Shown here: in pieces, positions 1-64,000 of the stretch
How the letters are laid out: every line of letters begins with the position of its first letter
Numbering within the stretch: the stretch's first letter is position 1
Position numbers and translations under genes: made by a program
Source of the DNA: Riemerella columbina
GTDB lineage: Bacteria > Bacteroidota > Bacteroidia > Flavobacteriales > Weeksellaceae
DNA: 64,000 bases
Direction of reading: 5' to 3'
Assembly: GCF_030517065.1 (NCBI RefSeq)
Contig: NZ_CP103950.1
Location: 496,001-560,000, forward strand
The notes under the pieces: generated by a model
Told to the model about the DNA's origin: nothing
The model's input: the letters and a program-made list of their open reading frames with translations, nothing else
Databases searched by the model: none

Positions 1-30
1 TTCAGAAATGAAAGTTTGTACCGATAAAAT

Positions 31-1542
31 TTAACCGAGAACTTCTAAAATATGGCGTATTCTACTGAGGCTGGCATCTTTACCAATAATCGCCATTAAG
101 TCTGGAATGTCAGGACCTTTTAACTCACCCACCAAAGCCAATCTAAGCGGCATCATCACTTTGCCCATACCTAAATTTTGAGCTGTAGCAAAGTCGTGGA
201 GTGTATTTTTAATAGCATCAGCCGTTTGGAAATCAACGTTTTCTAAGGCGTCTGCCAAAGCATTTATAATGCTTGATGTATCTTCTTTCCACGCTTTTTT
301 TACGGCTTTTTCATCGTAAGAAGTTGGGGCTTCAAAGAAAAATACCCCTTCATCATAAATGTCTTTTACGAAAGTGGCGCGCTCTTTCATTAGTGCGATG
401 ATTTTCAATAAAGTATCATCAGAAAACTTATCGGGAATAAGGTTGAGCGCCTTTAAATCAGTAAGAAGTTCGGCATCAGATTTTTTTTGTAAATACTGAT
501 GATTGAACCAACGGGCTTTGTCTAAACTAAATCTGGCACCCGCTTTGTGGACTTTATGGAGGTCAAACTCGTCAATCATCTCTTGGAGCGACAGGATTTC
601 TTTATTGTCGGCAGGTGTCCAGCCCAATAGTGCCACCATATTGATAAAGGCTTCAGGGAAGTAGCCAGACTCGCGGTAGCCTTTCCAAATTTCGCCGCTT
701 TCAGGGTCTTTAAAATCTAATGGAAACACAGGGAACCCGAATTTGGCACCATCTCTTTTGCTTAATTTGCCTTTGCCCTCAGGTTTTAAAATGAGTGAAA
801 GATGGGCAAATTGCGGCGGTGTCCAGCCCATAGCTTCATAAAGAAGGGTGTGGAGTGCCATAGAAGGCAGCCATTCTTCGCCGCGGATCACATGGGTGAT
901 TTTCATCTCGTGGTCATCTATGATATTGGCGAAATGGTAGGTGGGCATACCATCGTGCTTTACCAAAACTTTATCATCTAAATCGTTGGTATTCACGCTA
1001 AACTTGCCTCGAATAAGGTCTTCTAAGTTGAGCGTTCTATCAATTGGCATTTTAAATCTCACCACAAAAGGTGTTTTTTTAGCCAATAAATCTTCTACCT
1101 CTTCGGGCGACAGGCTAAGGCTGTTTTTAAGTTGATTTCTGGTGATATGGTTGTAAGCAAAAACCTTACCTCGGGCTTCATACGCTTTCCGAATGGCATC
1201 CAACTCCTCAGGCGTATCAAAAGCGATGTAGGCATAGTCTGTTTTCAGGATTTCTTGGATATATCGGTCGTAGATGTCTCGCCTTTCGGACTGTCTGTAT
1301 GGACCGTAAGGACCGCCGTGTTTTGGGCTTTCATCAGGGATGATGCCGGACCATTCCAAGGCTTCCATAATATAATCTTCGGCGCCTTCTACATATCTTG
1401 CGGTATCTGTATCTTCTATTCTTAGCACGAAATCGCCACCGTTGTGTTTAGCGAAAAGATAGTCATATAATGCTGTTCTTACGCCCCCTAAGTGTAGGGC
1501 TCCCGTAGGGCTGGGCGCAAAACGAACGCGTACTTTTTCCAT
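31..1542 (-). CDS. gltX: Glutamate--tRNA ligase
   Basis: Charges tRNA(Glu) with glutamate in the cytoplasm; class I aminoacyl-tRNA synthetase. The 503-residue protein has the class I ATP-binding signature PSPTGALHLGG at residues 10-20 and the KMSKS-type loop KLSKR at 259-263. The length is normal for the family. The ATG at 1542 is followed at once by the conserved RVRFAPSPTG start, so the start is secure. It is divergent from the polysaccharide cluster that begins at 1656. Identification is certain at family level; a non-discriminating Glu/Gln role cannot be judged from the sequence. Confidence 0.97.
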   Translation of the reverse strand: MEKVRVRFAPSPTGALHLGGVRTALYDYLFAKHNGGDFVLRIEDTDTARYVEGAEDYIMEALEWSGIIPDESPKHGGPYGPYRQSERRDIYDRYIQEILKTDYAYIAFDTPEELDAIRKAYEARGKVFAYNHITRNQLKNSLSLSPEEVEDLLAKKTPFVVRFKMPIDRTLNLEDLIRGKFSVNTNDLDDKVLVKHDGMPTYHFANIIDDHEMKITHVIRGEEWLPSMALHTLLYEAMGWTPPQFAHLSLILKPEGKGKLSKRDGAKFGFPVFPLDFKDPESGEIWKGYRESGYFPEAFINMVALLGWTPADNKEILSLQEMIDEFDLHKVHKAGARFSLDKARWFNHQYLQKKSDAELLTDLKALNLIPDKFSDDTLLKIIALMKERATFVKDIYDEGVFFFEAPTSYDEKAVKKAWKEDTSSIINALADALENVDFQTADAIKNTLHDFATAQNLGMGKVMMPLRLALVGELKGPDIPDLMAIIGKDASLSRIRHILEVLG

Positions 1543-1625
1543 AAGAGAAATTTTTAATTGAATTAAAATCTTTTAGAATGGCAAATTTACAGAAAATAAA
1601 GGTTTTTTAAATGATTAAAAATTTA

Positions 1626-1633
1626 TAATTTTG
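1626..1633 (+). promoter_or_regulatory. Candidate -7 element for the cupin/GT90 pair
   Basis: TAATTTTG matches the Bacteroidetes -7 consensus TAnnTTTG and lies 22 nt before the ATG at 1656. No convincing -33 TTG is seen at the usual distance, so this is a weak prediction. Confidence 0.4.
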
Positions 1634-1655
1634 CTGTTTGACTAAAATAGTATTT

Positions 1656-1997
1656 ATGGAAATAGGAGAAAGACCTTGGGGGAAATATTTTGTTTTGGCA
1701 GATGAGCCACATTATAAACTAAAACGCGTGGAGGTATTGCCAGGGAAGCGGCTGTCTTACCAATACCATAACAAAAGGCAAGAGGCGTGGACCATAGTGC
1801 AAGGAACGGCTAAGGTGACATTAGATGATATAGAAACGGTCTATGAATACAGCCAAACGGTTTTAATTCCGCTGGGGGCTAAACATCGTATTGAGAATAT
1901 TGGCGATGAGGTGCTCATCTTTATAGAAGTGCAGACGGGAACTTATTTTGGGGAAGATGATATTGTGAGGCTTCAAGATGATTACGCTCGAAAATAA
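1656..1997 (+). CDS. Cupin, type II mannose-6-phosphate isomerase-like protein
   Basis: A 113-residue single-domain cupin matching the C-terminal half of bifunctional mannose-1-phosphate guanylyltransferase/phosphomannose isomerase (type II PMI). The motif PWGKYFVL near the start, the His of YQYHNKR and the AKHRIENIG segment fit the metal-binding cupin barrel. It probably interconverts or binds sugar phosphates for nucleotide-sugar supply. The first ATG (1656) is used; a TTG 18 nt upstream is also in frame but lacks family support. It is followed 6 nt later by a GT90 glycosyltransferase, so the two are probably co-transcribed for surface polysaccharide. Confidence 0.85.
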   Translation: MEIGERPWGKYFVLADEPHYKLKRVEVLPGKRLSYQYHNKRQEAWTIVQGTAKVTLDDIETVYEYSQTVLIPLGAKHRIENIGDEVLIFIEVQTGTYFGEDDIVRLQDDYARK

Positions 1998-2003
1998 TGC
2001 TGA

Positions 2004-2939
2004 ATGAGGATAGATAAAAAGAATAAACCACTATACTATTTACAAAACTACGCCCGATTTCTATGGCGTGCTCCCCAAGCTCACTCTATTATTTCTGATC
2101 TGTCCGCCTCTTTTTCTGATAAAGAATTAGAAAAAATAAAACAGCGTGTAGATTATTATAATCAACTCTCTGAGCTTTTGGCAATACAAAAGCAGATGCA
2201 AATCAGAGATTTAAAACGCCCTCAATCGCCGAAGGCTTATTATTTTGATACTTATGAATACGCTCGGTATTTTGATGAAAATTTATTTTTAGACTGTGTT
2301 TTTGGCGATGTCGTAAATGTGCCGCCTACACCGAGCATTGTGAAAAGTCGTCCCATTGTGGAGAATAACCAGAATAGCATTTTGCTGAATTTGGATAAAG
2401 CTCGGCATTTCGTGTGGATACGGGGGGATCAGCCTTTTCAATCTAAGAAAAACCAATTGGTAGGGCGTGGGGCTATTGCTCAGCAGCACCGCTATGATTT
2501 TTATGCGGCTTATTTTAACCATCCGCTTTGTGATTTGGGACAAACCAATACCAATGGCGGTCGGAAGGAATGGATTAAGCCTAAAATGCCCATCAAAGAG
2601 CATTTGGATTATAAATTTATTTTGAGTTTGCAAGGCAATGATGTAGCAACCAATTTGAAATGGGTGATGTCTTCTAACTCTATAGCGGTTATGCCGAAAC
2701 CCACGGTGGAAACTTGGTTTATGGAGGGAACTTTGGAGGGAGGAAAGCATTATATTGAACTCAAACCAGATTATTCTGATTTAGAAGCACAGTTGGAATA
2801 TTACACTGCCCACCCTGAACTTTGTTTAGAAATCATAGGAAACGCCCACCAGCACTGCCAACAATTTTGGAACCCTGATGTAGAGAAACTTTGCAGTCTT
2901 CTGGTTTTAGAGAAATATTTTCAGAATGTTGCGGGCTAA
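2004..2939 (+). CDS. Glycosyltransferase family 90 (CAP10/LpsA-like)
   Basis: A 311-residue protein resembling the LpsA/CAP10 glycosyltransferases that build LPS or capsule. The diagnostic C-terminal segment is clear: FILSLQGNDVATNLKW, then MSSNSIAVMPKP, then ETWFMEG, all family hallmarks. No signal peptide or membrane segment is seen, so it should act on the cytoplasmic face. The start ATG is 6 nt after the cupin stop. Its stop codon (2937-2939) overlaps the stop of the convergent glycosyltransferase at 2936, so there is no room for a terminator between them. Confidence 0.88.
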   Translation: MRIDKKNKPLYYLQNYARFLWRAPQAHSIISDLSASFSDKELEKIKQRVDYYNQLSELLAIQKQMQIRDLKRPQSPKAYYFDTYEYARYFDENLFLDCVFGDVVNVPPTPSIVKSRPIVENNQNSILLNLDKARHFVWIRGDQPFQSKKNQLVGRGAIAQQHRYDFYAAYFNHPLCDLGQTNTNGGRKEWIKPKMPIKEHLDYKFILSLQGNDVATNLKWVMSSNSIAVMPKPTVETWFMEGTLEGGKHYIELKPDYSDLEAQLEYYTAHPELCLEIIGNAHQHCQQFWNPDVEKLCSLLVLEKYFQNVAG

Positions 2940-3967
2940 AGCTGGCGCAAAAGGTTTTCCCAAGCGGTTTGGGTGGTTTCTATTTCGTGTTTTAGGCTAT
3001 ATGTAGATCGTATATATTCAGAGGCTTTTTTGCCCATATCTAATATATGTGAAGGTTTTTCGTTGAAAGTTTGAATGGTCTTTTCAATCTCTTTTACAAA
3101 ACTGATAATATCTCCATCTGCAACAGGTTGTGAAAATTCAGGGTTTAGATATTCTTTTCCAGCTTGTCCACGGTAACCTATTACATAGCATCCGCACGCC
3201 ATAGCTTCTACAGGCGGAAGCCCAAAGCCTTCTCTATGATTAAAAGATAAAAATAATATAGATTCTTTGAGGTGCTTTGCTACTTCGTGCTCTTCCATAT
3301 CATCAATAGCGCATAATTCCCAGCCTTCTATTATAGCTTTTGCTTTTAAAATAACGATAACCTGCTCAGAGTCTTCAGATAATTTTCTTGGCATATAGCA
3401 AATTTTCTTTCGCTTTTTTTCTGAATAATTGAAAATTTTATCGTCAATACCAAGCGTTATCTTCTGAATATTCACTTCTGGAAATACATAATTTAAGTAT
3501 TCATAAGCATCTTGAGATGCTACAATTACGCCTAAACAGTTCTTGTCTAGATATGGATTATCTTTAGAATAAGAAAAGTGATAGTGATTAAAAGTATAAT
3601 AACAATTTTGATTAAAAATTACAAATTTCCTATTATCAAGAGCGTGGTGCATTTGGCTACCATAGATTTCAGGCATCACGATGATGCTATCTTTTTCTAT
3701 AGGAGTATCTGTGAATTTTTTTATTTGTTTCTTTATTTTTTTAGAAATATTATTGTTGGTTAAAGTATTTAAAACTTTTTCAAAAAAATTATAATTATAA
3801 ACTATTTTTTTATTAAAATACCACTGGTTGGCTTTTTTACTTTTCTTCTTTAATAATACTGAAGCATCATACTGAAGTTGGTTTAAAATATCAACTTGGC
3901 GGTAGATTTGTTTAACTCCACCAGTCGGTTTTAAATTAGATGGTGAAAAGAAATAAATTTTTTTCAT
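2936..3967 (-). CDS. Glycosyltransferase family 4 (group 1)
   Basis: GT-B fold glycosyltransferase of about 343 residues using a nucleotide-sugar donor. The N-terminus MKKIYFFSPSNLKPTGGVKQ is the usual GT4 acceptor-side start with a glycine-rich loop. The C-terminal EGFGLPPVEAMACGC is the E-x7-E donor-binding motif. I prefer the ATG at 3967; an upstream in-frame ATG at 3985 would overlap the previous gene more. It is last in a four-gene minus-strand run (6743 to 2936) of glycosyltransferase-like genes. The acceptor and sugar cannot be told from the sequence. Confidence 0.88.
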   Translation of the reverse strand: MKKIYFFSPSNLKPTGGVKQIYRQVDILNQLQYDASVLLKKKSKKANQWYFNKKIVYNYNFFEKVLNTLTNNNISKKIKKQIKKFTDTPIEKDSIIVMPEIYGSQMHHALDNRKFVIFNQNCYYTFNHYHFSYSKDNPYLDKNCLGVIVASQDAYEYLNYVFPEVNIQKITLGIDDKIFNYSEKKRKKICYMPRKLSEDSEQVIVILKAKAIIEGWELCAIDDMEEHEVAKHLKESILFLSFNHREGFGLPPVEAMACGCYVIGYRGQAGKEYLNPEFSQPVADGDIISFVKEIEKTIQTFNEKPSHILDMGKKASEYIRSTYSLKHEIETTQTAWENLLRQL

Positions 3968-3974
3968 AGTTTTT

Positions 3975-4937
3975 TTAATTCGCAATTAAATTTTGAATCC
4001 AACTTTTGAGTGTATATTTCTGGCGAATTTCGTCTTGTAGTGGCTCATAAGGTGTGGTTAAAAAATCATTAGGAATCATAATATGATTAGGGTTTATTAA
4101 GCAAATATTTTTAGGATTATAAAAATCATAACTTAAAATATTAGCGTTATCAGTGATTAGTTTTTTTTGCATACCCATCGCCTCAAAGGGACGAAAAGAC
4201 AATCCTCTTTGTTGATTTTGAGCAAGATCTATTAAGATTTTTGCTTGGCGGCTCACCTTATAAGATTCCGAAAAAGGAACGAGCTGTTGGGTTCTAGTAA
4301 TATAGGGAGATTTGGGATGAACTTCATCTTTTTTAATCTTATTATTATAGAGAATCGCCCTTGCGAGATGCCCCTGAGCATTCAGATGGTTCAATATTAG
4401 AATGAGTTTATCTACACGGCTATCTTCTGTCCCCCAAAATAGCATATCATAAATAGGAGGGGCGTCAGAAGGATCTGCGAAGAAAAAGTTATGATTTTTA
4501 TGAAAACCATATTTTTTACAATCTTCAGCATCAAAACTATAGCAAACGTCAAAATAAGAAATCGTTTCAGCCTCAGTTTTTATTTTGTCTATGCTATCCC
4601 AAAAAAAAGCTTTTAGTGTATTGGTTTTCTGTTTTAGTTTAATTAAATCTGCTGTAGAGAGCGTATCTGGGCGGTTGATAATAATTTGATCATAAAATTT
4701 AGAATTATTGATGATTTGCCTTAATTCAGCATATTGTTTTTCGTTTTTAAGATTTCTATTGAGAAATAATTTCATGAAAAAATTTTCGGCACGCTCTAAG
4801 AAATTTTTATATTGATATGGCTGTGTATAAGCGCTTATAGTATGGGTAACCTCCATACCGCTATATTGTTTAAATCCAGCGTGTACGACTTCATTAAAGC
4901 CATAATAATCAGGTGCTATAAATAAAATTTCTTTCAT
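3975..4937 (-). CDS. Glycosyltransferase-like protein (paralogue of next gene)
   Basis: About 320 residues starting MKEILFIAPDYYGFNE. The C-terminal block LSFRPFEAMGMQKKLITDN, then YDFYNPKNI, matches the GT-B donor-site region and is closely matched in the upstream neighbour (LSFRCFEAVGFSKKLITNN, YDFYDKKNI). The ATG at 4937 is chosen because it overlaps the upstream stop in an ATGA arrangement, suggesting translational coupling. It is probably part of LPS/capsule side-chain synthesis. I do not recognise a characterised family, so the enzymatic call is inference from the GT-B-like C-terminus and the operon. Confidence 0.7.
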   Translation of the reverse strand: MKEILFIAPDYYGFNEVVHAGFKQYSGMEVTHTISAYTQPYQYKNFLERAENFFMKLFLNRNLKNEKQYAELRQIINNSKFYDQIIINRPDTLSTADLIKLKQKTNTLKAFFWDSIDKIKTEAETISYFDVCYSFDAEDCKKYGFHKNHNFFFADPSDAPPIYDMLFWGTEDSRVDKLILILNHLNAQGHLARAILYNNKIKKDEVHPKSPYITRTQQLVPFSESYKVSRQAKILIDLAQNQQRGLSFRPFEAMGMQKKLITDNANILSYDFYNPKNICLINPNHIMIPNDFLTTPYEPLQDEIRQKYTLKSWIQNLIAN

Positions 4938-5938
4938 TTCGCTGCTAAAATCTTTGAAATCCAAGAGGAAAAGCTATACTGTTGTGCTATTTCTGGCTTG
5001 GGTTGATAAGGTTCTTGTAGAAAAGCCACAAGACCATGAATATCCCAAGAGTCCTCTAATACAAAGATGTTTTTTTTATCATAAAAATCATAATTTTTAA
5101 CTAATGCATTATTGGTAATCAGTTTTTTAGAAAATCCAACCGCTTCAAAACATCGGAATGATAAACCTTTGTGCGCTGTATTTTCCATATCAATTAATAC
5201 ATTAGAGGCGATACTTTGCTTCAGCGCAGTCTCAAAAGACTCTCCGTTTGGGATAAATTGGATTGGTGTATCTTGGTACGGCTGAGTTTTAGACTGAGAA
5301 TGGCAAACCACCTTTATAGATAAACTCAAATTTTCATCTTTTAGTATTTGAGATAGCTGAGCCAAAGGCTGCATCCTGTCTTTCATATAAGTGCCAATAA
5401 AGAAAACATCTTGCTGGATGGGGGCAGATTTTGGCAGATAATCAAAATAAAAATTAGTAATGTGCTGATTGCCAGTATGTTTTTTTACATCTTCTTGGTC
5501 AAAGACATAGAATTGATCAAAAAAAGGAATTCTGGAAGCGACTAAAGGAAATCGCGACATACCATCCCACTGATAACCAGCTGAAAAAGAAGCTTGTTCT
5601 GATATTTTCTGAAGCACCGTTTTTGAAAATAAATCTGGACGAATAACCAAAGCATAATCCACCTTAGGGAAAGAGTGGAGTAGTTTTAACTGTGCTTCGG
5701 ATTGTAGTTTGGCAATTTTTTCAGGCTTGTGTAAAGGGTTGTTAAAAAGAAATTTTTTAATCCCATGCTGGGCTTTATCTTTCCAAGTTAGCCTATGTTT
5801 AGCCTTCTCGTCATGAGGCACGCAAAAGACTTTAAAGCCAAGATATTCTAAGTTTTTGATAAAGCAATGTGGGAGCCCAAAATGATGAGGAACCCCTAAA
5901 ATAATGCTTTTACCTTGAAACTTATTTTTCATATTCAT
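4934..5938 (-). CDS. Glycosyltransferase-like protein (tandem paralogue)
   Basis: A 334-residue paralogue of the gene at 3975-4937. It has an N-terminal Rossmann-like start (SIILGVPHHFGLPHCF) and the shared C-terminal block LSFRCFEAVGFSKKLITNN. Both resemble small GT-B proteins of polysaccharide loci, but no characterised family is recognised. The start at 5938 overlaps the upstream DUF5672 gene by 17 nt; a second ATG at 5932 is possible. The downstream paralogue starts within its stop codon. Tandem duplication followed by divergence is the simplest origin. Confidence 0.7.
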   Translation of the reverse strand: MNMKNKFQGKSIILGVPHHFGLPHCFIKNLEYLGFKVFCVPHDEKAKHRLTWKDKAQHGIKKFLFNNPLHKPEKIAKLQSEAQLKLLHSFPKVDYALVIRPDLFSKTVLQKISEQASFSAGYQWDGMSRFPLVASRIPFFDQFYVFDQEDVKKHTGNQHITNFYFDYLPKSAPIQQDVFFIGTYMKDRMQPLAQLSQILKDENLSLSIKVVCHSQSKTQPYQDTPIQFIPNGESFETALKQSIASNVLIDMENTAHKGLSFRCFEAVGFSKKLITNNALVKNYDFYDKKNIFVLEDSWDIHGLVAFLQEPYQPKPEIAQQYSFSSWISKILAAK

Positions 5939-6743
5939 CTAAATTATATCCATAAGCCTCAATGTATTTTTTCCAAAAATGAAGCTCTTTATCCCAACGG
6001 TGGCATCCGAAAGGTAAAGCGTTTTGATTCCATTTCATTGCCATTTCCTGTTTGTTTTCAATAGCAAATAGACATGCTTTTTTATAGTCTGGTTTAGAGA
6101 ATGAAATGCCGTGGCGCGAGGGTTCTACGCTAAAAAAAACATCTTCAGCATAAAATTTTTGAGATGCATTTTCAGGTTTAAGGTAAATACGAACCACACT
6201 TTCTAATTGATGAATCACATCAAGGCATTTATTCCTATTTCTTAAAGATAGTCCACCATTGCCTACTTCGTTGTATAATAATGATTTGTTTTTTTGAGAT
6301 TTACCATTGTTTTGATAATTGATGCTGCTTTTTAAGAAATACAGTGTATTGTCCCAAAGTTTTTTTAAATAAGGTATATTTTGCCGACTTCTGAGCCAAG
6401 GCGCACCAACATAATCATAACCTTGGTCTACCCAATAGTCCAAATCATCTTTGAACAAAAAAGCATCGGGCTGACAGATTAAAATATATTGCTTTTGAAA
6501 TTGATTATAAAATAGCTTACTGAGCATCAATTCATTATACCCAAGGATGTTGCAAAAAAAATGATCATCAAAAGAATGAAATAAACCTTGAGGAAATTGC
6601 TTTTTATAAAACGAAATATCCAATCCCCGTGGGTGGACAAAGAAAATATCATACCTATCCAAAACACGAAAAGTTTGTGTAATAGAAATAGTTTCCAAGT
6701 TATTGGGGTTTTCCTTATAGATAGGTATGATAATATCAATCAT
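5922..6743 (-). CDS. DUF5672 family protein (putative glycosyltransferase)
   Basis: A 273-residue protein with DUF5672 hallmarks: an early IIIPIYKENP start, YDYVGAPW, GNGGLSLR, AEDVFFSVE and the closing PFGCHRW. Members occur in LPS and capsule loci and have GT-A-like features (an aspartate-containing QPDAFLF segment that may bind metal-nucleotide-sugar), so a glycosyltransferase role is likely. It begins one base before the stop of rocD upstream, so it may be transcribed with it by readthrough, and it overlaps the next glycosyltransferase. Confidence 0.8.
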   Translation of the reverse strand: MIDIIIPIYKENPNNLETISITQTFRVLDRYDIFFVHPRGLDISFYKKQFPQGLFHSFDDHFFCNILGYNELMLSKLFYNQFQKQYILICQPDAFLFKDDLDYWVDQGYDYVGAPWLRSRQNIPYLKKLWDNTLYFLKSSINYQNNGKSQKNKSLLYNEVGNGGLSLRNRNKCLDVIHQLESVVRIYLKPENASQKFYAEDVFFSVEPSRHGISFSKPDYKKACLFAIENKQEMAMKWNQNALPFGCHRWDKELHFWKKYIEAYGYNLDEYEK

Positions 6744-7997
6744 TTATGATCTATTAAACTCCAAAATGGTTTTTTCGATGATGGCTACGCAGTCCATCAG
6801 TTGGTCTTCGGTGATCACGAGCGGCGGTGCAAGGCGGATAATGTTGCCGTGTGTAGGCTTGGCAAGCAATCCATTTTTTGCTAAATCTAAACAGAGATTC
6901 CACGCGGTAGGGCTGTCCTCGCTGTCGTTGATGAGAATAGCATTGAGCAAACCTTTGCCTCGCACTTGATAAACCAAATCCGTCTTAGCAATGATTTTCT
7001 GAATTTCGGCACGGAAAATTTGCCCTAAACGCTCGGCTTTTTCGGATAATTGTTCCTCTTCTACCACATCTAAAGCCGCAATAGCCACAGCGCACGCCAA
7101 TGGATTACCGCCAAAAGTAGAGCCGTGCTGCCCAGGGTGGATCACATTCATCACCTCATTGTTGGCTAAAACGGCAGACACAGGGTACATCCCGCCAGAA
7201 AGCGCTTTCCCTAAAACCAAAATATCAGGCTGCACGCCCTCGTGGTGGCAAGCGATGAGTTTTCCCGTTCTGGCGATACCCGTTTGCACTTCATCAGCGA
7301 TGAATAAAACTTGATGCTGGTGGCAGAGTTCTTGGGCTTTCTTCAAAAAGCCTTCGGTAGGCACATAAACGCCCGCCTCGCCTTGGATAGGCTCCACCAA
7401 AAAGGCAGCAATATGGTCGCCTTCTTGCTCTAAAACTTCTTTTAAAGCCTCAATATCATCATACGGAATGCGCACAAAACCAGGCGTAAATGGGCCGTAA
7501 TTGTTGTGAGCATCAGGGTCGTTAGAAAATGAAACGATGGTGGTGGTACGGCCGTGGAAGTTATTTTCGCAAACGATGATTTTCGCTTGGTTACCTTTAA
7601 TGCCTTTCACTTCGTATGCCCACTTTCTTGCCAATTTGATGGCAGTTTCTACGGCTTCGGCGCCAGAGTTCATCGGAAGCACCTTGTCAAAGCCTAAAAG
7701 TTGGGTAATTTTCTCTTCATAAAGACCTAATTTTGAGTTGTAAAACGCTCGGGAAGTCAGCGCCAATTGCTGGGCTTGCTCTACCAATGCTTTCACGATT
7801 TTAGGATGCGAATGTCCTTGATTAACAGCGGAATAGGCGGAAAGGAAATCGTAATATTTCTTGCCTTCCACATCCCAAACATAAACGCCTTCGCCACGGT
7901 CTAAGACTACGGGTAGTGGGTGATAATTGTGGGCGCCGTGCTGGTCTTCTAAGTCAATATAATATTGTGCGGTTTTTAAATCTGTTGATTGCGACAT
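6744..7997 (-). CDS. rocD: Ornithine--oxo-acid aminotransferase
   Basis: Class III PLP aminotransferase converting ornithine and 2-oxoglutarate to glutamate semialdehyde and glutamate. Visible features of the 417-residue protein are [17 protein letters not shown], the aspartate in [15 protein letters not shown] that holds the pyridine nitrogen, and the PLP lysine K264 in [11 protein letters not shown]. The length is normal for RocD. The call over acetylornithine aminotransferase rests on overall resemblance (for example the [14 protein letters not shown] stretch typical of RocD). Confidence 0.93.
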
Positions 7998-8107
7998 AAT
8001 TGATTATTTTTTTTCGTTTTTGTATGATGGCAAATTTATGAAAAATTAAACTAAAATTCTATTTTATAGCGGCTAAATACGCGTTTTTTATTGCTTTTAG
8101 ATAGAAA

Positions 8108-8141
8108 AACCTCCCCTAAATTTTTATTTTTAGAGGAGGTT
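8108..8141 (-). terminator. Terminator downstream of accC
   Basis: Arms AACCTCCCCTAAA and TTTAGAGGAGGTT pair with one mismatch around a short AT loop. Read on the minus strand the hairpin is followed by TTTTTC. It lies just after the accC stop at 8165 and so should end the accB-accC transcript. Confidence 0.75.
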
Positions 8142-8164
8142 GATTTTATTTTTTAAAGAATGGG

Positions 8165-9520
8165 TTACATATTTTCGTAATCTTTATTCATTTTGAAACT
8201 TTCCATAAACTTGGTAGTATAGTTTCCTTCTACAAAGTCTGGGTCGTCCATCAGTTGGCGGTGGAACGGCACCGTGGTTTTAATACCTTCAATATAAAAC
8301 TCTTCCAGCGCTCTTTTCATCTTGGCAATGGCTTCTTCTCGCGTTTGAGCCGTGGTAATGAGCTTGGCAATCATAGAATCATAATTGGAAGGAATGGTGT
8401 AGCCCGAATAAACATGCGTATCCACGCGCACGCCGTGACCCCCAGGGATGTTAAGCCCTGTAATTTTACCAGGACTTGGACGGAAATCATTGAAAGGGTC
8501 TTCCGCATTGATACGGCATTCTATAGAGTGCAGTTTTGGGTAGTGGTTAATTCCAGAAATTGGCGTACCTGCCGCCAAGAGAATTTGCTCTCTAATCAAG
8601 TCATAATCAATAACTTGCTCTGTGATAGGGTGCTCTACTTGGATACGGGTATTCATCTCCATAAAGTAGAAATTTCTGTGCTTGTCTACCAAGAATTCAA
8701 TGGTGCCGACACCTTCATAACCGATGTATTCTGCGGCTTTTACTGCAGCTTCACCCATTTTTTCACGAAGTTCTTCCGTCATAAATGGCGAAGGTGTTTC
8801 TTCGGTCAATTTTTGGTTTCTTCTTTGCACGGAGCAATCTCTCTCGGAGAGATGGCAGGCTTTACCATACTGGTCTCCAGCGATTTGTATTTCAATATGG
8901 CGAGGCTCTTCAATGAGTTTTTCCATATACATTCCCCCATTCCCGAACGCCGCAACGGCTTCCTGAATGGCAGATTCCCAATGGTCTTTGAGGTCTTCCG
9001 CTTTCCATACGGCTCTCATTCCTTTTCCGCCGCCGCCCGCAGTGGCTTTAATCATCACGGGGTAGCCAATTTCTTCGGCGATTTTAGCGGCTTCTTCGTA
9101 AGAGTCGATTAAGCCATCAGAACCAGGAACGCAGGGGATGCCCGCTTCTTTCATCGTAGCTTTGGCAGTGGCTTTGTCGCCCATACGCTCAATTTGCTCT
9201 GGCGTAGCTCCAATAAATTTGATGTTATTTTTTTGACATATTCTGGAGAAATTGGCATTTTCAGACAAGAAACCATAACCAGGATGGATGGCATCAGCAT
9301 TGGTAATTTCCGCCGCCGCCAAAATATTAGGAATACTCAAATAAGAATCTTTACTGGCTGGTGGACCGATGCAAACGGCTTCATCAGCGAAACGAACATG
9401 CAAACTGTCTTTGTCCGCTGTAGAATATATCGCTACGGTCTTGATGCCCATTTCTCTACAAGTCCGCAGGATGCGCATAGCGATCTCTCCACGGTTGGCT
9501 ATCAATATTTTTTTGAACAT
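8165..9520 (-). CDS. accC: Acetyl-CoA carboxylase, biotin carboxylase subunit
   Basis: ATP-dependent carboxylation of biotin on the carrier protein, the first half-reaction of malonyl-CoA synthesis. The 451-residue protein begins with the standard [16 protein letters not shown] and has the ATP-grasp glycine-rich loop [12 protein letters not shown], the [13 protein letters not shown] metal/catalytic segment and RINAEDP. The length is normal. It lies 63 nt downstream of accB in the same direction, forming the usual accBC operon. Confidence 0.97.
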
Positions 9521-9583
9521 AATTTAATCAATTTGACTGAGATGAACCTCGTGTTAAATGATTGATTTTTAACCATTAAGGTT

Positions 9584-10069
9584 TTATGATGGGTCCACTA
9601 AGAACAGCGGTTGGTCGTATTCTACAGGGGTAGCATCATCTACTAAAATCTTCACGATTTTTCCGCTGATTTCACTCTCTATTTGGTTGAAAAGCTTCAT
9701 CGCTTCTATCACGCAGACCACTTTACCTTCGGTTACGCTATCGCCTACATTCACGAAAACTTCTTTGTCTGGCGCTGGTTTTCTGTAGAAAGTCCCAATC
9801 ATTGGAGATTTGATCGCTACATATTTGCTGTCATCATCCGCTTTAGGGGCTTCTGTGCTTGGTGCGGCAGGAGTGGTCTCAGTAGGTTGAGTAATGGGTG
9901 CCGCTGGTTGTGCTGCAGGATGGGCTTGCTGTACATAAGTAACGCCACTTGCCGTGTGAGCACTTGGGTTTTTAATATTGATTTCGTAATCTTTGGTTTT
10001 GTATTTAACCTCTGATACTTCCGATTTGGAAACGAATTTAATGAGGTTCTGTAAATCTTTTAAATCCAT
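9584..10069 (-). CDS. accB: Biotin carboxyl carrier protein of acetyl-CoA carboxylase
   Basis: A 161-residue biotin carrier. It has an N-terminal MDLKDLQNLIKF dimerisation segment, a Pro/Ala/Thr-rich linker at about residues 40-75, and a C-terminal lipoyl/biotinyl domain with the biotinylation site EAMKL (K125). I start at the ATG at 10069, where the conserved MDLKDLQ begins, not at a longer in-frame ATG at 10102. It is followed by accC. Confidence 0.95.
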   Translation of the reverse strand: MDLKDLQNLIKFVSKSEVSEVKYKTKDYEINIKNPSAHTASGVTYVQQAHPAAQPAAPITQPTETTPAAPSTEAPKADDDSKYVAIKSPMIGTFYRKPAPDKEVFVNVGDSVTEGKVVCVIEAMKLFNQIESEISGKIVKILVDDATPVEYDQPLFLVDPS

Positions 10070-10100
10070 AGCTTTATTTTTAATGTTCAAATATAACAAC

Positions 10101-10136
10101 AAAAACCACTCAATCCAAAAAAAAAGAGTGGTTTTT
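10101..10136 (-). terminator. Terminator between rpmF and accB
   Basis: Perfect 11-bp arms AAAAACCACTC and GAGTGGTTTTT around an A-rich loop. They lie downstream of rpmF and just ahead of accB on the minus strand, so the hairpin should separate the yceD-rpmF transcript from accBC. The run of T after either arm could make it work in both directions. Confidence 0.75.
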
Positions 10137-10168
10137 ATGCATAAAATAATTTTTTTAATCTACAGAGA

Positions 10169-10372
10169 TTAGTTTTCTTCTGTAGTTTCTACTTCTTTTT
10201 CCATTACAACTTTACCTCTATAGTAAAGTTTTCCTTCGTGCCAATGCGCTCTGTGGTAGAGGTGCATTTCGCCTGTAGTAGCATCTTTAGCTAACTGAGG
10301 AACTACCGCCTTGTAGTGGGTTCTTCTTTTATCTCTTCTTGTAGCCGACTGTCTTCTTTTAGGATGTGCCAT
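10169..10372 (-). CDS. rpmF: 50S ribosomal protein L32
   Basis: A small basic ribosomal protein of 67 residues starting [19 protein letters not shown], the diagnostic bL32 start, followed by a conserved HRAHW segment. It lies 33 nt downstream of the DUF177/YceD gene, the arrangement seen in most bacteria. It lacks the zinc-cysteine pairs of some L32 forms. Confidence 0.97.
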
Positions 10373-10405
10373 TATTACTATTTTTTGATTATCTAAATTT
10401 TATTT

Positions 10406-10945
10406 TTAATTCTTATTTTTCAATTTCTGGAGGGCCGCCCATCGTGGGTCCATTTCCTCCTCATTTTCTATCACTTTCTCTTCTTCAAATTTAGGACTAT
10501 AGCGTTCTAATAGTGCCTCATACTCCTCATTTTCCTCTACATTGGGCGCTATTTTTTTCATCGGGATGGAGAGGATCACCGCTTCATAAATCAGCTGAGC
10601 GACATTAAATTGATAATCCGAAGATGGTATGGTAATCACCTCATCATCAAGCTCATTGTAAGTTTCTCCAAATTTAACCAACACCTTGATGCTGTGCTGG
10701 GTAGGCTGAGAAAAAACCTCGCCGCTGATGTCGCAAACCAAATCTACCTGACCAGAAATGCTAATGAAAAACTCTAAAAAAGAGCTGTGTTTATCCAATA
10801 CAACTTCTGCAGTAATTTTCGGATGGTCAAAATCTACCTCTGTCCCAAATAATTCAAAAAACGCGTTATCTATTTCAAACTCAAATGAATGTTTTCCATT
10901 TTTTAAGCCTGAGAAACTGATATCAAATGCTTTAAAATTTTCCAT
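10406..10945 (-). CDS. YceD/DUF177 family protein
   Basis: A 179-residue acidic protein of the YceD (DUF177) family, which sits upstream of rpmF in most bacteria and is linked to 23S rRNA or ribosome assembly. The segment VDLVCDISGEVFSQP carries the degenerate version of the family's Cys-containing core, and EEEMDPRWAALQKLK near the C-terminus is a family hallmark. The cytoplasmic role is inferred from context and family. Confidence 0.88.
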   Translation of the reverse strand: MENFKAFDISFSGLKNGKHSFEFEIDNAFFELFGTEVDFDHPKITAEVVLDKHSSFLEFFISISGQVDLVCDISGEVFSQPTQHSIKVLVKFGETYNELDDEVITIPSSDYQFNVAQLIYEAVILSIPMKKIAPNVEENEEYEALLERYSPKFEEEKVIENEEEMDPRWAALQKLKNKN

Positions 10946-11031
10946 AAAAAATGGTTTGCAAAAATAAGTTATTTTTTTTATATAACAAAATCTATTTTTG
11001 GTATCTTCAATAAAATTAGATTTTGTGGTGG

Positions 11032-12120
11032 TTAATCTTCCTCTTCTGGCAGGTCTTCATCTACATCTACAATAGCTTTTGAATTTTTAGGAACCAGCCT
11101 ATTTTTCATCAACTCTTGGTACTCTTTTCTATTTTGAAAAATTTTAATCCCTGTAAAAACTGCCTCCTCAAACGAGGTGTGGTCGGCTTTGTTTTTCCCT
11201 GCAATATCATACGCCGTGCCATGATCTGGGGAGGTTCTGATGAAAGGCAAGCCCGCGGTGTAATTAACGCCCTCTTCATACGCAATGGTTTTAAAAGGCG
11301 TAAGACCTTGGTCGTGGTACATAGCGAGCACAGCATCAAACGCCATATATTTTTCAGGTTGGAAGAAACTATCGGCAGGATAAGGACCGAAGGCTAAAAT
11401 GCCCTCATCAAAGCAGGCATTAATGGCAGGAATGATGATGTTTATTTCCTCTTGACCAATGGCACCACCATCTCCAGCGTGGGGGTTAAGCCCCAAGACT
11501 GCAATTTTAGGTCTTTCAATGCAGAAATCTTCCTTTAAAGTTTGGTTTAAAGTTCGAATTTGGCTGATAATCTTATCTTTATTGATGCTTTGTGCCACTT
11601 CGGAAATGGGAATATGGTGTGTAGAAACTGCCACTTTCAGTTGTGGCGTTACTAAAAACATCAAGCCTTTTTTTCCAAATTGTTCTTCTAAAAAGCCCGT
11701 GTGTCCTGCGTGTTTAAAACCTTGTTTTAGCATCTCATCTTTGTTGATGGGCGCTGTGACCATTAGGTCTATTTCGCCTTGTTTTAAGGCTTTGGTGGTG
11801 GCTACTAAAGAGTCTATTGCCATTCGTGTGGATTCTTCGGTAGGAACGCCCAATTCTACATTAACATTGTCTTTCCATAGATTAACGATGTTGATTTTCC
11901 CTGCTGCGGCTTCGCTGGGGTTTTGGATATAATTAAAGTTGGCTTGGATTTTAAAAATGTTTTTTTGGTAAGAAAATAATTTGCCAGAGCCAAAAATAAT
12001 CGGTGTAAAAAAATCGGTAATGGCTTTATCCTTTAATGTTTTCAGGATAATCTCCGGGCCTATGCCGTTGTAGTCGCCTACGGAAATGCCTACCCGTGGT
12101 TTATGGTGCTTAGAACTCAT
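11032..12120 (-). CDS. pdxA: 4-hydroxythreonine-4-phosphate dehydrogenase
   Basis: NAD-dependent, metal-requiring step of de novo pyridoxal-5-phosphate synthesis. The 362-residue protein starts with PRVGISVGDYNGIGPEI and contains the metal-ligand histidine segments KHAGHTGFLEE, VLGLNPHAGDGGAIG and AMYHDQGLTPFK, all diagnostic. The start ATG is at 12120, divergent from ribE. The tail EDLPEEED is an acidic extension of no known function. Confidence 0.96.
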   Translation of the reverse strand: MSSKHHKPRVGISVGDYNGIGPEIILKTLKDKAITDFFTPIIFGSGKLFSYQKNIFKIQANFNYIQNPSEAAAGKINIVNLWKDNVNVELGVPTEESTRMAIDSLVATTKALKQGEIDLMVTAPINKDEMLKQGFKHAGHTGFLEEQFGKKGLMFLVTPQLKVAVSTHHIPISEVAQSINKDKIISQIRTLNQTLKEDFCIERPKIAVLGLNPHAGDGGAIGQEEINIIIPAINACFDEGILAFGPYPADSFFQPEKYMAFDAVLAMYHDQGLTPFKTIAYEEGVNYTAGLPFIRTSPDHGTAYDIAGKNKADHTSFEEAVFTGIKIFQNRKEYQELMKNRLVPKNSKAIVDVDEDLPEEED

Positions 12121-12153
12121 TTTGTATTCGTATCTTTTTATTGCTTATCTTTG
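12121..12153 (+). promoter_or_regulatory. Promoter for ribE
   Basis: TTTG at 12121-12124 and TATCTTTG at 12146-12153 are 21 bp apart, matching the Bacteroidetes -33/-7 layout. The ribE ATG is 37 nt downstream. Confidence 0.6.
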
Positions 12154-12189
12154 TTTTCTAAAGTTACAAATTTAATTAAAAAAAATAAT

Positions 12190-12768
12190 ATGTTTACAGG
12201 AATTGTAGAAGCGGTAGGAAAAGTAGAGAAAATAGAGCGCGAGGAAGCCAATATCCACTTTGCTTTGAGCTGCCCATTCAGTTCAGAATTAAAAATAGAC
12301 CAAAGTTTGGCACATAATGGCTGTTGCCTTACGGTGGTGGCGGTAGAAGGGCATCAATACCGTGTTACTGCGATAGATGAAACGCTCAAAAAAACCAATT
12401 TGGGCAGTTGGCAAGAGGGAACGGTGGTCAATCTGGAGCGCTGTATGCAGATGAATGGGCGTTTAGATGGACATATGGTGCAGGGGCATATTGATGGCAT
12501 CGGTACGGTGAGGACTATTGAGGAAAAGGAAGGCAGCCACCTCATCACCATTGACTATGATGCTGATTTTGTGACCGTGCCACAGGGCTCTATCACTGTT
12601 AATGGCATTAGCCTTACCGTGGCGAAGAGCGAGCCGAAATCTTTTACGGTTGCTATTATTCCATACACTTGGTCGTTCACGAATTTACAATATTTAAAAC
12701 CAGGAGACCGCGTGAATTTAGAGTTTGATATTATCGGAAAATACATCGCGAAATTGCTTCAAAGGTAA
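12190..12768 (+). CDS. ribE: Riboflavin synthase, alpha subunit
   Basis: Dismutates two 6,7-dimethyl-8-ribityllumazine molecules to riboflavin. The 192-residue protein starts with the invariant MFTGIVEAVG and has the two-fold repeated lumazine-binding barrel: HNGCCLTV in the first half, GHMVQGHIDGIG and SITVNGISLTV in the second. I start at 12190 because MFTGIVE is the universal start; upstream in-frame codons are not conserved. No FMN riboswitch is seen ahead of it; a canonical promoter is. Confidence 0.96.
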   Translation: MFTGIVEAVGKVEKIEREEANIHFALSCPFSSELKIDQSLAHNGCCLTVVAVEGHQYRVTAIDETLKKTNLGSWQEGTVVNLERCMQMNGRLDGHMVQGHIDGIGTVRTIEEKEGSHLITIDYDADFVTVPQGSITVNGISLTVAKSEPKSFTVAIIPYTWSFTNLQYLKPGDRVNLEFDIIGKYIAKLLQR

Positions 12769-12774
12769 TCTATT

Positions 12775-14232
12775 ATGCCTAAAACCTATAAAAGTTTCAG
12801 CATCAGAAACCGAATATTCTTCGGGTTTTTATCCATTTGCGTGCTCAGTATGCTGGGCTCGGCTTTTATCTATTATATTATAATAAGTAGGGCTACGCAG
12901 ACGCAGAACAAGATAGAAATGCAGAAAACGGCAGAAATTCTGACCGCCTCTTTGGACTATGCCGTGAGCCGAGATAGCGTAACGCCACAAAACCTAAAAG
13001 AGGTACTGAGGAATAAAATCAAAGAAATTGCGGATATCAACAAACACGATATTGTCATTTATACTTTAGATGGGCATTTTTTGCTCTCTAACAAAACGCC
13101 AGATTTGATCAAGCAAAAGGAAATTCCTACCAAAACGCTTTTGCAAGTCCTTAAATCGGATTCCAGAATAGACATTAAAACCTATGATGCGCAACAGGGC
13201 AGAGCGGTGGTGTCCTCTTATATCTTACTGAAAAACAACATTTTTGAGCCCATAGGCGTGGTATATTACCCTTCTTACCACAGCGCCAGCCTTTATCGTG
13301 ATGTTTTGGAGGATTACCTTAGTAATATTTTGATTTTTAATGTGATCCTGATTTTTACCAGTGTCCTTTTGAGCTGGATAATTTCTAAAAGAATCACGAG
13401 GAATTTAACGGAAATTTCAGAAAGTATCAAGCGTATTAGTTTGTTTAATAGGGAGTTAACGCCTATTAAGTATAACCGAAGAGATGAGTTGGGGATTTTG
13501 ATAAAATCGTATAATAATTTGGTGTTGCAGATTGATGGACAAAAGGAGAGGCTGTCTCATATTGAAAAGGAAACCGCATGGCGAGAGATGGCGAAGCAGG
13601 TAGCCCACGAGGTGAAAAATCCACTCACGCCAATGAAACTTTTAATGCAAAATTTTGAACGAAAATTCAATCCTCAAGACCCCGAAGCCGAGACCAAAGT
13701 GAAGGAATTAAGCGAGTCTATCATCAGTCAGATTGATATTATTTCTAAGGTGGCCACGGCGTTTTCAGAGTTTGCCAAACTACCGAAGAGGGAAGATGAA
13801 CAGCTCAACCTCAATGAAGAAATCAAGAACATCATCACTTTGTTTGATGATAGGAATATCTTTTTCCACGCCAACCAACCAGCGGTGCTTTATCAGATGG
13901 ACAAAACTTATTTTACACGGATTTTGAACAATCTAATCACCAATGCCATCCAAGCGGAGCACGAGGCGCGCCAACTCATCATCAATGTTGATTTGGAAAA
14001 TAGACACAGCCAAGTGAGAATTACGGTGGAGGACAATGGTACGGGCATCACGGAGGACAAAATCAACCATATTTTTGAACCTAATTTCACTTCTAAAAAC
14101 AGTGGAATGGGCTTAGGTTTGACTATGGTTAAGAAAATGATTGAAGATTATCAAGGTTCCATAGAGGTCAAAACGCAGGTGGGCAGAGGTACGAAATTTA
14201 TCATCAACCTTCCGAAAAATGCGTCCGCTTAA
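12775..14232 (+). CDS. Membrane sensor histidine kinase (NtrY-like)
   Basis: A 485-residue sensor kinase. Membrane helices are at about residues 13-37 and 182-204, with a periplasmic sensor of about 140 residues between them, then a HAMP segment (SKRITRNLTEISESIKRIS). The H-box is QVAHEVKNPLTPMK (phospho-acceptor H278), the N-box LNNLITNAIQAEHE, with G-boxes VEDNGTGI and GMGLGLTMVKKM. The H-box pattern KNPLTPM is typical of NtrY-type kinases. No response regulator is adjacent, so the partner and signal are unknown. The 3' end overlaps trmN6 by 14 nt. Confidence 0.9.
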   Translation: MPKTYKSFSIRNRIFFGFLSICVLSMLGSAFIYYIIISRATQTQNKIEMQKTAEILTASLDYAVSRDSVTPQNLKEVLRNKIKEIADINKHDIVIYTLDGHFLLSNKTPDLIKQKEIPTKTLLQVLKSDSRIDIKTYDAQQGRAVVSSYILLKNNIFEPIGVVYYPSYHSASLYRDVLEDYLSNILIFNVILIFTSVLLSWIISKRITRNLTEISESIKRISLFNRELTPIKYNRRDELGILIKSYNNLVLQIDGQKERLSHIEKETAWREMAKQVAHEVKNPLTPMKLLMQNFERKFNPQDPEAETKVKELSESIISQIDIISKVATAFSEFAKLPKREDEQLNLNEEIKNIITLFDDRNIFFHANQPAVLYQMDKTYFTRILNNLITNAIQAEHEARQLIINVDLENRHSQVRITVEDNGTGITEDKINHIFEPNFTSKNSGMGLGLTMVKKMIEDYQGSIEVKTQVGRGTKFIINLPKNASA

Positions 14233-14935
14233 ACCATTTCAGTTTAAAGAATTTGCCATCCAGCAATCTGCGGCGGTGTTTCGTGTGGGGACAGATGCCG
14301 TGTTGTTGGGTGCTTTGGGGTTGGCAACTCGTTCTTGCCGAGGGCAGTTGTTGGAAATTGGAACGGGGACAGGCGTGGTGGCTTTAATGTTGGCACAGCG
14401 TTTCCCAGAGGCGGAAATTACCGCAATAGATGTTAATCCAGAGGCGGTGGCTTTGGCACAACTTAATTTTCAAAATAGCCCTTATCATTTGAGATTGAAG
14501 GCAATAGAGGTTGATTTTAAGGCTTTTAATCCACCACAGAGGTTTGATTTCATCGTGTGTAATCCACCGTATTTTGAACCCAATGCTTCCGAAAAAGATG
14601 TCTTGGCAAGGCAAAAAACGGCTTTAGACTTTGATGATTTATTGCAAAATTCAGCGCGGATATTATCCGATGATGGTGTGCTGAGTGTGATTATTCCTGC
14701 CGATTTTAAAACCGATTTTGAGCGAAAAGCCTCTGTAAATAAGCTCTATCTCCAGAGTGAAGTTTTGATTAAAGGCATTGAAACCGCCTCAAAAATTAAA
14801 AGGGTTATTTTGGAATTTTCAAAACAACCGCAATCCTTGATGACTGAACATTTTGTGATAGAAAAAAGCCCGAGACAATACTCGGACCAATATTTGGAAG
14901 CCACGCGGGATTTCCATTGCTTTAAAACATCTTAA
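14219..14935 (+). CDS. trmN6: tRNA1(Val) (adenine(37)-N6)-methyltransferase
   Basis: SAM-dependent N6-adenine methyltransferase of the YfiC/TrmN6 type, 238 residues. Motif I is LLEIGTGTGVVALMLAQ, and the catalytic adenine-methyltransferase motif is FIVCNPPYFEP. The start FQFKEFAIQQSAAVFRVGTDAVLLGA is diagnostic for the family. It overlaps the histidine kinase gene by 14 nt and converges on ftsE with a single-base gap. Confidence 0.9.
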   Translation: MRPLKPFQFKEFAIQQSAAVFRVGTDAVLLGALGLATRSCRGQLLEIGTGTGVVALMLAQRFPEAEITAIDVNPEAVALAQLNFQNSPYHLRLKAIEVDFKAFNPPQRFDFIVCNPPYFEPNASEKDVLARQKTALDFDDLLQNSARILSDDGVLSVIIPADFKTDFERKASVNKLYLQSEVLIKGIETASKIKRVILEFSKQPQSLMTEHFVIEKSPRQYSDQYLEATRDFHCFKTS

Positions 14936-14936
14936 A

Positions 14937-15647
14937 TTATTCAAAAAGTTCCGCCGTATCCAGCACGGAGACTTTGCCTCGGTTGCAGCGGATCGCCTCG
15001 CCAGGGAAGTTCTGTATCATATGATAATCGTGGGTCGCCATCACAACGGTGGCGTTATTTTCTTGTGCCACTTGCTTCAGTAGCGTCATAATATCATTGG
15101 AAGTTTCGGGGTCTAAATTCCCTGTTGGTTCATCGGCTAAAATCAGTGAAGGGTGGTTCAGAAGAGCTCTCGCGATAGCAATACGCTGTTGCTCGCCACC
15201 AGAGAGTTCGTGAGGCATTTTATGCTTTTTGGTCTTCATACCCACGCTGGAAAGCACCTCGTTAATTCGGTCTTCCATTTTCTTTTTGTCGCTCCAGCCT
15301 GTGGCTTTCAGAACGAAAAGTAGATTTTTCTCCACATTTCGGTCGGTAAGGAGTTGGAAATCTTGGAATACAATACCGAGTTTTCTTCTCAAATTAGGAA
15401 TATCGGAAGTTCTTAAGGTGGCTAAATCAAAGCCGACCACATTGCCACGCCCTTCTTTTAGTGGAAGATGACCGTAGAGAACTTTTAATAGGGAGCTTTT
15501 ACCAGAGCCTGTTTTCCCGATGAGGTAACAGAAGCGACCTTTTTTGATATCCAAATTGACATCATCTAAAACAGTAAAGTTTTTCTGAACAATTTTAGCA
15601 TTCCTTAGCGTGATGATGCTCTCTTCCTCGTGGTTGTGTTGTGACAT
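14937..15647 (-). CDS. ftsE: Cell-division ABC transporter ATP-binding protein
   Basis: A 236-residue ABC ATPase. Walker A is GKTGSGKSS at about residues 44-52, the Q-loop follows VFQDFQLL, the signature is LSGGEQQR and Walker B LILADEP. The combination [15 protein letters not shown] and TGNLDPETS fits FtsE, partner of FtsX in activating septal peptidoglycan hydrolases. ftsX is not in the window neighbourhood, so a LolD-like role cannot be fully excluded. Confidence 0.85.
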
Positions 15648-15811
15648 TGTTATCGTGCTATATTGAGTTGATTAAAAAACGATCCTTTTTGGAGATTCAA
15701 AAATAAGAAAAACTTTTGAAGTAGAGCGTTTTTTGGCAAATTTTAACAACAAAAAATGCTCAGAAATGATTTTATTTCCAAGCACTTTAGTTTTTTAGGG
15801 TATAATCAATC

Positions 15812-15967
15812 TTATCTCTTAGCGCGAGATACACTTACAGTAAGTCTTTTTCTACCTTTGGCTCTTCTTGCCGCTAACACGCGTCTTCCGTTTGGCGTTG
15901 ACATTCTTTCACGGAAACCGTGCTTATTTCTTTTCTTTCTCTCTGATGGTTGGAATGTTCTTTTCAT
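15812..15967 (-). CDS. rpmH: 50S ribosomal protein L34
   Basis: A 51-residue ORF read directly from the minus strand. It starts [20 protein letters not shown] and contains [20 protein letters not shown], the unmistakable bL34 sequence; it ends in SRAKR. It is too short for many gene callers. It stands alone between ftsE and the divergent nrnA gene. The rnpA/dnaA neighbourhood common elsewhere is absent, as usual in Bacteroidetes. Confidence 0.97.
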
Positions 15968-16107
15968 TACAGTCTTATATTATAGGTCAGTAATTATACT
16001 TCTTAATTTTCAGATTGCAAAGATAGGATAATTTTTAAAACCTACAAACTTATTTTTAGTTTTTTCTTTTTTATTTACAATTCTTCTTTTTTCTGTCGGC
16101 TTTGCTG

Positions 16108-16115
16108 TATCTTTG
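16108..16115 (+). promoter_or_regulatory. Candidate -7 element for nrnA
   Basis: TATCTTTG fits TAnnTTTG, 26 nt before the nrnA ATG. No clear -33 element is seen at 19-21 bp. Confidence 0.45.
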
Positions 16116-16140
16116 TTGCCCCAAAATAAACCAGATTCAA

Positions 16141-17151
16141 ATGTTTACACCTCAAGAAATTTCAACGATAAAATCATTATTAGTACCGCAGAGCAAGGTG
16201 GTCATCATCACCCATTATAACCCAGATGGTGATGCTATAGGCTCCAGCCTTGGGCTTAAACACTTCCTACGAACACTGGATATAGAGGCGGAAGTGATTG
16301 TCCCCAACGATTTTCCGAAATTTCTAAAATGGATGCCAGAGGCAAAAAAAATTACAGTAGCGGAATGGAAGAAGAAAAAATCTTCAGAGCTGATTCGCCA
16401 CGCAGATGTGGTATTTTGCTTAGATTTTAACACCCTTTCCAGAATTGGTGCAGTGGGCGAGTGGGTGGCAGCAACCAAAGCCGTAAAAGTGCTCATAGAC
16501 CACCACCAACAGCCAGATGCGTTTGATTTTGTTTATTCTGATACTTCCATCCCTGCCACATCGCAGATGGTATACCATTTTATTGAAGCGCTGGGCGGTG
16601 TAGATCGGGTTAACCAAGAGGTAGCGAGCTGTCTCTACACTGGGATTATGACGGATACAGGCGGTTTTAGATTCCGCTCTACCAGTGCTACCACTCACAG
16701 GATTATTGCCCATTTAATAGAACACGGCGCCGACCCTGCAACCATTTCTTCCAACACTTGGGATACCAATTCTCTGTCCAGACTACAGCTTTTAGCATTG
16801 GTGCTGGGGCGTATAGAATTGGTAAAAAATGGTGAAGTAGCGATAATTTGGCTCAAGCGTGAGGAACTGAAAGCTTACGGCTTCCAAAAAGGCGATACAG
16901 ATGGTTTTGTCAATTATGGATTGAGCATTTTGGGAACTAAGATGGCGGCGTTTTTTATGGAAGATTTATATGAAGATTTTATCAAAATATCATTCAGAAG
17001 CAAAGGCGATGTAGATGTGAACCAACTGGCGCGCCAATATTTTAATGGAGGTGGGCACATCAATGCTGCAGGTGGCAAATACTATAAAACGATAGAAGAA
17101 ACGATAGAAGATTTTAAAGAATGCGTAGAGCGTGAGGATTTTACTTTTTAG
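16141..17151 (+). CDS. nrnA: DHH-family phosphoesterase (NrnA-like nanoRNase/pAp phosphatase)
   Basis: A 336-residue DHH/DHHA1 phosphoesterase. Metal-binding motifs are NPDGDAIGSSLG, VFCLDFN, the signature DHHQQPD, and MTDTGGFRFRSTS. The C-terminal DHHA1 substrate motif is FNGGGHINAAGG. This set is typical of NrnA, which degrades 2-5 nt RNAs and 3'-phosphoadenosine-5'-phosphate. I use the ATG at 16141 (MFTPQEI); in-frame codons upstream lie within the promoter. A strong terminator follows. Confidence 0.9.
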   Translation: MFTPQEISTIKSLLVPQSKVVIITHYNPDGDAIGSSLGLKHFLRTLDIEAEVIVPNDFPKFLKWMPEAKKITVAEWKKKKSSELIRHADVVFCLDFNTLSRIGAVGEWVAATKAVKVLIDHHQQPDAFDFVYSDTSIPATSQMVYHFIEALGGVDRVNQEVASCLYTGIMTDTGGFRFRSTSATTHRIIAHLIEHGADPATISSNTWDTNSLSRLQLLALVLGRIELVKNGEVAIIWLKREELKAYGFQKGDTDGFVNYGLSILGTKMAAFFMEDLYEDFIKISFRSKGDVDVNQLARQYFNGGGHINAAGGKYYKTIEETIEDFKECVEREDFTF

Positions 17152-17178
17152 AATTTAATTTTTGATCAAAAAAATAAA

Positions 17179-17207
17179 AGGAGCTGATTGATAGCTCCTT
17201 TTTTTTA
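17179..17207 (+). terminator. Terminator after nrnA
   Basis: Perfect 7-bp arms AGGAGCT and AGCTCCT with a 7-nt loop, followed by a run of T. An A-rich stretch on the other side suggests it also ends the convergent DyP peroxidase transcript. Confidence 0.85.
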
Positions 17208-17210
17208 TTT

Positions 17211-18146
17211 CTACTCTGCAAAATCTTCTAACATATCCAGCGTAGGGACAAAGAAGAGCGTGCCTGTTTGGGCGGTGCTGAAGTCCAAAATGCGGTCGTA
17301 GTTGCCTACTGGGTCGCCGATGAACATATGCTCCAGCATCTTTTGTACCGTGCTAAAAGTATTGGCATAAGCAATAAAATAAGTACCCACCTCGCCTTTG
17401 GCAGGGTTCCCGAATGGCATATTATCTCGGATAACTTTCAGTTCCTCGCCGTTGTCGCCTTCTATATTGGTTAGGGCGATGTGCGAGTTAGTCGGCTTGA
17501 CCTCATCAGACATCTCAATATCGTTCTGTTTGCTGCGCCCAATCACTTTCTCTTGTTCTTCTATGGAAAGGCTGTCCCACGCCAACATATTGTGCAGGTA
17601 TTTTTGAACAAAAAGATAACTTCCACCTTGATATTCAGGGTCCTCTGCACCCACTTTCGCAAAGAAATCTCGGTCTTCACCTTTGGGATTCTCGGTGCCA
17701 TCTACGAAGCCTAAAATAGAGCGTCCATCCCAATATCTAAAGCCTTGCACATCTACAATACACTCCGCAACGGGGGTGAGGAGTTTGGTAATTTCCATCG
17801 CCATATCAAAACAAAGGCTCGTAGAATCTGCTCTTAGGTGGAGGTGTAAATCACCAGGGGTAGCCACCGCGGTATAAGGGTTACCTTTGATTTCCTCAAA
17901 CGGTTTCAGCTCTTTGGGTAGTGGCGTAGGCAGTTGGAGTTTCTGCCACGCTTCCGCACCGATGCCCAGCACGCAACTGACATTACCGTTAGGAAATCGG
18001 GTAGAGGTGGAGTTGTTAAGGTTGATTACCAGCGTGCATAAATTTTGAAACGCTTCTTGGTATGGCGTTCCTTCTTTAAGTTGCCAAACCATAAAAATGG
18101 TATTTTTATTCGGGTAATCGGTTACATTTTGAGAAACTGTACTCAT
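17211..18146 (-). CDS. DyP-type peroxidase
   Basis: A 311-residue heme peroxidase of the dye-decolourising family. The distal GxxDG motif is GFVDGTENPKG (catalytic D149), the proximal heme ligand is probably H222 in SHIALTNI, and the distal arginine is R240 in IRDNMPFG. No Tat or Sec signal is visible, so it is cytoplasmic or encapsulin-loaded; the C-terminal tail shows no clear encapsulin-targeting motif. It lies 17 nt downstream of marC on the same strand. Confidence 0.93.
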   Translation of the reverse strand: MSTVSQNVTDYPNKNTIFMVWQLKEGTPYQEAFQNLCTLVINLNNSTSTRFPNGNVSCVLGIGAEAWQKLQLPTPLPKELKPFEEIKGNPYTAVATPGDLHLHLRADSTSLCFDMAMEITKLLTPVAECIVDVQGFRYWDGRSILGFVDGTENPKGEDRDFFAKVGAEDPEYQGGSYLFVQKYLHNMLAWDSLSIEEQEKVIGRSKQNDIEMSDEVKPTNSHIALTNIEGDNGEELKVIRDNMPFGNPAKGEVGTYFIAYANTFSTVQKMLEHMFIGDPVGNYDRILDFSTAQTGTLFFVPTLDMLEDFAE

Positions 18147-18163
18147 AAGATTATTTTTTTGAT

Positions 18164-18778
18164 TTAAAATGCTAATTTAATACCGGCAATCACCATTCCA
18201 GTCCCCATAATGGCTAATATAAGCCCCATTATTTTATCTAAAACGCTGATGACATTATGCCCTAATTTCGCTACGATGAAATCTCCAGAGCGTAGGGAAA
18301 AATAATTGATAATGATGACCACCAAACTCACCACAGCAACTACAATCAGGTGGGTAAAAGTGGTGTTAGAAACAAAATCCATAGCGGTAACAATGGTGCC
18401 AGGGCCTGCCAGAAGCGGAATGGCTAAAGGAGAAATAGCGATGTTGCTGTCTACCACAGGCGGCGTGTCTCCTGTATTTTTGATGTTAGAAGACTTGGAC
18501 TGCAGCATATCAAAACCGATTTTGAAAATCAGTAAACCGCCAGTAATTTTGAACGCAGGGATGGTAATCCCAAAAATGGAAAAAATAAATTTCCCCAAGA
18601 GAACAAAACCCACCAAAATCACAAAAGCCACAATACAGGCTTTCTTCGCGATGGCAGCTTGTTTATCGGCAGGATAATTGCCCACCAAGCCTAAAAAAGC
18701 GGGGATGTTAGCAATAGGGTTCATCATCGCGATAAGCCCTGTAAATACGGATAATGAGAAAGTTAGAATGTCGTTCAT
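18164..18778 (-). CDS. MarC family integral membrane protein
   Basis: A 204-residue protein with six predicted membrane helices, of the MarC/UPF0056 family. Hallmarks are the N-terminal GLIAMMNPIANIPAFLGL, the central ISPLAIPLLAGPGTIVTA and the C-terminal LDKIMGLILAIMGTGMVI. The transported substrate is unknown for the family; it is not a proven drug exporter. Confidence 0.9.
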   Translation of the reverse strand: MNDILTFSLSVFTGLIAMMNPIANIPAFLGLVGNYPADKQAAIAKKACIVAFVILVGFVLLGKFIFSIFGITIPAFKITGGLLIFKIGFDMLQSKSSNIKNTGDTPPVVDSNIAISPLAIPLLAGPGTIVTAMDFVSNTTFTHLIVVAVVSLVVIIINYFSLRSGDFIVAKLGHNVISVLDKIMGLILAIMGTGMVIAGIKLAF

Positions 18779-18799
18779 AATTATTTATTTTTGATGAAG

Positions 18800-20452
18800 T
18801 TAAGATTGTATTAGTTCTTTGGCTTGTTCTAAAGCGGCAGCGGTAATCTTGCTTCCAGAGAGCAATTGGGCAATTTCCTGCAACTTCTCCTCCTCAGAAA
18901 GTGGTAGGATGTTAGACTGCGTTTTGCCCGCCACATCTTGCTTCACAACTTTATAATTATCATCGCCCTTGGCAGCCACTTGTGCCAAATGCGTGATCAC
19001 GATGAGCTGCATAGTCTCCGCCATCGCTTTCATCACAAAACCGATTTCCTCCGCGACTTTTCCAGAAACGCCCGTGTCTATCTCATCTAAAATAAGGGTT
19101 GGCAGGGCGGTATTTTCTGCCATAATCTTTTTGATGGCGAGCATCACGCGCGAGCGCTCTCCACCAGAAATAGCCGTCTGGATAGGCTTAAGCGGAAATC
19201 CTGTATTGGCTTGGAAGAGGATGGCTATTTTGTCCTTTCCCAACAGATGAAACTGCGGTACCTCCGTGAGTTCTACCTCTATTTTGGCTTTTTCTAAACC
19301 CAATTGTTTGAGGAGTTGCTCTATTTCAGTAACAAACTTCGGAATGGCAGCCGCACGTTGAGCGGAAAGTGTGGTCGCCAACTGGCTGAGGTTTTCTTCC
19401 TGTGATGCCAGTTGTTTTTCCGCCTCGCTGATTTTAAATTCTAAGTCTTCCAACTGGTTTTGAGAGGCGGCTAAGGTGTTTTTGATGTCAATCAATTCCG
19501 ATACAGAATAGACTTGATGTTTGGCTTGCAGCGCATTGATGGCGTTCACTTTCTGCGTAAGTTCTTCCAAAAGAAAAGCATCAATTTGGATGTTTTCTGC
19601 CGTGCTGTCTATTTCGTAGGCAATGTCCTTGATTTCCTCGTAAGCGGAGTCCAAGCGCTCGCTAAGGCTTTCCAATTGTGGTGAGACCTCCGCGATTTTA
19701 TAAATTAAACTTTTAATGTGGTGTAGCCCTTCCAAAACGCCTAAACCTTCTTGGTTAAAGCGTTGGCTGATTTCGGCTAAAACTTCCGATACTTCGCCAG
19801 CATTTTCTTGAACGGAAAGCTGATTTTTAAGGTCTTCAAAATCGATGTTTTCAAGGTCTATTTCCTCTAACTCTGCGAGGAGAAACTCTTGATAATCCTT
19901 TTCTTTAAGCCCTTCTGCCAGTTGATTTTGGTATTTTGCCAAATCTCGTTTCAGTTGTGTAAACTCAGAGAATAGAACTTGGTATTCTTGGATAAGCCCC
20001 TGATTTTTAGCGATACCATCGATGATGCCAAACTGATACGCCTCAGAAAATAATTGTGAGGTTTCAAACTGCGAGTGAATGTCTATCAGCTGTGCCGAGA
20101 GTTCTTTTAGGGTGTCCAGCGTGACAGGAACATCATTGACAAACGCCCGAGATTTACCGCTGGGGAGAATTTCCCTTCGGATGATGGTTGGATTTTCAAA
20201 GTCTAAATCGTGGGTAGAAAAAAAATCTTGAAAGCCATTGTTGATTTCAAATTCGGCCTCCACAATGCTTTTTTGTTCGGCATTGGCTAAGGTTTTCAGG
20301 TCGGCTCTCTCGCCCATAATGAGCCTTAGCGCACCCAGAATAATAGATTTACCAGCGCCTGTTTCCCCTGTGATGACCTGCAAACCGCGGTGCAGCGGAA
20401 TGTCTAAACGCTCTATAAGTGCAAAGTTTTGTATAAAAATTCTTGATAACAT
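18800..20452 (-). CDS. recN: DNA repair protein RecN
   Basis: SMC-like ATPase for double-strand break repair, 550 residues. Walker A is ITGETGAGKSIILGAL at about residues 27-42. A long central coiled-coil region (about 150-390) follows, then the ABC signature ISGGERSRVMLAIK and Walker B LPTLILDEIDTGVSG. It starts with the usual MLSRIFIQNFALIE. It is followed 62 nt later by uvrB's 3' end in the opposite order of transcription (uvrB is upstream). Confidence 0.96.
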   Translation of the reverse strand: MLSRIFIQNFALIERLDIPLHRGLQVITGETGAGKSIILGALRLIMGERADLKTLANAEQKSIVEAEFEINNGFQDFFSTHDLDFENPTIIRREILPSGKSRAFVNDVPVTLDTLKELSAQLIDIHSQFETSQLFSEAYQFGIIDGIAKNQGLIQEYQVLFSEFTQLKRDLAKYQNQLAEGLKEKDYQEFLLAELEEIDLENIDFEDLKNQLSVQENAGEVSEVLAEISQRFNQEGLGVLEGLHHIKSLIYKIAEVSPQLESLSERLDSAYEEIKDIAYEIDSTAENIQIDAFLLEELTQKVNAINALQAKHQVYSVSELIDIKNTLAASQNQLEDLEFKISEAEKQLASQEENLSQLATTLSAQRAAAIPKFVTEIEQLLKQLGLEKAKIEVELTEVPQFHLLGKDKIAILFQANTGFPLKPIQTAISGGERSRVMLAIKKIMAENTALPTLILDEIDTGVSGKVAEEIGFVMKAMAETMQLIVITHLAQVAAKGDDNYKVVKQDVAGKTQSNILPLSEEEKLQEIAQLLSGSKITAAALEQAKELIQS

Positions 20453-20514
20453 TGCTGCAAATTTATATAAAATCTATAGGTTAAAAAAATGAAAAATAAT
20501 GCTTGCCAAGGTGA

Positions 20515-22515
20515 TTATGCTTCGCCTTTTAGGGCTTTTATTTCATCTCTTAGTCGGGCGGCTAAGATGAAGTCTAACTGTTTGGCGGCGGCTTCCATTT
20601 GCTGTTGTTTCTCTTGGATGATGGCTTCTATATCTACCGTTTTGCCGTACTGGGCTTGGGTTTCTGCCACTTGTTTTAAAATTTCTTTTTGGGTGTATTC
20701 TGGTTTTGGGAAATCTTGAGCACGCCCCACCAAGGCATCGGATATTTTCTTATTGAGAGGCTGAGGCACTATACCGTGCTCTTGGTTGTATTGCATCTGT
20801 TTCTCTCGGCGGTAGTTGGTTTCATCTAAAGTCGCCTGCATAGATTTGGTGATTTTGTCGGCGTACATAATGGCTTTACCATTGATGTTCCTTGCGGCGC
20901 GCCCTACGGTCTGTATCATAGAACGTCGAGAGCGCAGCATCCCTTCTTTATCAGCATCTAAAATCGCAACGAGGGAAACCTCTGGAAGGTCTAAGCCCTC
21001 TCTTAAAAGGTTAACGCCCACCAAAACATCAAAAAGCCCTGTTCTGAGGTCTTGCATAATTTGAATCCGCTCCAAGGTATCCACATCGGAGTGGATGTAC
21101 CGCGTTCTGATGCCAAATTTGGTGAAATATTTGGTCAGCTCTTCCGCCATTTTTTTAGTGAGAGTGGTCACGAGTACCCGCTCATCCACCTCGGCGCGTT
21201 TTTGAATTTCTTCTATTAAATCATCAATTTGGTTGAGGGTAGGGCGGACTTCTATAACTGGGTCTAAAAGTCCTGTGGGTCGGATGATTTGCTCTATGTA
21301 TTCGCCTTCTGTTTTTTCTAATTCGTAGTCGGCGGGGGTGGCAGAGACATAAATGACTTGGTTTTGCATTGTCTCAAATTCTTCAAATTTTAAAGGGCGG
21401 TTGTCCATAGCGGCAGGGAGTCTAAAACCGTATTCTACCAAACTTTCCTTTCGGCTTCGGTCGCCGCCGTACATGGCGTGCACTTGGGGCACGGTCACAT
21501 GGCTTTCATCAATCACCATTAAATAATCCTTAGGAAAATAATCCAAAAGGCAGAAAGGGCGAGAGCCTGGCGCTCTGCCATCTAAATAACGAGAGTAGTT
21601 CTCTATCCCCGAACAGTAGCCCAGTTCTTTTATCATTTCTAAATCCAATTCGGTGCGCTCTTGGAGTCTTTTGGCTTCTAAAGGCTTCCCGATGGAGTTA
21701 AAAAATTCTACTTGCTTGACCATATCGTCCTGAATTTGGCGTATGGCATTGAGCATTGTTTCTTTTGAAGTAACAAAAAGGGTGGCGGGATAAATGTTGA
21801 TTTTGTCAAAATCTGACATTACATTGCCTGTAATAGGATCAAAACTTTGGATTCTATCAATCACATTACCAAAAAACCGGACTCTAATGGCGTTATCCGC
21901 ATAGGCAGGGAACACATCTACCACATCTCCTGTGACACGGAAAGTGCCTCGTGCAAACTCGTTGATAGACCGAGAATAAAGGGCATTAACCAACTGATGA
22001 AGGAAATCCGTGCGAGAAAGTGAGGTGTTGAGCTCCAACTCAATGAGGGATTTGTTGAATTCCGTAGGGTTCCCAATACCATAAATACACGACACCGAAG
22101 CCACAACCAAAACATCTCTACGCCCCGATAATAGACTGGTGGTGGCGGAGAGTCGCAGTTTCTCTACCTCTTCGTTAATGGATAAATCTTTCTCTATATA
22201 AGTCCCAGTGCTGGCTATATAAGCCTCGGGTTGGTAATAATCATAATAAGAAACGAAATATTCTACCGCATTATGAGGAAAAAACTCCTTAAACTCCATA
22301 AATAACTGTGCTGCCAGTGTTTTATTATGGGCTAAAACAATGGTGGGGCGCTGTACCTCATTCACGAGGTTGGCAATGGTAAAAGTTTTCCCAGACCCCG
22401 TTACACCGAGGAGGGTTTGGTATTTCTCGCCACTTTCCACGCCGCGCACTAATTTTTCTATAGCTTGAGGCTGGTCGCCTGTGGGTTGGTACTCAGATTG
22501 TAGATTAAATTTCAT
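20515..22515 (-). CDS. uvrB: Excinuclease ABC subunit B
   Basis: Damage-verifying helicase-like subunit of nucleotide excision repair, 666 residues. Walker A is GVTGSGKT at residues 37-44. The beta-hairpin region [21 protein letters not shown], the [15 protein letters not shown]-like box, the [19 protein letters not shown] helicase motif and the C-terminal UVR motif (about residues 625-660) are all present. I start at the ATG at 22515 ([15 protein letters not shown]); 5 upstream codons are in frame but not conserved. Confidence 0.97.
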
Positions 22516-22697
22516 AAAGCAAAGATACAAACAATAGATGAATAAAATAACCTTATAGAGATGATGATGAGGTTCGGTGGAGGAGAGAAGGTATCAATTC
22601 CCCATCAATAAAGCGGGCGTTCCACGAGAATTGCCATAGTGTAGATGATGATTTTATATTTTTATAAGGATAAGTTTTTCAATTCAAAAAATATTCT

Positions 22698-22751
22698 TAC
22701 CTTTGCAGACCCTTAGAGGGGAAAATTATGTTTAATCGTAAACGATAAATT
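22698..22751 (+). promoter_or_regulatory. Promoter and structured leader of the rplM operon
   Basis: TACCTTTG at 22698-22705 matches the -7 consensus. The roughly 40-nt leader contains two small inverted repeats: CCCTTAGAGGG and ATCGTAAACGAT. The second lies only 9 nt before the GTG start of rplM. Autoregulatory ribosomal-protein leaders are common in this operon class, so this may be a binding site for L13; that is inference. Confidence 0.45.
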
Positions 22752-23207
22752 GTGAATACATTAAGTTACAAGACAGTATCGGCAAACAAGGCTACCGCTA
22801 ATAAAGAATGGGTTGTGGTAGATGCTGCCGGGCAACCATTAGGGCGTTTAGCGTCTAAAGTTGCGAAGATTTTGAGAGGTAAGCACAAAGCGAACTTTAC
22901 CCCACATGTAGATTGTGGAGATAATGTCATCGTTTTGAACGCTGGGAAAGTAGAACTTTCAGGAAACAAGTGGAAAGACAAGACTTACATTTGGCATACA
23001 GGGTACCCTGGTGGACAAAAGTCTATGACCGCTGAAGAGCTTAAAAAGAAAAATAGCCTTAGAATTTTAGAAAAATCTGTAAAAGGTATGTTGCCTAAAA
23101 ACAGATTAGGTGCGGCTATCTTCAAAAACCTTTACCTATACGAAGGTACAGAGCATAAGCACGAAGCGCAGCAACCTAAAGTAATCAACATTAACGAATT
23201 CAAATAA
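22752..23207 (+). CDS. rplM: 50S ribosomal protein L13
   Basis: uL13, 151 residues. It begins with a GTG codon ([20 protein letters not shown]) and has the diagnostic [27 protein letters not shown] and [11 protein letters not shown] segments. The GTG start is supported by homologous starts in the family and by its position just after the leader hairpin. It is first in the rplM-rpsI pair, with 5 nt between them. Confidence 0.96.
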
Positions 23208-23212
23208 GTAAT

Positions 23213-23599
23213 ATGTCTATAGTACACAAAATAGGAAGAAGAAAAACTTCGGTAGCCAGAGTTTATGTAAAACCAGGGACTGGGAACATCACCATCAATG
23301 GTAAAGAACTTAAAAACTACTTTGGTACAGATGTTTTGGTATATAAAGTTAACCAACCTTTTTTACTTACAGAAACTGCAGACCAGTATGATGTTACCGT
23401 AAATGTCTTCGGTGGCGGTATTACAGGACAGGCAGAAGCCATTAGATTAGGAATCTCTCGTGCACTATGCGAAATCAACGAAGAGTTCAGAACGGTACTA
23501 AAACCTCACGGACTTCTTACAAGAGACGCAAGAATGGTGGAAAGAAAGAAACCAGGACAGAAAAAAGCGAGAAAGAAATTCCAATTCTCTAAGCGTTAA
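23213..23599 (+). CDS. rpsI: 30S ribosomal protein S9
   Basis: uS9, 128 residues. [19 protein letters not shown] at the start, [21 protein letters not shown] in the middle and the invariant C-terminal KKFQFSKR whose last residues reach the P-site tRNA. It is co-transcribed with rplM, 5 nt downstream. Confidence 0.97.
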
Positions 23600-23754
23600 T
23601 ATTTTATATACCAGCTTATGGAGATTAAAAACCTTTTTTAAACCCCATAGCAAAAACCAATTGCCCGTTATGTTTAGCATCCAAACATTTCTCCCATCTT
23701 AAGAAATAGTTGATTGCAAAAAAGCGGAAAGTAAACTAACAAATAAGAAATACA
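23600..23754 (+). promoter_or_regulatory. Leader region between rpsI and rpsB
   Basis: A 155-nt gap that is long for a ribosomal-protein operon. It contains an imperfect inverted repeat, GCTTATGG (near 23614) with CCATAGC (near 23645), closing over an A/T-rich loop. No TAnnTTTG promoter is clear. It may be an rpsB leader. Confidence 0.3.
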
Positions 23755-24510
23755 ATGGCAAAAATAAATGTAAAAGACCTCTTAGAGGCAGGTGTTCACT
23801 TCGGACATATGACCAGAAAGTGGAATCCTAATATGGCTCCATACATCTTTATGGAGAAAAACGGTATTCACATTATTGATTTACATAAAACAGCAGTTAA
23901 GTTAGAAGAAGCTTGCCAAGCCTTAGAGAAAATAACCTCTGCAGGTAGAAAAGTCCTTTTCGTAGCCACTAAAAAGCAAGCGAAAGAGATCGTTGCTAAG
24001 CACGCCTCAGAACTTAATATGCCGTACATTACAGAAAGATGGCCAGGCGGTATGCTCACCAACTTCGTAACCATCAGAAAAGCGGTGAAGAAGATGAACG
24101 CTATCGATAAAATGAAAAAAGACGGCACATTTGAAACCCTTTCTAAAAAAGAAAGACTTCAAGTAGACAGACAAAGAGCGAACTTAGAGAAGAACTTAGG
24201 CTCTATCGCAGATATGGTGCGTCTTCCATCAGCTTTATTCGTAGTGGATATTATGAGAGAGCACATCGCGGTAACAGAAGCTAAAAAATTAGGTATCCCA
24301 GTATTCGCTATTGTTGATACCAACTCTGACCCAAGAAAAGTGGATTATGTAATCCCAGGGAACGATGACGCTTCTAAATCGATTGATATGATTTTATCAC
24401 AAGTATCAGACGCCATTAAAGAAGGTCAATCTCAAAGAAAAGCAGAAAAAGAAAAATCTAAAGAAGATACCAAAGTTTCTGCCGAGAAAGACGCCGATTT
24501 TGACGCATAA
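23755..24510 (+). CDS. rpsB: 30S ribosomal protein S2
   Basis: uS2, 251 residues. It has the LLEAGVHFGHMTRKWNP start, ERWPGGMLTNF, and the C-terminal VDTNSDPRKVDYVIPGNDDA, plus a charged tail rich in Lys/Glu. In most bacteria, including most flavobacteria, tsf follows directly; here a strong terminator and a gene-free stretch follow instead. Confidence 0.97.
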   Translation: MAKINVKDLLEAGVHFGHMTRKWNPNMAPYIFMEKNGIHIIDLHKTAVKLEEACQALEKITSAGRKVLFVATKKQAKEIVAKHASELNMPYITERWPGGMLTNFVTIRKAVKKMNAIDKMKKDGTFETLSKKERLQVDRQRANLEKNLGSIADMVRLPSALFVVDIMREHIAVTEAKKLGIPVFAIVDTNSDPRKVDYVIPGNDDASKSIDMILSQVSDAIKEGQSQRKAEKEKSKEDTKVSAEKDADFDA

Positions 24511-24534
24511 TCATTTTTTTCATAATAATAAGGA

Positions 24535-24569
24535 GAAGCTTAGCGGATTGATTTCGCTAAGCTTTTTTC
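24535..24569 (+). terminator. Terminator of the rplM-rpsI-rpsB run
   Basis: Perfect 10-bp arms AAGCTTAGCG and CGCTAAGCTT with a short loop, followed by T residues. It closes the ribosomal-protein transcription unit 25 nt after the rpsB stop. Confidence 0.88.
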
Positions 24570-25418
24570 ATACCCACCAAACACAGAAAAAGGGCACTGC
24601 AATAGCAGCACCCTCTTTTCAAACAATAGTATTATGGTAAAAAGAAACCAATGGTATCTCACCATTATTCCTTATGATACCCGTGTGGATCATTTTACAC
24701 AACAAATTTAGCACGCCGCAACCATATACTTTATGATTACAATCATAAAATAAAAACAAAATAAGATTAAAGCCACCCACCACAATAACCCACCCATTCC
24801 TTCAATTAAAAATAAGAACCACCAAAACCATAACGCCCTCAACGCCCTACGGAACCACCACCAAAACCTTATCAACCTTTATCATTTTTAATGAAATAAA
24901 GTCTCCCAATATCAGAATAAAACCCAAGCCTTTCAAAACAATAACCAATCCAAGCAAAGCTAATATCAAAGCCAGTAAAACAATCATCCAAGCAGGTAGA
25001 ATACTTATAAAAACCAACAAAATAACCCTCAAAAATAGCGGAATAACCAAAAAGAATAGCGGAATAACCAAAAAGAATAGCGGAAAATCAAAAAACAAGG
25101 GCGGAATGTCCATTATTTTAGGCGGAATAAAGACCAAATTCAACGGAAAATGTTTTTTGAGGGCGGAATATCAAAGATTAAGGGCGGAATATATAATATT
25201 CACAACGGAATACACAATCAATTGAATAAAATAATAAAATCAATCTCCAAAACACCCACCGAAATCTAACAAATAACCAATTACACCACTAAAATAACCC
25301 CCAACACCACCCAAAAGCCCATAAAAACTCTAAAAATAATGGATAACATCAGAAAAATAGAAACTCAAAACAGCGGAATAATAGACATCACCCCAGTAAT
25401 AACAGAGCCAAACACAAA
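24570..25418. other. Gene-free A/C-rich stretch between rpsB and the RluA gene
   Basis: About 850 bp without a convincing gene. The plus strand is strikingly rich in A and C and poor in G and T. It contains small inverted repeats, for example TTTATGATT/AATCATAAA at 24730-24749 and AATGGT/ACCATT near 24650. It also contains the 21-bp array described separately. A 98-codon open frame on the minus strand (24847-25143) runs through the array and is explained by the repeat. Confidence 0.7.
25017..25225. repeat. 21-bp periodic tandem repeat (about ten units)
   Basis: The core word GCGG/ACGG followed by AATA recurs at 25038, 25059, 25080, 25101, 25122, 25143, 25163, 25184 and 25205: spacing 21 bp except one 20-bp step. 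The best units read close to GCGGAATAACCAAAAAGAAT. A degenerate unit precedes them at 25017. Spacing is held even where the sequence between words has changed, which suggests that the period itself is selected or that units were amplified and then decayed. Confidence 0.85.
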
Positions 25419-26108
25419 TTAAAGGCTCTCGCAGGCTGCCCAAAGGGCATCGTGGGGAGGAACAGGCGCTATAATTTCCATTTCGGCTTTCGTAACAGGG
25501 TGGACAAACACCAGCTTTCGGGCGTGGAGAGAAATACCGCCGTCAGCATTAGAACGAGGGGCGCCATACTTTAGATCCCCCTTAATAGGAACGCCAATCT
25601 TCGCCAACTGGGCACGGATTTGATGATGTCGCCCCGTTTCCAAGTCAATTTCCAGAAGAAGATAGTGCGTTAGCGCTTGGATAATGCGGTAAGTCAGCGC
25701 CGCCTCCTTAGCCCCCGCCGTAGCCTTAGGGAATACAATCGCTTTATTATTTTTTTCATTCTTTTTAAGGTAATGCACCAAGCGTTGCGTGCGTGGCAGC
25801 GGTTCCTTAGGCGTAATCGCCCAATAAGTCTTCACAATCTCCCTCTTTTTAATCATTTGCGTCAGTCGGGACAGCGCTTTTGAAGTCTTCGCATAGATAA
25901 CCAAGCCAGAAGTCGGGCGGTCTATCCTATGCACCAAGCCCAAGAACACATTTCCAGGCTTGTTATCCCTCACTTTTATGAAATCCTTCAACAATTCCAG
26001 CAAAGAGGTATCGCCCGTCTTATCACCTTGCACCAATTGCCCCGCTTTTTTATTGATGATGAGCAAATGATTGTCCTCGTACACAATTTGATTGGCAATA
26101 CCCTCCAT
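25419..26108 (-). CDS. RluA-family pseudouridine synthase
   Basis: A 229-residue RNA pseudouridine synthase without an S4 domain. The catalytic aspartate lies in HRIDRPTSGLVIYAKTSKAL. The segments ETGRHHQIRAQLA and GAPRSNADGGISLHARKL are RluA-family motifs. Likely substrates are rRNA or tRNA uridines; the exact site is unknown. I start at the ATG at 26108, six nt after the stop of the small membrane protein upstream; the alternative TTG at 26114 is unlikely. Confidence 0.88.
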   Translation of the reverse strand: MEGIANQIVYEDNHLLIINKKAGQLVQGDKTGDTSLLELLKDFIKVRDNKPGNVFLGLVHRIDRPTSGLVIYAKTSKALSRLTQMIKKREIVKTYWAITPKEPLPRTQRLVHYLKKNEKNNKAIVFPKATAGAKEAALTYRIIQALTHYLLLEIDLETGRHHQIRAQLAKIGVPIKGDLKYGAPRSNADGGISLHARKLVFVHPVTKAEMEIIAPVPPHDALWAACESL

Positions 26109-26114
26109 AATCAA

Positions 26115-26441
26115 CTAAATTTGATGCGTTTTATTTCTAAAAATGAAAGAAGGAATAATGCAGCACAGCAATCCCACCGCCGTAAGGTACGGAACCGAAG
26201 GCAACAGCTTCCCAACCACCACCAAAACACCAGAAATAACAATCCAATACCTTAGCAAAGGCTTCTTGTACTGCAACCCAACGAGCATAAAGGTGATGCC
26301 CATAAAAATATAGAAAACTTGGTTACGCAACAAGTCATTAACCGCCTCCGAGAACGGCTTAACCCAACCGATAACCAAGCAAATTAAAGTTAAAACTGAA
26401 AAAATAAGCTGTAAGTTCTTTAAAACAATCTTCTTATTCAT
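26115..26441 (-). CDS. Small membrane protein, unknown function
   Basis: A 108-residue protein with about four hydrophobic stretches (LQLIFSVLTLICLVIGWV; VFYIFMGITFMLVGLQY; YWIVISGVLVVVGKLL; AVGLLCCIIPSFIF) and a basic N-terminus. I do not recognise the family. It is coupled to the pseudouridine synthase gene (6-nt gap), and the pair is flanked on both sides by 21-bp repeat arrays. Confidence 0.65.
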   Translation of the reverse strand: MNKKIVLKNLQLIFSVLTLICLVIGWVKPFSEAVNDLLRNQVFYIFMGITFMLVGLQYKKPLLRYWIVISGVLVVVGKLLPSVPYLTAVGLLCCIIPSFIFRNKTHQI

Positions 26442-26480
26442 AAAAATAATCGTTTCTTTTATTAAAACAATGCATTTTTA

Positions 26481-26541
26481 GAGCGGAATAACCTAAAAAA
26501 GGTAAGGAATAACCCTAAAAATAGGCGTAATAACTTAGTAA
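26481..26541. repeat. Second 21-bp array (three units)
   Basis: GCGGAATAACC at 26483, AAGGAATAACC at 26504 and GCGTAATAAC at 26525 are exactly 21 bp apart, with A-tracts between them. The core matches the array at 25.0 kb in the same orientation. The last unit overlaps the panB stop codon. The array fills most of the gap between panB and the small membrane protein gene. Confidence 0.75.
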
Positions 26542-27350
26542 CTCTCACTTTCGTTAGGGAAATTTTGCGTTTTTACATCCTGCACATACTGAGCCACCGC
26601 CCCCGTGATTTCATTGTAGAGGTCTAAGTAGCGGCGGAGGAACTTCGGCGAGAAACCTTGGTTCATTCCCACCATATCTTGATAAACCAGCACCTGACCA
26701 TCGCAGCCAGCCCCCGCGCCAATGCCTATCGTTGGGATATTGACCTTCTCAGACACCGTTTGAGCCAGTGCCGCAGGGATTTTTTCCAAAACCAAAGCAA
26801 AACAGCCCAACTCTTCCAGCAATTGAGCATCGCGGATGAGTTTTTCAGCCTCCGCTTCCTCTTTAGCCCTCACCTTATAGGTCCCGAACTGATAGATGGA
26901 CTGCGGCGTAAGCCCCAAATGCCCCATAACAGGGATCCCCGCGTGCACAATCTTCTTGATGGACTTGGCAACCTCCTCGCCACCCTCTAATTTGATGGCG
27001 TGGGCTTCGGCTTCCTTCATAATTCTGATGGCAGACTCCAGCGCTTTGTCGGCATTACTCTGGTAAGTTCCAAATGGCAAATCCACCACCACCAATGCCC
27101 GCTGAACCCCACGGATCACCGACTGTGCGTGGTAGATCATCTGGTCTAAGGTAATAGGCAGCGTTGTTTCGTGCCCAGCCATCACATTGGCGGCGGAATC
27201 ACCCACCAAAATGGCATCTACACCGCCCGCATCCACCATTTTAGCCGTAGTGAAGTCATAAGCGGTAAGCATAGTGATTTTTTCCTTCCGAAACTTCATT
27301 TGGCGGAGCGTCTCGGTGGTTATTTTTTTAATATCGGAATGTACAGACAT
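26535..27350 (-). CDS. panB: 3-methyl-2-oxobutanoate hydroxymethyltransferase
   Basis: First committed step of pantothenate synthesis, adding a hydroxymethyl group to ketoisovalerate. The 271-residue TIM-barrel protein has [21 protein letters not shown], the metal ligand aspartate in [30 protein letters not shown] and [17 protein letters not shown]. The length is normal. It ends inside the second 21-bp array. Confidence 0.96.
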
Positions 27351-27404
27351 CGTTATTTTTGTCTTAATAGGAATAAAAAATGAAAAAATGGAAATTAAAA
27401 AGGC

Positions 27405-28118
27405 TTAGAGCAACACATGCCCTAATTTTTTAAGTTTATCGTGGTTAATAATTTTAATATTTCTGCCCTCAACCTCGATTAGGTGGTCGTTTTTAAACTC
27501 GGAGATGAGTCTAATAGCGCTCTCGGTAGCCGTACCAATCAAGTTCGCGATTTCCTCGCGCGTTAGAGAGATTTTAATGAAGCCCTCGGGGTCCGTCCCG
27601 ATTTTCAATTCTAAAAGAAGTAGGATTTCTGCCAGTCTTTCGCGGACGGTTTTCTGCGCTAAGAAGGTAATGGTGTTAGAAGATTCGCCCAGTTCATACG
27701 CAATTTTCTGGAGCATCATAAAAGAAAGTCTGGAATCGGCTTCCAAAAGTTGGAGGAAGACCTCGGAAGGGACAAAAGCGACTTTCAGATCGGTCATCGC
27801 TTCGGCTTTGGCTTGAAAATTCTCGTTGCAGAGCAAGGAGCGGTAGCCTATAATATCGCCTTTCTTAATAATTCTAAGGATTTGGTCTTTGCCATAAACG
27901 CCAGATTTAGAAAGTTTGGCATTCCCTTTCTCTATGAAATAAACGCCCTTAGGAGGCTCGCCATCATCAAAAAGAACATCACCTTTGGCAAAGTTTAGGA
28001 TTTTCTTAGACTTAAGATATTTATGATAATCTTCGGAATTTAGATGGTTTTGGAAAAACTCATCATTAAAAACTTCTTGGAACTTTTTCTCGATTTCTAA
28101 TTGTTTCTCAACCGACAT
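27405..28118 (-). CDS. Crp/Fnr-family transcriptional regulator
   Basis: A cAMP-receptor-type regulator of 237 residues. An N-terminal cyclic-nucleotide-binding barrel (GDVLFDDGEPPKGVYFIEKGNAKL) is followed by a C-terminal helix-turn-helix (LTREEIANLIGTATESAIRLISE). No FNR-type N-terminal cysteine cluster is visible, so direct oxygen sensing by an iron-sulphur centre is unlikely. I prefer the start at 28118; 28166 is also open. It is divergent from the cbb3 operon, next to an FNR-like box ahead of ccoS, so control of respiration is the likely job. Confidence 0.88.
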   Translation of the reverse strand: MSVEKQLEIEKKFQEVFNDEFFQNHLNSEDYHKYLKSKKILNFAKGDVLFDDGEPPKGVYFIEKGNAKLSKSGVYGKDQILRIIKKGDIIGYRSLLCNENFQAKAEAMTDLKVAFVPSEVFLQLLEADSRLSFMMLQKIAYELGESSNTITFLAQKTVRERLAEILLLLELKIGTDPEGFIKISLTREEIANLIGTATESAIRLISEFKNDHLIEVEGRNIKIINHDKLKKLGHVLL

Positions 28119-28178
28119 AGCGTGATATTTATCAGCAAAAATACTATTTTTTAATGTGTAGGACAAAGTTTTTTATCA

Positions 28179-28186
28179 TATTTTTG
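28179..28186 (+). promoter_or_regulatory. Candidate -7 element for ccoI
   Basis: TATTTTTG lies 21 nt before the ccoI ATG, in the divergent gap with the Crp/Fnr gene. The -33 element is not clear. Confidence 0.4.
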
Positions 28187-28206
28187 TGCATTAAACCCAA
28201 TGTGTA

Positions 28207-30600
28207 ATGTCAGAAACTTGCTTTCACTGTGGACAATCTATAGAAAAGGAACGGATTTCTTTTGATGATAAAGTCTTCTGTTGTAATGGCTGTAAGTCTG
28301 TGTATGAGATACTTATCTTGCATAAAATGGACAATTTCTATAGCCTAAATAAGAAAGCGGGCGTGCGCCCTAATGCAGATGGCACCACACAGTTTGATTA
28401 TTTAGATACGCCTGAGATTTTTGATAAAATTGTGGACTTCTCCGAGGGTAATTCTACGCTGGTTACCTTTAAAATTCCTGTGATCCACTGTTCCTCTTGT
28501 ATTTGGCTTTTAGAAAGTTTAAAGGAATTACACCCAGAAATTAGATACTCGCAGGCTAACTTTACACAAAAGACCTTGCAAATATCCTTCAATCATCATC
28601 AATTGAAGCTCAGCGAGCTGGCTTACTTCTTAGCGGATTTAGGCTATAAGCCCGTGATCAACTTAGAGACCACCGAGAAGAAAGAAATAGACCGCACTGG
28701 GGAGCGAGATCTGGTGATTAAGTTGTCCATAGCGGGGTTTGCCTTCGGAAATGCGATGATGTTTGCCCTCCCAGAATACTTTTCTTGGATCACCAAAGAA
28801 AACGACTATTGGATTAACGAGTTGGCGCCGTTTTTTAGATTTCTAACGCTGTTGTTGTCCATTCCTGTGGTGGTTTATTCGGCATCGGATTATTATAAAT
28901 CGGCGTGGTATGGCCTTAAGCATAAAATCGTGAATATTGATGTGCCTATTGTCCTCGGGATTTTGGTGCTTTTTGGGCGGAGTGTTTATGAGGTGACCAC
29001 AGATTACGGTCCAGGCTATTTTGATACCCTCTGTGGGTTGTTATTCTTTATGCTTTTGGGTAAATTTTTCCAAAAACGAACCTACACCGCCTTATCTTAT
29101 GACCGAGATTATAAATCGTTCTATCCGATAGCCGTTACCAAGATTGATTTTAATAAGGAACAAAAGAACATTCTCCTTTCAGAAATCCAAGTGGGCGACC
29201 GTATTTTGGTAAGAAACCAAGAAATTATCCCTGTGGATGCCATTTTAATCAGCGGGGAGGGGAATATTGATAACAGCTTCATCACGGGAGAATCTGCCAC
29301 CATACCTAAAAAGCCTGGCGACAAAATTTATGCAGGGGCAAGGCAACAAGGCACCGCACTGGAGCTGGAAGTGATAAAAACAGTGAACCAAAGCTACCTA
29401 ACGCAATTGTGGAACAAGGAAGCCTTTCGGCAGAAGGACACAGGGCTGGACAGCTTAACCAATTACATCAGCCGATATTTTACATTCATCATTTTGGGGA
29501 TTACTTTGGTGGCGGGGAGTTATTGGTATTGGGCAGATTCAGATAAAGTGTTCCAAGTGGTTTCGGCAGTGCTCATTGTGGCGTGTCCGTGTGCGCTGGC
29601 ACTTTCGGCGCCGTTTGCCTTTGGGCATATGATGCGGATTTTAGGGCGGAAGAAGTTTTATGTAAAAGATGCCCTTACCATAGAGCGCTTAGCGAAAGTC
29701 AATACTTTGGTTTTTGATAAAACAGGAACCATTACTTATAATAAGAAGTCCAATATCACTTATGAAGGCACCGCTTTAAAAGAGTTTGATTTAAAAAATA
29801 TCAAAACTTTATTAAAGAATTCCAACCATCCGTTGTCTAAATACCTCTACGACTTCATTACTATTACTGATGATTATTTCCCGATTTCCAATTTTCAAGA
29901 AACGGCAGGGCAAGGCTACCAAGCCAAAGTTCGGGGGCATCTTTATAAGATCGGCTCGGCACGGTTTGTGGGAACAGCATCGGCGGGTTTGGAGACGGCG
30001 GTGTTCATTAGTAAAGATGAGGTGTTTTTAGGGCGTTATATTTTTAGAAATGAGTATAGGGCAGGGCTTGCGGAGATGTGTCAGCGCTTATCTCAATATG
30101 AAATCCATATTTTGAGTGGGGATAATGCTTCCGAAGAAGCAACTTTGAAACGAATTATTCCCCAAGCGGTAGCGCTGCGGTTCAACCAATCACCAGAGGA
30201 GAAGCTGGAGTACATTCAATCTTTACAAAATCAAGGTAAAATAGTAGCGATGCTCGGCGATGGGCTTAATGATGCGGGCGCGCTTAAACAGAGCAATGTG
30301 GGGATTGCCGTGGCGGATGATACCAATGCTTTTACGCCATCTTCGGATGTGATTATGGACGGAAAAAATATGGATTTTATCCCAGATGATTTAGCGATGA
30401 GCCAAGCAGCCATTAGTGTGGTTAAACTCACTTTTGTGATTAGTATTTTGTACAATATCGTAGGCTTGGGCTTTGCGGTAACGGGACATTTATCGCCGCT
30501 GGTGGCTGCCATTCTGATGCCGCTGAGTTCTATTAGTGTAGTGGTTTTTACCTCCGTATCTACTTGGTTATTAAGCCTAAAATACTTCAAACGGCATTGA
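28207..30600 (+). CDS. ccoI: Copper-translocating P-type ATPase for cbb3 oxidase assembly
   Basis: A 797-residue P1B-type ATPase (FixI/CcoI). An N-terminal Cys-rich zinc-ribbon-like segment (C5, C8, C25, C26, C29) precedes an HMA-like domain with CSSC at 95-98. The membrane CPC motif is at 460-462, the phosphorylation site DKTGT begins at 504, and the hinge motif is GDGLNDAGAL. It supplies copper to the CcoN haem-copper centre. It heads the cbb3 locus, 120 nt ahead of ccoS. Confidence 0.93.
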   Translation: MSETCFHCGQSIEKERISFDDKVFCCNGCKSVYEILILHKMDNFYSLNKKAGVRPNADGTTQFDYLDTPEIFDKIVDFSEGNSTLVTFKIPVIHCSSCIWLLESLKELHPEIRYSQANFTQKTLQISFNHHQLKLSELAYFLADLGYKPVINLETTEKKEIDRTGERDLVIKLSIAGFAFGNAMMFALPEYFSWITKENDYWINELAPFFRFLTLLLSIPVVVYSASDYYKSAWYGLKHKIVNIDVPIVLGILVLFGRSVYEVTTDYGPGYFDTLCGLLFFMLLGKFFQKRTYTALSYDRDYKSFYPIAVTKIDFNKEQKNILLSEIQVGDRILVRNQEIIPVDAILISGEGNIDNSFITGESATIPKKPGDKIYAGARQQGTALELEVIKTVNQSYLTQLWNKEAFRQKDTGLDSLTNYISRYFTFIILGITLVAGSYWYWADSDKVFQVVSAVLIVACPCALALSAPFAFGHMMRILGRKKFYVKDALTIERLAKVNTLVFDKTGTITYNKKSNITYEGTALKEFDLKNIKTLLKNSNHPLSKYLYDFITITDDYFPISNFQETAGQGYQAKVRGHLYKIGSARFVGTASAGLETAVFISKDEVFLGRYIFRNEYRAGLAEMCQRLSQYEIHILSGDNASEEATLKRIIPQAVALRFNQSPEEKLEYIQSLQNQGKIVAMLGDGLNDAGALKQSNVGIAVADDTNAFTPSSDVIMDGKNMDFIPDDLAMSQAAISVVKLTFVISILYNIVGLGFAVTGHLSPLVAAILMPLSSISVVVFTSVSTWLLSLKYFKRH

Positions 30601-30657
30601 TTTTAGATAAAAAAGTCTTATTTAGAAAGGTTATAAATTAACAAAATTTAACACTTT

Positions 30658-30671
30658 CTGATTTAAGTCAG
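30658..30671 (+). promoter_or_regulatory. FNR/CRP-like operator upstream of ccoS
   Basis: CTGATTTAAGTCAG is a near-perfect palindrome with the TGA-N6-TCA geometry of Crp/Fnr-family sites (FNR consensus TTGAT-N4-ATCAA). Its centre is about 54 nt upstream of the expected start of transcription. The adjacent Crp/Fnr gene at 27405-28118 is the obvious candidate to bind it. Confidence 0.5.
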
Positions 30672-30705
30672 TATAATTTCCTTAATTTTGAGGGCAATTT
30701 AGTTT

Positions 30706-30713
30706 TACCTTTG
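30706..30713 (+). promoter_or_regulatory. Promoter -7 element of the ccoS-ccoNO operon
   Basis: TACCTTTG fits the -7 consensus; TTTG at 30687-30690 is 15 bp upstream, shorter than the usual 19-21. The ccoS ATG begins only 8 nt downstream, so the transcript would be almost leaderless. Confidence 0.55.
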
Positions 30714-30720
30714 TGGTCTG

Positions 30721-30909
30721 ATGGAGATAATCTATTTAATGGTGATATGCAGCGTCTCGTTGGCGGTTATTTTTCTGATAATTTTTATTATCGGCGCTAA
30801 GCGAGGGCAGTTTGAAGATGATGAATCTCCAGCAGTACGCATCTTGTTAGATGATGAAATTAAAGAACCTACACAGGAACAAGAAGAAGAAAATAATAAA
30901 AGTGATTAG
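30721..30909 (+). CDS. ccoS: cbb3-type cytochrome oxidase assembly protein CcoS
   Basis: A 62-residue single-span protein. One N-terminal membrane helix (IYLMVICSVSLAVIFLIIFI) is followed by the family motif GQFEDDESPAVRIL and an acidic tail. CcoS is needed for maturation of the oxidase cofactors. The start at 30721 agrees with family length, although an internal ATG at 30739 would give a more normal leader. It lies 5 nt before ccoNO. Confidence 0.9.
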   Translation: MEIIYLMVICSVSLAVIFLIIFIIGAKRGQFEDDESPAVRILLDDEIKEPTQEQEEENNKSD

Positions 30910-30914
30910 TTAAT

Positions 30915-33194
30915 ATGGAAACACAAAAGTTTAGTTATGACAACAGCATTGTGCGTGCTTTCCTCTACGCCACTATTACCTTTGGTATAGTTGGATTTTT
31001 GTTGGGGCTTACAGCGGCACTTATGCTTTTCTATCCAGAACTCCCAGAGTTTTTATTCGGTACCGATGACCCTACCATCGCCAGTTTAAAGAGTGGTGAT
31101 TTACAAGGGCTCATCAATACCCAAGGGGCTTTCGGGTTTGGTAGAATCAGAATGCTACACACCAGTGCAGTTATTTTTGCCTTTGTAGGTAATGCCATTT
31201 TTGCGGGCGTTTATTACTCGCTGCCGAGGTTGTTAAAAACAAGAATGTATAGCGATACACTTTCTTGGATTAACTTCTGGGGATGGCAGATTATGATTGT
31301 TTCAGTCGTGATTACTTTCTTTATGGGGATTAACACCTCTAAGGAATATGCCGAACACGAGTGGCCAATTGATATCTTAATCGCTGTGGTTTGGATTATC
31401 TTTGGTATCAATATGTTCGGAACCATCGCGAAGAGAAGAGTAAGACACCTTTATGTAGCCATATGGTTCTACATTGGGACTTGGGTGGGGATTACCATGC
31501 TCCATGTCTTCAATAACTTAGAGGTGCCATTAACCTTTACCGGTTGGAAGTCTTATTCCGCTTATGCAGGGGTGAAAGATGCCTTGGTACAATGGTGGTA
31601 TGGACACAATGCTGTGGCGTTCTTCCTTACAACGCCAGTATTAGGTTTGATGTATTACTTCTTACCGAAAGCGGCAGATAGACCAGTATTCTCTTACAAA
31701 TTATCTATTATTCACTTCTGGTCTTTGATCTTTGTTTATATCTGGGCTGGACCTCACCACTTACAATATACCTCACTGCCAGCTTGGGCACAAGCTTTAG
31801 GAACAGGGTTCTCTATCGCATTGATTGCACCATCTTGGGGGGGGATGCTCAACGGTCTTCTTACCTTAAGAGGGGCTTGGGATAAGGTGAGAGAAAATCC
31901 TATTTTGAAATTCTTTGTTGTGGCGGTAACTTGCTATGGTATGGCAACCTTTGAAGGTCCATTATTAGCCACTAAAACTTTAAATAAAATTGGACACTTT
32001 ACAGACTGGGTTATTGGTCACGTACACATTGGTGCCTTAGGTTGGAACGGCTTTATGGCGTTCGGTATGATTTACTACTTAGTGCCAATTATGTGGAGAA
32101 CCAAACTATGGTCTGTTAAATTAGCCAACTGGCACTTCTGGTTGGGTACATTAGGGATTATCTTCTATGCGGTGCCATTATACATCGCTGGATTTACCCA
32201 AGGTTTAATGTGGAAACAATTTAACCCAGATGGAACTTTGGTTTACAAAAACTGGTTAGATACCGTTACTGCCATTATCCCTTACTATTGGATGAGATTT
32301 ATCGGTGGTTTATTCTATATTTCAGGAGCTATTTTAATGGTGGTGAATGTTATTGCTACCGTGAGAAAAGGTTCATTCCAAAAAGAAGTACCAGCGGAAG
32401 CCCCTGCATTACCTAAAATCGGTGATGCCAGAAAACAAGGCGAATCTGTACACCTTTGGATTGAAAGAATGCCACTTTACCTTACTGTATTGTCTTTCTT
32501 AGTATTGGCAATTGGAGGTATGGTAGAGATTTTACCAACGCTTACTGTGAAAGATAATGTACCAACTATTTCTTCGGTTAAACCTTATACTCCGTTAGAA
32601 TTAGAAGGTAGAGATATCTACATTAGAGAAGGTTGTAACGCTTGTCACTCGCAGATGATTAGACCATTCCGTGATGAGGTGGTGAGATTTAACGGTAAAA
32701 ATGGACAATATTCTAAAGCTGGAGAGTTCGTTTATGATAGACCATTCCTTTGGGGGTCTAAGAGAACAGGACCAGACTTACAGAGAGAAGGTGGTAAAAA
32801 CCCAGATTCTTGGCACTTCAAGCATATGCTTAACCCAAGAGCTACTTCTGCAGGTTCTATTATGCCGAGATATCCATGGCTTATTGCGAATACTTTAGAC
32901 CGCTCTCAGACTAAAGCTAAAGTAGAGTTGATGAAGAATGTCTTTGATGTTCCTTATACTAAAGCAGAGATAGACACCGTAGATGCGTGGATGGATCACC
33001 AAGCGGAAGGCATCGTGAGCAGAATTTATTCTGAAGCTGCCGATGTGAAAACAGCCTTTGAAGAAAGAAAAGCCAAAGAAGGCGCTGAGTTTGTACCGCT
33101 TGAGAAGAGAGAAATCGTGGCTTTAATTGCTTACCTACAGAGATTAGGTACAGACATTAAGACAACGGATGTTAAAACCGCAAGTATTAAATAA
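30915..33194 (+). CDS. ccoNO: cbb3-type cytochrome c oxidase, fused subunits I and II
   Basis: A 759-residue fusion. The first ~480 residues are CcoN, with about 12 membrane helices and haem/copper histidines in WWYGHNAVAFF and GPHHLQYTSLP. The rest is CcoO, a monohaem cytochrome c with a membrane anchor and the haem motif CNACH at 574-578. The RPFRDEVVRF segment is typical of CcoO. The fusion of the two subunits is known in Bacteroidetes. It is the oxygen-reducing core for low-oxygen respiration. Confidence 0.95.
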   Translation: METQKFSYDNSIVRAFLYATITFGIVGFLLGLTAALMLFYPELPEFLFGTDDPTIASLKSGDLQGLINTQGAFGFGRIRMLHTSAVIFAFVGNAIFAGVYYSLPRLLKTRMYSDTLSWINFWGWQIMIVSVVITFFMGINTSKEYAEHEWPIDILIAVVWIIFGINMFGTIAKRRVRHLYVAIWFYIGTWVGITMLHVFNNLEVPLTFTGWKSYSAYAGVKDALVQWWYGHNAVAFFLTTPVLGLMYYFLPKAADRPVFSYKLSIIHFWSLIFVYIWAGPHHLQYTSLPAWAQALGTGFSIALIAPSWGGMLNGLLTLRGAWDKVRENPILKFFVVAVTCYGMATFEGPLLATKTLNKIGHFTDWVIGHVHIGALGWNGFMAFGMIYYLVPIMWRTKLWSVKLANWHFWLGTLGIIFYAVPLYIAGFTQGLMWKQFNPDGTLVYKNWLDTVTAIIPYYWMRFIGGLFYISGAILMVVNVIATVRKGSFQKEVPAEAPALPKIGDARKQGESVHLWIERMPLYLTVLSFLVLAIGGMVEILPTLTVKDNVPTISSVKPYTPLELEGRDIYIREGCNACHSQMIRPFRDEVVRFNGKNGQYSKAGEFVYDRPFLWGSKRTGPDLQREGGKNPDSWHFKHMLNPRATSAGSIMPRYPWLIANTLDRSQTKAKVELMKNVFDVPYTKAEIDTVDAWMDHQAEGIVSRIYSEAADVKTAFEERKAKEGAEFVPLEKREIVALIAYLQRLGTDIKTTDVKTASIK

Positions 33195-33223
33195 TTATAA
33201 ATCATCTCTAAAGGAGCATTATT

Positions 33224-33415
33224 ATGATACCACAGAATTTTAAAGATATCCTCTCTAATTCAGAAGGTACAGGCTTTTATCAGACATTAGCACTGTTATT
33301 ATTCATCTTGTTTTTTGGTCTTGTGGTTTACTATGTGATGAGCAAGCCGAAAAAATACTACGAAGATGAAGCCAATGCTCCTTTAGATGATCAAGAAAAG
33401 CAGAATAAGTTCTAA
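33224..33415 (+). CDS. ccoQ: CcoQ-like small subunit of cbb3 oxidase
   Basis: A 63-residue protein with one membrane helix (TLALLLFILFFGLVVYYVM) and a charged C-terminal tail. Its position between ccoNO and ccoP and its size fit CcoQ, which stabilises the complex. Sequence identity alone would not settle it, but the context is strong. Confidence 0.8.
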   Translation: MIPQNFKDILSNSEGTGFYQTLALLLFILFFGLVVYYVMSKPKKYYEDEANAPLDDQEKQNKF

Positions 33416-33428
33416 AAATAAAGATATT

Positions 33429-34307
33429 ATGAAACAAAGAACGCCCGTTTATTTGAACATTATAGTAATCTTGACTATCTTGTTTATAGTGTACTATATG
33501 TTCGTACAGAATACTTCATTTATCGCATCGCCTTATTTTTGGGGTACGGTAGTGATCAGTATCATCTTAGCGTTAATCCACAATGCTATCGGTGATTTGA
33601 TTGAAAATCAGAAGTTTGCAAAACTTTCTGACGAAGAGAAAAAAGCGTATTTAGCAGAGAAGAAAATCCCTTACTGGAAAAGACAGTGGGATAGTGCCTT
33701 CAAAAAACAATCTGGAAAAGAAGAAAAAGACATCTTGATAGACCACGGTTTTGATGGCATTATGGAGTTAGATAACCAATTGCCAAAATGGTGGGTAGGT
33801 TTATTCTACTTAGGTTTTATCTATTTGGTAGTTTATATGGTGGCCTTCTCATTTACAGACTTTGCACACCCAGACAAAGAGTACGAAGTAGAGCACAAAG
33901 AGCAAATTGCCAGCATAGAACAGTGGATGAAAGACACGCCGCCGCCAACAATTGATAATGCAGTTTATTCCGCAGATAACATTGCCGAAGGTGAGCAGAT
34001 TTTCAAAACCAACTGTGTTTCTTGCCACGGTGATGGTGGTAAAGGAGGGATAGGTCCTAACCTTACCGATAAATATTGGATTAACCACACGGAAAAAACT
34101 TTATTTAAAGAAGTGTTCCATATGGTGGAAAATGGGTCGCCTAACAACCCTACCATGCAAGCTTGGGGTAAAAATGGGGTACTTACTGGCTTTGATATTG
34201 AAAAAGTAGCCGCTTATGTGTACCACATTAACCAAGAGCAAGCGCCAATTACACAAGCACAAGGTGGTGCCGCACCACAAGGTGATTTGGTAAATTGGGA
34301 AAAATAA
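33429..34307 (+). CDS. ccoP: cbb3-type cytochrome c oxidase subunit III, monohaem form
   Basis: A 292-residue protein. Two N-terminal helices and a cytoplasmic charged stretch come first, then the CcoP hallmark helix LPKWWVGLFYLGFIYLVVYM, then a periplasmic cytochrome c domain with a single haem motif CVSCH at 196-200. Most proteobacterial CcoP proteins are dihaem; only one CxxCH is present here. I start at 33429 (MKQRTPVY), 13 nt after ccoQ, not at the longer in-frame codon inside ccoQ. Confidence 0.92.
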   Translation: MKQRTPVYLNIIVILTILFIVYYMFVQNTSFIASPYFWGTVVISIILALIHNAIGDLIENQKFAKLSDEEKKAYLAEKKIPYWKRQWDSAFKKQSGKEEKDILIDHGFDGIMELDNQLPKWWVGLFYLGFIYLVVYMVAFSFTDFAHPDKEYEVEHKEQIASIEQWMKDTPPPTIDNAVYSADNIAEGEQIFKTNCVSCHGDGGKGGIGPNLTDKYWINHTEKTLFKEVFHMVENGSPNNPTMQAWGKNGVLTGFDIEKVAAYVYHINQEQAPITQAQGGAAPQGDLVNWEK

Positions 34308-34358
34308 AATCAACATTATTTTTTCAGATTTTCTGAAAATAAAGAACAATAGTATAAA

Positions 34359-35801
34359 ATGGCTGATAAAAAAGTACAAAATCCGAGTACCGTTATAGAG
34401 GCAACAACCTTCCGAGATTCTGTGGGGACAATGGACAACACAGGGAAACGCAAATGGGTATTTCCAAGAAAGCCCAAAGGAAAGTATACCAACTATAGGG
34501 ACTATGTGAGTATTTTTTTATTAGCCGTTTTTTTTACGCTTCCATTTGTGACCATCAATGGAAATCCTTTTCTACTCATCAATATCTTAGATAGAGAATT
34601 CTTTATCTTTGGGCAGCCATTTTATCCGCAAGATTTCTATATCTTAGCTTTGGGTGCCGTGACTTCTATTGTCTTTATCATCGTGTTTACGGTGGTTTTC
34701 GGTAGAATTTTCTGCGGGTGGATTTGTCCTCAAACCATCTTTATGGAAGGCGTATTCCGAAAAATAGAATATTGGATAGAAGGCGACAGAAATAAGCAAA
34801 TCAAATTAGACCAACAACCTTGGAATGCCGAGAAAATTCGTAAAAGATTGCTCAAATGGAGCATCTATGCCGTTATTTCTTTGGTGGTAACCCACTTTAT
34901 GTTTATGTATATTGTGGGCAAAGATGAGGTGCTGCGAATTATGGAAGAAGGACCTGCCGAGCATCCTACCAATTTTATTGTGATGTTGCTCTTCACAGGG
35001 GCTTTTTACTTGGTTTTTGCGTGGTTTAGAGAACAGGTATGTACTTTGGTTTGCCCTTACGGAAGGCTGCAAGGTGTGCTTATCGACAAGCAAACCATCA
35101 ATGTTTATTATGATTTTAAACGAGGCGAAAACCGCTCTAAATGGCGTAAAAATGAAGACCGAAAAGCCGAAGGCAAAGGCGATTGTATAGACTGTAATCA
35201 GTGCGTGGTGGTTTGTCCTACAGGGATTGATATTAGAAATGGGCAACAGTTAGAGTGCATCAACTGTACCGCTTGTATTGATGCTTGTAACGAGGTAATG
35301 GAGAAAGTAGGCTTGCCAAAAGGACTCATCCGTTACGCTACAGAAGATGAAATAGAACAAGGCAGAAAATTCAAATTCACTTCAAGAATGAAGGCTTACA
35401 CGGTGCTTCTTACGGCGTTGGTGATTTTCTTAGGAGGATTGCTCTACAGCCGAGGCGCTATGGAAGCCAAATTCATCAAACCTCCGGGGAGTACTTTTTT
35501 CATCAGTGGTAATGAGATTGTGAATACCTACAACTATACATTGCTCAATAAATCGAATAAAGACCGCGTGGTTACCTTTAAAGTTTTAGAGCCTCAGCAC
35601 GGTAAAATCACTTATAGCGATGGCGCAAAAATCACGTTAAAACGCGACAAGATGATCAAGGGAACGGTCAATATCAGCTTCCCGAAATCTGAAATTAAAA
35701 ATCAAAAACAAAACTTGGTGATCGGGGTTTATGATGAAAAAGGCAACCTGATTACCTCTTACGAAACCTACTTTGAGGGCGAGTTTAAGTTGCAGTTTTA
35801 G
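34359..35801 (+). CDS. ccoG: cbb3 oxidase accessory protein CcoG
   Basis: A 480-residue membrane-bound polyferredoxin (FixG/RdxA). Helices are near residues 48-70, 97-120, 175-195, 212-230 and 350-368. Iron-sulphur ligands include CGWICPQT, CIDCNQCVVVCP and CINCTACIDAC. The C-terminal Ig-like domain is also present. It has been linked to Cu(II) reduction during oxidase assembly. It lies 51 nt downstream of ccoP. Confidence 0.93.
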   Translation: MADKKVQNPSTVIEATTFRDSVGTMDNTGKRKWVFPRKPKGKYTNYRDYVSIFLLAVFFTLPFVTINGNPFLLINILDREFFIFGQPFYPQDFYILALGAVTSIVFIIVFTVVFGRIFCGWICPQTIFMEGVFRKIEYWIEGDRNKQIKLDQQPWNAEKIRKRLLKWSIYAVISLVVTHFMFMYIVGKDEVLRIMEEGPAEHPTNFIVMLLFTGAFYLVFAWFREQVCTLVCPYGRLQGVLIDKQTINVYYDFKRGENRSKWRKNEDRKAEGKGDCIDCNQCVVVCPTGIDIRNGQQLECINCTACIDACNEVMEKVGLPKGLIRYATEDEIEQGRKFKFTSRMKAYTVLLTALVIFLGGLLYSRGAMEAKFIKPPGSTFFISGNEIVNTYNYTLLNKSNKDRVVTFKVLEPQHGKITYSDGAKITLKRDKMIKGTVNISFPKSEIKNQKQNLVIGVYDEKGNLITSYETYFEGEFKLQF

Positions 35802-35848
35802 CATCACGAAGTCTTTTGATTGAAGCGTATTTTTAACCAAATCATCGT

Positions 35849-36307
35849 ATGAAAAATTTTAAATTCACTTGGGGACACGGCGTTGTAGTGGCTTTGGCAT
35901 CGTTTATTTTGTTTATATTATATCTCATTTTTGTGTTCTCGCATGGACAACAAAACTCGGAGTTGGTTTCTGATAACTATTACGAAGACGAGTTGGCTTA
36001 TCAAACCGTAATAGACGCTAAAAATAACGCCGCAACTTTACAAGAAATTCCACAATACGAGGCACTGCCAGAGGGCGTAAAAATCACATTTCCAAAAGAC
36101 ATCAATAACCAGAACTCTAAGATGAAATTTATCCTCTACCGCATAGAAGATCAGAGGTTAGATGTTAAAAAAGACATCACTTTAGATGCTCATAATGCCT
36201 TTATTATCCCTAATAAAGTTTTGGTAAAAGGCGGCTATATCCTTAAACTGATGTGGACTAAAGAGGGCAAAGACTACCAAGTAGACTACGATTTGGAATG
36301 GAAATAA
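35849..36307 (+). CDS. ccoH: cbb3 oxidase assembly protein, FixH/CcoH family
   Basis: A 152-residue protein with one N-terminal membrane helix (VVVALASFILFILYLIFV) and a periplasmic beta-rich domain. The NYYEDELAYQTVIDAK segment after the helix is the FixH hallmark. It assists oxidase maturation with CcoI. It overlaps the next gene by 10 nt, suggesting coupled translation. Confidence 0.88.
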   Translation: MKNFKFTWGHGVVVALASFILFILYLIFVFSHGQQNSELVSDNYYEDELAYQTVIDAKNNAATLQEIPQYEALPEGVKITFPKDINNQNSKMKFILYRIEDQRLDVKKDITLDAHNAFIIPNKVLVKGGYILKLMWTKEGKDYQVDYDLEWK

Positions 36308-37041
36308 CACTCGTTTTAGCGGCATTAACTTTAGGATTTACCACAGGATTTCACTGTATAGGGATGTGCGGTCCCATTGCGCTGTCATTAGGCTTGTCTA
36401 AAAGCCAACAGCTGCATTTTCATTTACAAAATACCACTTACCAACTGGGGCGGATCTTCACTTATGCTATTTTGGGCGGTATTTTAGGCTTGGTAGGCGA
36501 GGGCTTTCAGCTGGCAGGTTTCCAAAGTGGGCTCACCATTATAGCGGGGGTATTATTGCTGATGATGGCATTTTTCTCTTTTAACTCTGGCGATTTTGCA
36601 CAACGCATTCCGTGGCTTACGGCATTACTTTTAAAAGTGAAAATCAACTTAGGGAAATTACTCTCAAAAACCGATTATTCTTCTCGTTTTCTTACAGGGA
36701 TGCTCAATGGGCTTCTGCCTTGTGGAATGGTTTATATGGCGCTCACCGCTTCTTTATCTGCAGGTGGTGTGTGGCAAGGCGCGTGGTTTATGGTGTTATT
36801 TGGTTTGGGCACTTTTCCTTTTATGTTCGCAACAGTTTGGCTGGGCAGTATGCTCAATATGGCAGTGAGAAATAAAATCCTCAAAGCCGTTCCTTTTATG
36901 ATGTTTGTTTTAGGTAGTCTCCTGATTCTTAGGGGAATGGAGGTTGGAATTCCCTACATTTCACCGAAAAAAGAAGCATTGCAAATCCATCAAACCACAC
37001 CTGCTCATCACCAGCACAAGGCTGCACCGAGTTGCCATTGA
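36298..37041 (+). CDS. Sulfite exporter TauE/SafE-like membrane protein of the cbb3 locus
   Basis: A 247-residue membrane protein of the urease-accessory/SafE-like group. It has about six helices, the start GFTTGFHCIGMCGPIALSLG with a Cys-containing metal-binding-like motif, and NGLLPCGMVYMALTASLS in the middle. The C-terminal tail is His-rich (HQTTPAHHQHKAAPSCH). Position in the cbb3 locus and the His/Cys motifs suggest copper handling; this is inference. Confidence 0.82.
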   Translation: MEITLVLAALTLGFTTGFHCIGMCGPIALSLGLSKSQQLHFHLQNTTYQLGRIFTYAILGGILGLVGEGFQLAGFQSGLTIIAGVLLLMMAFFSFNSGDFAQRIPWLTALLLKVKINLGKLLSKTDYSSRFLTGMLNGLLPCGMVYMALTASLSAGGVWQGAWFMVLFGLGTFPFMFATVWLGSMLNMAVRNKILKAVPFMMFVLGSLLILRGMEVGIPYISPKKEALQIHQTTPAHHQHKAAPSCH

Positions 37042-37042
37042 T

Positions 37043-37798
37043 TTATAGCAACTCTTCATTCAGAATGGCGGCACAAATTTGAGGCTTTTCCCAATGCCCA
37101 TTATGACCACAATCTAAAACATAAGATTTCACCGAAGCCCTTTGTGGAAGCTCTTTTAGCGTTTGTTCTGTTTTTACGGCTTGGTCATATTGCCCAGCAA
37201 TAAGGATAATTTTAGCCTCCAATTGTTCTAAAATAGCGCATGTATTTTCTCGCTCTATCATTCCTTTTACCGCAGCAAGAGCCCCTTCTGGCGAAGTATT
37301 GAGGGCAATTTGTGTGGCTATTTCTATTTTATCTTGAAGTTGAACCTTCTCACTCGGATTGAATAGTGCAGGCATCCCAGCATTCACATAGGCTTTAAAA
37401 TTTTCTAAAATAATTCTAAAACTTTTCCGTCTTTGCTCCTTTTTCTCCTCATCATCAGGGAGGAAAGTAGAGAAAAATAAGGTCAAACTTTTTAGGCTTT
37501 CAGGGTATTTTTCTGCAAAGGCTAAACTCACATAACCGCCCATAGAATGCCCCAAGAGATGAAATTGAGAAATCCCTAAACTATCGGTACATTTTTTAAC
37601 TTCTTCCGCCATAAAAGCCATCGTATTAGTGCTGTGGTATAGCGGTGACTGTCCGTGACCTGGCAAATCTATTTTTACAATTTTAAACGCTTCGGAAAGA
37701 TAATCTTCCATAAAATCCCAAATTTTTGTACTTTCCATAAAACCGTGGAGAAGGACTAAAACCTGACTGCCGTTGCCAACTATTTCGTGATGTAACAT
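37043..37798 (-). CDS. Alpha/beta-fold hydrolase
   Basis: A 251-residue alpha/beta hydrolase. The oxyanion region is VLLHGFMES, the nucleophile elbow LLGHSMGGYVS (Ser), the acid in ILIAGQYDQAV and the catalytic His in LDCGHNGHWEKP. It looks like the MenH/3-oxoadipate-enol-lactonase group, but the substrate is not predictable. The start at 37798 (MLHHEIV) is chosen. It converges on the SafE-like gene with one base between them. Confidence 0.85.
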   Translation of the reverse strand: MLHHEIVGNGSQVLVLLHGFMESTKIWDFMEDYLSEAFKIVKIDLPGHGQSPLYHSTNTMAFMAEEVKKCTDSLGISQFHLLGHSMGGYVSLAFAEKYPESLKSLTLFFSTFLPDDEEKKEQRRKSFRIILENFKAYVNAGMPALFNPSEKVQLQDKIEIATQIALNTSPEGALAAVKGMIERENTCAILEQLEAKIILIAGQYDQAVKTEQTLKELPQRASVKSYVLDCGHNGHWEKPQICAAILNEELL

Positions 37799-37884
37799 TT
37801 TAATAATCAATTAAATGATGAATGGTTTTCGTTAAAATTAAATCGTGCCAAACCTCTCCAAAATGGCGGTTTGATAAAAAAGAA

Positions 37885-37917
37885 AAGAGCCTATTCCTCT
37901 TTGGCAGGCAGGCTCTT
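37885..37917 (-). terminator. Terminator after dsbD
   Basis: Perfect 8-bp arms AAGAGCCT and AGGCTCTT with a 17-nt loop; T-rich on the minus-strand 3' side. It lies just after the dsbD stop at 37927. Confidence 0.75.
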
Positions 37918-37926
37918 TTTTAATAT

Positions 37927-40011
37927 TTAAGGTTGATTTTTAAACCAACGGATGCCGCAATCTAAAAATTGTTTAAAATCTTCTTTCGGCATATAGCCAG
38001 AGACAGGGCGGTTGATCACCTTGCCCTCGGGCGTTACCAGCACATAGTGCGGCTGCGAGTTATTGTTAAAATTAACCTGTTGAAACAAACTCCAGCGGTC
38101 GCCGATGGTTTTGATTTTTTTCTTTTGTCCGCCGCCCATATCTATTTTAGTTTGTTCTTTTTCAGGGAGTTCCTCTTTGTCATCCACATAGAGCGAAGCT
38201 AAAATCACTTCGTTCTGAAGAAGAGGCAGAATATCGGGCTCGCTCCATACAAACTCTTCCATTTTTCTACAGTTTTCACAGCCATAACCTGTAAAGTCAA
38301 TCAGCACAGGTTTATGTTCCTTTTGCGCCAAAGCTATGGCATCAAAATAATTATGCTGCGGATGCATTCCTAAAATGCCGTCTTCCTCTTGGTGGAAATA
38401 ACTCACATTGATAGGTGGCAAAATTCCGCTGAGGAGCTGTAATTTAGGGCGTTCTGATGGGAATAGCCCTTGGATAAGATAAATAACAAAACCGATGCCC
38501 AAGACGCCTAAAATTTTTCTTGTAGTGGAGATTCTAGGGTTTTTATCATCGTGTGGAAATCTTATTTTTCCAAATAAATAAAGTACTAAGCCTATCGCAA
38601 TTAAAATCCAAAGTCCTACAAAAAGTTCTCTTTTGAGGAGGAAAGTTTTGGATACTAAATCCGCTTTGGATAAAAATTTAAGCGCTAATGCGAGTTCGAT
38701 AAAGCCTAAAACCACTTTTACAGTGTTCATCCAACCGCCTGATTTTGGCAAAGATTGTAAGGCTTGAGGGAATAAAGCCAATGCGCCAAAAACAATCGCC
38801 CAAGCCAAGCCAAAGCCAGCCAAAGCGAAGGTGAGCAACATCGGTACATCGTTAGAGCCAGAAACGGCGCTCCCCAACAAGCTCCCTAAAATAGGACCTG
38901 TACAAGAGAATGAAACAATCACCAAAGTGAGTGCCATAAAGAAAATACCAATATATCCGCCGGCATCTTCGGCTTTGGAAGATTTATTGGCAATCCAGCT
39001 CGGCAGGGTAATATCATAATAACCGAAAAAACTAAGCGCAAAAAATAGGAATATCGCAAAAAAGGCTAAGTTGAGCCATACATTCGTGGAAATATCGTTG
39101 AAAATATTACCAGAAATTCCATCAATAATATGAAAAGGCACACTCAACAGCACAAATATGGCTAAAATAAAGAAACCATAAATTAGAGCATCTCTTTTGC
39201 CTTTGGCTTTGTTGGCGCTCCCTTTGGTAAAGAATGAAACCGTAAGCGGAATCATCGGAAATACGCACGGCGTAAGCAATGCGATCAGCCCACCAATAAA
39301 ACCTAAAACTAAAATCCACCAGTGGTTAGAACTTTCCGCTTCGGTGGTAATGCCACAATCTGTTAACGGATTTTTAGGGTCTAAAGTGCTGATTTTTAAA
39401 CCTTCTTGCAATGCGGGAGCCGTGGCTTCGGGAGAAACTGGTGCCATAACTTCTGATGAAATAGTATCGGTTTCTTTTGTGGTTGGCGTGGCTTCTTCTG
39501 GTGTTTCAGCGGTGGTGGCTTCTGGCGTTTGCGTGGTTTCTGTCGCTGCATTTTGAGGCTTTACAATTTGCTCAAATTCTAAGGTATTTGGTGCAAGGCA
39601 AATTCTATCGTTACAGGTTTGATAAGTGATTTCCGCCGCTACATCAGAGGCTTTGGAGGTATCTTTAAGTTTAAATTTTTGCTTAAAAGCCACGGTGTTA
39701 GAGTAATAGACAATTCTGGCGCCAAAAGCTTCTGAGAATTCATCGTGCTTTTTGCCGACTTCCACCACTTGCCCCACAGGCTGAATATTATCGCCTGAAA
39801 TTTTCATTTCCGTAGGGATGCCGCTATCTTCTGGTAAATCTTTGGAATAAATATGCCAATCTTTTTCAAGAGTAGCGGTGAGAATGGCTTCGTATTGTTG
39901 ATTTCCTAAATCATTAACGGTGAATTTAAACTTAACGGGGTCTTTAATTTGTGCAAAAATACTCACACTCAGCAAAGTCCATATTAAGACTAAAAAAGAC
40001 TTAATTTTCAT
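37927..40011 (-). CDS. dsbD: Thiol:disulfide interchange protein DsbD-like
   Basis: A 694-residue three-part reductase. A signal peptide (LVLIWTLLSVSIFAQ) leads a periplasmic N-terminal domain with the cysteine pair in TCNDRICLAP. An Ala/Thr/Pro-rich linker follows, then about eight membrane helices (LLTPCVFPMIPLTVSFF; FSCTGPILGSLLG), then a C-terminal thioredoxin domain with CENC at 578-581. It passes electrons from the cytoplasm to periplasmic thiols, for example for cytochrome c maturation. It lies 6 nt downstream of tilS. Confidence 0.92.
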   Translation of the reverse strand: MKIKSFLVLIWTLLSVSIFAQIKDPVKFKFTVNDLGNQQYEAILTATLEKDWHIYSKDLPEDSGIPTEMKISGDNIQPVGQVVEVGKKHDEFSEAFGARIVYYSNTVAFKQKFKLKDTSKASDVAAEITYQTCNDRICLAPNTLEFEQIVKPQNAATETTQTPEATTAETPEEATPTTKETDTISSEVMAPVSPEATAPALQEGLKISTLDPKNPLTDCGITTEAESSNHWWILVLGFIGGLIALLTPCVFPMIPLTVSFFTKGSANKAKGKRDALIYGFFILAIFVLLSVPFHIIDGISGNIFNDISTNVWLNLAFFAIFLFFALSFFGYYDITLPSWIANKSSKAEDAGGYIGIFFMALTLVIVSFSCTGPILGSLLGSAVSGSNDVPMLLTFALAGFGLAWAIVFGALALFPQALQSLPKSGGWMNTVKVVLGFIELALALKFLSKADLVSKTFLLKRELFVGLWILIAIGLVLYLFGKIRFPHDDKNPRISTTRKILGVLGIGFVIYLIQGLFPSERPKLQLLSGILPPINVSYFHQEEDGILGMHPQHNYFDAIALAQKEHKPVLIDFTGYGCENCRKMEEFVWSEPDILPLLQNEVILASLYVDDKEELPEKEQTKIDMGGGQKKKIKTIGDRWSLFQQVNFNNNSQPHYVLVTPEGKVINRPVSGYMPKEDFKQFLDCGIRWFKNQP

Positions 40012-40017
40012 ACTGTT

Positions 40018-41313
40018 TTACTTATAAAAAATTCTAATGTTCTGTTTATCATTGCTTTCATAAGCCCATCTGCCATCTTGCCGAAAGGGAATCACGCCCA
40101 ATATGCGGTCTTCGGCATCGCAGAGAAGCCATATTTTTGATTTTGCTAAAATAGACAATTTTTCGTCTTTAAAAAACTTGGATAGCTTTTTTTTGCCCTT
40201 CATCCCTTTGGGGTAGAAGAAATCTCCCTCTTTTTTTTGCCTCAATTTTAATGGCAATGAGAGGGCTTGTGCATCAAAAAACCAGTCTAAATTTATTGGT
40301 TCGGGGAGCGTGATGTAGTCGCTAAGCCGAATGTGTTGCGCCGCCGTAACCTCCAAAATAATTTCATCATTTTCGGCGGATAGGGCATTTTTGCTGGTGA
40401 TGAGCAACTCATTTCTATTCACAATAATGATGTGAGAGTCAGAAATAAAGCGTTTCCCTGTCTCAGCATTGAAAAATTTGGCGTACTCTTTTCTATCGCG
40501 GAAACCCCAAGCACTAAGGATTTGATATTGTAGAAATTCCGAAGTTTCGGTGAAAGCAGCTCGGTTGAGGATCCGCACGGTCTCGGTTTGTTTTAAAGTC
40601 AGTTGTTCTAATAAGACCGCCACCTGGCTTTGGATAAAATCCTGAGTTTCACCAAGGAGATGGAGACTTTTGTTAAAATTTTGAAGAAATTGCGTGTTGG
40701 TTTTGAGTAATTGAGGCGTAATTTCGTTTCGGATAAAATTCCTGAGGTAGTCGTTTTTTTGGTTAGAAATATCCTCACGATAAGGAATTTGATGCTGTGT
40801 GGCATATTCGTAAATTTCTGATTTACAGAAATCTAAAAGCGGTCTAATGATGTGGTGTTCATCGTTAGGAATACCGGCTAAACCTTTGATGCCGCTGCCT
40901 CGCGATAGGTTGATGAGGAAAGTTTCCAGCTGATCGTTCAGATGATGCGCCGTGCAGAGGTAGTCCAGTTGGCGCGCTGCCATGGTCTCTCTAAAAAAAC
41001 GATACCGCAGCGTCCTTGCCCATACTTGGATAGAGCCATCAGGCTTTTGGTCGCGTTCGGTAACGGTGTAAAGATGAAACGGAATTTGGTTTTCAGAGCA
41101 AAATTTTGCAACCAGTTGTTCATCATCAATAGAATCTTGCCCCCTCAAATGATAGTTGATATGCGCCACTTCAATATCAAAATTGAATTTCTTAAAAAGG
41201 TAAAGAAGACACATAGAATCCACGCCGCCGCTCACCGCCACTAAAAACCGAGCCACCTCTGGCTGTGGCATCACGGCTTTTATATTCCTCAAAAAAATAT
41301 CCTCCAAAAGCAT
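40018..41313 (-). CDS. tilS: tRNA(Ile)-lysidine synthase
   Basis: Modifies C34 of the CAU anticodon tRNA to lysidine. The 431-residue protein has the PP-loop SGGVDS at 28-33, LCTAHHLNDQLET, the RGSGIKGLAGI segment, YREDISNQKNDYLRNFIRN, and a C-terminal TilS domain (KLRQKKEGDFFYPKGMKGKKKLSKFF). The start ATG at 41313 is clear. Confidence 0.94.
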   Translation of the reverse strand: MLLEDIFLRNIKAVMPQPEVARFLVAVSGGVDSMCLLYLFKKFNFDIEVAHINYHLRGQDSIDDEQLVAKFCSENQIPFHLYTVTERDQKPDGSIQVWARTLRYRFFRETMAARQLDYLCTAHHLNDQLETFLINLSRGSGIKGLAGIPNDEHHIIRPLLDFCKSEIYEYATQHQIPYREDISNQKNDYLRNFIRNEITPQLLKTNTQFLQNFNKSLHLLGETQDFIQSQVAVLLEQLTLKQTETVRILNRAAFTETSEFLQYQILSAWGFRDRKEYAKFFNAETGKRFISDSHIIIVNRNELLITSKNALSAENDEIILEVTAAQHIRLSDYITLPEPINLDWFFDAQALSLPLKLRQKKEGDFFYPKGMKGKKKLSKFFKDEKLSILAKSKIWLLCDAEDRILGVIPFRQDGRWAYESNDKQNIRIFYK

Positions 41314-41441
41314 TGGTACAAAGATAAGGTTTTTTGGAAAAACGGATGTGCAAGCCTCCTTTTTTAGTACCTTTCATCTCATAATCTCCCCTAAAATTGT
41401 TAATCTTCGTTAAAATTAAAAGGTGGTTTCAGATATTTTGT

Positions 41442-41449
41442 TATCTTTG
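41442..41449 (+). promoter_or_regulatory. Candidate -7 element for the OmpA lipoprotein
   Basis: TATCTTTG, 37 nt before the ATG at 41486. The -33 element is not clear. Confidence 0.4.
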
Positions 41450-41485
41450 TTTGTCTTAAAGAATAATAATTTAAAACTGATTTAA

Positions 41486-42322
41486 ATGAAATTGACCAAG
41501 ATTTTCGCCATAGGAGCAATGGCTTTAACGATGGCTTCGTGTGTCAGCCAGAAGCAATATGATGCACTCAACCTTAACTATAAAAACTGTTTAGAGGGTG
41601 CTGCAGAACGCCAGCGGGAGATTCAGGATTTGAAAGCCGCCAATGCAGGACTTTCCAGCCAAAATGACCTCCTCAACAAACAAAATGAAGCGCTAAAATC
41701 TTCCTTAGATGCGTGCCTTTCTAATAGTGGTAAATCTTCTGCCAATATTGATAAATTGGTGGGCGAGATTAACGCTTCTAATGCTTACATCAAGCAACTG
41801 ATTTCCACCAATGCCAGAAACGACAGCTTAAACTTGGCACTTTCTAATAAATTAAAACGCTCATTGGATAATGTTGCCGATCAAGATGTACAAGTGAAGG
41901 TGCTCAAAGGCGTGGTGATGATTTCTTTGTCTGATAAAATGCTTTATAAATCAGGAGATTACAATGTATTACCAGCTGCCCAAGAGGTGTTAGGAAAAGT
42001 AGCCAAAGTCATCAATGATTACGATAAATATTCAGTATTGATAGAAGGAAACACGGATAATGTGCCGCTTAACTCTTCTAACTTGCCGAAGGACAATTGG
42101 GATTTATCAGCGCTTAGAGCCACGGCGGTTGCTAAGATTTTACAAACGCAGTTTGGCGTAGATCCATCCAGAATTACCGCAGGTGGGCGCAGCGAGTACA
42201 ATCCTAAAACCACCAATATGAGCGTGTCTGGGCGTGCTGAAAACCGTAGAACGGAAATCATTATTATGCCGAAATTAGACGAGTTTATGAAGTTGATGGA
42301 CATCGCTCCAGTTAAAAAATAA
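41486..42322 (+). CDS. OmpA-family lipoprotein
   Basis: A 278-residue outer-membrane lipoprotein. The signal peptide ends at the lipobox MAS-C (C19). A coiled-coil region of about 20-130 (ERQREIQDLKAANAGLSSQN and onwards) follows, then a C-terminal OmpA peptidoglycan-binding domain with IEGNTDNVPL, NWDLSALRATAVAKIL and GRAENRRTEI. It likely anchors the outer membrane to peptidoglycan. It is transcribed alone and followed by a terminator. Confidence 0.92.
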   Translation: MKLTKIFAIGAMALTMASCVSQKQYDALNLNYKNCLEGAAERQREIQDLKAANAGLSSQNDLLNKQNEALKSSLDACLSNSGKSSANIDKLVGEINASNAYIKQLISTNARNDSLNLALSNKLKRSLDNVADQDVQVKVLKGVVMISLSDKMLYKSGDYNVLPAAQEVLGKVAKVINDYDKYSVLIEGNTDNVPLNSSNLPKDNWDLSALRATAVAKILQTQFGVDPSRITAGGRSEYNPKTTNMSVSGRAENRRTEIIIMPKLDEFMKLMDIAPVKK

Positions 42323-42343
42323 ATTACTGATTACAATCATAGA

Positions 42344-42380
42344 AAACCTCGCAGGGCTCGCCTTATTGCGGGGTTTTTTA
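42344..42380 (+). terminator. Terminator after the OmpA lipoprotein gene
   Basis: Arms AAACCTCGCA and TGCGGGGTTT pair with one G-T wobble, followed by TTTTTT. Confidence 0.82.
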
Positions 42381-42426
42381 GTTGAAAAAAATGCCTTATA
42401 TTTGTTACTTTCAAACCCCATAATTT

Positions 42427-43074
42427 ATGAGTTTTTTTGAAGAGCAATGTCCCGAAATGGATAGATATTTAGAGCGCCACGCCTCCCAAGAACCCGATAT
42501 TCTAAGGCGATTAAGGCGAGAGACTTACCAAAAAACCACGCAACCCCATATGATTTCGGGCTATCAGCAAGGGCGGTTGCTCAGCATCATTTCAAAAATT
42601 TTAATGCCGCAGTCTATTTTAGAAATAGGAACTTTTACAGGTTACGCTACGCTTTGCTTAGCCGAAGGTTTGGCTCCCACAGGGCGATTGGTTACTTTGG
42701 ACATCAACGAAGATTTAGCCTATCTGCCTCAAAAATATTTTAACGAAAGCCCTTATCAGCATCAGATAGAGTTCAGGTTAGAAAACGCGATGGACTACCT
42801 CTCCAAAACGGAAACGGTTTATGATTTGGTTTTTATAGATGCGGATAAAGAAAACTACACCAATTATTATACTTTGGTAAAGCCGCTATTGCACTCTGGT
42901 GGCGTGTTGATGTTTGATAATGTCCTTTGGTATGGCAAGGTTTTAGAAGAGCAACCGAAGCAAAAATCAACGCAAAACATCAAAAAACTCAACGAAATGT
43001 TGGCTCAAGATCGTGATTTTGAAAATCTAATCTTACCTTTGCGAGATGGTTTAAATTTAGCCCGAAAAAAATAA
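42427..43074 (+). CDS. O-methyltransferase (class I SAM-dependent)
   Basis: A 215-residue protein of the catechol/caffeoyl-CoA O-methyltransferase-like family. Motif I is ILEIGTFTGYATLCLAEGL, followed by LVTLDINED, the metal-binding LVFIDADKENYTNYY and VLMFDNVLWYGKV. Natural substrate unknown. It lies 3 nt before the NlpC/P60 gene. Confidence 0.9.
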   Translation: MSFFEEQCPEMDRYLERHASQEPDILRRLRRETYQKTTQPHMISGYQQGRLLSIISKILMPQSILEIGTFTGYATLCLAEGLAPTGRLVTLDINEDLAYLPQKYFNESPYQHQIEFRLENAMDYLSKTETVYDLVFIDADKENYTNYYTLVKPLLHSGGVLMFDNVLWYGKVLEEQPKQKSTQNIKKLNEMLAQDRDFENLILPLRDGLNLARKK

Positions 43075-43077
43075 ATA

Positions 43078-43797
43078 ATGGATAAAGTAATAGCACAAGT
43101 TTCGGTGGTGCCTGTGCGTGCCGAGCCTTCTGATAAAGCCGAAATAGTTACCCAAATGCTCTACGGAGAATCGGCGGAAATTATAGAAATGCACGGCAAT
43201 TGGCGAAAAATTAAAATGCATATAGATGGCTATGAGGGCTGGGTAGATGTGAAACAACTGCGCCCACTTTCGGAAGAGGCTTTTCTGCAGCGGAAAACGC
43301 AACCATTGCAGCAGCCATTTAAGGTCTGTGCATTAGAAAACGGACAGCAGATGCTCCTTTCTATGGGCTCAGAGCTGCAGGTAGATGATGCCATTTCTGT
43401 GGAGAGCAACAACCTCCGAAGCCAGATAGCCACGGTGGCAGAGCAGTTTCTCAATGTGCCTTATCTGTGGGGGGGGCGTAGTTTTTTTGGAATAGATTGC
43501 AGTGGTTTTATCCAAGTGGTTTATAAGGTGCACGGCATCAATCTCCCTCGCGATGCCTATCAGCAAGCGGAAGAAGGTCGGGTTTTGGATTTTATAGAGG
43601 AATCGCAGGCGGGAGATTTGGCATTTTTTGAAAATGAAGAAGGTAAAATTACCCATGTGGGATTGATGTTAGACCAGCAAAAAATTATCCATGCCCACGG
43701 TAAAGTTAGGATTGATGCGCTGGATTCTATCGGAATTTTCAATCAAGAGCAAAACAAACATACGCATAAACTCAGATTTATCAAATCGATATTATAA
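43078..43797 (+). CDS. NlpC/P60 family cell-wall endopeptidase with SH3 domain
   Basis: A 239-residue C40 peptidase. An N-terminal SH3-like domain (about residues 1-65, ending GWVDVKQL) precedes a catalytic domain with C141 in GIDCSGFIQVV, H193 in ITHVGLML and H205 in KIIHAHG. It probably cuts the D-Glu to diamino-acid bond in peptide stems. No signal peptide is visible, as in the cytoplasmic recycling relatives of YkfC type. Its stop overlaps the next start by one base. Confidence 0.9.
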   Translation: MDKVIAQVSVVPVRAEPSDKAEIVTQMLYGESAEIIEMHGNWRKIKMHIDGYEGWVDVKQLRPLSEEAFLQRKTQPLQQPFKVCALENGQQMLLSMGSELQVDDAISVESNNLRSQIATVAEQFLNVPYLWGGRSFFGIDCSGFIQVVYKVHGINLPRDAYQQAEEGRVLDFIEESQAGDLAFFENEEGKITHVGLMLDQQKIIHAHGKVRIDALDSIGIFNQEQNKHTHKLRFIKSIL

Positions 43798-44180
43798 TGA
43801 TGATAATATTAACGATTTTAGATATTCTCAATATCGCTATTTTAACCTATTTGGTCATAGCATCTATTAAGGTTTATCCACGGTTACCAAAGAAAATTCC
43901 AACTCATTTTGGGATAGACTTGGAGCCTGATGCGTGGGGCTCTAAGGCGATGATTTTCTTACCCCCAATATTGGCAGTGGTGACTTATTTGTTGAATCAT
44001 GTATTGTTTAAGGATCCAAGTTCCGCCAATTATATCGTGCCGATTACCCCAGAAAATGAAGCGATACAATACTGCCTCGCAGAGATGATGCACCGATTTT
44101 TACTGTTGACTCTCTTTGGTTTGTTTTATGTGATTTTCAAAATGATGTCTGTAAATCATTACCAAAAATATAAAAAATGA
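43797..44180 (+). CDS. DUF1648-type membrane protein, ending at an in-frame TGA
   Basis: A 127-residue protein with an N-terminal helix (ILTILDILNIAILTYLVIASI), the DUF1648 signature YPRLPKKIPTHFGIDLEPDAWGS, and two more helices. The TGA at 44178-44180 is followed in the same frame by 23 codons encoding a typical membrane helix (AVLFIVLLMVIPLVYMAISY) and a TAA at 44250-44252. The gene therefore seems to have lost its last helix by a nonsense change, or the TGA is misread. It may start at 43797 or 43800. Confidence 0.75.
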   Translation: MMIILTILDILNIAILTYLVIASIKVYPRLPKKIPTHFGIDLEPDAWGSKAMIFLPPILAVVTYLLNHVLFKDPSSANYIVPITPENEAIQYCLAEMMHRFLLLTLFGLFYVIFKMMSVNHYQKYKK

Positions 44181-44258
44181 GCAGTGCTATTCATTGTTTT
44201 GCTTATGGTAATTCCATTGGTCTATATGGCTATTTCTTATTTTTATAAATAATTGATT

Positions 44259-45494
44259 TTGAAGTTTTTGTACTCTGTTTTTGTTCAGTTGCTTGCCTTG
44301 GGATTTTATATAGGGCGGTTTTTTAATGCTAAATTACGCCAAGGTTGGGTAGGCAGACAGCAAAGTCTTTCCATTGTGAAAACCGCCTTTCAGCCTAATG
44401 ACCGTGTGATTTGGATGCACGCCGCCAGCTTAGGCGAGTATGAGCAAGGCTTACCCGTATTAGAGGCGATGAAACAGCGGTTTCCCAACCATAAAATTTT
44501 GGTCACTTTTTTCTCGCCATCAGGATATGAACAGATGGCAAAGAAAAAAACGATAGCGGATGCCTTGTGCTATTTGCCAATAGACCAAAAAAAGAAGATG
44601 AAAACCTTTGTAGAAGCCTTCCATACCGATATTTTTTTCACGGTAAAGTATGATTATTGGTATCATCTTTTGGAGATTTTACATCATAAAAAAGTCAAAA
44701 TATTCGTTGTTTCGGCGTTGTTTTATCCTTCGCAGGTGTTTTTTAAGCCTTATGGTCAGTGGATGGTGCAAGCCTTAAAACGCTATGTAGATTGGTTTTT
44801 TCATCAAACGGAGGTTTCTAAAAATTTAGCCGAAAGTTTGGGCTTGGCGCAATCTTCGGTGTCAGGAGATACGCGTTTTGATCGGGTGAAAGCCATCAAA
44901 GTCCAAGCTTCTTCAGTGCCTTATATTACGGAATTTAAAGGGAATTTGCCATTGGTGGTGTTCGGTAGTGCTTGGGAAACAGAAGAAAGCATCGCCCAAA
45001 CGATTGCGGGTTCTACAAAAGCGAAAATCATCATAGCGCCACACGACTTGAGCCATATTTCATCGTTGAAAAAGCGATTTCCAGAGGCATTATTGTATTC
45101 GGAAATAGAGCAAGATCGTGATAAAATAAAATCAGAATCAGTGTTGATGATAGACAGTATTGGCTGGCTTTCGCGTTTGTATGCCTATGCTGATATTGCG
45201 GTGGTGGGCGGTGGTTTCCATTCGGCGGGGTTGCATAATATTTTGGAGGCGGCGGTCTATGGTGTTCCTGTTTTATTTGGGAACCATTATCAAAAAAATC
45301 CAGAGGCAGATGCGCTGATTGCGGCAGGCGGCGGACAGTCATTTGCTGATGAACAGCTGTGTGCCGCATTCATTTTATCATTGCTCCAAAATCCCCAGAA
45401 AATGAAAACTATGGGACAAAATGCCGAGGTTTGGATGCGCCAAGCTCCAAGTGCCACGCAGGTGGTGATGGCGAAAGTTCAGCAATGGTTTTAG
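44259..45494 (+). CDS. waaA: 3-deoxy-D-manno-octulosonic acid (Kdo) transferase
   Basis: Adds Kdo to lipid A precursor (GT30). The 411-residue protein starts with the membrane anchor KFLYSVFVQLLALGFYIG and has the family motif MHAASLGEYEQGLPVLEAM, VFGSAWETEE, and the C-terminal VGGGFHSAGLHNILEAAVYG. No ATG fits: the reading frame opens with TTG at 44253 or 44259, and I prefer 44259, where the conserved MKFLY-type start begins. It follows the extended DUF1648 frame by six bases. Confidence 0.92.
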   Translation: MKFLYSVFVQLLALGFYIGRFFNAKLRQGWVGRQQSLSIVKTAFQPNDRVIWMHAASLGEYEQGLPVLEAMKQRFPNHKILVTFFSPSGYEQMAKKKTIADALCYLPIDQKKKMKTFVEAFHTDIFFTVKYDYWYHLLEILHHKKVKIFVVSALFYPSQVFFKPYGQWMVQALKRYVDWFFHQTEVSKNLAESLGLAQSSVSGDTRFDRVKAIKVQASSVPYITEFKGNLPLVVFGSAWETEESIAQTIAGSTKAKIIIAPHDLSHISSLKKRFPEALLYSEIEQDRDKIKSESVLMIDSIGWLSRLYAYADIAVVGGGFHSAGLHNILEAAVYGVPVLFGNHYQKNPEADALIAAGGGQSFADEQLCAAFILSLLQNPQKMKTMGQNAEVWMRQAPSATQVVMAKVQQWF

Positions 45495-45503
45495 CACATT
45501 TTT

Positions 45504-46826
45504 TTAAAGCAATTTCCCACTTAGGAATATGGCGGCAACGGAGAAATAAATTACCAAACCAGTAACATCAACCAAGGTGGCAACAAATGGTGCCGATGCC
45601 GTGGCAGGGTCTAAGCCTAATTTTCTCAATAAAAACGGAATTAGCGAGCCCGAAAGCGTTCCCCAAAGCACAATGAACACCAATGATAAGGAGACCGCCA
45701 TTGCCACTGAAACCCAATAAACGCCATAATCATAGATGCCTGTTTTCTGCCAAATGACAATCCTCAAAAAGCCGATGCTCCCCAAAATAACGCCGAGCAA
45801 GAGCCCAGAGAAAATCTCCTTGCGCATTACATACCACCAATCTTTGAGTTTTAGTTCTTGGAGCGCCATCGCACGGATAATCAGCGAGGCGGCTTGAGAG
45901 CCTGAGTTTCCGCCACTGGAAATAATTAGCGGTACAAAAAGCGCCAGCACCACGGCTTTTTCTATCTCATCATCAAAGTAGCCCATAGCGGAGGCGGTAA
46001 GCATTTCGCCTAAAAAAAGGATGATCAGCCAGCCAGCGCGTTTTTTCACCAGAGTGAGCCACGGCGTTTGGGTATAAGACAAATCTAACCCCTCTACACC
46101 ACCAAATTTCTGAATGTCCTCAGTGTCTCGCGCTTGTATTTTATCGATAATATCATCAAAGGTCACAATGCCCACCAGCGTGCCATTTGCGGTAGTGATG
46201 GGCAGTGAGGAGCGGTCGTACTTTTCAAAAATATGAAAACTGTCTTCTATGGAAGTGGTGGTCGCTATGCTCACAAAAACGCCATCCATCAACTCAGAAA
46301 GTTGAGTGCTATAATCCGCCATTAGGAGTTGCCCAATCTTTAAATCATCAATGAGTTTGTGCTGATGGTCTACTACATAAATATAGGTAAGCGTTTCGGC
46401 ATTTTTACCATAGATTTTAATGTAATCCAGCACCTGTTGCACTGTCCAGTCGGCTTTGGCTTGCACATATTGCGGGGTCATCAGCCGAGCGATGCAGTCT
46501 TTATCATAACCGATGAGGTTGAGGGCGGTTTCCTTCTCTTTATCGTTGAGGAGGTTCACAGAATGCTTGATTAGGCGGTCTGGAAAGCTCTCCAAAATGG
46601 CGGTTCTATCATCGGGGTCTAAGTTATTCAGCACCTCGGCAAAGTCTTCATCCCCTAAGGATTTCACGATGTCTTGCTGCGTGGCGGCATCAAAATAAGG
46701 GAAAACATCAGATTTTAACTCGCCAGAGAGCATCAGGAAAGAGAGGTTTCGGCTTTTGGTATCTAAGGCGGAGAGTTGCTCGGCGATGTCTGCGGGGTGT
46801 TGGTCTTGGAGGGGAATGGCGTTCAT
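45504..46826 (-). CDS. mgtE: Magnesium transporter MgtE
   Basis: A 440-residue Mg2+ channel. An N-terminal helical MgtE domain (HPADIAEQLSAL, LDPDDRTAILESFP) precedes two CBS domains (MTPQYVQAKADWTVQQVLDYI; SIEDSFHIFEKYDRSSLPI). Five membrane helices follow, containing the conserved SSGGNSGSQAASLIIRAMAL and GLDPATASAPFVATLVDVTG. It lies 12 nt after the Lrp gene on the same strand. Confidence 0.94.
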   Translation of the reverse strand: MNAIPLQDQHPADIAEQLSALDTKSRNLSFLMLSGELKSDVFPYFDAATQQDIVKSLGDEDFAEVLNNLDPDDRTAILESFPDRLIKHSVNLLNDKEKETALNLIGYDKDCIARLMTPQYVQAKADWTVQQVLDYIKIYGKNAETLTYIYVVDHQHKLIDDLKIGQLLMADYSTQLSELMDGVFVSIATTTSIEDSFHIFEKYDRSSLPITTANGTLVGIVTFDDIIDKIQARDTEDIQKFGGVEGLDLSYTQTPWLTLVKKRAGWLIILFLGEMLTASAMGYFDDEIEKAVVLALFVPLIISSGGNSGSQAASLIIRAMALQELKLKDWWYVMRKEIFSGLLLGVILGSIGFLRIVIWQKTGIYDYGVYWVSVAMAVSLSLVFIVLWGTLSGSLIPFLLRKLGLDPATASAPFVATLVDVTGLVIYFSVAAIFLSGKLL

Positions 46827-46838
46827 AAAATAAGGGCG

Positions 46839-47321
46839 TTATAAGATTTTAGAAAACTGTTTTGCGTTGACCAAGTGTTGGTTTTCTGTGATGTAATTGA
46901 TGGAGAAACTACTTTTTACCGTAGCGATGATGCCTAATTTTGAGATTTTCCTCAGAATAAATTCTTCGTAATGCTGCATATCTTTGAGGAGGAGTTTGAG
47001 CATCACATCATAATCCCCGATGGTAAAGGTAGCTTCTAAAACTTCATCAAATTGGAGTATTTTTTCTTTAAACTCTTCAAAGATGTCCTCGCCGTGTTTT
47101 ACCAGTTTTATTTGGAGATATGCCACCATAGTATAGCCTATTTTATCGAGATTTAACAAGACCGTAGAGCCTGCAATAAGCCCTGATTTCTTCATTTTCT
47201 TGATTCTATCGTGCACGGGCGTTACGGATAAATTCACTTTGGCAGCGATTTCCTTTACGCTTTGGCTACTATCTTGGATGAGTTCTTTTAATATGGCGAT
47301 ATCTATGGCGTCTGTTTTCAT
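46839..47321 (-). CDS. Lrp/AsnC-family transcriptional regulator
   Basis: A 160-residue regulator. The N-terminal winged helix-turn-helix is SVKEIAAKVNLSVTPVHDRIKKM, and the C-terminal RAM ligand-binding domain includes VLEATFTIGDYDVMLKLLLKD. It is probably leucine- or amino-acid-responsive. Targets are unknown; mgtE downstream may be co-transcribed. Confidence 0.9.
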   Translation of the reverse strand: MKTDAIDIAILKELIQDSSQSVKEIAAKVNLSVTPVHDRIKKMKKSGLIAGSTVLLNLDKIGYTMVAYLQIKLVKHGEDIFEEFKEKILQFDEVLEATFTIGDYDVMLKLLLKDMQHYEEFILRKISKLGIIATVKSSFSINYITENQHLVNAKQFSKIL

Positions 47322-47465
47322 TATTTGGATTTAAGAGCGGAATTGTCGCTGCAAAATTAGTGAAAACTATAGATTAAACACCATTCTATTTTTTATTGAC
47401 CTATGTTAATGCGTAAGTATGGCGGTAAAGTTTATCTTTGCAACCGTAATTTAAAAATCAAAACA

Positions 47466-48035
47466 ATGAAAAAATTAGCATTATTATTCGTATTGATGGG
47501 CGGTTTGGTGTTCGCTCAAACTAAAAATCTAAAAGTGACCCAGTCAGAAATCAATTGGTGGGGCTACAAAGTGGCTAAAACAGAGGCTTCCTCTCACTAT
47601 GGTACTTTAAATTTAAAAAACGGTACCGTTATACTCAAAAATAACCAATTGGCAGGCGGAACTTTCGTGCTGGATATGACTTCTATCAACGCTACAGACC
47701 TTTCTGGCGAGTATCAAGCGAAACTCAACGGACACCTTAAAAACGGAGATTTTTTTGAGGTAGAAAAATATCCTACAGGATTATTTAAAATCACCCATTT
47801 GAAGAAAACCAGCCAAAATGGCAATTATACCATCATAGGGCAATTGACTTTAAAAGGAAAAACCAACCAAGTGAGCTTCCCAGCGCAGGTTAAAGTGACT
47901 GATGGAGTATTAACTTTGGTATCAGAAAAATTCTCTATCGATAGACAGAAGTGGGGCATCGCTTACCAATCTACAATGAAAGATGTGGTGATTAAAGATG
48001 ATATAGACTTGCAAGTGAGCCTTACAGCTAAATAA
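47466..48035 (+). CDS. YceI-family periplasmic lipid-binding protein
   Basis: A 189-residue secreted protein with a signal peptide (MKKLALLFVLMGGLVFAQ) and a lipocalin-like YceI barrel: VTQSEINWWGYKV, LKNGDFFEVEKYPTGLFKIT, GQLTLKGKTNQVSFP. Members bind polyisoprenoid-like lipids. I start at 47466, the codon before the signal peptide; TATCTTTG at 47433-47440 is a likely -7 element. Confidence 0.9.
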   Translation: MKKLALLFVLMGGLVFAQTKNLKVTQSEINWWGYKVAKTEASSHYGTLNLKNGTVILKNNQLAGGTFVLDMTSINATDLSGEYQAKLNGHLKNGDFFEVEKYPTGLFKITHLKKTSQNGNYTIIGQLTLKGKTNQVSFPAQVKVTDGVLTLVSEKFSIDRQKWGIAYQSTMKDVVIKDDIDLQVSLTAK

Positions 48036-48056
48036 TCCACGCTATGGTGATCAAAA

Positions 48057-48090
48057 AAAATACACTCCGAAAAGTGTATTTTTTTTTGTA
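48057..48090 (+). terminator. Terminator after the YceI gene
   Basis: Arms AATACACT and AGTGTATT with a short loop, followed by a run of nine or more T. Confidence 0.82.
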
Positions 48091-48141
48091 TTTTGGCAAA
48101 GTGAAATTTAAAGTAAATAACAAGCATTAAAACCGATAAAA

Positions 48142-49320
48142 ATGAAAGAAGTATTTATAGTATCTGCAGTAAGAACCCCAATGGGGAGTTTTTTAGGAAG
48201 TTTAGCCAGCGTGCCAGCTACCGCTTTGGGCGCTACAGCCATTAAGGGCGCATTAGAAAAAATCAACTTAGAGCCAAGCCTCGTAGATGAGGTTTATATG
48301 GGCAATGTGCTCCAAGCGGGCGAGGGGCAAGCACCAGCGAGACAGGCGGCATTAGGCGCGGGACTTTCCAAAGATACGCCGTGCACCACCATCAACAAAG
48401 TTTGCGCATCGGGGATGAAAGCTGTGATGATGGCAGCCCAAGCCATTAAAAGTGGAGATGCTGAGATTGTAGTGGCAGGAGGAATGGAGAATATGAGCTC
48501 TGTACCGCACTACTACCACGCGCGCCAAGCGGTAAAGTTAGGCGATGTTAAAATGTTAGATGGTATGGTTTTAGACGGCTTGACCGATGTTTATAATAAA
48601 GTCCATATGGGCGTGTGTGCAGAAAAATGTGCCACCGAATACCATTTTTCCAGAGAAGATCAAGACCAATTTGCGATAGAGTCCTATAAAAGGGCAGCCC
48701 AAGCGTGGCAAGAGGGCAAATTTAAAGAAGAAGTGGTGCCTGTAGCCATTCCGCAGAGAAAAGGCGAGCCTAAAATTATGACAGAAGATGAGGAATACAC
48801 CAATGTTAATTTTGATAGAATTCCTACGCTGCCAACGGTATTCCAACGAGAAAACGGCACGGTAACGGCAGCCAATGCTTCTACGCTTAACGATGGCGCC
48901 TCTGCCTTAATCCTGATGTCTAAAGAAAAAATGGAAGCTTTGGGGCTTAAACCATTAGCGAAGATTTTAGGCTATGCCGATGCTGCACAAGAGCCAGAAT
49001 GGTTTACTACAGCGCCAGCCAAAGCTTTGCCGAAAGCCTTAGCCAAAGCGGGAATCAGCCAAGATGAGGTAGATTTCTTTGAATTTAACGAGGCTTTTTC
49101 TGTGGTAGGCTTAGCGAATAATAAAATCTTAGGTTTAGACCCTGCCAAAGTGAATGTGAACGGTGGTGCAGTTGCATTGGGGCATCCTCTGGGCAGCTCT
49201 GGCTCTCGGATTTTGGTGACCTTGATCAATGTTTTAGCGCAGAACCAAGGCAAAATAGGAGCGGCAGCCATCTGTAACGGTGGTGGAGGCGCCTCTGCCG
49301 TGGTTATCGAGCGTGTTTAA
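48142..49320 (+). CDS. Acetyl-CoA acetyltransferase (thiolase)
   Basis: A 392-residue type II thiolase that joins two acetyl-CoA or cleaves acetoacetyl-CoA. The active-site nucleophile is C88 in INKVCASGMKA, with H348 in ALGHPLGSSGSR and C378 in AAICNGGGGAS. NEAFSVVG is also typical. The sequence fits the AtoB/PhaA group. It is transcribed alone, with a terminator structure following. Confidence 0.93.
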   Translation: MKEVFIVSAVRTPMGSFLGSLASVPATALGATAIKGALEKINLEPSLVDEVYMGNVLQAGEGQAPARQAALGAGLSKDTPCTTINKVCASGMKAVMMAAQAIKSGDAEIVVAGGMENMSSVPHYYHARQAVKLGDVKMLDGMVLDGLTDVYNKVHMGVCAEKCATEYHFSREDQDQFAIESYKRAAQAWQEGKFKEEVVPVAIPQRKGEPKIMTEDEEYTNVNFDRIPTLPTVFQRENGTVTAANASTLNDGASALILMSKEKMEALGLKPLAKILGYADAAQEPEWFTTAPAKALPKALAKAGISQDEVDFFEFNEAFSVVGLANNKILGLDPAKVNVNGGAVALGHPLGSSGSRILVTLINVLAQNQGKIGAAAICNGGGGASAVVIERV

Positions 49321-49347
49321 CTTTTGATAAAAATCTAACAGAGAAAA

Positions 49348-49407
49348 AACTTAGAAACCATTAAGGGCTGATCAAAAAAAGCGACTAAGTTCTTAATGGT
49401 TTTTTTA
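49348..49407 (+). terminator. Terminator after thiolase, with a competing second stem
   Basis: Arms AAACCATTAAG (49355-49365) and CTTAATGGTTT (49392-49402) form an 11-bp stem followed by T residues. A second pair, AACTTAG (49348-49354) with CTAAGTT (49385-49391), interleaves with it. A -7-like TATATTTG (49406-49413) follows at once, probably for the MFS gene. Confidence 0.75.
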
Positions 49408-49434
49408 TATTTGTGCGTTTAAAAATAGGTCACT

Positions 49435-50913
49435 ATGGCAACAACCACCGAAAATAAAAAAAATCTCAATATTAAAAACAATCCGAAAGTGATGCGGGCT
49501 TGGGCGGTTTACGACTGGGCAAACTCGGTTTATTCATTGGTGATTACCTCCACCATTTTCCCGATTTATTACAGCATCATCACCACGGTTTATGAGAAAA
49601 ACGAGTATGTAAGCCAGACCAAAGATTGGATAAAAGTGCCCGTGAGGCATAGCATTTCCATCTTTGGCGATACTTATCATCCAGATGCCATTTATGGCTA
49701 TTCCCTCACCGTTTCGTTTATTATTGTGGTGTTGCTATCGCCTATTTTGTCCTCTTTGGCAGATACGATAGGCAATAAAAAGTCGTTTTTACAATTTTTC
49801 TGTTATTTAGGCGCTACTTCTTGTATGGGCTTGGCGCTCTTTACGAATATGAATACGGTGTTTTTAGGCTTGCTATTTAGCATTACCGCCAGTGTTGGTT
49901 TTTGGGGGAGCTTGGTGTTTTACAATTCCTTTTTGCCAGATATTGCCACGCCAGACCGCCAAGATGCGCTCTCTGCCAGAGGTTATGTGTATGGTTATAT
50001 CGGTTCGGTGATTTTGGTGGTAATTTGTTTGGTGCTGATCCAAGTGCTTGCAGAAACGCCTAAACAAGCGCTGTTGATGACAAGGCTTAGCTTCTTGCTC
50101 ACGGGAGCTTGGTGGTTCGGATTTTCATATTATACCTTTAAACATCTGCCTACTTTTGGTTTGGTTAAAGATCAATTGCCGAAGGATTTGGTGCTTCTAA
50201 ACATTCAAAATGTGTTTAAAAGCCATAAAAATAATGGCGGTTTCTGGGTAGTACTGAGGGAGAATTTACTTTTTTATAAAGAGATTATTAAAGAGAGTTT
50301 TAGGGAACTTTACAAAGTAGGAGCTAAGCTCTTCCATACGCCTAATTTAAAGTATTTCTTAACGAGTTTCTTCTTTTATAGCGTGGGGATGCAGACTATT
50401 TTCCTTATGGCGACTTTATTCGGGAAGAGCGAAATTAACTTAGCCCAAGATAAACTCATATTAACCCTATTGGTCATTCAGATAGAAGCGATTGTGGGGG
50501 CAGTGTTTTTCTCAAAATTATCCAAACGAATTGGCAATAAAAATGTGATTTCCATAGCGGTCGGTTTATGGATTGTGGCTTGTCTTTCGGCGTATTTTCT
50601 CAATAAAGAGAACTCGAATGTGGAGTATCAGTTTTATGGCATTGCTGGGATTATTGGCTTGGTGATGGGCGGATTGCAGGCGATGTCCCGCTCTACTTAC
50701 TCCAAATTATTGCCCGAAGATGGTATGGAGAACACCACTTATTTCAGCTTTTATGATGTTTTAGAAAAGTTGGCTATTATTTTGGGGACTTTCATTTTCG
50801 CCACGCTGATAGAGCATTTTAATAATATGCGCTATGCAGCGTTCTCTATGGTTATATTCTTTGCCTTGGGCTTATTCTTTATCCGATTTTTAAAGGAAAA
50901 GAAGGCGGAGTAG
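49435..50913 (+). CDS. MFS transporter, UMF1 (Atg22-like) family
   Basis: A 492-residue transporter with about twelve membrane helices. The signature start VMRAWAVYDWANSVYSLVI is diagnostic of the UMF1/Atg22-like family, as are DALSARGYVYGYIGSVIL and the late GGLQAMSRSTYSKLLPE. The substrate is unknown. The next region (from about 51 kb) is foreign in composition. Confidence 0.9.
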   Translation: MATTTENKKNLNIKNNPKVMRAWAVYDWANSVYSLVITSTIFPIYYSIITTVYEKNEYVSQTKDWIKVPVRHSISIFGDTYHPDAIYGYSLTVSFIIVVLLSPILSSLADTIGNKKSFLQFFCYLGATSCMGLALFTNMNTVFLGLLFSITASVGFWGSLVFYNSFLPDIATPDRQDALSARGYVYGYIGSVILVVICLVLIQVLAETPKQALLMTRLSFLLTGAWWFGFSYYTFKHLPTFGLVKDQLPKDLVLLNIQNVFKSHKNNGGFWVVLRENLLFYKEIIKESFRELYKVGAKLFHTPNLKYFLTSFFFYSVGMQTIFLMATLFGKSEINLAQDKLILTLLVIQIEAIVGAVFFSKLSKRIGNKNVISIAVGLWIVACLSAYFLNKENSNVEYQFYGIAGIIGLVMGGLQAMSRSTYSKLLPEDGMENTTYFSFYDVLEKLAIILGTFIFATLIEHFNNMRYAAFSMVIFFALGLFFIRFLKEKKAE

Positions 50914-51095
50914 TGGGGTTCTGCTTTGCACAAATGAAAGTTTAGATACCTAAAAAATACTGAAATACAACAACTTAAAAATAAAGAGCATTTTAGAAAA
51001 GAATATTTTTTAAATTTTTTACGCCCCAAACGCCCATTTTTTGAAAAAAAAGTTGTAAAATTGTGGTTTGTTTAAACTTCGCACACACCTAAATT
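50914..51095. other. Left boundary region of the accessory island
   Basis: A very AT-rich stretch with long T and A runs and no coding signal. The chromosome-like composition ends here and the AT-rich island begins. No tRNA or direct-repeat attachment site was recognised. Confidence 0.5.
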
Positions 51096-51302
51096 ATGAA
51101 AATTTTTTGGATTTGCTGGGTACTCTTCTTTTTTATAGATGCTGTAAGCTGGTGGAACTCTGTTGGTCGTTAATATGGAGCTAGATCCCTTGAAGTCAGA
51201 AATTGGATGAAAAATTCAGATAATTATTATCTTGAATATTATTCAATTAATCGTTCCTAAGGTGCAAAAATTCAAGAAACCTATTTACCCTCATTAAGAT
51301 AA
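51096..51302 (+). pseudogene. Possible small gene remnant with two in-frame stops
   Basis: ATG at 51096 opens a 25-codon peptide (MKIFWICWVLFFFIDAVSWW and onwards). After the TAA at 51171 the same frame continues as YGARSLEVRNWMKNSDNYYL, stops again at 51258, then runs to 51300. The hydrophobic start followed by soluble-looking sequence suggests a decayed small gene, but chance cannot be excluded. The family is not recognised. Confidence 0.35.
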
Positions 51303-51313
51303 GGATACAGCAT

Positions 51314-51733
51314 ATGCTAGTTGAACAAACTGTAAATGAATATATAAAAAAAATTGAAAACGCCAATTTGTTAGAAAACACAGACATAGATAAATCTTTA
51401 TCTATTTATTTAGATTTATGGAATACTTTACCCAATCCAAAAAACAAACAACCAAGACAATTATCCAACTGGCTAATTGATTGTATTTTTGGTGTTTATT
51501 TTGATAAAAAGGATTATGTAAAAGCAAAGGAATGGGCTATTGAGGCTCTCAATAATGATACAGCTGAAACTGGTGCTTATGAGTATTTCCAGATGGGTCG
51601 AGTTTGTTATGAACTTAAAGAATATGATGAAGCCATGAAATATTTCTCTATCGCTTATGAGCGAGGAAAAAAACGAGCTTTTAAAGAGTTTGATAAAAAA
51701 TACTGGGAATTTTATTCCAAAAACAAAAAATAA
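51314..51733 (+). CDS. TPR-like protein of a putative immunity array (unit 1)
   Basis: A 139-residue protein. The variable N-terminal part (about residues 1-85) is followed by a TPR-like helix pair, GRVCYELKEYDEAMKYFSIA, and an invariant tail, KKYWEFYSKNKK. The tail is nearly identical in three neighbours. Similar small TPR proteins occur in clusters next to polymorphic-toxin loci of Neisseriaceae and Pasteurellaceae (recalled, not searched). The Rhs fragments nearby support an immunity or orphan-immunity role, but it is inference. Confidence 0.7.
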   Translation: MLVEQTVNEYIKKIENANLLENTDIDKSLSIYLDLWNTLPNPKNKQPRQLSNWLIDCIFGVYFDKKDYVKAKEWAIEALNNDTAETGAYEYFQMGRVCYELKEYDEAMKYFSIAYERGKKRAFKEFDKKYWEFYSKNKK

Positions 51734-51805
51734 ATTTCGTTAATAATTGGAGTAAAAATGGCTATAATGACCACTGAAGAAGTTAAAATTTTTGTATCAA
51801 AACTG
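51580..51805. repeat. Long direct repeat, copy A (unit 1 end to unit 2 start)
   Basis: The DNA from the conserved tail of unit 1 through the spacer into the first ~45 bases of unit 2 recurs almost unchanged at about 53719-53942 (tail of unit 3, spacer, start of unit 4). The tail alone also recurs at about 52028-52200. These are good substrates for homologous recombination. Confidence 0.8.
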
Positions 51806-52183
51806 CAAGAAATAGGAAATATTGAAAATTCCAAAGACCGATTACAACATTTCATTCAATCTTGGGAACAATTACCAGAACCCAAATTTAATCAACCTGA
51901 ACAACTTGCAGAATTAATTATATATTGCATATTTGAAGAGCTGATGGATTTGGCTGATTATAGAAAAGCTAAATTATGGGCAGAAAAAGGAATGCTTACA
52001 GGTAGAGCTCAAAGCCCCTATTCTTCATATGAGTATATTCAAATGGGTCGAGTTTGTTATGAACTTAAAGAATATGATGAAGCCATGAAATATTTTTCCA
52101 TTGCTTATGAGCGAGGAAAAAAACGAGCTTTCCAAGAATTTGATAAAAAATACTGGGAATTTTATTCCAAAAACAAAAAATAA
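51758..52183 (+). CDS. TPR-like protein of a putative immunity array (unit 2)
   Basis: A 141-residue paralogue of unit 1. Its N-terminal half (MAIMTTEEVKIFVSKLQEI and onwards) differs from unit 1, but from YIQMGRVCYELKEYDEAMKY to the C-terminus it is almost identical in both protein and DNA. The short spacer TAAATTTCGTTAATAATTGG precedes the start and recurs after other units. The ars cassette begins directly after its copy of this spacer. AT-rich codon use sets it apart from the chromosomal genes. Confidence 0.7.
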   Translation: MAIMTTEEVKIFVSKLQEIGNIENSKDRLQHFIQSWEQLPEPKFNQPEQLAELIIYCIFEELMDLADYRKAKLWAEKGMLTGRAQSPYSSYEYIQMGRVCYELKEYDEAMKYFSIAYERGKKRAFQEFDKKYWEFYSKNKK

Positions 52184-52207
52184 ATTTCGTTAATAATTGA
52201 AGTAACT

Positions 52208-52612
52208 ATGAACATTACCATTTATCACAACCCAAACTGCGGTACTTCACGCAATGTGCTGGCACTCATCCGCCACGCTGGTATTGAGCCACAAGTGATT
52301 GAATATTTGAAAAATCCGCCAAGTGAAACGACTTTGCGTAATTTAATCAAACGCATGGGCATCACGCCCCGCCAGTTACTTAGGACGAATGTAGTGCCGT
52401 ATGAAACGCTTGGTTTGCAAAACGAAAAGTTAAGCGATGACGAACTCATTTCCGCCATGCTTCGTGAACCGATTTTAATCAATCGTCCGATTGTGGTGAG
52501 CGAAAAAGGCGTGAAATTATGCCGTCCGTCCGAAACAGTTTTGGCATTTTTACCGCCTTTTGCGATCCCGTTTGTCAAAGAAGACGGCGAAATTATTAAT
52601 CATAAGGAGTAA
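52208..52612 (+). CDS. arsC: Arsenate reductase (glutaredoxin-type)
   Basis: Reduces arsenate to arsenite using glutaredoxin. The 134-residue protein has the active-site C11 in HNPNCGTSRN and arginines at about 59, 93 and 106 (LLRTN, INRPIV, CRPSE) as in the plasmid R773-type enzyme. GC content and codon use are clearly higher than in the flanking AT-rich genes. It lies 3 nt before acr3 and directly after a repeat-spacer copy. A proteobacterial rather than Bacteroidetes origin is likely. Confidence 0.93.
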   Translation: MNITIYHNPNCGTSRNVLALIRHAGIEPQVIEYLKNPPSETTLRNLIKRMGITPRQLLRTNVVPYETLGLQNEKLSDDELISAMLREPILINRPIVVSEKGVKLCRPSETVLAFLPPFAIPFVKEDGEIINHKE

Positions 52613-52615
52613 ATC

Positions 52616-53617
52616 ATGGGGTTGTTTGAACGTTTTTTAAGCCTTTGGGTGGCGTTGGCGATTATGCTGGGCGTGGTTTTGGGTGTTTGGTTTCCCAATG
52701 TATTTCAATGGGTTGCATCTTTGGAAGTGGCTCATGTGAATTTGCCTGTGGCGATACTGATTTGGCTGATGATTTACCCGATGATGATTCAGATTGATTG
52801 GTCGGCAATCAAAGACGTGGGCAAAAAACCAAAGGGCTTGTTTTTAACCTTGTTTATCAACTGGTTGGTCAAGCCGTTTACGATGGCGGTGTTCGGCTGG
52901 TTGTTTTTTCGGGTGTTTTTTGCAGGTTGGGTGGACGCACAGTCGGCACAAGAATACATTGCCGGCATGATTTTGCTGGGCGTGGCACCGTGCACGGCAA
53001 TGGTGTTTGTGTGGTCGCAACTGGTCAAAGGCGACCCCAATTACACTTTGGTGCAGGTTTCGGTCAATGATTTGATTATGATTGTGGCGTATGCTCCGAT
53101 TGCAGGCGTATTGCTCGGCGTAAGCGACATAGAAATTCCGTGGAATACCTTGATTTTAAGCACGATTTTGTATGTGCTGTTGCCCTTGCTGGCTGGGTGG
53201 TTTACCCGCTCTTATTTACAAAAATCGGGTAAATCGGTGGCACAATTTTCAGGCAGCCTGAAACCTTTTTCTATTATGGGTTTGATTTTGACGGTGGTGT
53301 TGCTATTCGCCTTTCAAGCCCAAACCATTATTGCCAATCCCTTGATTATTTTGCTGATTGCCATTCCCTTGCTGGCACAGACTTACGGCATTTTTGCCTT
53401 GGCTCACGTTTTGGCAAAATGGCTCAAATTACCACACGAAATTTCCGCCCCTGCGTGCTTGATTGGCACGAGTAATTTTTTTGAATTAGCGGTGGCGGTG
53501 GCAATTTCTTTGTTTGGTTTGCACTCGGGGGCGGCATTGGCAACGGTGGTCGGTGTGCTGGTGGAAGTGCCTGTGGTGCTCTCGCTAGTGTGGTGGCTTA
53601 ATCGGCAGGTAAAATAA
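52616..53617 (+). CDS. acr3: Arsenite efflux transporter, ACR3 family
   Basis: A 333-residue membrane protein with about ten helices. The ACR3 signature includes the conserved Cys in [27 protein letters not shown] near helix 2, and [20 protein letters not shown] late. It exports the arsenite formed by ArsC. The coding region contains AGGCAGCCTGAA (53252-53263), a Neisseriaceae DNA-uptake word. No arsR is present. Confidence 0.93.
53252..53263 (+). other. Neisseriaceae DNA uptake sequence, Kingella-type variant
   Basis: AGGCAGCCTGAA is an exact match to the Kingella dialect of the 12-mer DNA uptake sequence used by competent Neisseriaceae. It lies inside acr3. In a Bacteroidetes genome it has no expected function. 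Confidence 0.7.
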
Positions 53618-53621
53618 CGAT

Positions 53622-53873
53622 GTGCCGTCTGAAACTTATTTTCAAATGGAACGCTATATAGAAGCTAAAGAATGGGCTTTAGAAGGCTTAAATAATGATA
53701 CTGCCCAGTATGATTCTTATGAGTATATTCAAATGGGGCGAGTTTGTTATGAACTTAAAGAATATGATGAAGCCATGAAATATTTCTCTATCGCTTATGA
53801 GCAAGGAAAAAAACGAGCTTTCCAAGAATTTGATAAAAAATACTGGGAATTTTATTCCAAAAACAAAAAATAA
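53622..53873 (+). pseudogene. TPR-like unit 3, 5'-truncated
   Basis: An 83-codon frame that lacks the N-terminal half. It enters the family at IEAKEWALEGLNNDTAQYDS and continues to the conserved tail KKYWEFYSKNKK. The frame opens at a GTG inside the uptake-sequence junction, so the missing part was lost or replaced at the acr3 boundary. It may still be translated. Confidence 0.7.
53624..53633 (+). other. Neisserial DNA uptake sequence core
   Basis: GCCGTCTGAA is the exact 10-mer core of the Neisseria uptake sequence; with the preceding GT it matches the 12-mer ATGCCGTCTGAA at 11 positions. It sits 6 nt after the acr3 stop, exactly at the junction with the truncated TPR unit. Confidence 0.75.
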
Positions 53874-53942
53874 CTTTCGTTAATAATTGGAGTAAAAATG
53901 GATATAATGACCACTGAAGAAGTTAAAATTTTTGTATCAAAA
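53719..53942. repeat. Long direct repeat, copy B (unit 3 end to unit 4 start)
   Basis: A second copy of the ~220-bp repeat described at 51580-51805, with only scattered base changes. Together the copies bracket unit 2 and the ars cassette. Confidence 0.8.
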
Positions 53943-53948
53943 AAATAA
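53898..53948 (+). pseudogene. TPR-like unit 4, only the first 15 codons remain
   Basis: MDIMTTEEVKIFVSK matches the start of unit 2 (MAIMTTEEVKIFVSK) and then hits AAATAA. The rest of the unit is deleted. The next gene begins 12 nt later. Confidence 0.7.
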
Positions 53949-53960
53949 ATAGGAGAGGTT

Positions 53961-54245
53961 ATGCAAAAATGGTTATTTAATGATGACCCAAATGTGGCAG
54001 TTATTACAACAAAAAATATATTATCAAGAAAAATGGATATTACTCGCGTTTTTCATGATAGTGATGATGAAATGTGGCAATTCTTAGATTCATCAGAAGA
54101 TATTACAGAAAATGATGTCGTTATTGTTGGACTAAAAGAGATCGTAGATCTTGATAAAACGATTAATGAACTTCACACTTTACCTTTAGGATGGAGTGCC
54201 TATAGAGATGATAAGAATTCAAATTGGATTACATACAAATACTAG
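53961..54245 (+). CDS. Small immunity-type protein (DUF2185/Imm33-like)
   Basis: A 94-residue acidic protein. The pattern VFHDSDDEMWQFLDSSED, then VVIVGLKEIVDLDKTINEL, then LPLGWSAYRDD resembles DUF2185 proteins, which are frequent as immunity proteins in polymorphic-toxin loci. It lacks signal peptide and membrane segments. Its stop is followed in the same frame by the toxin-tail fragment at 54246. The family assignment is by pattern memory and should be treated as tentative. Confidence 0.6.
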   Translation: MQKWLFNDDPNVAVITTKNILSRKMDITRVFHDSDDEMWQFLDSSEDITENDVVIVGLKEIVDLDKTINELHTLPLGWSAYRDDKNSNWITYKY

Positions 54246-54425
54246 CCACTAGGACAAGAATGGAACAGACATTGGGATAATTGGCTTAGAAAAAATGAAA
54301 ATAGATTACAAAAAATAGGAAAGGAAAGAGCAGGAAAAATGATAGAAAAACATTTAGATAAGATAGCTAAAAAATCTGGAATTAATGATTATAATTCTTC
54401 AATTATAAAAAAATGCGGAGGTTAA
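54246..54425 (+). pseudogene. C-terminal toxin-tip remnant
   Basis: A 59-codon open stretch without a start codon: PLGQEWNRHWDNWLRKNEN, later KMIEKHLDKIAKKSGINDY, ending KKCGG-TAA. The GxxWNxxWxxW pattern and the closing helix resemble the tails of HNH-type nuclease toxins of Rhs or similar systems. It ends 2 nt before the SUKH gene at 54428, the usual toxin-immunity order. Confidence 0.55.
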
Positions 54426-54427
54426 AC

Positions 54428-54880
54428 ATGGTAATTCATAGTATTGAAGAAATATCTAATGGGAGATTAAATAAATTTTCTAAACCTGATGAAATATATG
54501 ATTTCTTTAATGGAAAAGAATTATCTAGTGATTTTATTTTTACAAATTATAATGAGTATTATCAATATAAAGAATTAATGGGTAATTATTCAAATAGATT
54601 TTTTGTTTTTGCCACTACAGGCCAAGGTGATTTATGGCTATTTGATAAAGAAAATCAAGAAATTTATTATTATAACCATGATGCTGAAAATGTATCCTTT
54701 TCTAATTTCATAAATCTTGATTTTGACATATATAAATGGTTAATAGTCGCTGATCTTTTTAAGCAAATTGATAATTTATCCGAAAGTGATGCTTTAACAG
54801 AAAAAGATCAAGCAACTTTTAAAGCTATGATCAAAAAAATAGCTCCCAAATTATTAGAAATTTTTGATTTAGGCATATAA
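54428..54880 (+). CDS. SMI1/KNR4 (SUKH)-like immunity protein
   Basis: A 150-residue protein. The segment FFVFATTGQGDLWLFDKENQ with the following IYYYNHDAENV is typical of the SUKH superfamily core, whose members neutralise nuclease toxins. I start at ATG 54428 (MVIHSIEE); an upstream in-frame codon at 54413 lies inside the toxin remnant. It directly follows a toxin tail, so it was probably that toxin's immunity gene. Confidence 0.7.
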   Translation: MVIHSIEEISNGRLNKFSKPDEIYDFFNGKELSSDFIFTNYNEYYQYKELMGNYSNRFFVFATTGQGDLWLFDKENQEIYYYNHDAENVSFSNFINLDFDIYKWLIVADLFKQIDNLSESDALTEKDQATFKAMIKKIAPKLLEIFDLGI

Positions 54881-54904
54881 AACAAACCATTGATAGCAAT
54901 ATTG

Positions 54905-55068
54905 TAGACAGGTAAAATTTATGAATTTGACATTCCAAAACCTGGAGGAGGAAAGCGAAGAATTCAAATTGGATTACATGTAATGATGAACAATAGTCAT
55001 ATATGAAAAATAAACCACGTATAAATTGTTCAAAAGTAGCAAAAGAGTTAGGAATAAATATAAAATGA
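54905..55068 (+). pseudogene. Second toxin-tip remnant, frameshifted
   Basis: The frame at 54908 reads TGKIYEFDIPKPGGGKRRIQ and onwards to a TGA at 55003; an overlapping frame from 55003 reads MKNKPRINCSKVAKELGINIK then TGA (55066-55068). Joined by a frameshift the two would make a plausible short toxin C-terminus. The final TGA overlaps the ATG at 55065 (ATGA), the coupling usual for toxin-immunity pairs. Confidence 0.45.
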
Positions 55069-55193
55069 AACATGATTTAACTTTATTTGATTTAAAAGTA
55101 TTCTTAAATGCGAACAAAAGTGAATGGTTGGAAATTTTAAAAAGGATAACAAATGAAATTCAAAAATATAGAACAAGCAATTATCGCATTTAA
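55065..55193 (+). pseudogene. Short immunity-gene remnant
   Basis: A 42-codon frame, MKHDLTLFDLKVFLNANKSE and onwards, that overlaps the toxin-tip stop by ATGA and then runs into the DUF2019 gene in another frame, ending at 55193. It looks like the start of an immunity gene whose remainder was replaced. Confidence 0.4.
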
Positions 55194-55509
55194 AAAAAAT
55201 GCGGAACTACATGGGAAAGCAACTCTAACAGGAGAATATAAGGTTGTTAATAAAAGTTATAAAGAAATACAAAAGGCAAAAGAGTTTCTTCTTTCAGAAA
55301 ATAAATTAGATGATTTACAATGCTTATTAAATGATAGCTCTAGCTCTGTTATAAGTTGGGCTGCAAGTTATTTATTGTTTAGTGAAAAGTATTCTGAACT
55401 TAGCCAAAAAAAACTTGAAGATATAGGTTCTGGTTCTGGAATTCTAGCATCAGATGCAAGACAAATACTAGAAGAGTGGAAACTAGGTAATTTAAGCTTA
55501 GAAAATTAA
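55153..55509 (+). CDS. DUF2019-type immunity protein
   Basis: A 118-residue helical protein. The segment LNDSSSSVISWAASYLLFSE followed by LASDARQILEEWK fits DUF2019, a HEAT-like family found beside polymorphic toxins. It has no toxin gene of its own; the same reading frame continues after its stop into an Rhs-core fragment. An orphan immunity role is likely. Confidence 0.68.
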   Translation: MKFKNIEQAIIAFKKNAELHGKATLTGEYKVVNKSYKEIQKAKEFLLSENKLDDLQCLLNDSSSSVISWAASYLLFSEKYSELSQKKLEDIGSGSGILASDARQILEEWKLGNLSLEN

Positions 55510-55593
55510 GAAAGCGGCTTAGCGTATAGCCGATTTCGATATTATAATCCAAAAGCAAAAGAAGAATTAGTAAAAAGAGGAGAAGTCTTATGA
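55510..55593 (+). pseudogene. Rhs-core fragment 1
   Basis: The frame directly after the DUF2019 stop reads ESGLAYSRFRYYNPKAKEEL and ends at a TGA (55591-55593) that overlaps the ATG of the next gene. ESGLAYxRFRYYxP is the conserved Rhs-repeat-associated core motif. Almost the whole toxin tip is missing after it. Confidence 0.75.
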
Positions 55594-56021
55594 ATTTAGA
55601 AACAATTGCTAGATTAGAAAAATATTTTAATAAAAATCAGAATTTAAAAGGTACACCTGTTAAAGAAGCCGATATTATTTCTGCTCAAAATAACTTAGGG
55701 ATAAAATTTAATTCAGATTACATATATTTTCTAGAAAAATATGGCGGTTCAAGTGCTGGAATTGATATTTATTCAATATCTTCTACAACAAACTCTAGCG
55801 TTGTAGGCAATGAAAATGTTGTAGATCAGACGATTTACTTATGGAATGAATATTCTCAGCATAACAACTTCCTCAAAAACCTATATGCCATTTCTGATGA
55901 TGGTTCAGGAAACCCTATTTTAATGCATCCAAATGGAGAAATTTTTATTTTCTATCATGATAATTTCACTATTGAAAAACTTTATAGTAATCTTGAAGAG
56001 TTATTTCAACAATCTTTATAA
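55590..56021 (+). CDS. SMI1/KNR4 (SUKH-1) immunity protein
   Basis: A 143-residue SUKH protein. ISAQNNLGIKFNSDYIYFLEKYGG is the typical N-terminal SUKH helix-strand region, and YAISDDGSGNPILMHPNGEI the core. The ATG overlaps the TGA of Rhs fragment 1, so translation was probably coupled to a toxin upstream. After its stop the same frame continues into Rhs fragment 2. Confidence 0.78.
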   Translation: MNLETIARLEKYFNKNQNLKGTPVKEADIISAQNNLGIKFNSDYIYFLEKYGGSSAGIDIYSISSTTNSSVVGNENVVDQTIYLWNEYSQHNNFLKNLYAISDDGSGNPILMHPNGEIFIFYHDNFTIEKLYSNLEELFQQSL

Positions 56022-56143
56022 ATTACTAACCGTTTTAAGTATTATGACCCTGAAGTGGGAACTATATTTCGAGTGATCCGATTACAGGTGATGGATATAG
56101 GAACAAAAGTTTTCTTGGAATTTCAGAATATTATAATTATTGA
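56022..56143 (+). pseudogene. Rhs-core fragment 2, frameshifted
   Basis: Directly after the SUKH stop the frame reads TNRFKYYDPEVGT. A shift of frame at 56063 then gives YISSDPITGDGYRNKSFLGI and a stop at 56141. Together they make the Rhs core boundary (NRFRYYDPEVG-YISxDPI) plus the first residues of a tip. It lies just before the Imm50-like gene. Confidence 0.75.
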
Positions 56144-56153
56144 GAATAGAAAT

Positions 56154-56555
56154 ATGAAATGGTTTGAAAAAGCAATAGGTAAAGAAAAAATAATTCATAT
56201 GTTTAATGGAAACATTGATGTAAATGAAATCTACTTACACAAAATTTTATGTTATGACTATACATTAACAATATTATTCCATATTTTAAATATCCCACCA
56301 GTGTTCCCAAACAAATGGAATGATAAAGACTTTAATGCAATAAGTATGCAATTAAGCTTTTCGGATGTGAGCTGTATTAATATATATGGAAATAATTTAT
56401 TTAATAAAATGGGAACATTGAACATTAATGTTGATGAAAATGTAGTAAAAATGAGTCTTAAAGGTGATGAGATAAACATAATATGTGAATCTAATTTTTA
56501 CTTCATTGACAATATAACTCCAGAATTCATTAATATTGAAGAAAGTATAAATTAA
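56154..56555 (+). CDS. Imm50-like immunity protein
   Basis: A 133-residue protein starting MKWFEKAIGKEKIIHMFNGN. The middle FPNKWNDKDFNAISMQLSFSDV and the later IYGNNLFNKM resemble the immunity 50 family (PxKWxxxxFNxVQxxL pattern). I start at 56154, not at the longer in-frame start at 56055 that runs through the Rhs fragment. The assignment is from pattern memory. Confidence 0.6.
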   Translation: MKWFEKAIGKEKIIHMFNGNIDVNEIYLHKILCYDYTLTILFHILNIPPVFPNKWNDKDFNAISMQLSFSDVSCINIYGNNLFNKMGTLNINVDENVVKMSLKGDEINIICESNFYFIDNITPEFINIEESIN

Positions 56556-56615
56556 AAAACAAGTACATAGGTTGGATTATGTTGCCCAATATTAGCTCTT
56601 TTAAAATTACATAAT

Positions 56616-56770
56616 CTAACTACGCCGTTTGACCCACAAATGTTATTCGCAGGGCAATATTACGATGAGGAAAGTGGGCTGGCGTATAATCGTTTTCGGT
56701 ATTATGATCCTGAAGTGGAAATTATATTTCGAGTGAGTGGGTTGGGTTGAATGGAGGTAAAAGACATTAA
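56616..56770 (+). pseudogene. Rhs-core fragment 3, frameshifted
   Basis: LTTPFDPQMLFAGQYYDEES followed by GLAYNRFRYYDPEV is a clear Rhs-repeat-associated core. The frame then shifts at about 56723 to YISSEWVGLNGGK, the degenerate YISxDPxGLxGG boundary, and stops at 56768. No tip or immunity gene follows; the 21-bp array begins 175 bp later. Confidence 0.8.
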
Positions 56771-56945
56771 GAAGTTGCCGTTTTCTAAAAATGTCAAAGA
56801 TTTTAAAAAATAAAATTGCTGTTTTAAAGAGAAGATTGTTAGTAAAAGAAGTGGTATTATATGCAGAGAAAAAAAATAACATCGCTAAAAAAATAACATC
56901 GTCCACCCCAATGCAACCCACAAAAACAGCCTATCAGTAGAGAAA
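56771..56945. other. Junction between the Rhs island and the third 21-bp array
   Basis: About 175 bp without a gene. It contains a repeated word AAAATAACATCG (near 56874 and 56892). The composition changes here from island-like to array-like. Confidence 0.4.
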
Positions 56946-57223
56946 AGCCCAACTGTAAAGGGTAAAAATAGAATTGCAATGGGGGGAAACCCAACTGTAA
57001 AGGGTAAAAATAGAATTGCAATGGGGGGAAACCCAACTGTAAAGGGTAAAAATAGAATTGTAATAGGGGGAAACCCAACTGCAACAGGGAAAAATAGAAT
57101 TGTAACGGGGGAAAACCCAATTGTAAAGGGTAAAAACGCAACTGCAACAGGGAAAAATAGAATTGCAATGGGGGAAAACCCAACTGCAACAGGGAAAACC
57201 CTAAAAGCAATAAGAAAGTTTTA
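56946..57223. repeat. Third 21-bp periodic array (13 units)
   Basis: The word AACTG or AATTG recurs at 56951, 56972, 56993, 57014, 57035, 57056, 57077, 57098, 57119, 57140, 57161 and 57182, with a degenerate one at 57203: exactly 21 bp each time. Units alternate between a form with AAAGGGTAAAAATAG and one with AATGGGGGGAAACCC, giving a 42-bp higher-order unit. Frames stay open on both strands because 21 is a multiple of three, so the long open frames here (for example 56979-57224 plus) are a consequence of the repeat. Confidence 0.88.
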
Positions 57224-57289
57224 ATAAATCTGTGGCTGGTGTGATAAAAATCAGTATATTTACACAATCAATTATAAAAATCTAATCTT

Positions 57290-57943
57290 ATGAAAAAGTA
57301 CTTTTCCAACCAACAGACCCTGCAAGACTACGGCATTCTCTTTGAAAACCTTAGTACCCAAGCCGAATTAAAAACCCAACTCGCAGAATACGGTTATGAC
57401 GATACCGAAGTGCAAAAAGGCAAAACCCTCTACAACAAAGCGAAAGAAGTCTATCAGGAAAACATTAAAGAAGGGCAGGAGGAGACCACCGCCTACGCAC
57501 AGTTTACCGCCGCCTTAGAGCAGCTCCTCAACACCTACAAAACCGACCGCAAAAAGGCAAAAATCATCTACAAAGACCAGCCCGAAATCCTTAAAAACCT
57601 CCGCATTAAGGGGCAGAGCTCCCGCCAGATGGCAAACCTATTAGACGAGGTCAGCACCTTCTACCGCAGCCTGAAAGACGACAGCACTTTGCTAAGCCCA
57701 CTCAATAGGCTGAAAGTGACAGAAGACAGCGTAAATGCCCAAATCACACAATTAGAAAAAACACAAAAAGCCTACGCCACCTACACCCAAGAGAAGGGCG
57801 AAAACCAAGATGCCACCAAGCGGAAAAACGCCGCCTTTGCCGATTTAGAAAAATGGGTAAAAGAGTTTTACAGCATTGCCAAAATCGCATTAGAAGACCG
57901 CCCGCAGTTGTTAGAGAGCGTCGCCAAATTTGTAAGAAGTTAA
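57290..57943 (+). CDS. Helical protein of unknown function
   Basis: A 217-residue, almost wholly helical, charged protein: KKYFSNQQTLQDYGILFENL at the start, LRIKGQSSRQMANLLDEV and ITQLEKTQKAYATYTQEKGE later. No signal peptide or membrane helix. I do not recognise a characterised family. Codon use is chromosome-like, unlike the island before it. It sits 67 nt after a 21-bp array and has its own terminator. Confidence 0.75.
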   Translation: MKKYFSNQQTLQDYGILFENLSTQAELKTQLAEYGYDDTEVQKGKTLYNKAKEVYQENIKEGQEETTAYAQFTAALEQLLNTYKTDRKKAKIIYKDQPEILKNLRIKGQSSRQMANLLDEVSTFYRSLKDDSTLLSPLNRLKVTEDSVNAQITQLEKTQKAYATYTQEKGENQDATKRKNAAFADLEKWVKEFYSIAKIALEDRPQLLESVAKFVRS

Positions 57944-57963
57944 AAACTATTTAAAACCCATTT

Positions 57964-57999
57964 AAAAGACCTTTCATATCTTTGCAAAGGTCTTTTTTT
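57964..57999 (+). terminator. Terminator after the helical protein gene
   Basis: Arms AAAAGACCTTT and AAAGGTCTTTT with a short loop, followed by T residues. Confidence 0.85.
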
Positions 58000-58044
58000 A
58001 ATAAAAACCCATTGGAGTAATAAAATAACTTATAGAAGTAAAAG

Positions 58045-58161
58045 ATGAAACCTCCAATCATAGACATCCACTGTGATTTGCTAATTCACTTAACCAAAGA
58101 AATAGAGAACAACATCAGTCACCAAAATGTTACAAATTTTCTAATCAAACAATGGAAATAA
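58045..58161 (+). pseudogene. N-terminal remnant of a membrane dipeptidase (peptidase M19)
   Basis: A 38-codon frame starting MKPPIIDIHCDLLIHLTKEI. IDIHCDLL carries the HxD zinc-ligand pair that opens M19 dipeptidases, normally over 300 residues long. Here the frame ends after QWK. Its stop overlaps the ATG of the next gene (TAATG), so it may act only as a leader peptide now. Confidence 0.55.
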
Positions 58162-58760
58162 TGGATTTACAAAAAGAATTTCACTTAGAAAACTCAAGAG
58201 TATTGCTAAAACCTTTAGCTATAGAAGATACAAACAATCTAGCGAACATCGCCATTAACGAACCCGAATTATGGAATTACACCTTAAGCAGACTCAACAC
58301 CATAGAAAAACTAACCGCATACATCGCAAAAGCCATAGCGGATAGAGAAAAGGGAATCTCTTATGCTTTCAGCGTTTATGACAAGCTAAGCCAGACTTAT
58401 GCGGGATGCACAAGATTTTATGATATCAATTTTGTTCACAAAACATGTGATATAGGTTTCACTTGGTACGGCAAAGACTTTCAAGGAACTGGGCTCAACA
58501 AAAACTGCAAATATTTATTGTTAGAGTTCGCTTTTGAGGTATTGGAAATGGAAAGGATTCAATTTCGAGCCGACAAAGATAATATTAGAAGTATAAATGC
58601 TATTAAAAGCCTCGGTTGCACAGAAGAAGGTGTCCTTAGAAGTCATATGTATAAACCCGACGGAACCAGAAGAGATAGCATGATTCTGAGTATTTTAAAA
58701 AATGAGTGGAACTTTTGTGAGAAAGAGAAATTAAGAAATAAAATAGGAATGAGGAATTAA
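58161..58760 (+). CDS. GNAT-family acetyltransferase (RimJ/RimL-like)
   Basis: A 199-residue N-acetyltransferase. It has the ENSRVLLKPLAIEDTNNLAN start and the acetyl-CoA loop WYGKDFQGTGLNKNCKYLL, then RADKDNIRSINAIKSLGCTEEG, typical of the RimJ/RimL group that acetylates protein N-termini or small molecules. The start at 58161 overlaps the stop of the M19 remnant; 58152 is also in frame. The substrate is unknown. Confidence 0.85.
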   Translation: MDLQKEFHLENSRVLLKPLAIEDTNNLANIAINEPELWNYTLSRLNTIEKLTAYIAKAIADREKGISYAFSVYDKLSQTYAGCTRFYDINFVHKTCDIGFTWYGKDFQGTGLNKNCKYLLLEFAFEVLEMERIQFRADKDNIRSINAIKSLGCTEEGVLRSHMYKPDGTRRDSMILSILKNEWNFCEKEKLRNKIGMRN

Positions 58761-58845
58761 TCTTCAATATTTTTTCTTGAAGGTCTAATAAGTACATAAA
58801 TCTGAATTTGAGATATGAAAGTTTGGCAGTATCCCATAAACTGTG

Positions 58846-58895
58846 TAAGTTAAAAGAGGTTTTGAAAACTAGTTTTCAAAACCTCTTTTAACTTA
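58846..58895. repeat. 50-bp perfect palindrome inside IS copy 1
   Basis: Two 25-base arms, TAAGTTAAAAGAGGTTTTGA and its complement, meet at CTAG with no loop. The palindrome overlaps the inner part of the left terminal repeat and ends 26 nt before the transposase start. It could form a strong hairpin or cruciform and may block readthrough transcription into the transposase. Confidence 0.88.
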
Positions 58896-58921
58896 ATTTG
58901 CAATTTTAAATATGATTAGAT

Positions 58922-59525
58922 ATGATTGACAAAAATGAACTTTTAAACAGTAAGGAATTTTATAAGTCCTTCAAGAATGGAGAAGACCTAAACTCTTTCT
59001 TCAAAGAACTGCACAAGAAAGCCATAGAACATATGCTATCGGCAGAACTTGACGCTCATTTAAACAATGAAAAACACCATAAAACCAAAGATGGTAACTA
59101 CCGCAACGGGTATGGTAAAAAAACTATAAAAACTTCCTTTGGAGAATGTGATTATTTCTTTATATGCCAAAGGGATGAGTGTATTGACCGATTTAAAGGC
59201 TCGGGGAGTGGAGGATATCCTCATTACCGCTACCGATAATTTAAATGGATTTACTCAGACCATTAGTTCGGTATTCCCACAGTCACAAACTCAAATATGC
59301 GTAGTGCACCAAATGCAAAGCATTCATGAACACCTATAAAATAATAAATATTGTGAACTAAAATACACCAAAAATAAGATGTCTTTCCCTACCGATGAGG
59401 CGGTTATGAAGTCAGTATATCTCTCTATAAGAGAAGCCACTAAGAAATGGTCGATGCCTATTAAGAATTGGGGGTTGGTTTTAAACCAATTTATGCTTAT
59501 ATTTGACCAAAGACTCAGACTCTAA
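58922..59525 (+). pseudogene. IS256-family transposase remnant (copy 1)
   Basis: The start MIDKNELLNSKEFYKSFKNG and the segment MLSAELDAHLNNEKHH, then NYRNGYGKKTIKTSFGE, are IS256-type. Internal deletions remove the region with the first catalytic aspartate. Later pieces LTDLKARGVEDILITATDNL, VFPQSQTQICVVHQM and [20 protein letters not shown] survive in shifted frames. It cannot make an active enzyme. Confidence 0.85.
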
Positions 59526-59570
59526 AAACTTAAGTCTCTCTTTTTAACTTACACACTTTATGGGATAGTG

Positions 59571-59681
59571 TCTACTGAGGATTGATTTTTCAGTGGTCAT
59601 CATTCATTTTTCATAACTTAATAATCTAAAATACATAAAACTATTTTCTATTTATTACTCTAACAATAAACAAATTGGCTG
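59571..59681. other. Gap between IS copy 1 and the GNAT promoter
   Basis: AT-rich spacer with no coding or structural signal recognised. Confidence 0.4.
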
Positions 59682-59685
59682 TTTG

Positions 59686-59716
59686 TTTGGATATAGGTGG
59701 TAATTGTGTATATTTG
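59686..59716 (+). promoter_or_regulatory. Canonical Bacteroidetes promoter for the second GNAT gene
   Basis: TTTG at 59686-59689 and TATATTTG at 59709-59716 are exactly 19 bp apart, a textbook -33/-7 pair. The ATG is 37 nt downstream. Confidence 0.75.
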
Positions 59717-59752
59717 TGCGTTACCTGCAAGTTTATCCAAATAGTTTGTGAT

Positions 59753-60253
59753 ATGATAGAAATTCAAAAATTTAAGGAAGAAAATATTGAAAAATTAATC
59801 TCTTGGATTGATAATGCTGAAGATTTGATGCAATTTGCCGGTCCGAAATTCACTTTTCCTCTTACTAAATCACAAATTTTGGAATCGTTAGAGGATAAAA
59901 ATAGATTTGCATTTACAGTAAAAAATAAAGACGATATAATTGGACACGCCGAAATTTATTTCACTAAAAACTCATTTGCTTTGGGACGAATTTTAATTGA
60001 TAACGAAAATCGAGGAAAAGGCTATGGAAAATTATTAACCGAGAAACTATTGGATTTCGGCTTTCAAAAAACGGACATGGAATTTGCAGAACTAAATGTT
60101 TTCGATTGGAATAAGCCTGCCATAAAATCGTATGAAAAAGCTGGTTTCGTAATTAATCCTAATAAATCATTAAAAAGAACAATAAATGGCAAAAGTTGGA
60201 CCGCACTTAACATGAGAATTTATAGAAAAGATTATAAGAAAACCCTCAGGTAA
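59753..60253 (+). CDS. GNAT-family acetyltransferase between two IS copies
   Basis: A 166-residue N-acetyltransferase: IEIQKFKEENIEKLISWIDN at the start, the acetyl-CoA loop LIDNENRGKGYGKLLTEKLL, and LNVFDWNKPAIKSYEKAGF. It resembles small-molecule acetyltransferases, including some called aminoglycoside or RimJ-like, but the substrate cannot be predicted. I start at 59753; upstream in-frame codons fall in the promoter. It lies between two same-direction IS256-type copies. Confidence 0.85.
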   Translation: MIEIQKFKEENIEKLISWIDNAEDLMQFAGPKFTFPLTKSQILESLEDKNRFAFTVKNKDDIIGHAEIYFTKNSFALGRILIDNENRGKGYGKLLTEKLLDFGFQKTDMEFAELNVFDWNKPAIKSYEKAGFVINPNKSLKRTINGKSWTALNMRIYRKDYKKTLR

Positions 60254-60348
60254 CATGGTATATATTCAATTGTGGTTGGAATTTTCGGCACGAAAATTCC
60301 TGCTTTTAAATTGACATTTTTTTCGCTGGTAGCATCTCATAAACTGTG

Positions 60349-60400
60349 TAAGTTAAAAAGAGGTTTTGAAAACTAGTTTTCAAAACCTCTTTTTAACTTA
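60349..60400. repeat. 52-bp perfect palindrome inside IS copy 2
   Basis: Same palindrome as in copy 1 with one more base pair (A-T) in each arm. That both arms gained the base together suggests the arms are kept matched. Confidence 0.88.
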
Positions 60401-60426
60401 ATTTGCAATTTTAAATATGATTAGAT

Positions 60427-61421
60427 ATGATTGACAAAAATGAACTTTTAAACAGTAAGGAATTTTATAAGTCCTTCAAGAATGGAGAAGAGCTAAACTC
60501 ATTCTTCAAAGAGCTGCACAAGAAAGCCATAGAGCATATGCTTTCGGCAGAGCTTGACGCTCATTTAGACAATGAAAAACACGAGAAAACCAAAGATGGG
60601 AACTACCGCAACGGGTATGGTAAAGAAACTATAAAAACTTCCTTTGGAGAAGATCAAATTCAAGTCCCTAGAGATAGAGAGGGAAGTTTTCAACCTATGC
60701 TAGTTCCTAAAAGGCGTAATATAGCCGAAGGCTTGGAAAATGTGATTATTTCTTTATATGCCAAAGGGATGAGCGTAAGTGATATTGAAGAACAAATCAG
60801 TGAGATTGATGATTTTCAAGTCTCTACTATTGACCGATTTAAAGGCTCGTGGAGTGGAGGATATCCTCATTACCGCCACCGATAATTTAAATGGATTTAC
60901 TCAGACCATTAGTTCGGCATTCCCACAGTCACAAACTCAAATATGCGTAGTGCACCAAATGCGAAGCATTCGTGAATACCTTTGAAAAAAATAAAGACAA
61001 ATGAACAAATTAGGAATGCTTGCAAATATGTGGTTTGGAAGGACAGAAAAGCCTTTACCCAAGATATGAAACTCATTTACACCGCCCCCAACCGAGAGGC
61101 TGCCAAGGCAGCTTTGGAGGGCTTTGCTAAAAAATGGGAGGGTAAATACGCTTATGCCGTAAAATCTTGGCGAGATAACTGGGACGAACTCACCGTATTT
61201 TTCGACTTTCCTTTAGAAATCCGAAAAATTATTTATACCACCAATTTAATTGAAAATCTGAACGGAAAAATCCGAAATGCAAAGCATTCATGAACACCTA
61301 TAAAATAATAAATATTGTGAACTAAAATACACCAAAAATAAGATGTCTTTCCCTACCGATGAGGCGGTTATGAAGTCGGTATATCTCTCTATAAAAGAAG
61401 CCACTAAGAAATGGTCGATGC
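60427..61421 (+). pseudogene. IS256-family transposase remnant (copy 2)
   Basis: The start is as in copy 1 but reaches further: IQVPRDREGSFQPMLVPKRR, then ISLYAKGMSVSDIEEQISEI. A deletion then joins it out of frame to LTDLKARGVEDILITATDNL. After another break the frame at 60982 gives YVVWKDRKAFTQDMKLIYTA and the catalytic-glutamate region TTNLIENLNGKIRNAKHS. The first catalytic aspartate region is absent. Inactive. Confidence 0.85.
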
Positions 61422-61427
61422 TGCCAC

Positions 61428-61457
61428 TTGGTTATTTGAATAAAAGTTGTACCTTTG
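61428..61457 (+). promoter_or_regulatory. Promoter of the copper module
   Basis: TTG at 61428-61430 and TACCTTTG at 61450-61457 are 19 bp apart. They lie just outside the truncated IS end, so the element has not supplied the promoter. The next ATG is at 61468, giving a very short leader. Confidence 0.6.
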
Positions 61458-61467
61458 TCCCGCTTTT

Positions 61468-61827
61468 ATGAAAAAAATATATTACATACTTATAATTTTT
61501 CTAATGACTATTCCTTTGAATAGGTTATCGGCATGTAATAATATTACTCCAACTAAAAGTGAAATTCCGTGTCATATAAATTCCAGCGAATCAGCTAACA
61601 AACAATCTTGTGATTCGCACGATAATGATAACAACACAAACCATTGTAATGGCAGTTGTAATAATAATTGTCATTGTCCTGCATCGGTAAATATTTCTAT
61701 CCCTATTAACAATTTTACTACCCCTTTAAACTCGGTAGTTATTTATACAAAAGAAACAAATTGGGCATATCACAATAATATGCCTAAACCTGTTTATCTT
61801 CCCATTTGGCAACCACCCAAAATATAA
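61468..61827 (+). CDS. Small exported Cys/His-rich protein
   Basis: A 119-residue protein with a signal peptide ([18 protein letters not shown]) and a Cys/His/Asn-rich middle: [20 protein letters not shown] then NCHCPAS. The rest is beta-like. I do not recognise a family. The metal-ligand-rich segment and its place at the head of a copper cluster suggest periplasmic metal binding; this is inference. I start at ATG 61468, not at the upstream in-frame codon at 61447. Confidence 0.75.
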
Positions 61828-61926
61828 GTTAAAACCTATCTATACAGCCATAGGTATATCCTGTTCACTACAAATAAATCTTCATTTGTAGACAATAACT
61901 TATATAATAATTTTAAAATTAAAAAA

Positions 61927-62760
61927 ATGAAACCAATAATTAAATCTTTGGTAGCATTACTAATGCTATCCAACGCAGTATGCTATGCACAAAATATAAA
62001 AAATAAAAAGACAACAACTGTAAAAGTTTATGGAAATTGTGAAATGTGTAAAAGCAGAATAGAAAAAGCAGGAAATAAAAAGAGAGAAATCTTTATAGAT
62101 TGGAACAAAGAAACCAAAATAGCTACTATTTCCTATGACAGTTTAAAAACAAATGAGAGCGAAATATTAAAAAGAATTGCTTTATCAGGGTATGATAACG
62201 AGCAATTTCTGTCACCCAATCAGGCTTATGACAATTTACCAAACTGTTGCCAATACAATCGTGCAAAAAACTTTAGTTACAATAATTCAAATCACTCAGA
62301 GCACCATTCAGAGAAGAAAAATATCAAACAGAATGATTTGAAAGCAGTGTTTGATAATTATTTCAATTTGAAAGACGCCCTTATAGAATCAGATAAAGAA
62401 TTAGTGTCCATTAAGGCTAAAGAATTAGGAAAATCATTAGAAAGTATAAAAATGAGTGAATTACAAACAGATATACATAAAGTTTGGATGAAAGTAATGG
62501 AAGCCTTAAAGACACAGACAAAAAGTATAGCTAATAGCAAAGATATACAAACACAGAGGATACACTTCATCTCACTTTCAGATGATATATATTCATTGCT
62601 AAAGACTGCAAAATATGAAGTACCCGTCTATCATCAGCATTGTCCTATGGCAAATAAAGGCAAAGGAGCAAATTGGTTAAGCACAGAAAAAGTAATTCAA
62701 AACCCCTATTATGGGAATACAATGCTTAGATGTGGAGAAACAGTAGAAACAATCAAATAG
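61927..62760 (+). CDS. Exported HMA-domain plus DUF3347 protein
   Basis: A 277-residue periplasmic protein. A signal peptide (VALLMLSNAVCYAQ) leads an HMA-like domain with the metal motif GNCEMCKSRIEKA (C38, C41), then a His-rich linker (NHSEHHSEKKN), then DUF3347, recognisable by YHQHCPMANKGKGANWLS and the closing NPYYGNTMLRCGE. The combination is typical of copper-handling clusters in Bacteroidetes mobile elements. It probably binds and passes copper. Confidence 0.88.
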   Translation: MKPIIKSLVALLMLSNAVCYAQNIKNKKTTTVKVYGNCEMCKSRIEKAGNKKREIFIDWNKETKIATISYDSLKTNESEILKRIALSGYDNEQFLSPNQAYDNLPNCCQYNRAKNFSYNNSNHSEHHSEKKNIKQNDLKAVFDNYFNLKDALIESDKELVSIKAKELGKSLESIKMSELQTDIHKVWMKVMEALKTQTKSIANSKDIQTQRIHFISLSDDIYSLLKTAKYEVPVYHQHCPMANKGKGANWLSTEKVIQNPYYGNTMLRCGETVETIK

Positions 62761-62811
62761 ACAATGAGGGCGAAATGAAAGGTCATTTCGCCTACTCTAA
62801 AACAAAAAACA

Positions 62812-63525
62812 ATGAAACATACATATAAAATTACAGGTATGACCTGCGAAAGTTGTGAGGCTAAAGTAAAATCAGCTTTGTTAATGGTAGAAAATGTAAT
62901 ATCTGTAGAAGTATCCAAAGAAAAAAATTTAGCAACTATTACAATGGACAAACATATACCATTGGCAAAATTAAAAGAAAGTTTAGCACCGAAATACAAT
63001 ATCATTGCGGAAGAACATAAAGAGAAAGCAGAAGAAGTAAAATCATGGTTACAAACTTACAAACCAATACTACTCATTTTTGCCTATATTTTTGGAGTTA
63101 CTTTACTCATTCAGCTCAAAAACAAAAATATTGACTCGTTAGAATGGATGCGTCATTTTATGGCAGGATTCTTTTTAGTTTTTTCTTTCTTCAAAATGTT
63201 AAACCTAAAAGACTTTGCCAATACTTATCAGATGTATGATATTGTCGCAAAAAAAATTCCCATTTGGGCATATATCTATGCTTTCATAGAATTACTCTTA
63301 GGAGTTGCCTATCTTATTGATTTTAACCCCATAATTACCAATAGCAGTGCGCTTATCATTATGCTTATAAGTATTATAGGAGTAGTACAATCTTTATTAG
63401 ATAAGAAAAAAATTCAATGCGCTTGTTTAGGAGCTGTTTTCAATCTTCCTATGAGTACCATTACAGTAATTGAAGATGGACTTATGATTGTAATGAGTGC
63501 ATACATGTTATTTCAATTAACCTAA
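62812..63525 (+). CDS. HMA-domain protein with MauE/DoxX-like membrane region
   Basis: A 237-residue protein. An N-terminal heavy-metal-associated domain (ITGMTCESCEAKVKSALL; C12 and C15) precedes four membrane helices near residues 83-103, 115-135, 150-170 and 175-197 of the MauE type, with CACLGAVFNLPMSTITVIED between the last ones. It probably moves or senses copper at the inner membrane. It lies 51 nt after the DUF3347 gene and 13 nt before the multicopper oxidase. Confidence 0.86.
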   Translation: MKHTYKITGMTCESCEAKVKSALLMVENVISVEVSKEKNLATITMDKHIPLAKLKESLAPKYNIIAEEHKEKAEEVKSWLQTYKPILLIFAYIFGVTLLIQLKNKNIDSLEWMRHFMAGFFLVFSFFKMLNLKDFANTYQMYDIVAKKIPIWAYIYAFIELLLGVAYLIDFNPIITNSSALIIMLISIIGVVQSLLDKKKIQCACLGAVFNLPMSTITVIEDGLMIVMSAYMLFQLT

Positions 63526-63538
63526 AAATAAAAGTAAA

Positions 63539-64000
63539 ATGAATAATAAAGCACATAAAAGAATACTATCAATAGTATTGCTACTATTGATGATAACCAC
63601 TAACATTTACGCGCAAAATGTAGTGCGTTATGAACTAACAGTTACAGACACCATCGTTAATTATTCAGGTGTAGAAAAAAGAGCAATTGCAGTAAACGGA
63701 CAAATTCCAATGCCTACTCTCACCTTTACAGAAGGAGATATTGCAGAAATCGTAGTACACAATCAACTAAAAGAAAGTACTTCCTTACATTGGCACGGCT
63801 TATATGTCCCAAATAAAGAAGATGGCGTACCCTACCTTACACAAATGCCTATTGAACCCAACCATACATTTACCTATCGTTTCCCCATCACCCAAAATGG
63901 CACACATTGGTATCACAGCCATAGTGGAATGCAAGAACAATTAGGCATGTACGGCTCACTAATATTAAAGAAAAGGGAAAGCGACCCAACCTTTAGAAAA
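63539..64000 (+). CDS. Multicopper oxidase, 5' part (cut by window end)
   Basis: The first 154 residues of a multicopper oxidase of the CopA/laccase type. A signal peptide (ILSIVLLLLMITTNIYAQ) leads the first cupredoxin domain with the copper ligands HWHG (H84, H86) and HWYHSHSG (H123, H126, H128). Such enzymes oxidise Cu(I) to Cu(II) in the periplasm. The frame is open to the last base, so the gene continues outside the window. Confidence 0.92.
   Translation, partial: MNNKAHKRILSIVLLLLMITTNIYAQNVVRYELTVTDTIVNYSGVEKRAIAVNGQIPMPTLTFTEGDIAEIVVHNQLKESTSLHWHGLYVPNKEDGVPYLTQMPIEPNHTFTYRFPITQNGTHWYHSHSGMQEQLGMYGSLILKKRESDPTFRK

Follow-up and report, generated by a model that had tools for sequence, protein, structure and literature searches.

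Phased 21-bp direct repeats in Riemerella columbina that look like orphan members of a Weeksellaceae array family usually placed upstream of PQLLE genes

Bacterial intergenic repeats are mostly regarded as neutral. Plasmid iterons are direct repeats that stand next to a gene, with a period close to two helical turns and a core that is conserved. Among Bacteroidota, the BrickBuilt MITE of Porphyromonas gingivalis resembles the array described here in being intergenic and built of direct repeats in tandem, each about two helical turns long, and resembles the wider family described below in being present as several dispersed copies per genome; no matches to its 23-nt repeat are reported outside the species (PMC4596501). 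The TAACTGA heptamer repeats are also intergenic direct repeats, and some long arrays of them occur in Bacteroidetes, including Elizabethkingia (PMC4679880).

The locus considered here lies in a window of 64,000 nucleotides, bases 496001-560000 of an assembly comprising one contig of 2.04 Mb, with a G+C content of about 41% in a 396-kb sample of the genome. Gene names (rpsB, panB, pnp, carB) were assigned by eye. The arrays and their neighbours, in window coordinates, are these.

23755-24510, + strand: 251-aa ORF, rpsB-like (named by eye)
24720-25418, no strand assigned: full extent of the 21-bp periodicity, with decay at either end, lying between the convergent rpsB-like and rluA-like genes; lag-21 z 9.5
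25038-25225, + strand: array core of nine units with invariant CGGAA (TTCCGC on the other strand), matched by the genome-wide pattern
25373-25393, + strand: lone unit GCGGAATAATA, in register with the last unit at a distance of 168 bp (8 x 21)
25419-26114, - strand: 231-aa ORF, RluA-type (as named in the sequence-only reading of this DNA)
26115-26441, - strand: ORF for a small membrane protein of 108 aa; no Pfam match above cut-off
26483-26545, + strand: second block, three units, crossing the 3' end of the panB-like gene
26535-27350, - strand: 271-aa ORF, panB-like (named by eye)

The sequence-only reading had described 21-bp arrays at two sites, ten units and three, sharing a core in the same orientation. 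CGGAA starts at 25039, 25060, 25081, 25102, 25123, 25144, 25164, 25185 and 25206, which confirms the spacing (seven steps of 21 bp, one of 20 bp) but places the pentamer in nine units, not ten, the tenth, near 25017, being without it. The common core holds in the form (G)CGGAA(T), with CGGAA identical in 9/9 units, but the full 11-mer GCGGAATAACC has only three exact copies in the window; one of them, at 26483, opens the second block and is followed, each time exactly 21 bp on, by AGGAATAACC and then GCGTAATAAC. A-tracts, claimed for every 21 bp, recur in about the first three units only, and intrinsic bending therefore seems weak as a general explanation of the arrays.

Conservation is uneven along the unit. 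Mutual identity of the nine window units, taken pairwise, is 0.89 for positions 1-7 and 0.41 for the remaining fourteen, where 0.31 is expected from composition; units 1 and 2 are identical in sequence. Under a uniform-decay model with one ancestral unit, the contrast of core and spacer has p = 0.0008. The units at 25.0-25.2 kb are real, as had been claimed, but lag-21 periodicity reaches more widely, over about 24720-25418 (limits set by eye). Lag 21 is the top lag of the left flank (24720-25010, z 4.1) and ranks second in the right flank (25216-25418, z 3.2; lag 42, z 3.8), and in both flanks 0/1000 dinucleotide shuffles reach the lag-21 value or the best value across lags 12-59; the signal is absent from 24530-24720 (z 0.3). 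The contrast within the unit and the shuffles of the flanks together bear out the claim of a fixed word at two helical turns, beyond chance. Pure chance as the origin of the array is ruled out by the shuffles and by reversed controls. Rfam gave no matches at gathering scores in the window.

A search of the whole genome with spacing, such as had been proposed, used a pattern of three TTCCG words at 20-22-bp spacing and gave 38 matches at four places: the window array, 1233.93-1234.04 kb, 1308.77-1309.25 kb and 1821.12-1821.31 kb. The reversed control gave 0. The sequence-only reading had named as refutation the finding of only these copies, with unit and phase lost in close relatives; the first half is untrue, because the word is present at three other genome sites. 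At 1308.77-1309.25 kb the array has 62-bp higher-order units of 21+21+20, and such units are common to two orphan sites (see below). A reading of the repeats as coding heptads was rejected because the 20-bp steps and the 62-bp higher-order unit break the frame.

Two arrays of this genome lie directly upstream of paralogous genes for helical proteins of 217-218 aa. One is the array at 1821119-1821311, upstream of the gene at 1820392-1821051; the other is in the window.

56942-57198, + strand: cassette array of a second array family of the window, 21-bp period, word CAAYTGYAAYRGG
57255-57262, + strand: TATATTTA, candidate Bacteroidota -7 box (lax pattern), between array and gene
57290-57943, + strand: PQLLE-family gene, 217 aa, downstream of the 56942-57198 array; NF052641 E 4e-67

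The word CAAYTGYAAYRGG is also repeated at 21 bp at 1000.27-1000.45 kb. The array-linked helical proteins, of about 220 aa, belong to NCBIfam NF052641, 'PQLLE family protein'. Elsewhere around the cassette, short ORFs resembling SMI1/KNR4-type immunity proteins by eye lie upstream (window 54413-56021), and an ORF at window 58922-59239 resembles, again by eye, a transposase fragment. Across 460 of 2045 kb of the genome (22%, window included), the strong noncoding periodic arrays have periods of 21, 42, 42, 42 and 62 bp, with one further 77-bp CRISPR-like array; the last (L013:5856-7367, genome about 1105.9-1107.4 kb) has some 20 copies and looks like a CRISPR array. In aggregate noncoding DNA lag 21 comes top in the sampled part of this genome, with z 3.5 even when the strong arrays are removed, and is not the top lag in 10 relatives.

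Linkage to PQLLE genes was assessed across 148 Weeksellaceae genomes with a profile built from seven proteins, all found beside arrays. It matched 40 places in 20/148 genomes, among them 37 full genes, of which 36 with 700 bp of upstream sequence formed the tested set. A period of 21n bp at z >= 5.5 is present upstream of 34/36, and upstream of 27/29 when the seven seed genes are left out, the two exceptions being L255 (50-bp period) and L267 (none). In the control, with 200 aa as the minimum ORF length, such an array precedes only 5/512, two of which are a DUF6261 gene and the PQLLE gene of the window. A unit model with steps of 20-22 finds at least 5 units in 36/36, a figure that is descriptive only, as the model imposes the step. 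The usual place of the 21-bp array family is thus just upstream of PQLLE-family genes (NF052641). The contrast of core and spacer is found, at p <= 0.005, in 7/9 cassette arrays tested, A-rich positions recur in the array words, and a candidate -7 box, by a lax pattern without shuffled control, lies between array and start in 26/36 cassettes. Relatives, too, have arrays of 21-bp period, some with related words and some with different ones; a general pattern search matched 60/148 genomes, which is not an array count because many of the matches are single ones inside apparent genes. In L235:2277-2546, L246 and related Kaistella-type loci one inverted unit stands at the gene-proximal end of the array, and in G099, G075 and G035 the inverted end unit, as read from the sequence, would form a near-perfect hairpin followed by a T-run. 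A PQLLE fragment at G000:C1:955278-955493 (75-aa open frame, E 2e-19) is probably a relic.

Outside the Weeksellaceae search set, a PQLLE match was found in 5/395 genomes of the class, our own genome included. Of three strong PQLLE genes outside the family, one has no detected array and two have 42-bp arrays (z 11.6 and 7.0), whose ends lie 204 and 396 bp short of the ORF start used; two weak matches were also obtained outside the set. PQLLE is not a basic protein: over 35 members the median pI is 6.9 and the net charge averages -0.8. No Pfam match above cut-off was obtained for four of them, a PDB sequence search gave weak matches only (best E 0.014), and an AlphaFold2 model of the window protein made without alignment was unusable (pLDDT 48.5). 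PQLLE relatives were absent from viral contigs, and searches of plasmids and phages gave no match.

The arrays at 25-26.5 kb share with this family the 21-bp step and the word of the array before the PQLLE gene at 1820392-1821051. A PQLLE gene lies directly downstream of 56942-57198 but not of the arrays at 25-26.5 kb, and we term the latter 'orphan' because whole-genome searches gave no PQLLE match near 25-26.5 kb. They sit at gene 3' ends, not before the promoter of a gene in the same direction. The two genes that they flank, pointed out in the sequence-only reading, are incidental, because such arrays belong upstream of PQLLE-family genes; the rluA loci fetched from five congeners lack the array. 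By sequence comparison, the window arrays look like orphans, in part decayed, of a family of phased direct repeats with a 21-bp step in Weeksellaceae.

Similar arrays accompany a second protein family. Genes for DUF6261 (PF19775) have 41/42-bp arrays upstream in 7/12 loci, in one case at a distance of 356 bp, or in 6/11 without the seed locus; many of the units appear palindromic by eye. This genome has one such gene (L009 14187-14864, genome about 714-715 kb; PF19775 E 1.2e-43), with a 42-bp array directly upstream (L009:14967-15201) and a carB-like gene beside it. Homology between PQLLE and DUF6261 is unsupported (hhalign probability 9.7%, E 0.0033). A PDB sequence search with DUF6261 gave only a weak match (E 0.96), and one DUF6261 protein had no relatives in viral contigs. 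Elsewhere, Bergeyella zoohelcum has a 63-bp array (L045:2281-2490), near rluA, upstream of a gene (2535-2846) for a helical protein of 103 aa that matches no family above cut-off. In another related genome, a 21-bp array (L222:2909-3150) between genes read by eye as replication-initiator-like and resolvase-like probably represents true plasmid iterons.

Array words follow the protein clades. Word similarity tracks PQLLE protein identity (Mantel rho 0.57, 0/5000 permutations, n=35, a set that includes G076a with its non-21 region). Paralogues within one genome have differing words (mean cosine 0.24, 32 pairs), while words are similar (0.43, 141 pairs) where proteins of separate genomes are more than 55% identical. 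Joint descent of array and gene could by itself be enough to make words track clades. In genus g26 (36 genomes) the local word is present in 10/10 PQLLE-positive vs 4/26 PQLLE-negative genomes (p = 4e-6), the positive count including the cassette arrays themselves; for orphan arrays alone the figures are 5/10 vs 4/26 (p = 0.08).

Sequence identities indicate that blocks of array plus gene move between species. The window PQLLE block and that of a genome of another genus (G065) are 92.7% identical along 898 bp that start inside the array and end at the stop codon, and the two PQLLE proteins are 99% identical, where RluA of congeners is only 79% identical. Two species, G000 and G001, share a block of cargo, array and PQLLE-d in which the upstream cargo DNA is 99.9% identical over 1650 bp and the arrays, of 10 and 7 units, differ by 63 bp, exactly 3 units. 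The G001 DNA downstream of PQLLE-d matches the PQLLE-a site of G000 (87% vs 50%), with the switch point near the PQLLE 3' end. At one Kaistella-type site at least 10 loci share the gene beyond PQLLE and differ in the genes beyond the array, G142 and G035 having one cargo family in common. Several cargo genes, some of them for restriction or abortive infection, encode MTase, Mrr, AbiH, AriB-like or HsdS proteins. PADLOC at E <= 1e-3 matched 6/10 neighbours at these sites and 7/10 others picked by eye, but also 4/10 ORFs of a random control, one a clear HsdS, so that the threshold is not selective; because matches are common in the random control, an enrichment of defence genes can be taken as a lead only.

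What the arrays are for is best approached, in our tentative view, through protein binding. We give a probability of roughly 45% to a helically phased multi-site binding array whose partner is PQLLE or its regulator. Each 21-bp unit would be a recognition site on one helix face, and copies of the partner, PQLLE itself or a regulator of PQLLE, would sit in a row next to the promoter, two turns apart; slippage would change the number of units, and unit number would tune occupancy. The partner of a given word could also bind the orphan arrays that carry it. Binding sites on one face would be expected to look as these arrays do, with a conserved core every two turns, less constrained spacers and a word that goes with the neighbouring protein, and a multimeric DNA-binding partner, as the sequence-only reading had suggested, is possible. 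Against the binding reading, PQLLE is not basic and arrays persist without the gene in 4/26 PQLLE-negative g26 genomes. The latter observation speaks for the main rival, a neutral minisatellite, in which slippage would expand and contract the units, horizontal transfer would carry them with PQLLE blocks, orphans would be relics and the period would be inherited, not selected. The three-unit difference between otherwise near-identical blocks, the decayed edges of the window array and the 62-bp units common to two orphan sites also speak for such an origin. It appears somewhat unlikely, however, given the uneven conservation along the unit in the window and in most cassette arrays tested, a period that remains 21 although words differ between clades, and the placing of arrays upstream of PQLLE, DUF6261 and few other ORFs.

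Two further explanations address the setting of the arrays. The G000/G001 block, standing before downstream DNA that matches the PQLLE-a site, the Kaistella-type site with its changing genes and the nature of the cargo would all suit a recombination anchor, the array and PQLLE giving homology for the swapping of upstream cargo, often restriction-modification or other defence genes. The crossover found is in the gene, not the array, the window arrays are without cargo and PADLOC matches are found among random ORFs too, and we hold this to be quite improbable. The position of arrays upstream of a candidate -7 box and their recurrent A-rich positions might alternatively point to a purely cis-regulatory role. 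The array would then serve the downstream promoter as an upstream activating element or as curved DNA, and its reader would be RNA polymerase or some general nucleoid protein, not a partner of its own. That seems very improbable, as the window arrays stand before no promoter of a same-direction gene and a general binder would not need clade-specific words.

The broader pattern is of a repeat period that is kept while the word changes, and changes with the downstream gene. If the array is the protein's address, PQLLE and its word would form a fast-diversifying DNA-protein recognition pair, each paralogue should favour its own word and the 21-bp phase, and there would be a first handle on two name-only protein families, PQLLE and DUF6261. 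It is conceivable, though on balance unlikely, that all this reflects an undescribed chromosomal module of Bacteroidota, in which a satellite-like array keeps its two-turn period, the word turns over, and each word has its own PQLLE or DUF6261 paralogue, a helical protein that would recognise its own array and, throughout the chromosome, orphan arrays with that word, the two forming an addressable DNA-protein pair; such a module would also anchor swaps of accessory genes.

In the open-access literature, with subscription papers largely outside its scope, no account was found of these arrays, of the PQLLE family or of arrays at DUF6261 genes, and the NF052641 and PF19775 entries, as returned, carry names without function and no mention of arrays. 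A CRISPR array is rejected for the window since the conserved part is only about 7/21 bp, not a long repeat with unique spacers. The present arrays differ from plasmid iterons in being chromosomal, with no adjacent replication initiator and with a protein that is not basic, binding being only putative; for the window array an iteron is further rejected by the single 2.04-Mb contig and the adjoining ORFs, read by eye as chromosomal housekeeping genes. The TAACTGA repeats have a 7-bp word and, in the Beggiatoaceae genome studied, for the most part immediately precede start codons (PMC4679880), whereas the present arrays have a 21-bp period and are usually upstream of a candidate promoter box; the heptamer is in none of the nine window units. 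BrickBuilt has a 23-nt unit and a leader and tail with inverted-repeat ends (PMC4596501), and the window period, 21 and not 23 nt, sets it aside as an identification. The present family is distinguished from it by a period of 21 bp, by its many words and by its linkage to PQLLE (NF052641) and DUF6261 (PF19775), the families whose genes carry such arrays.
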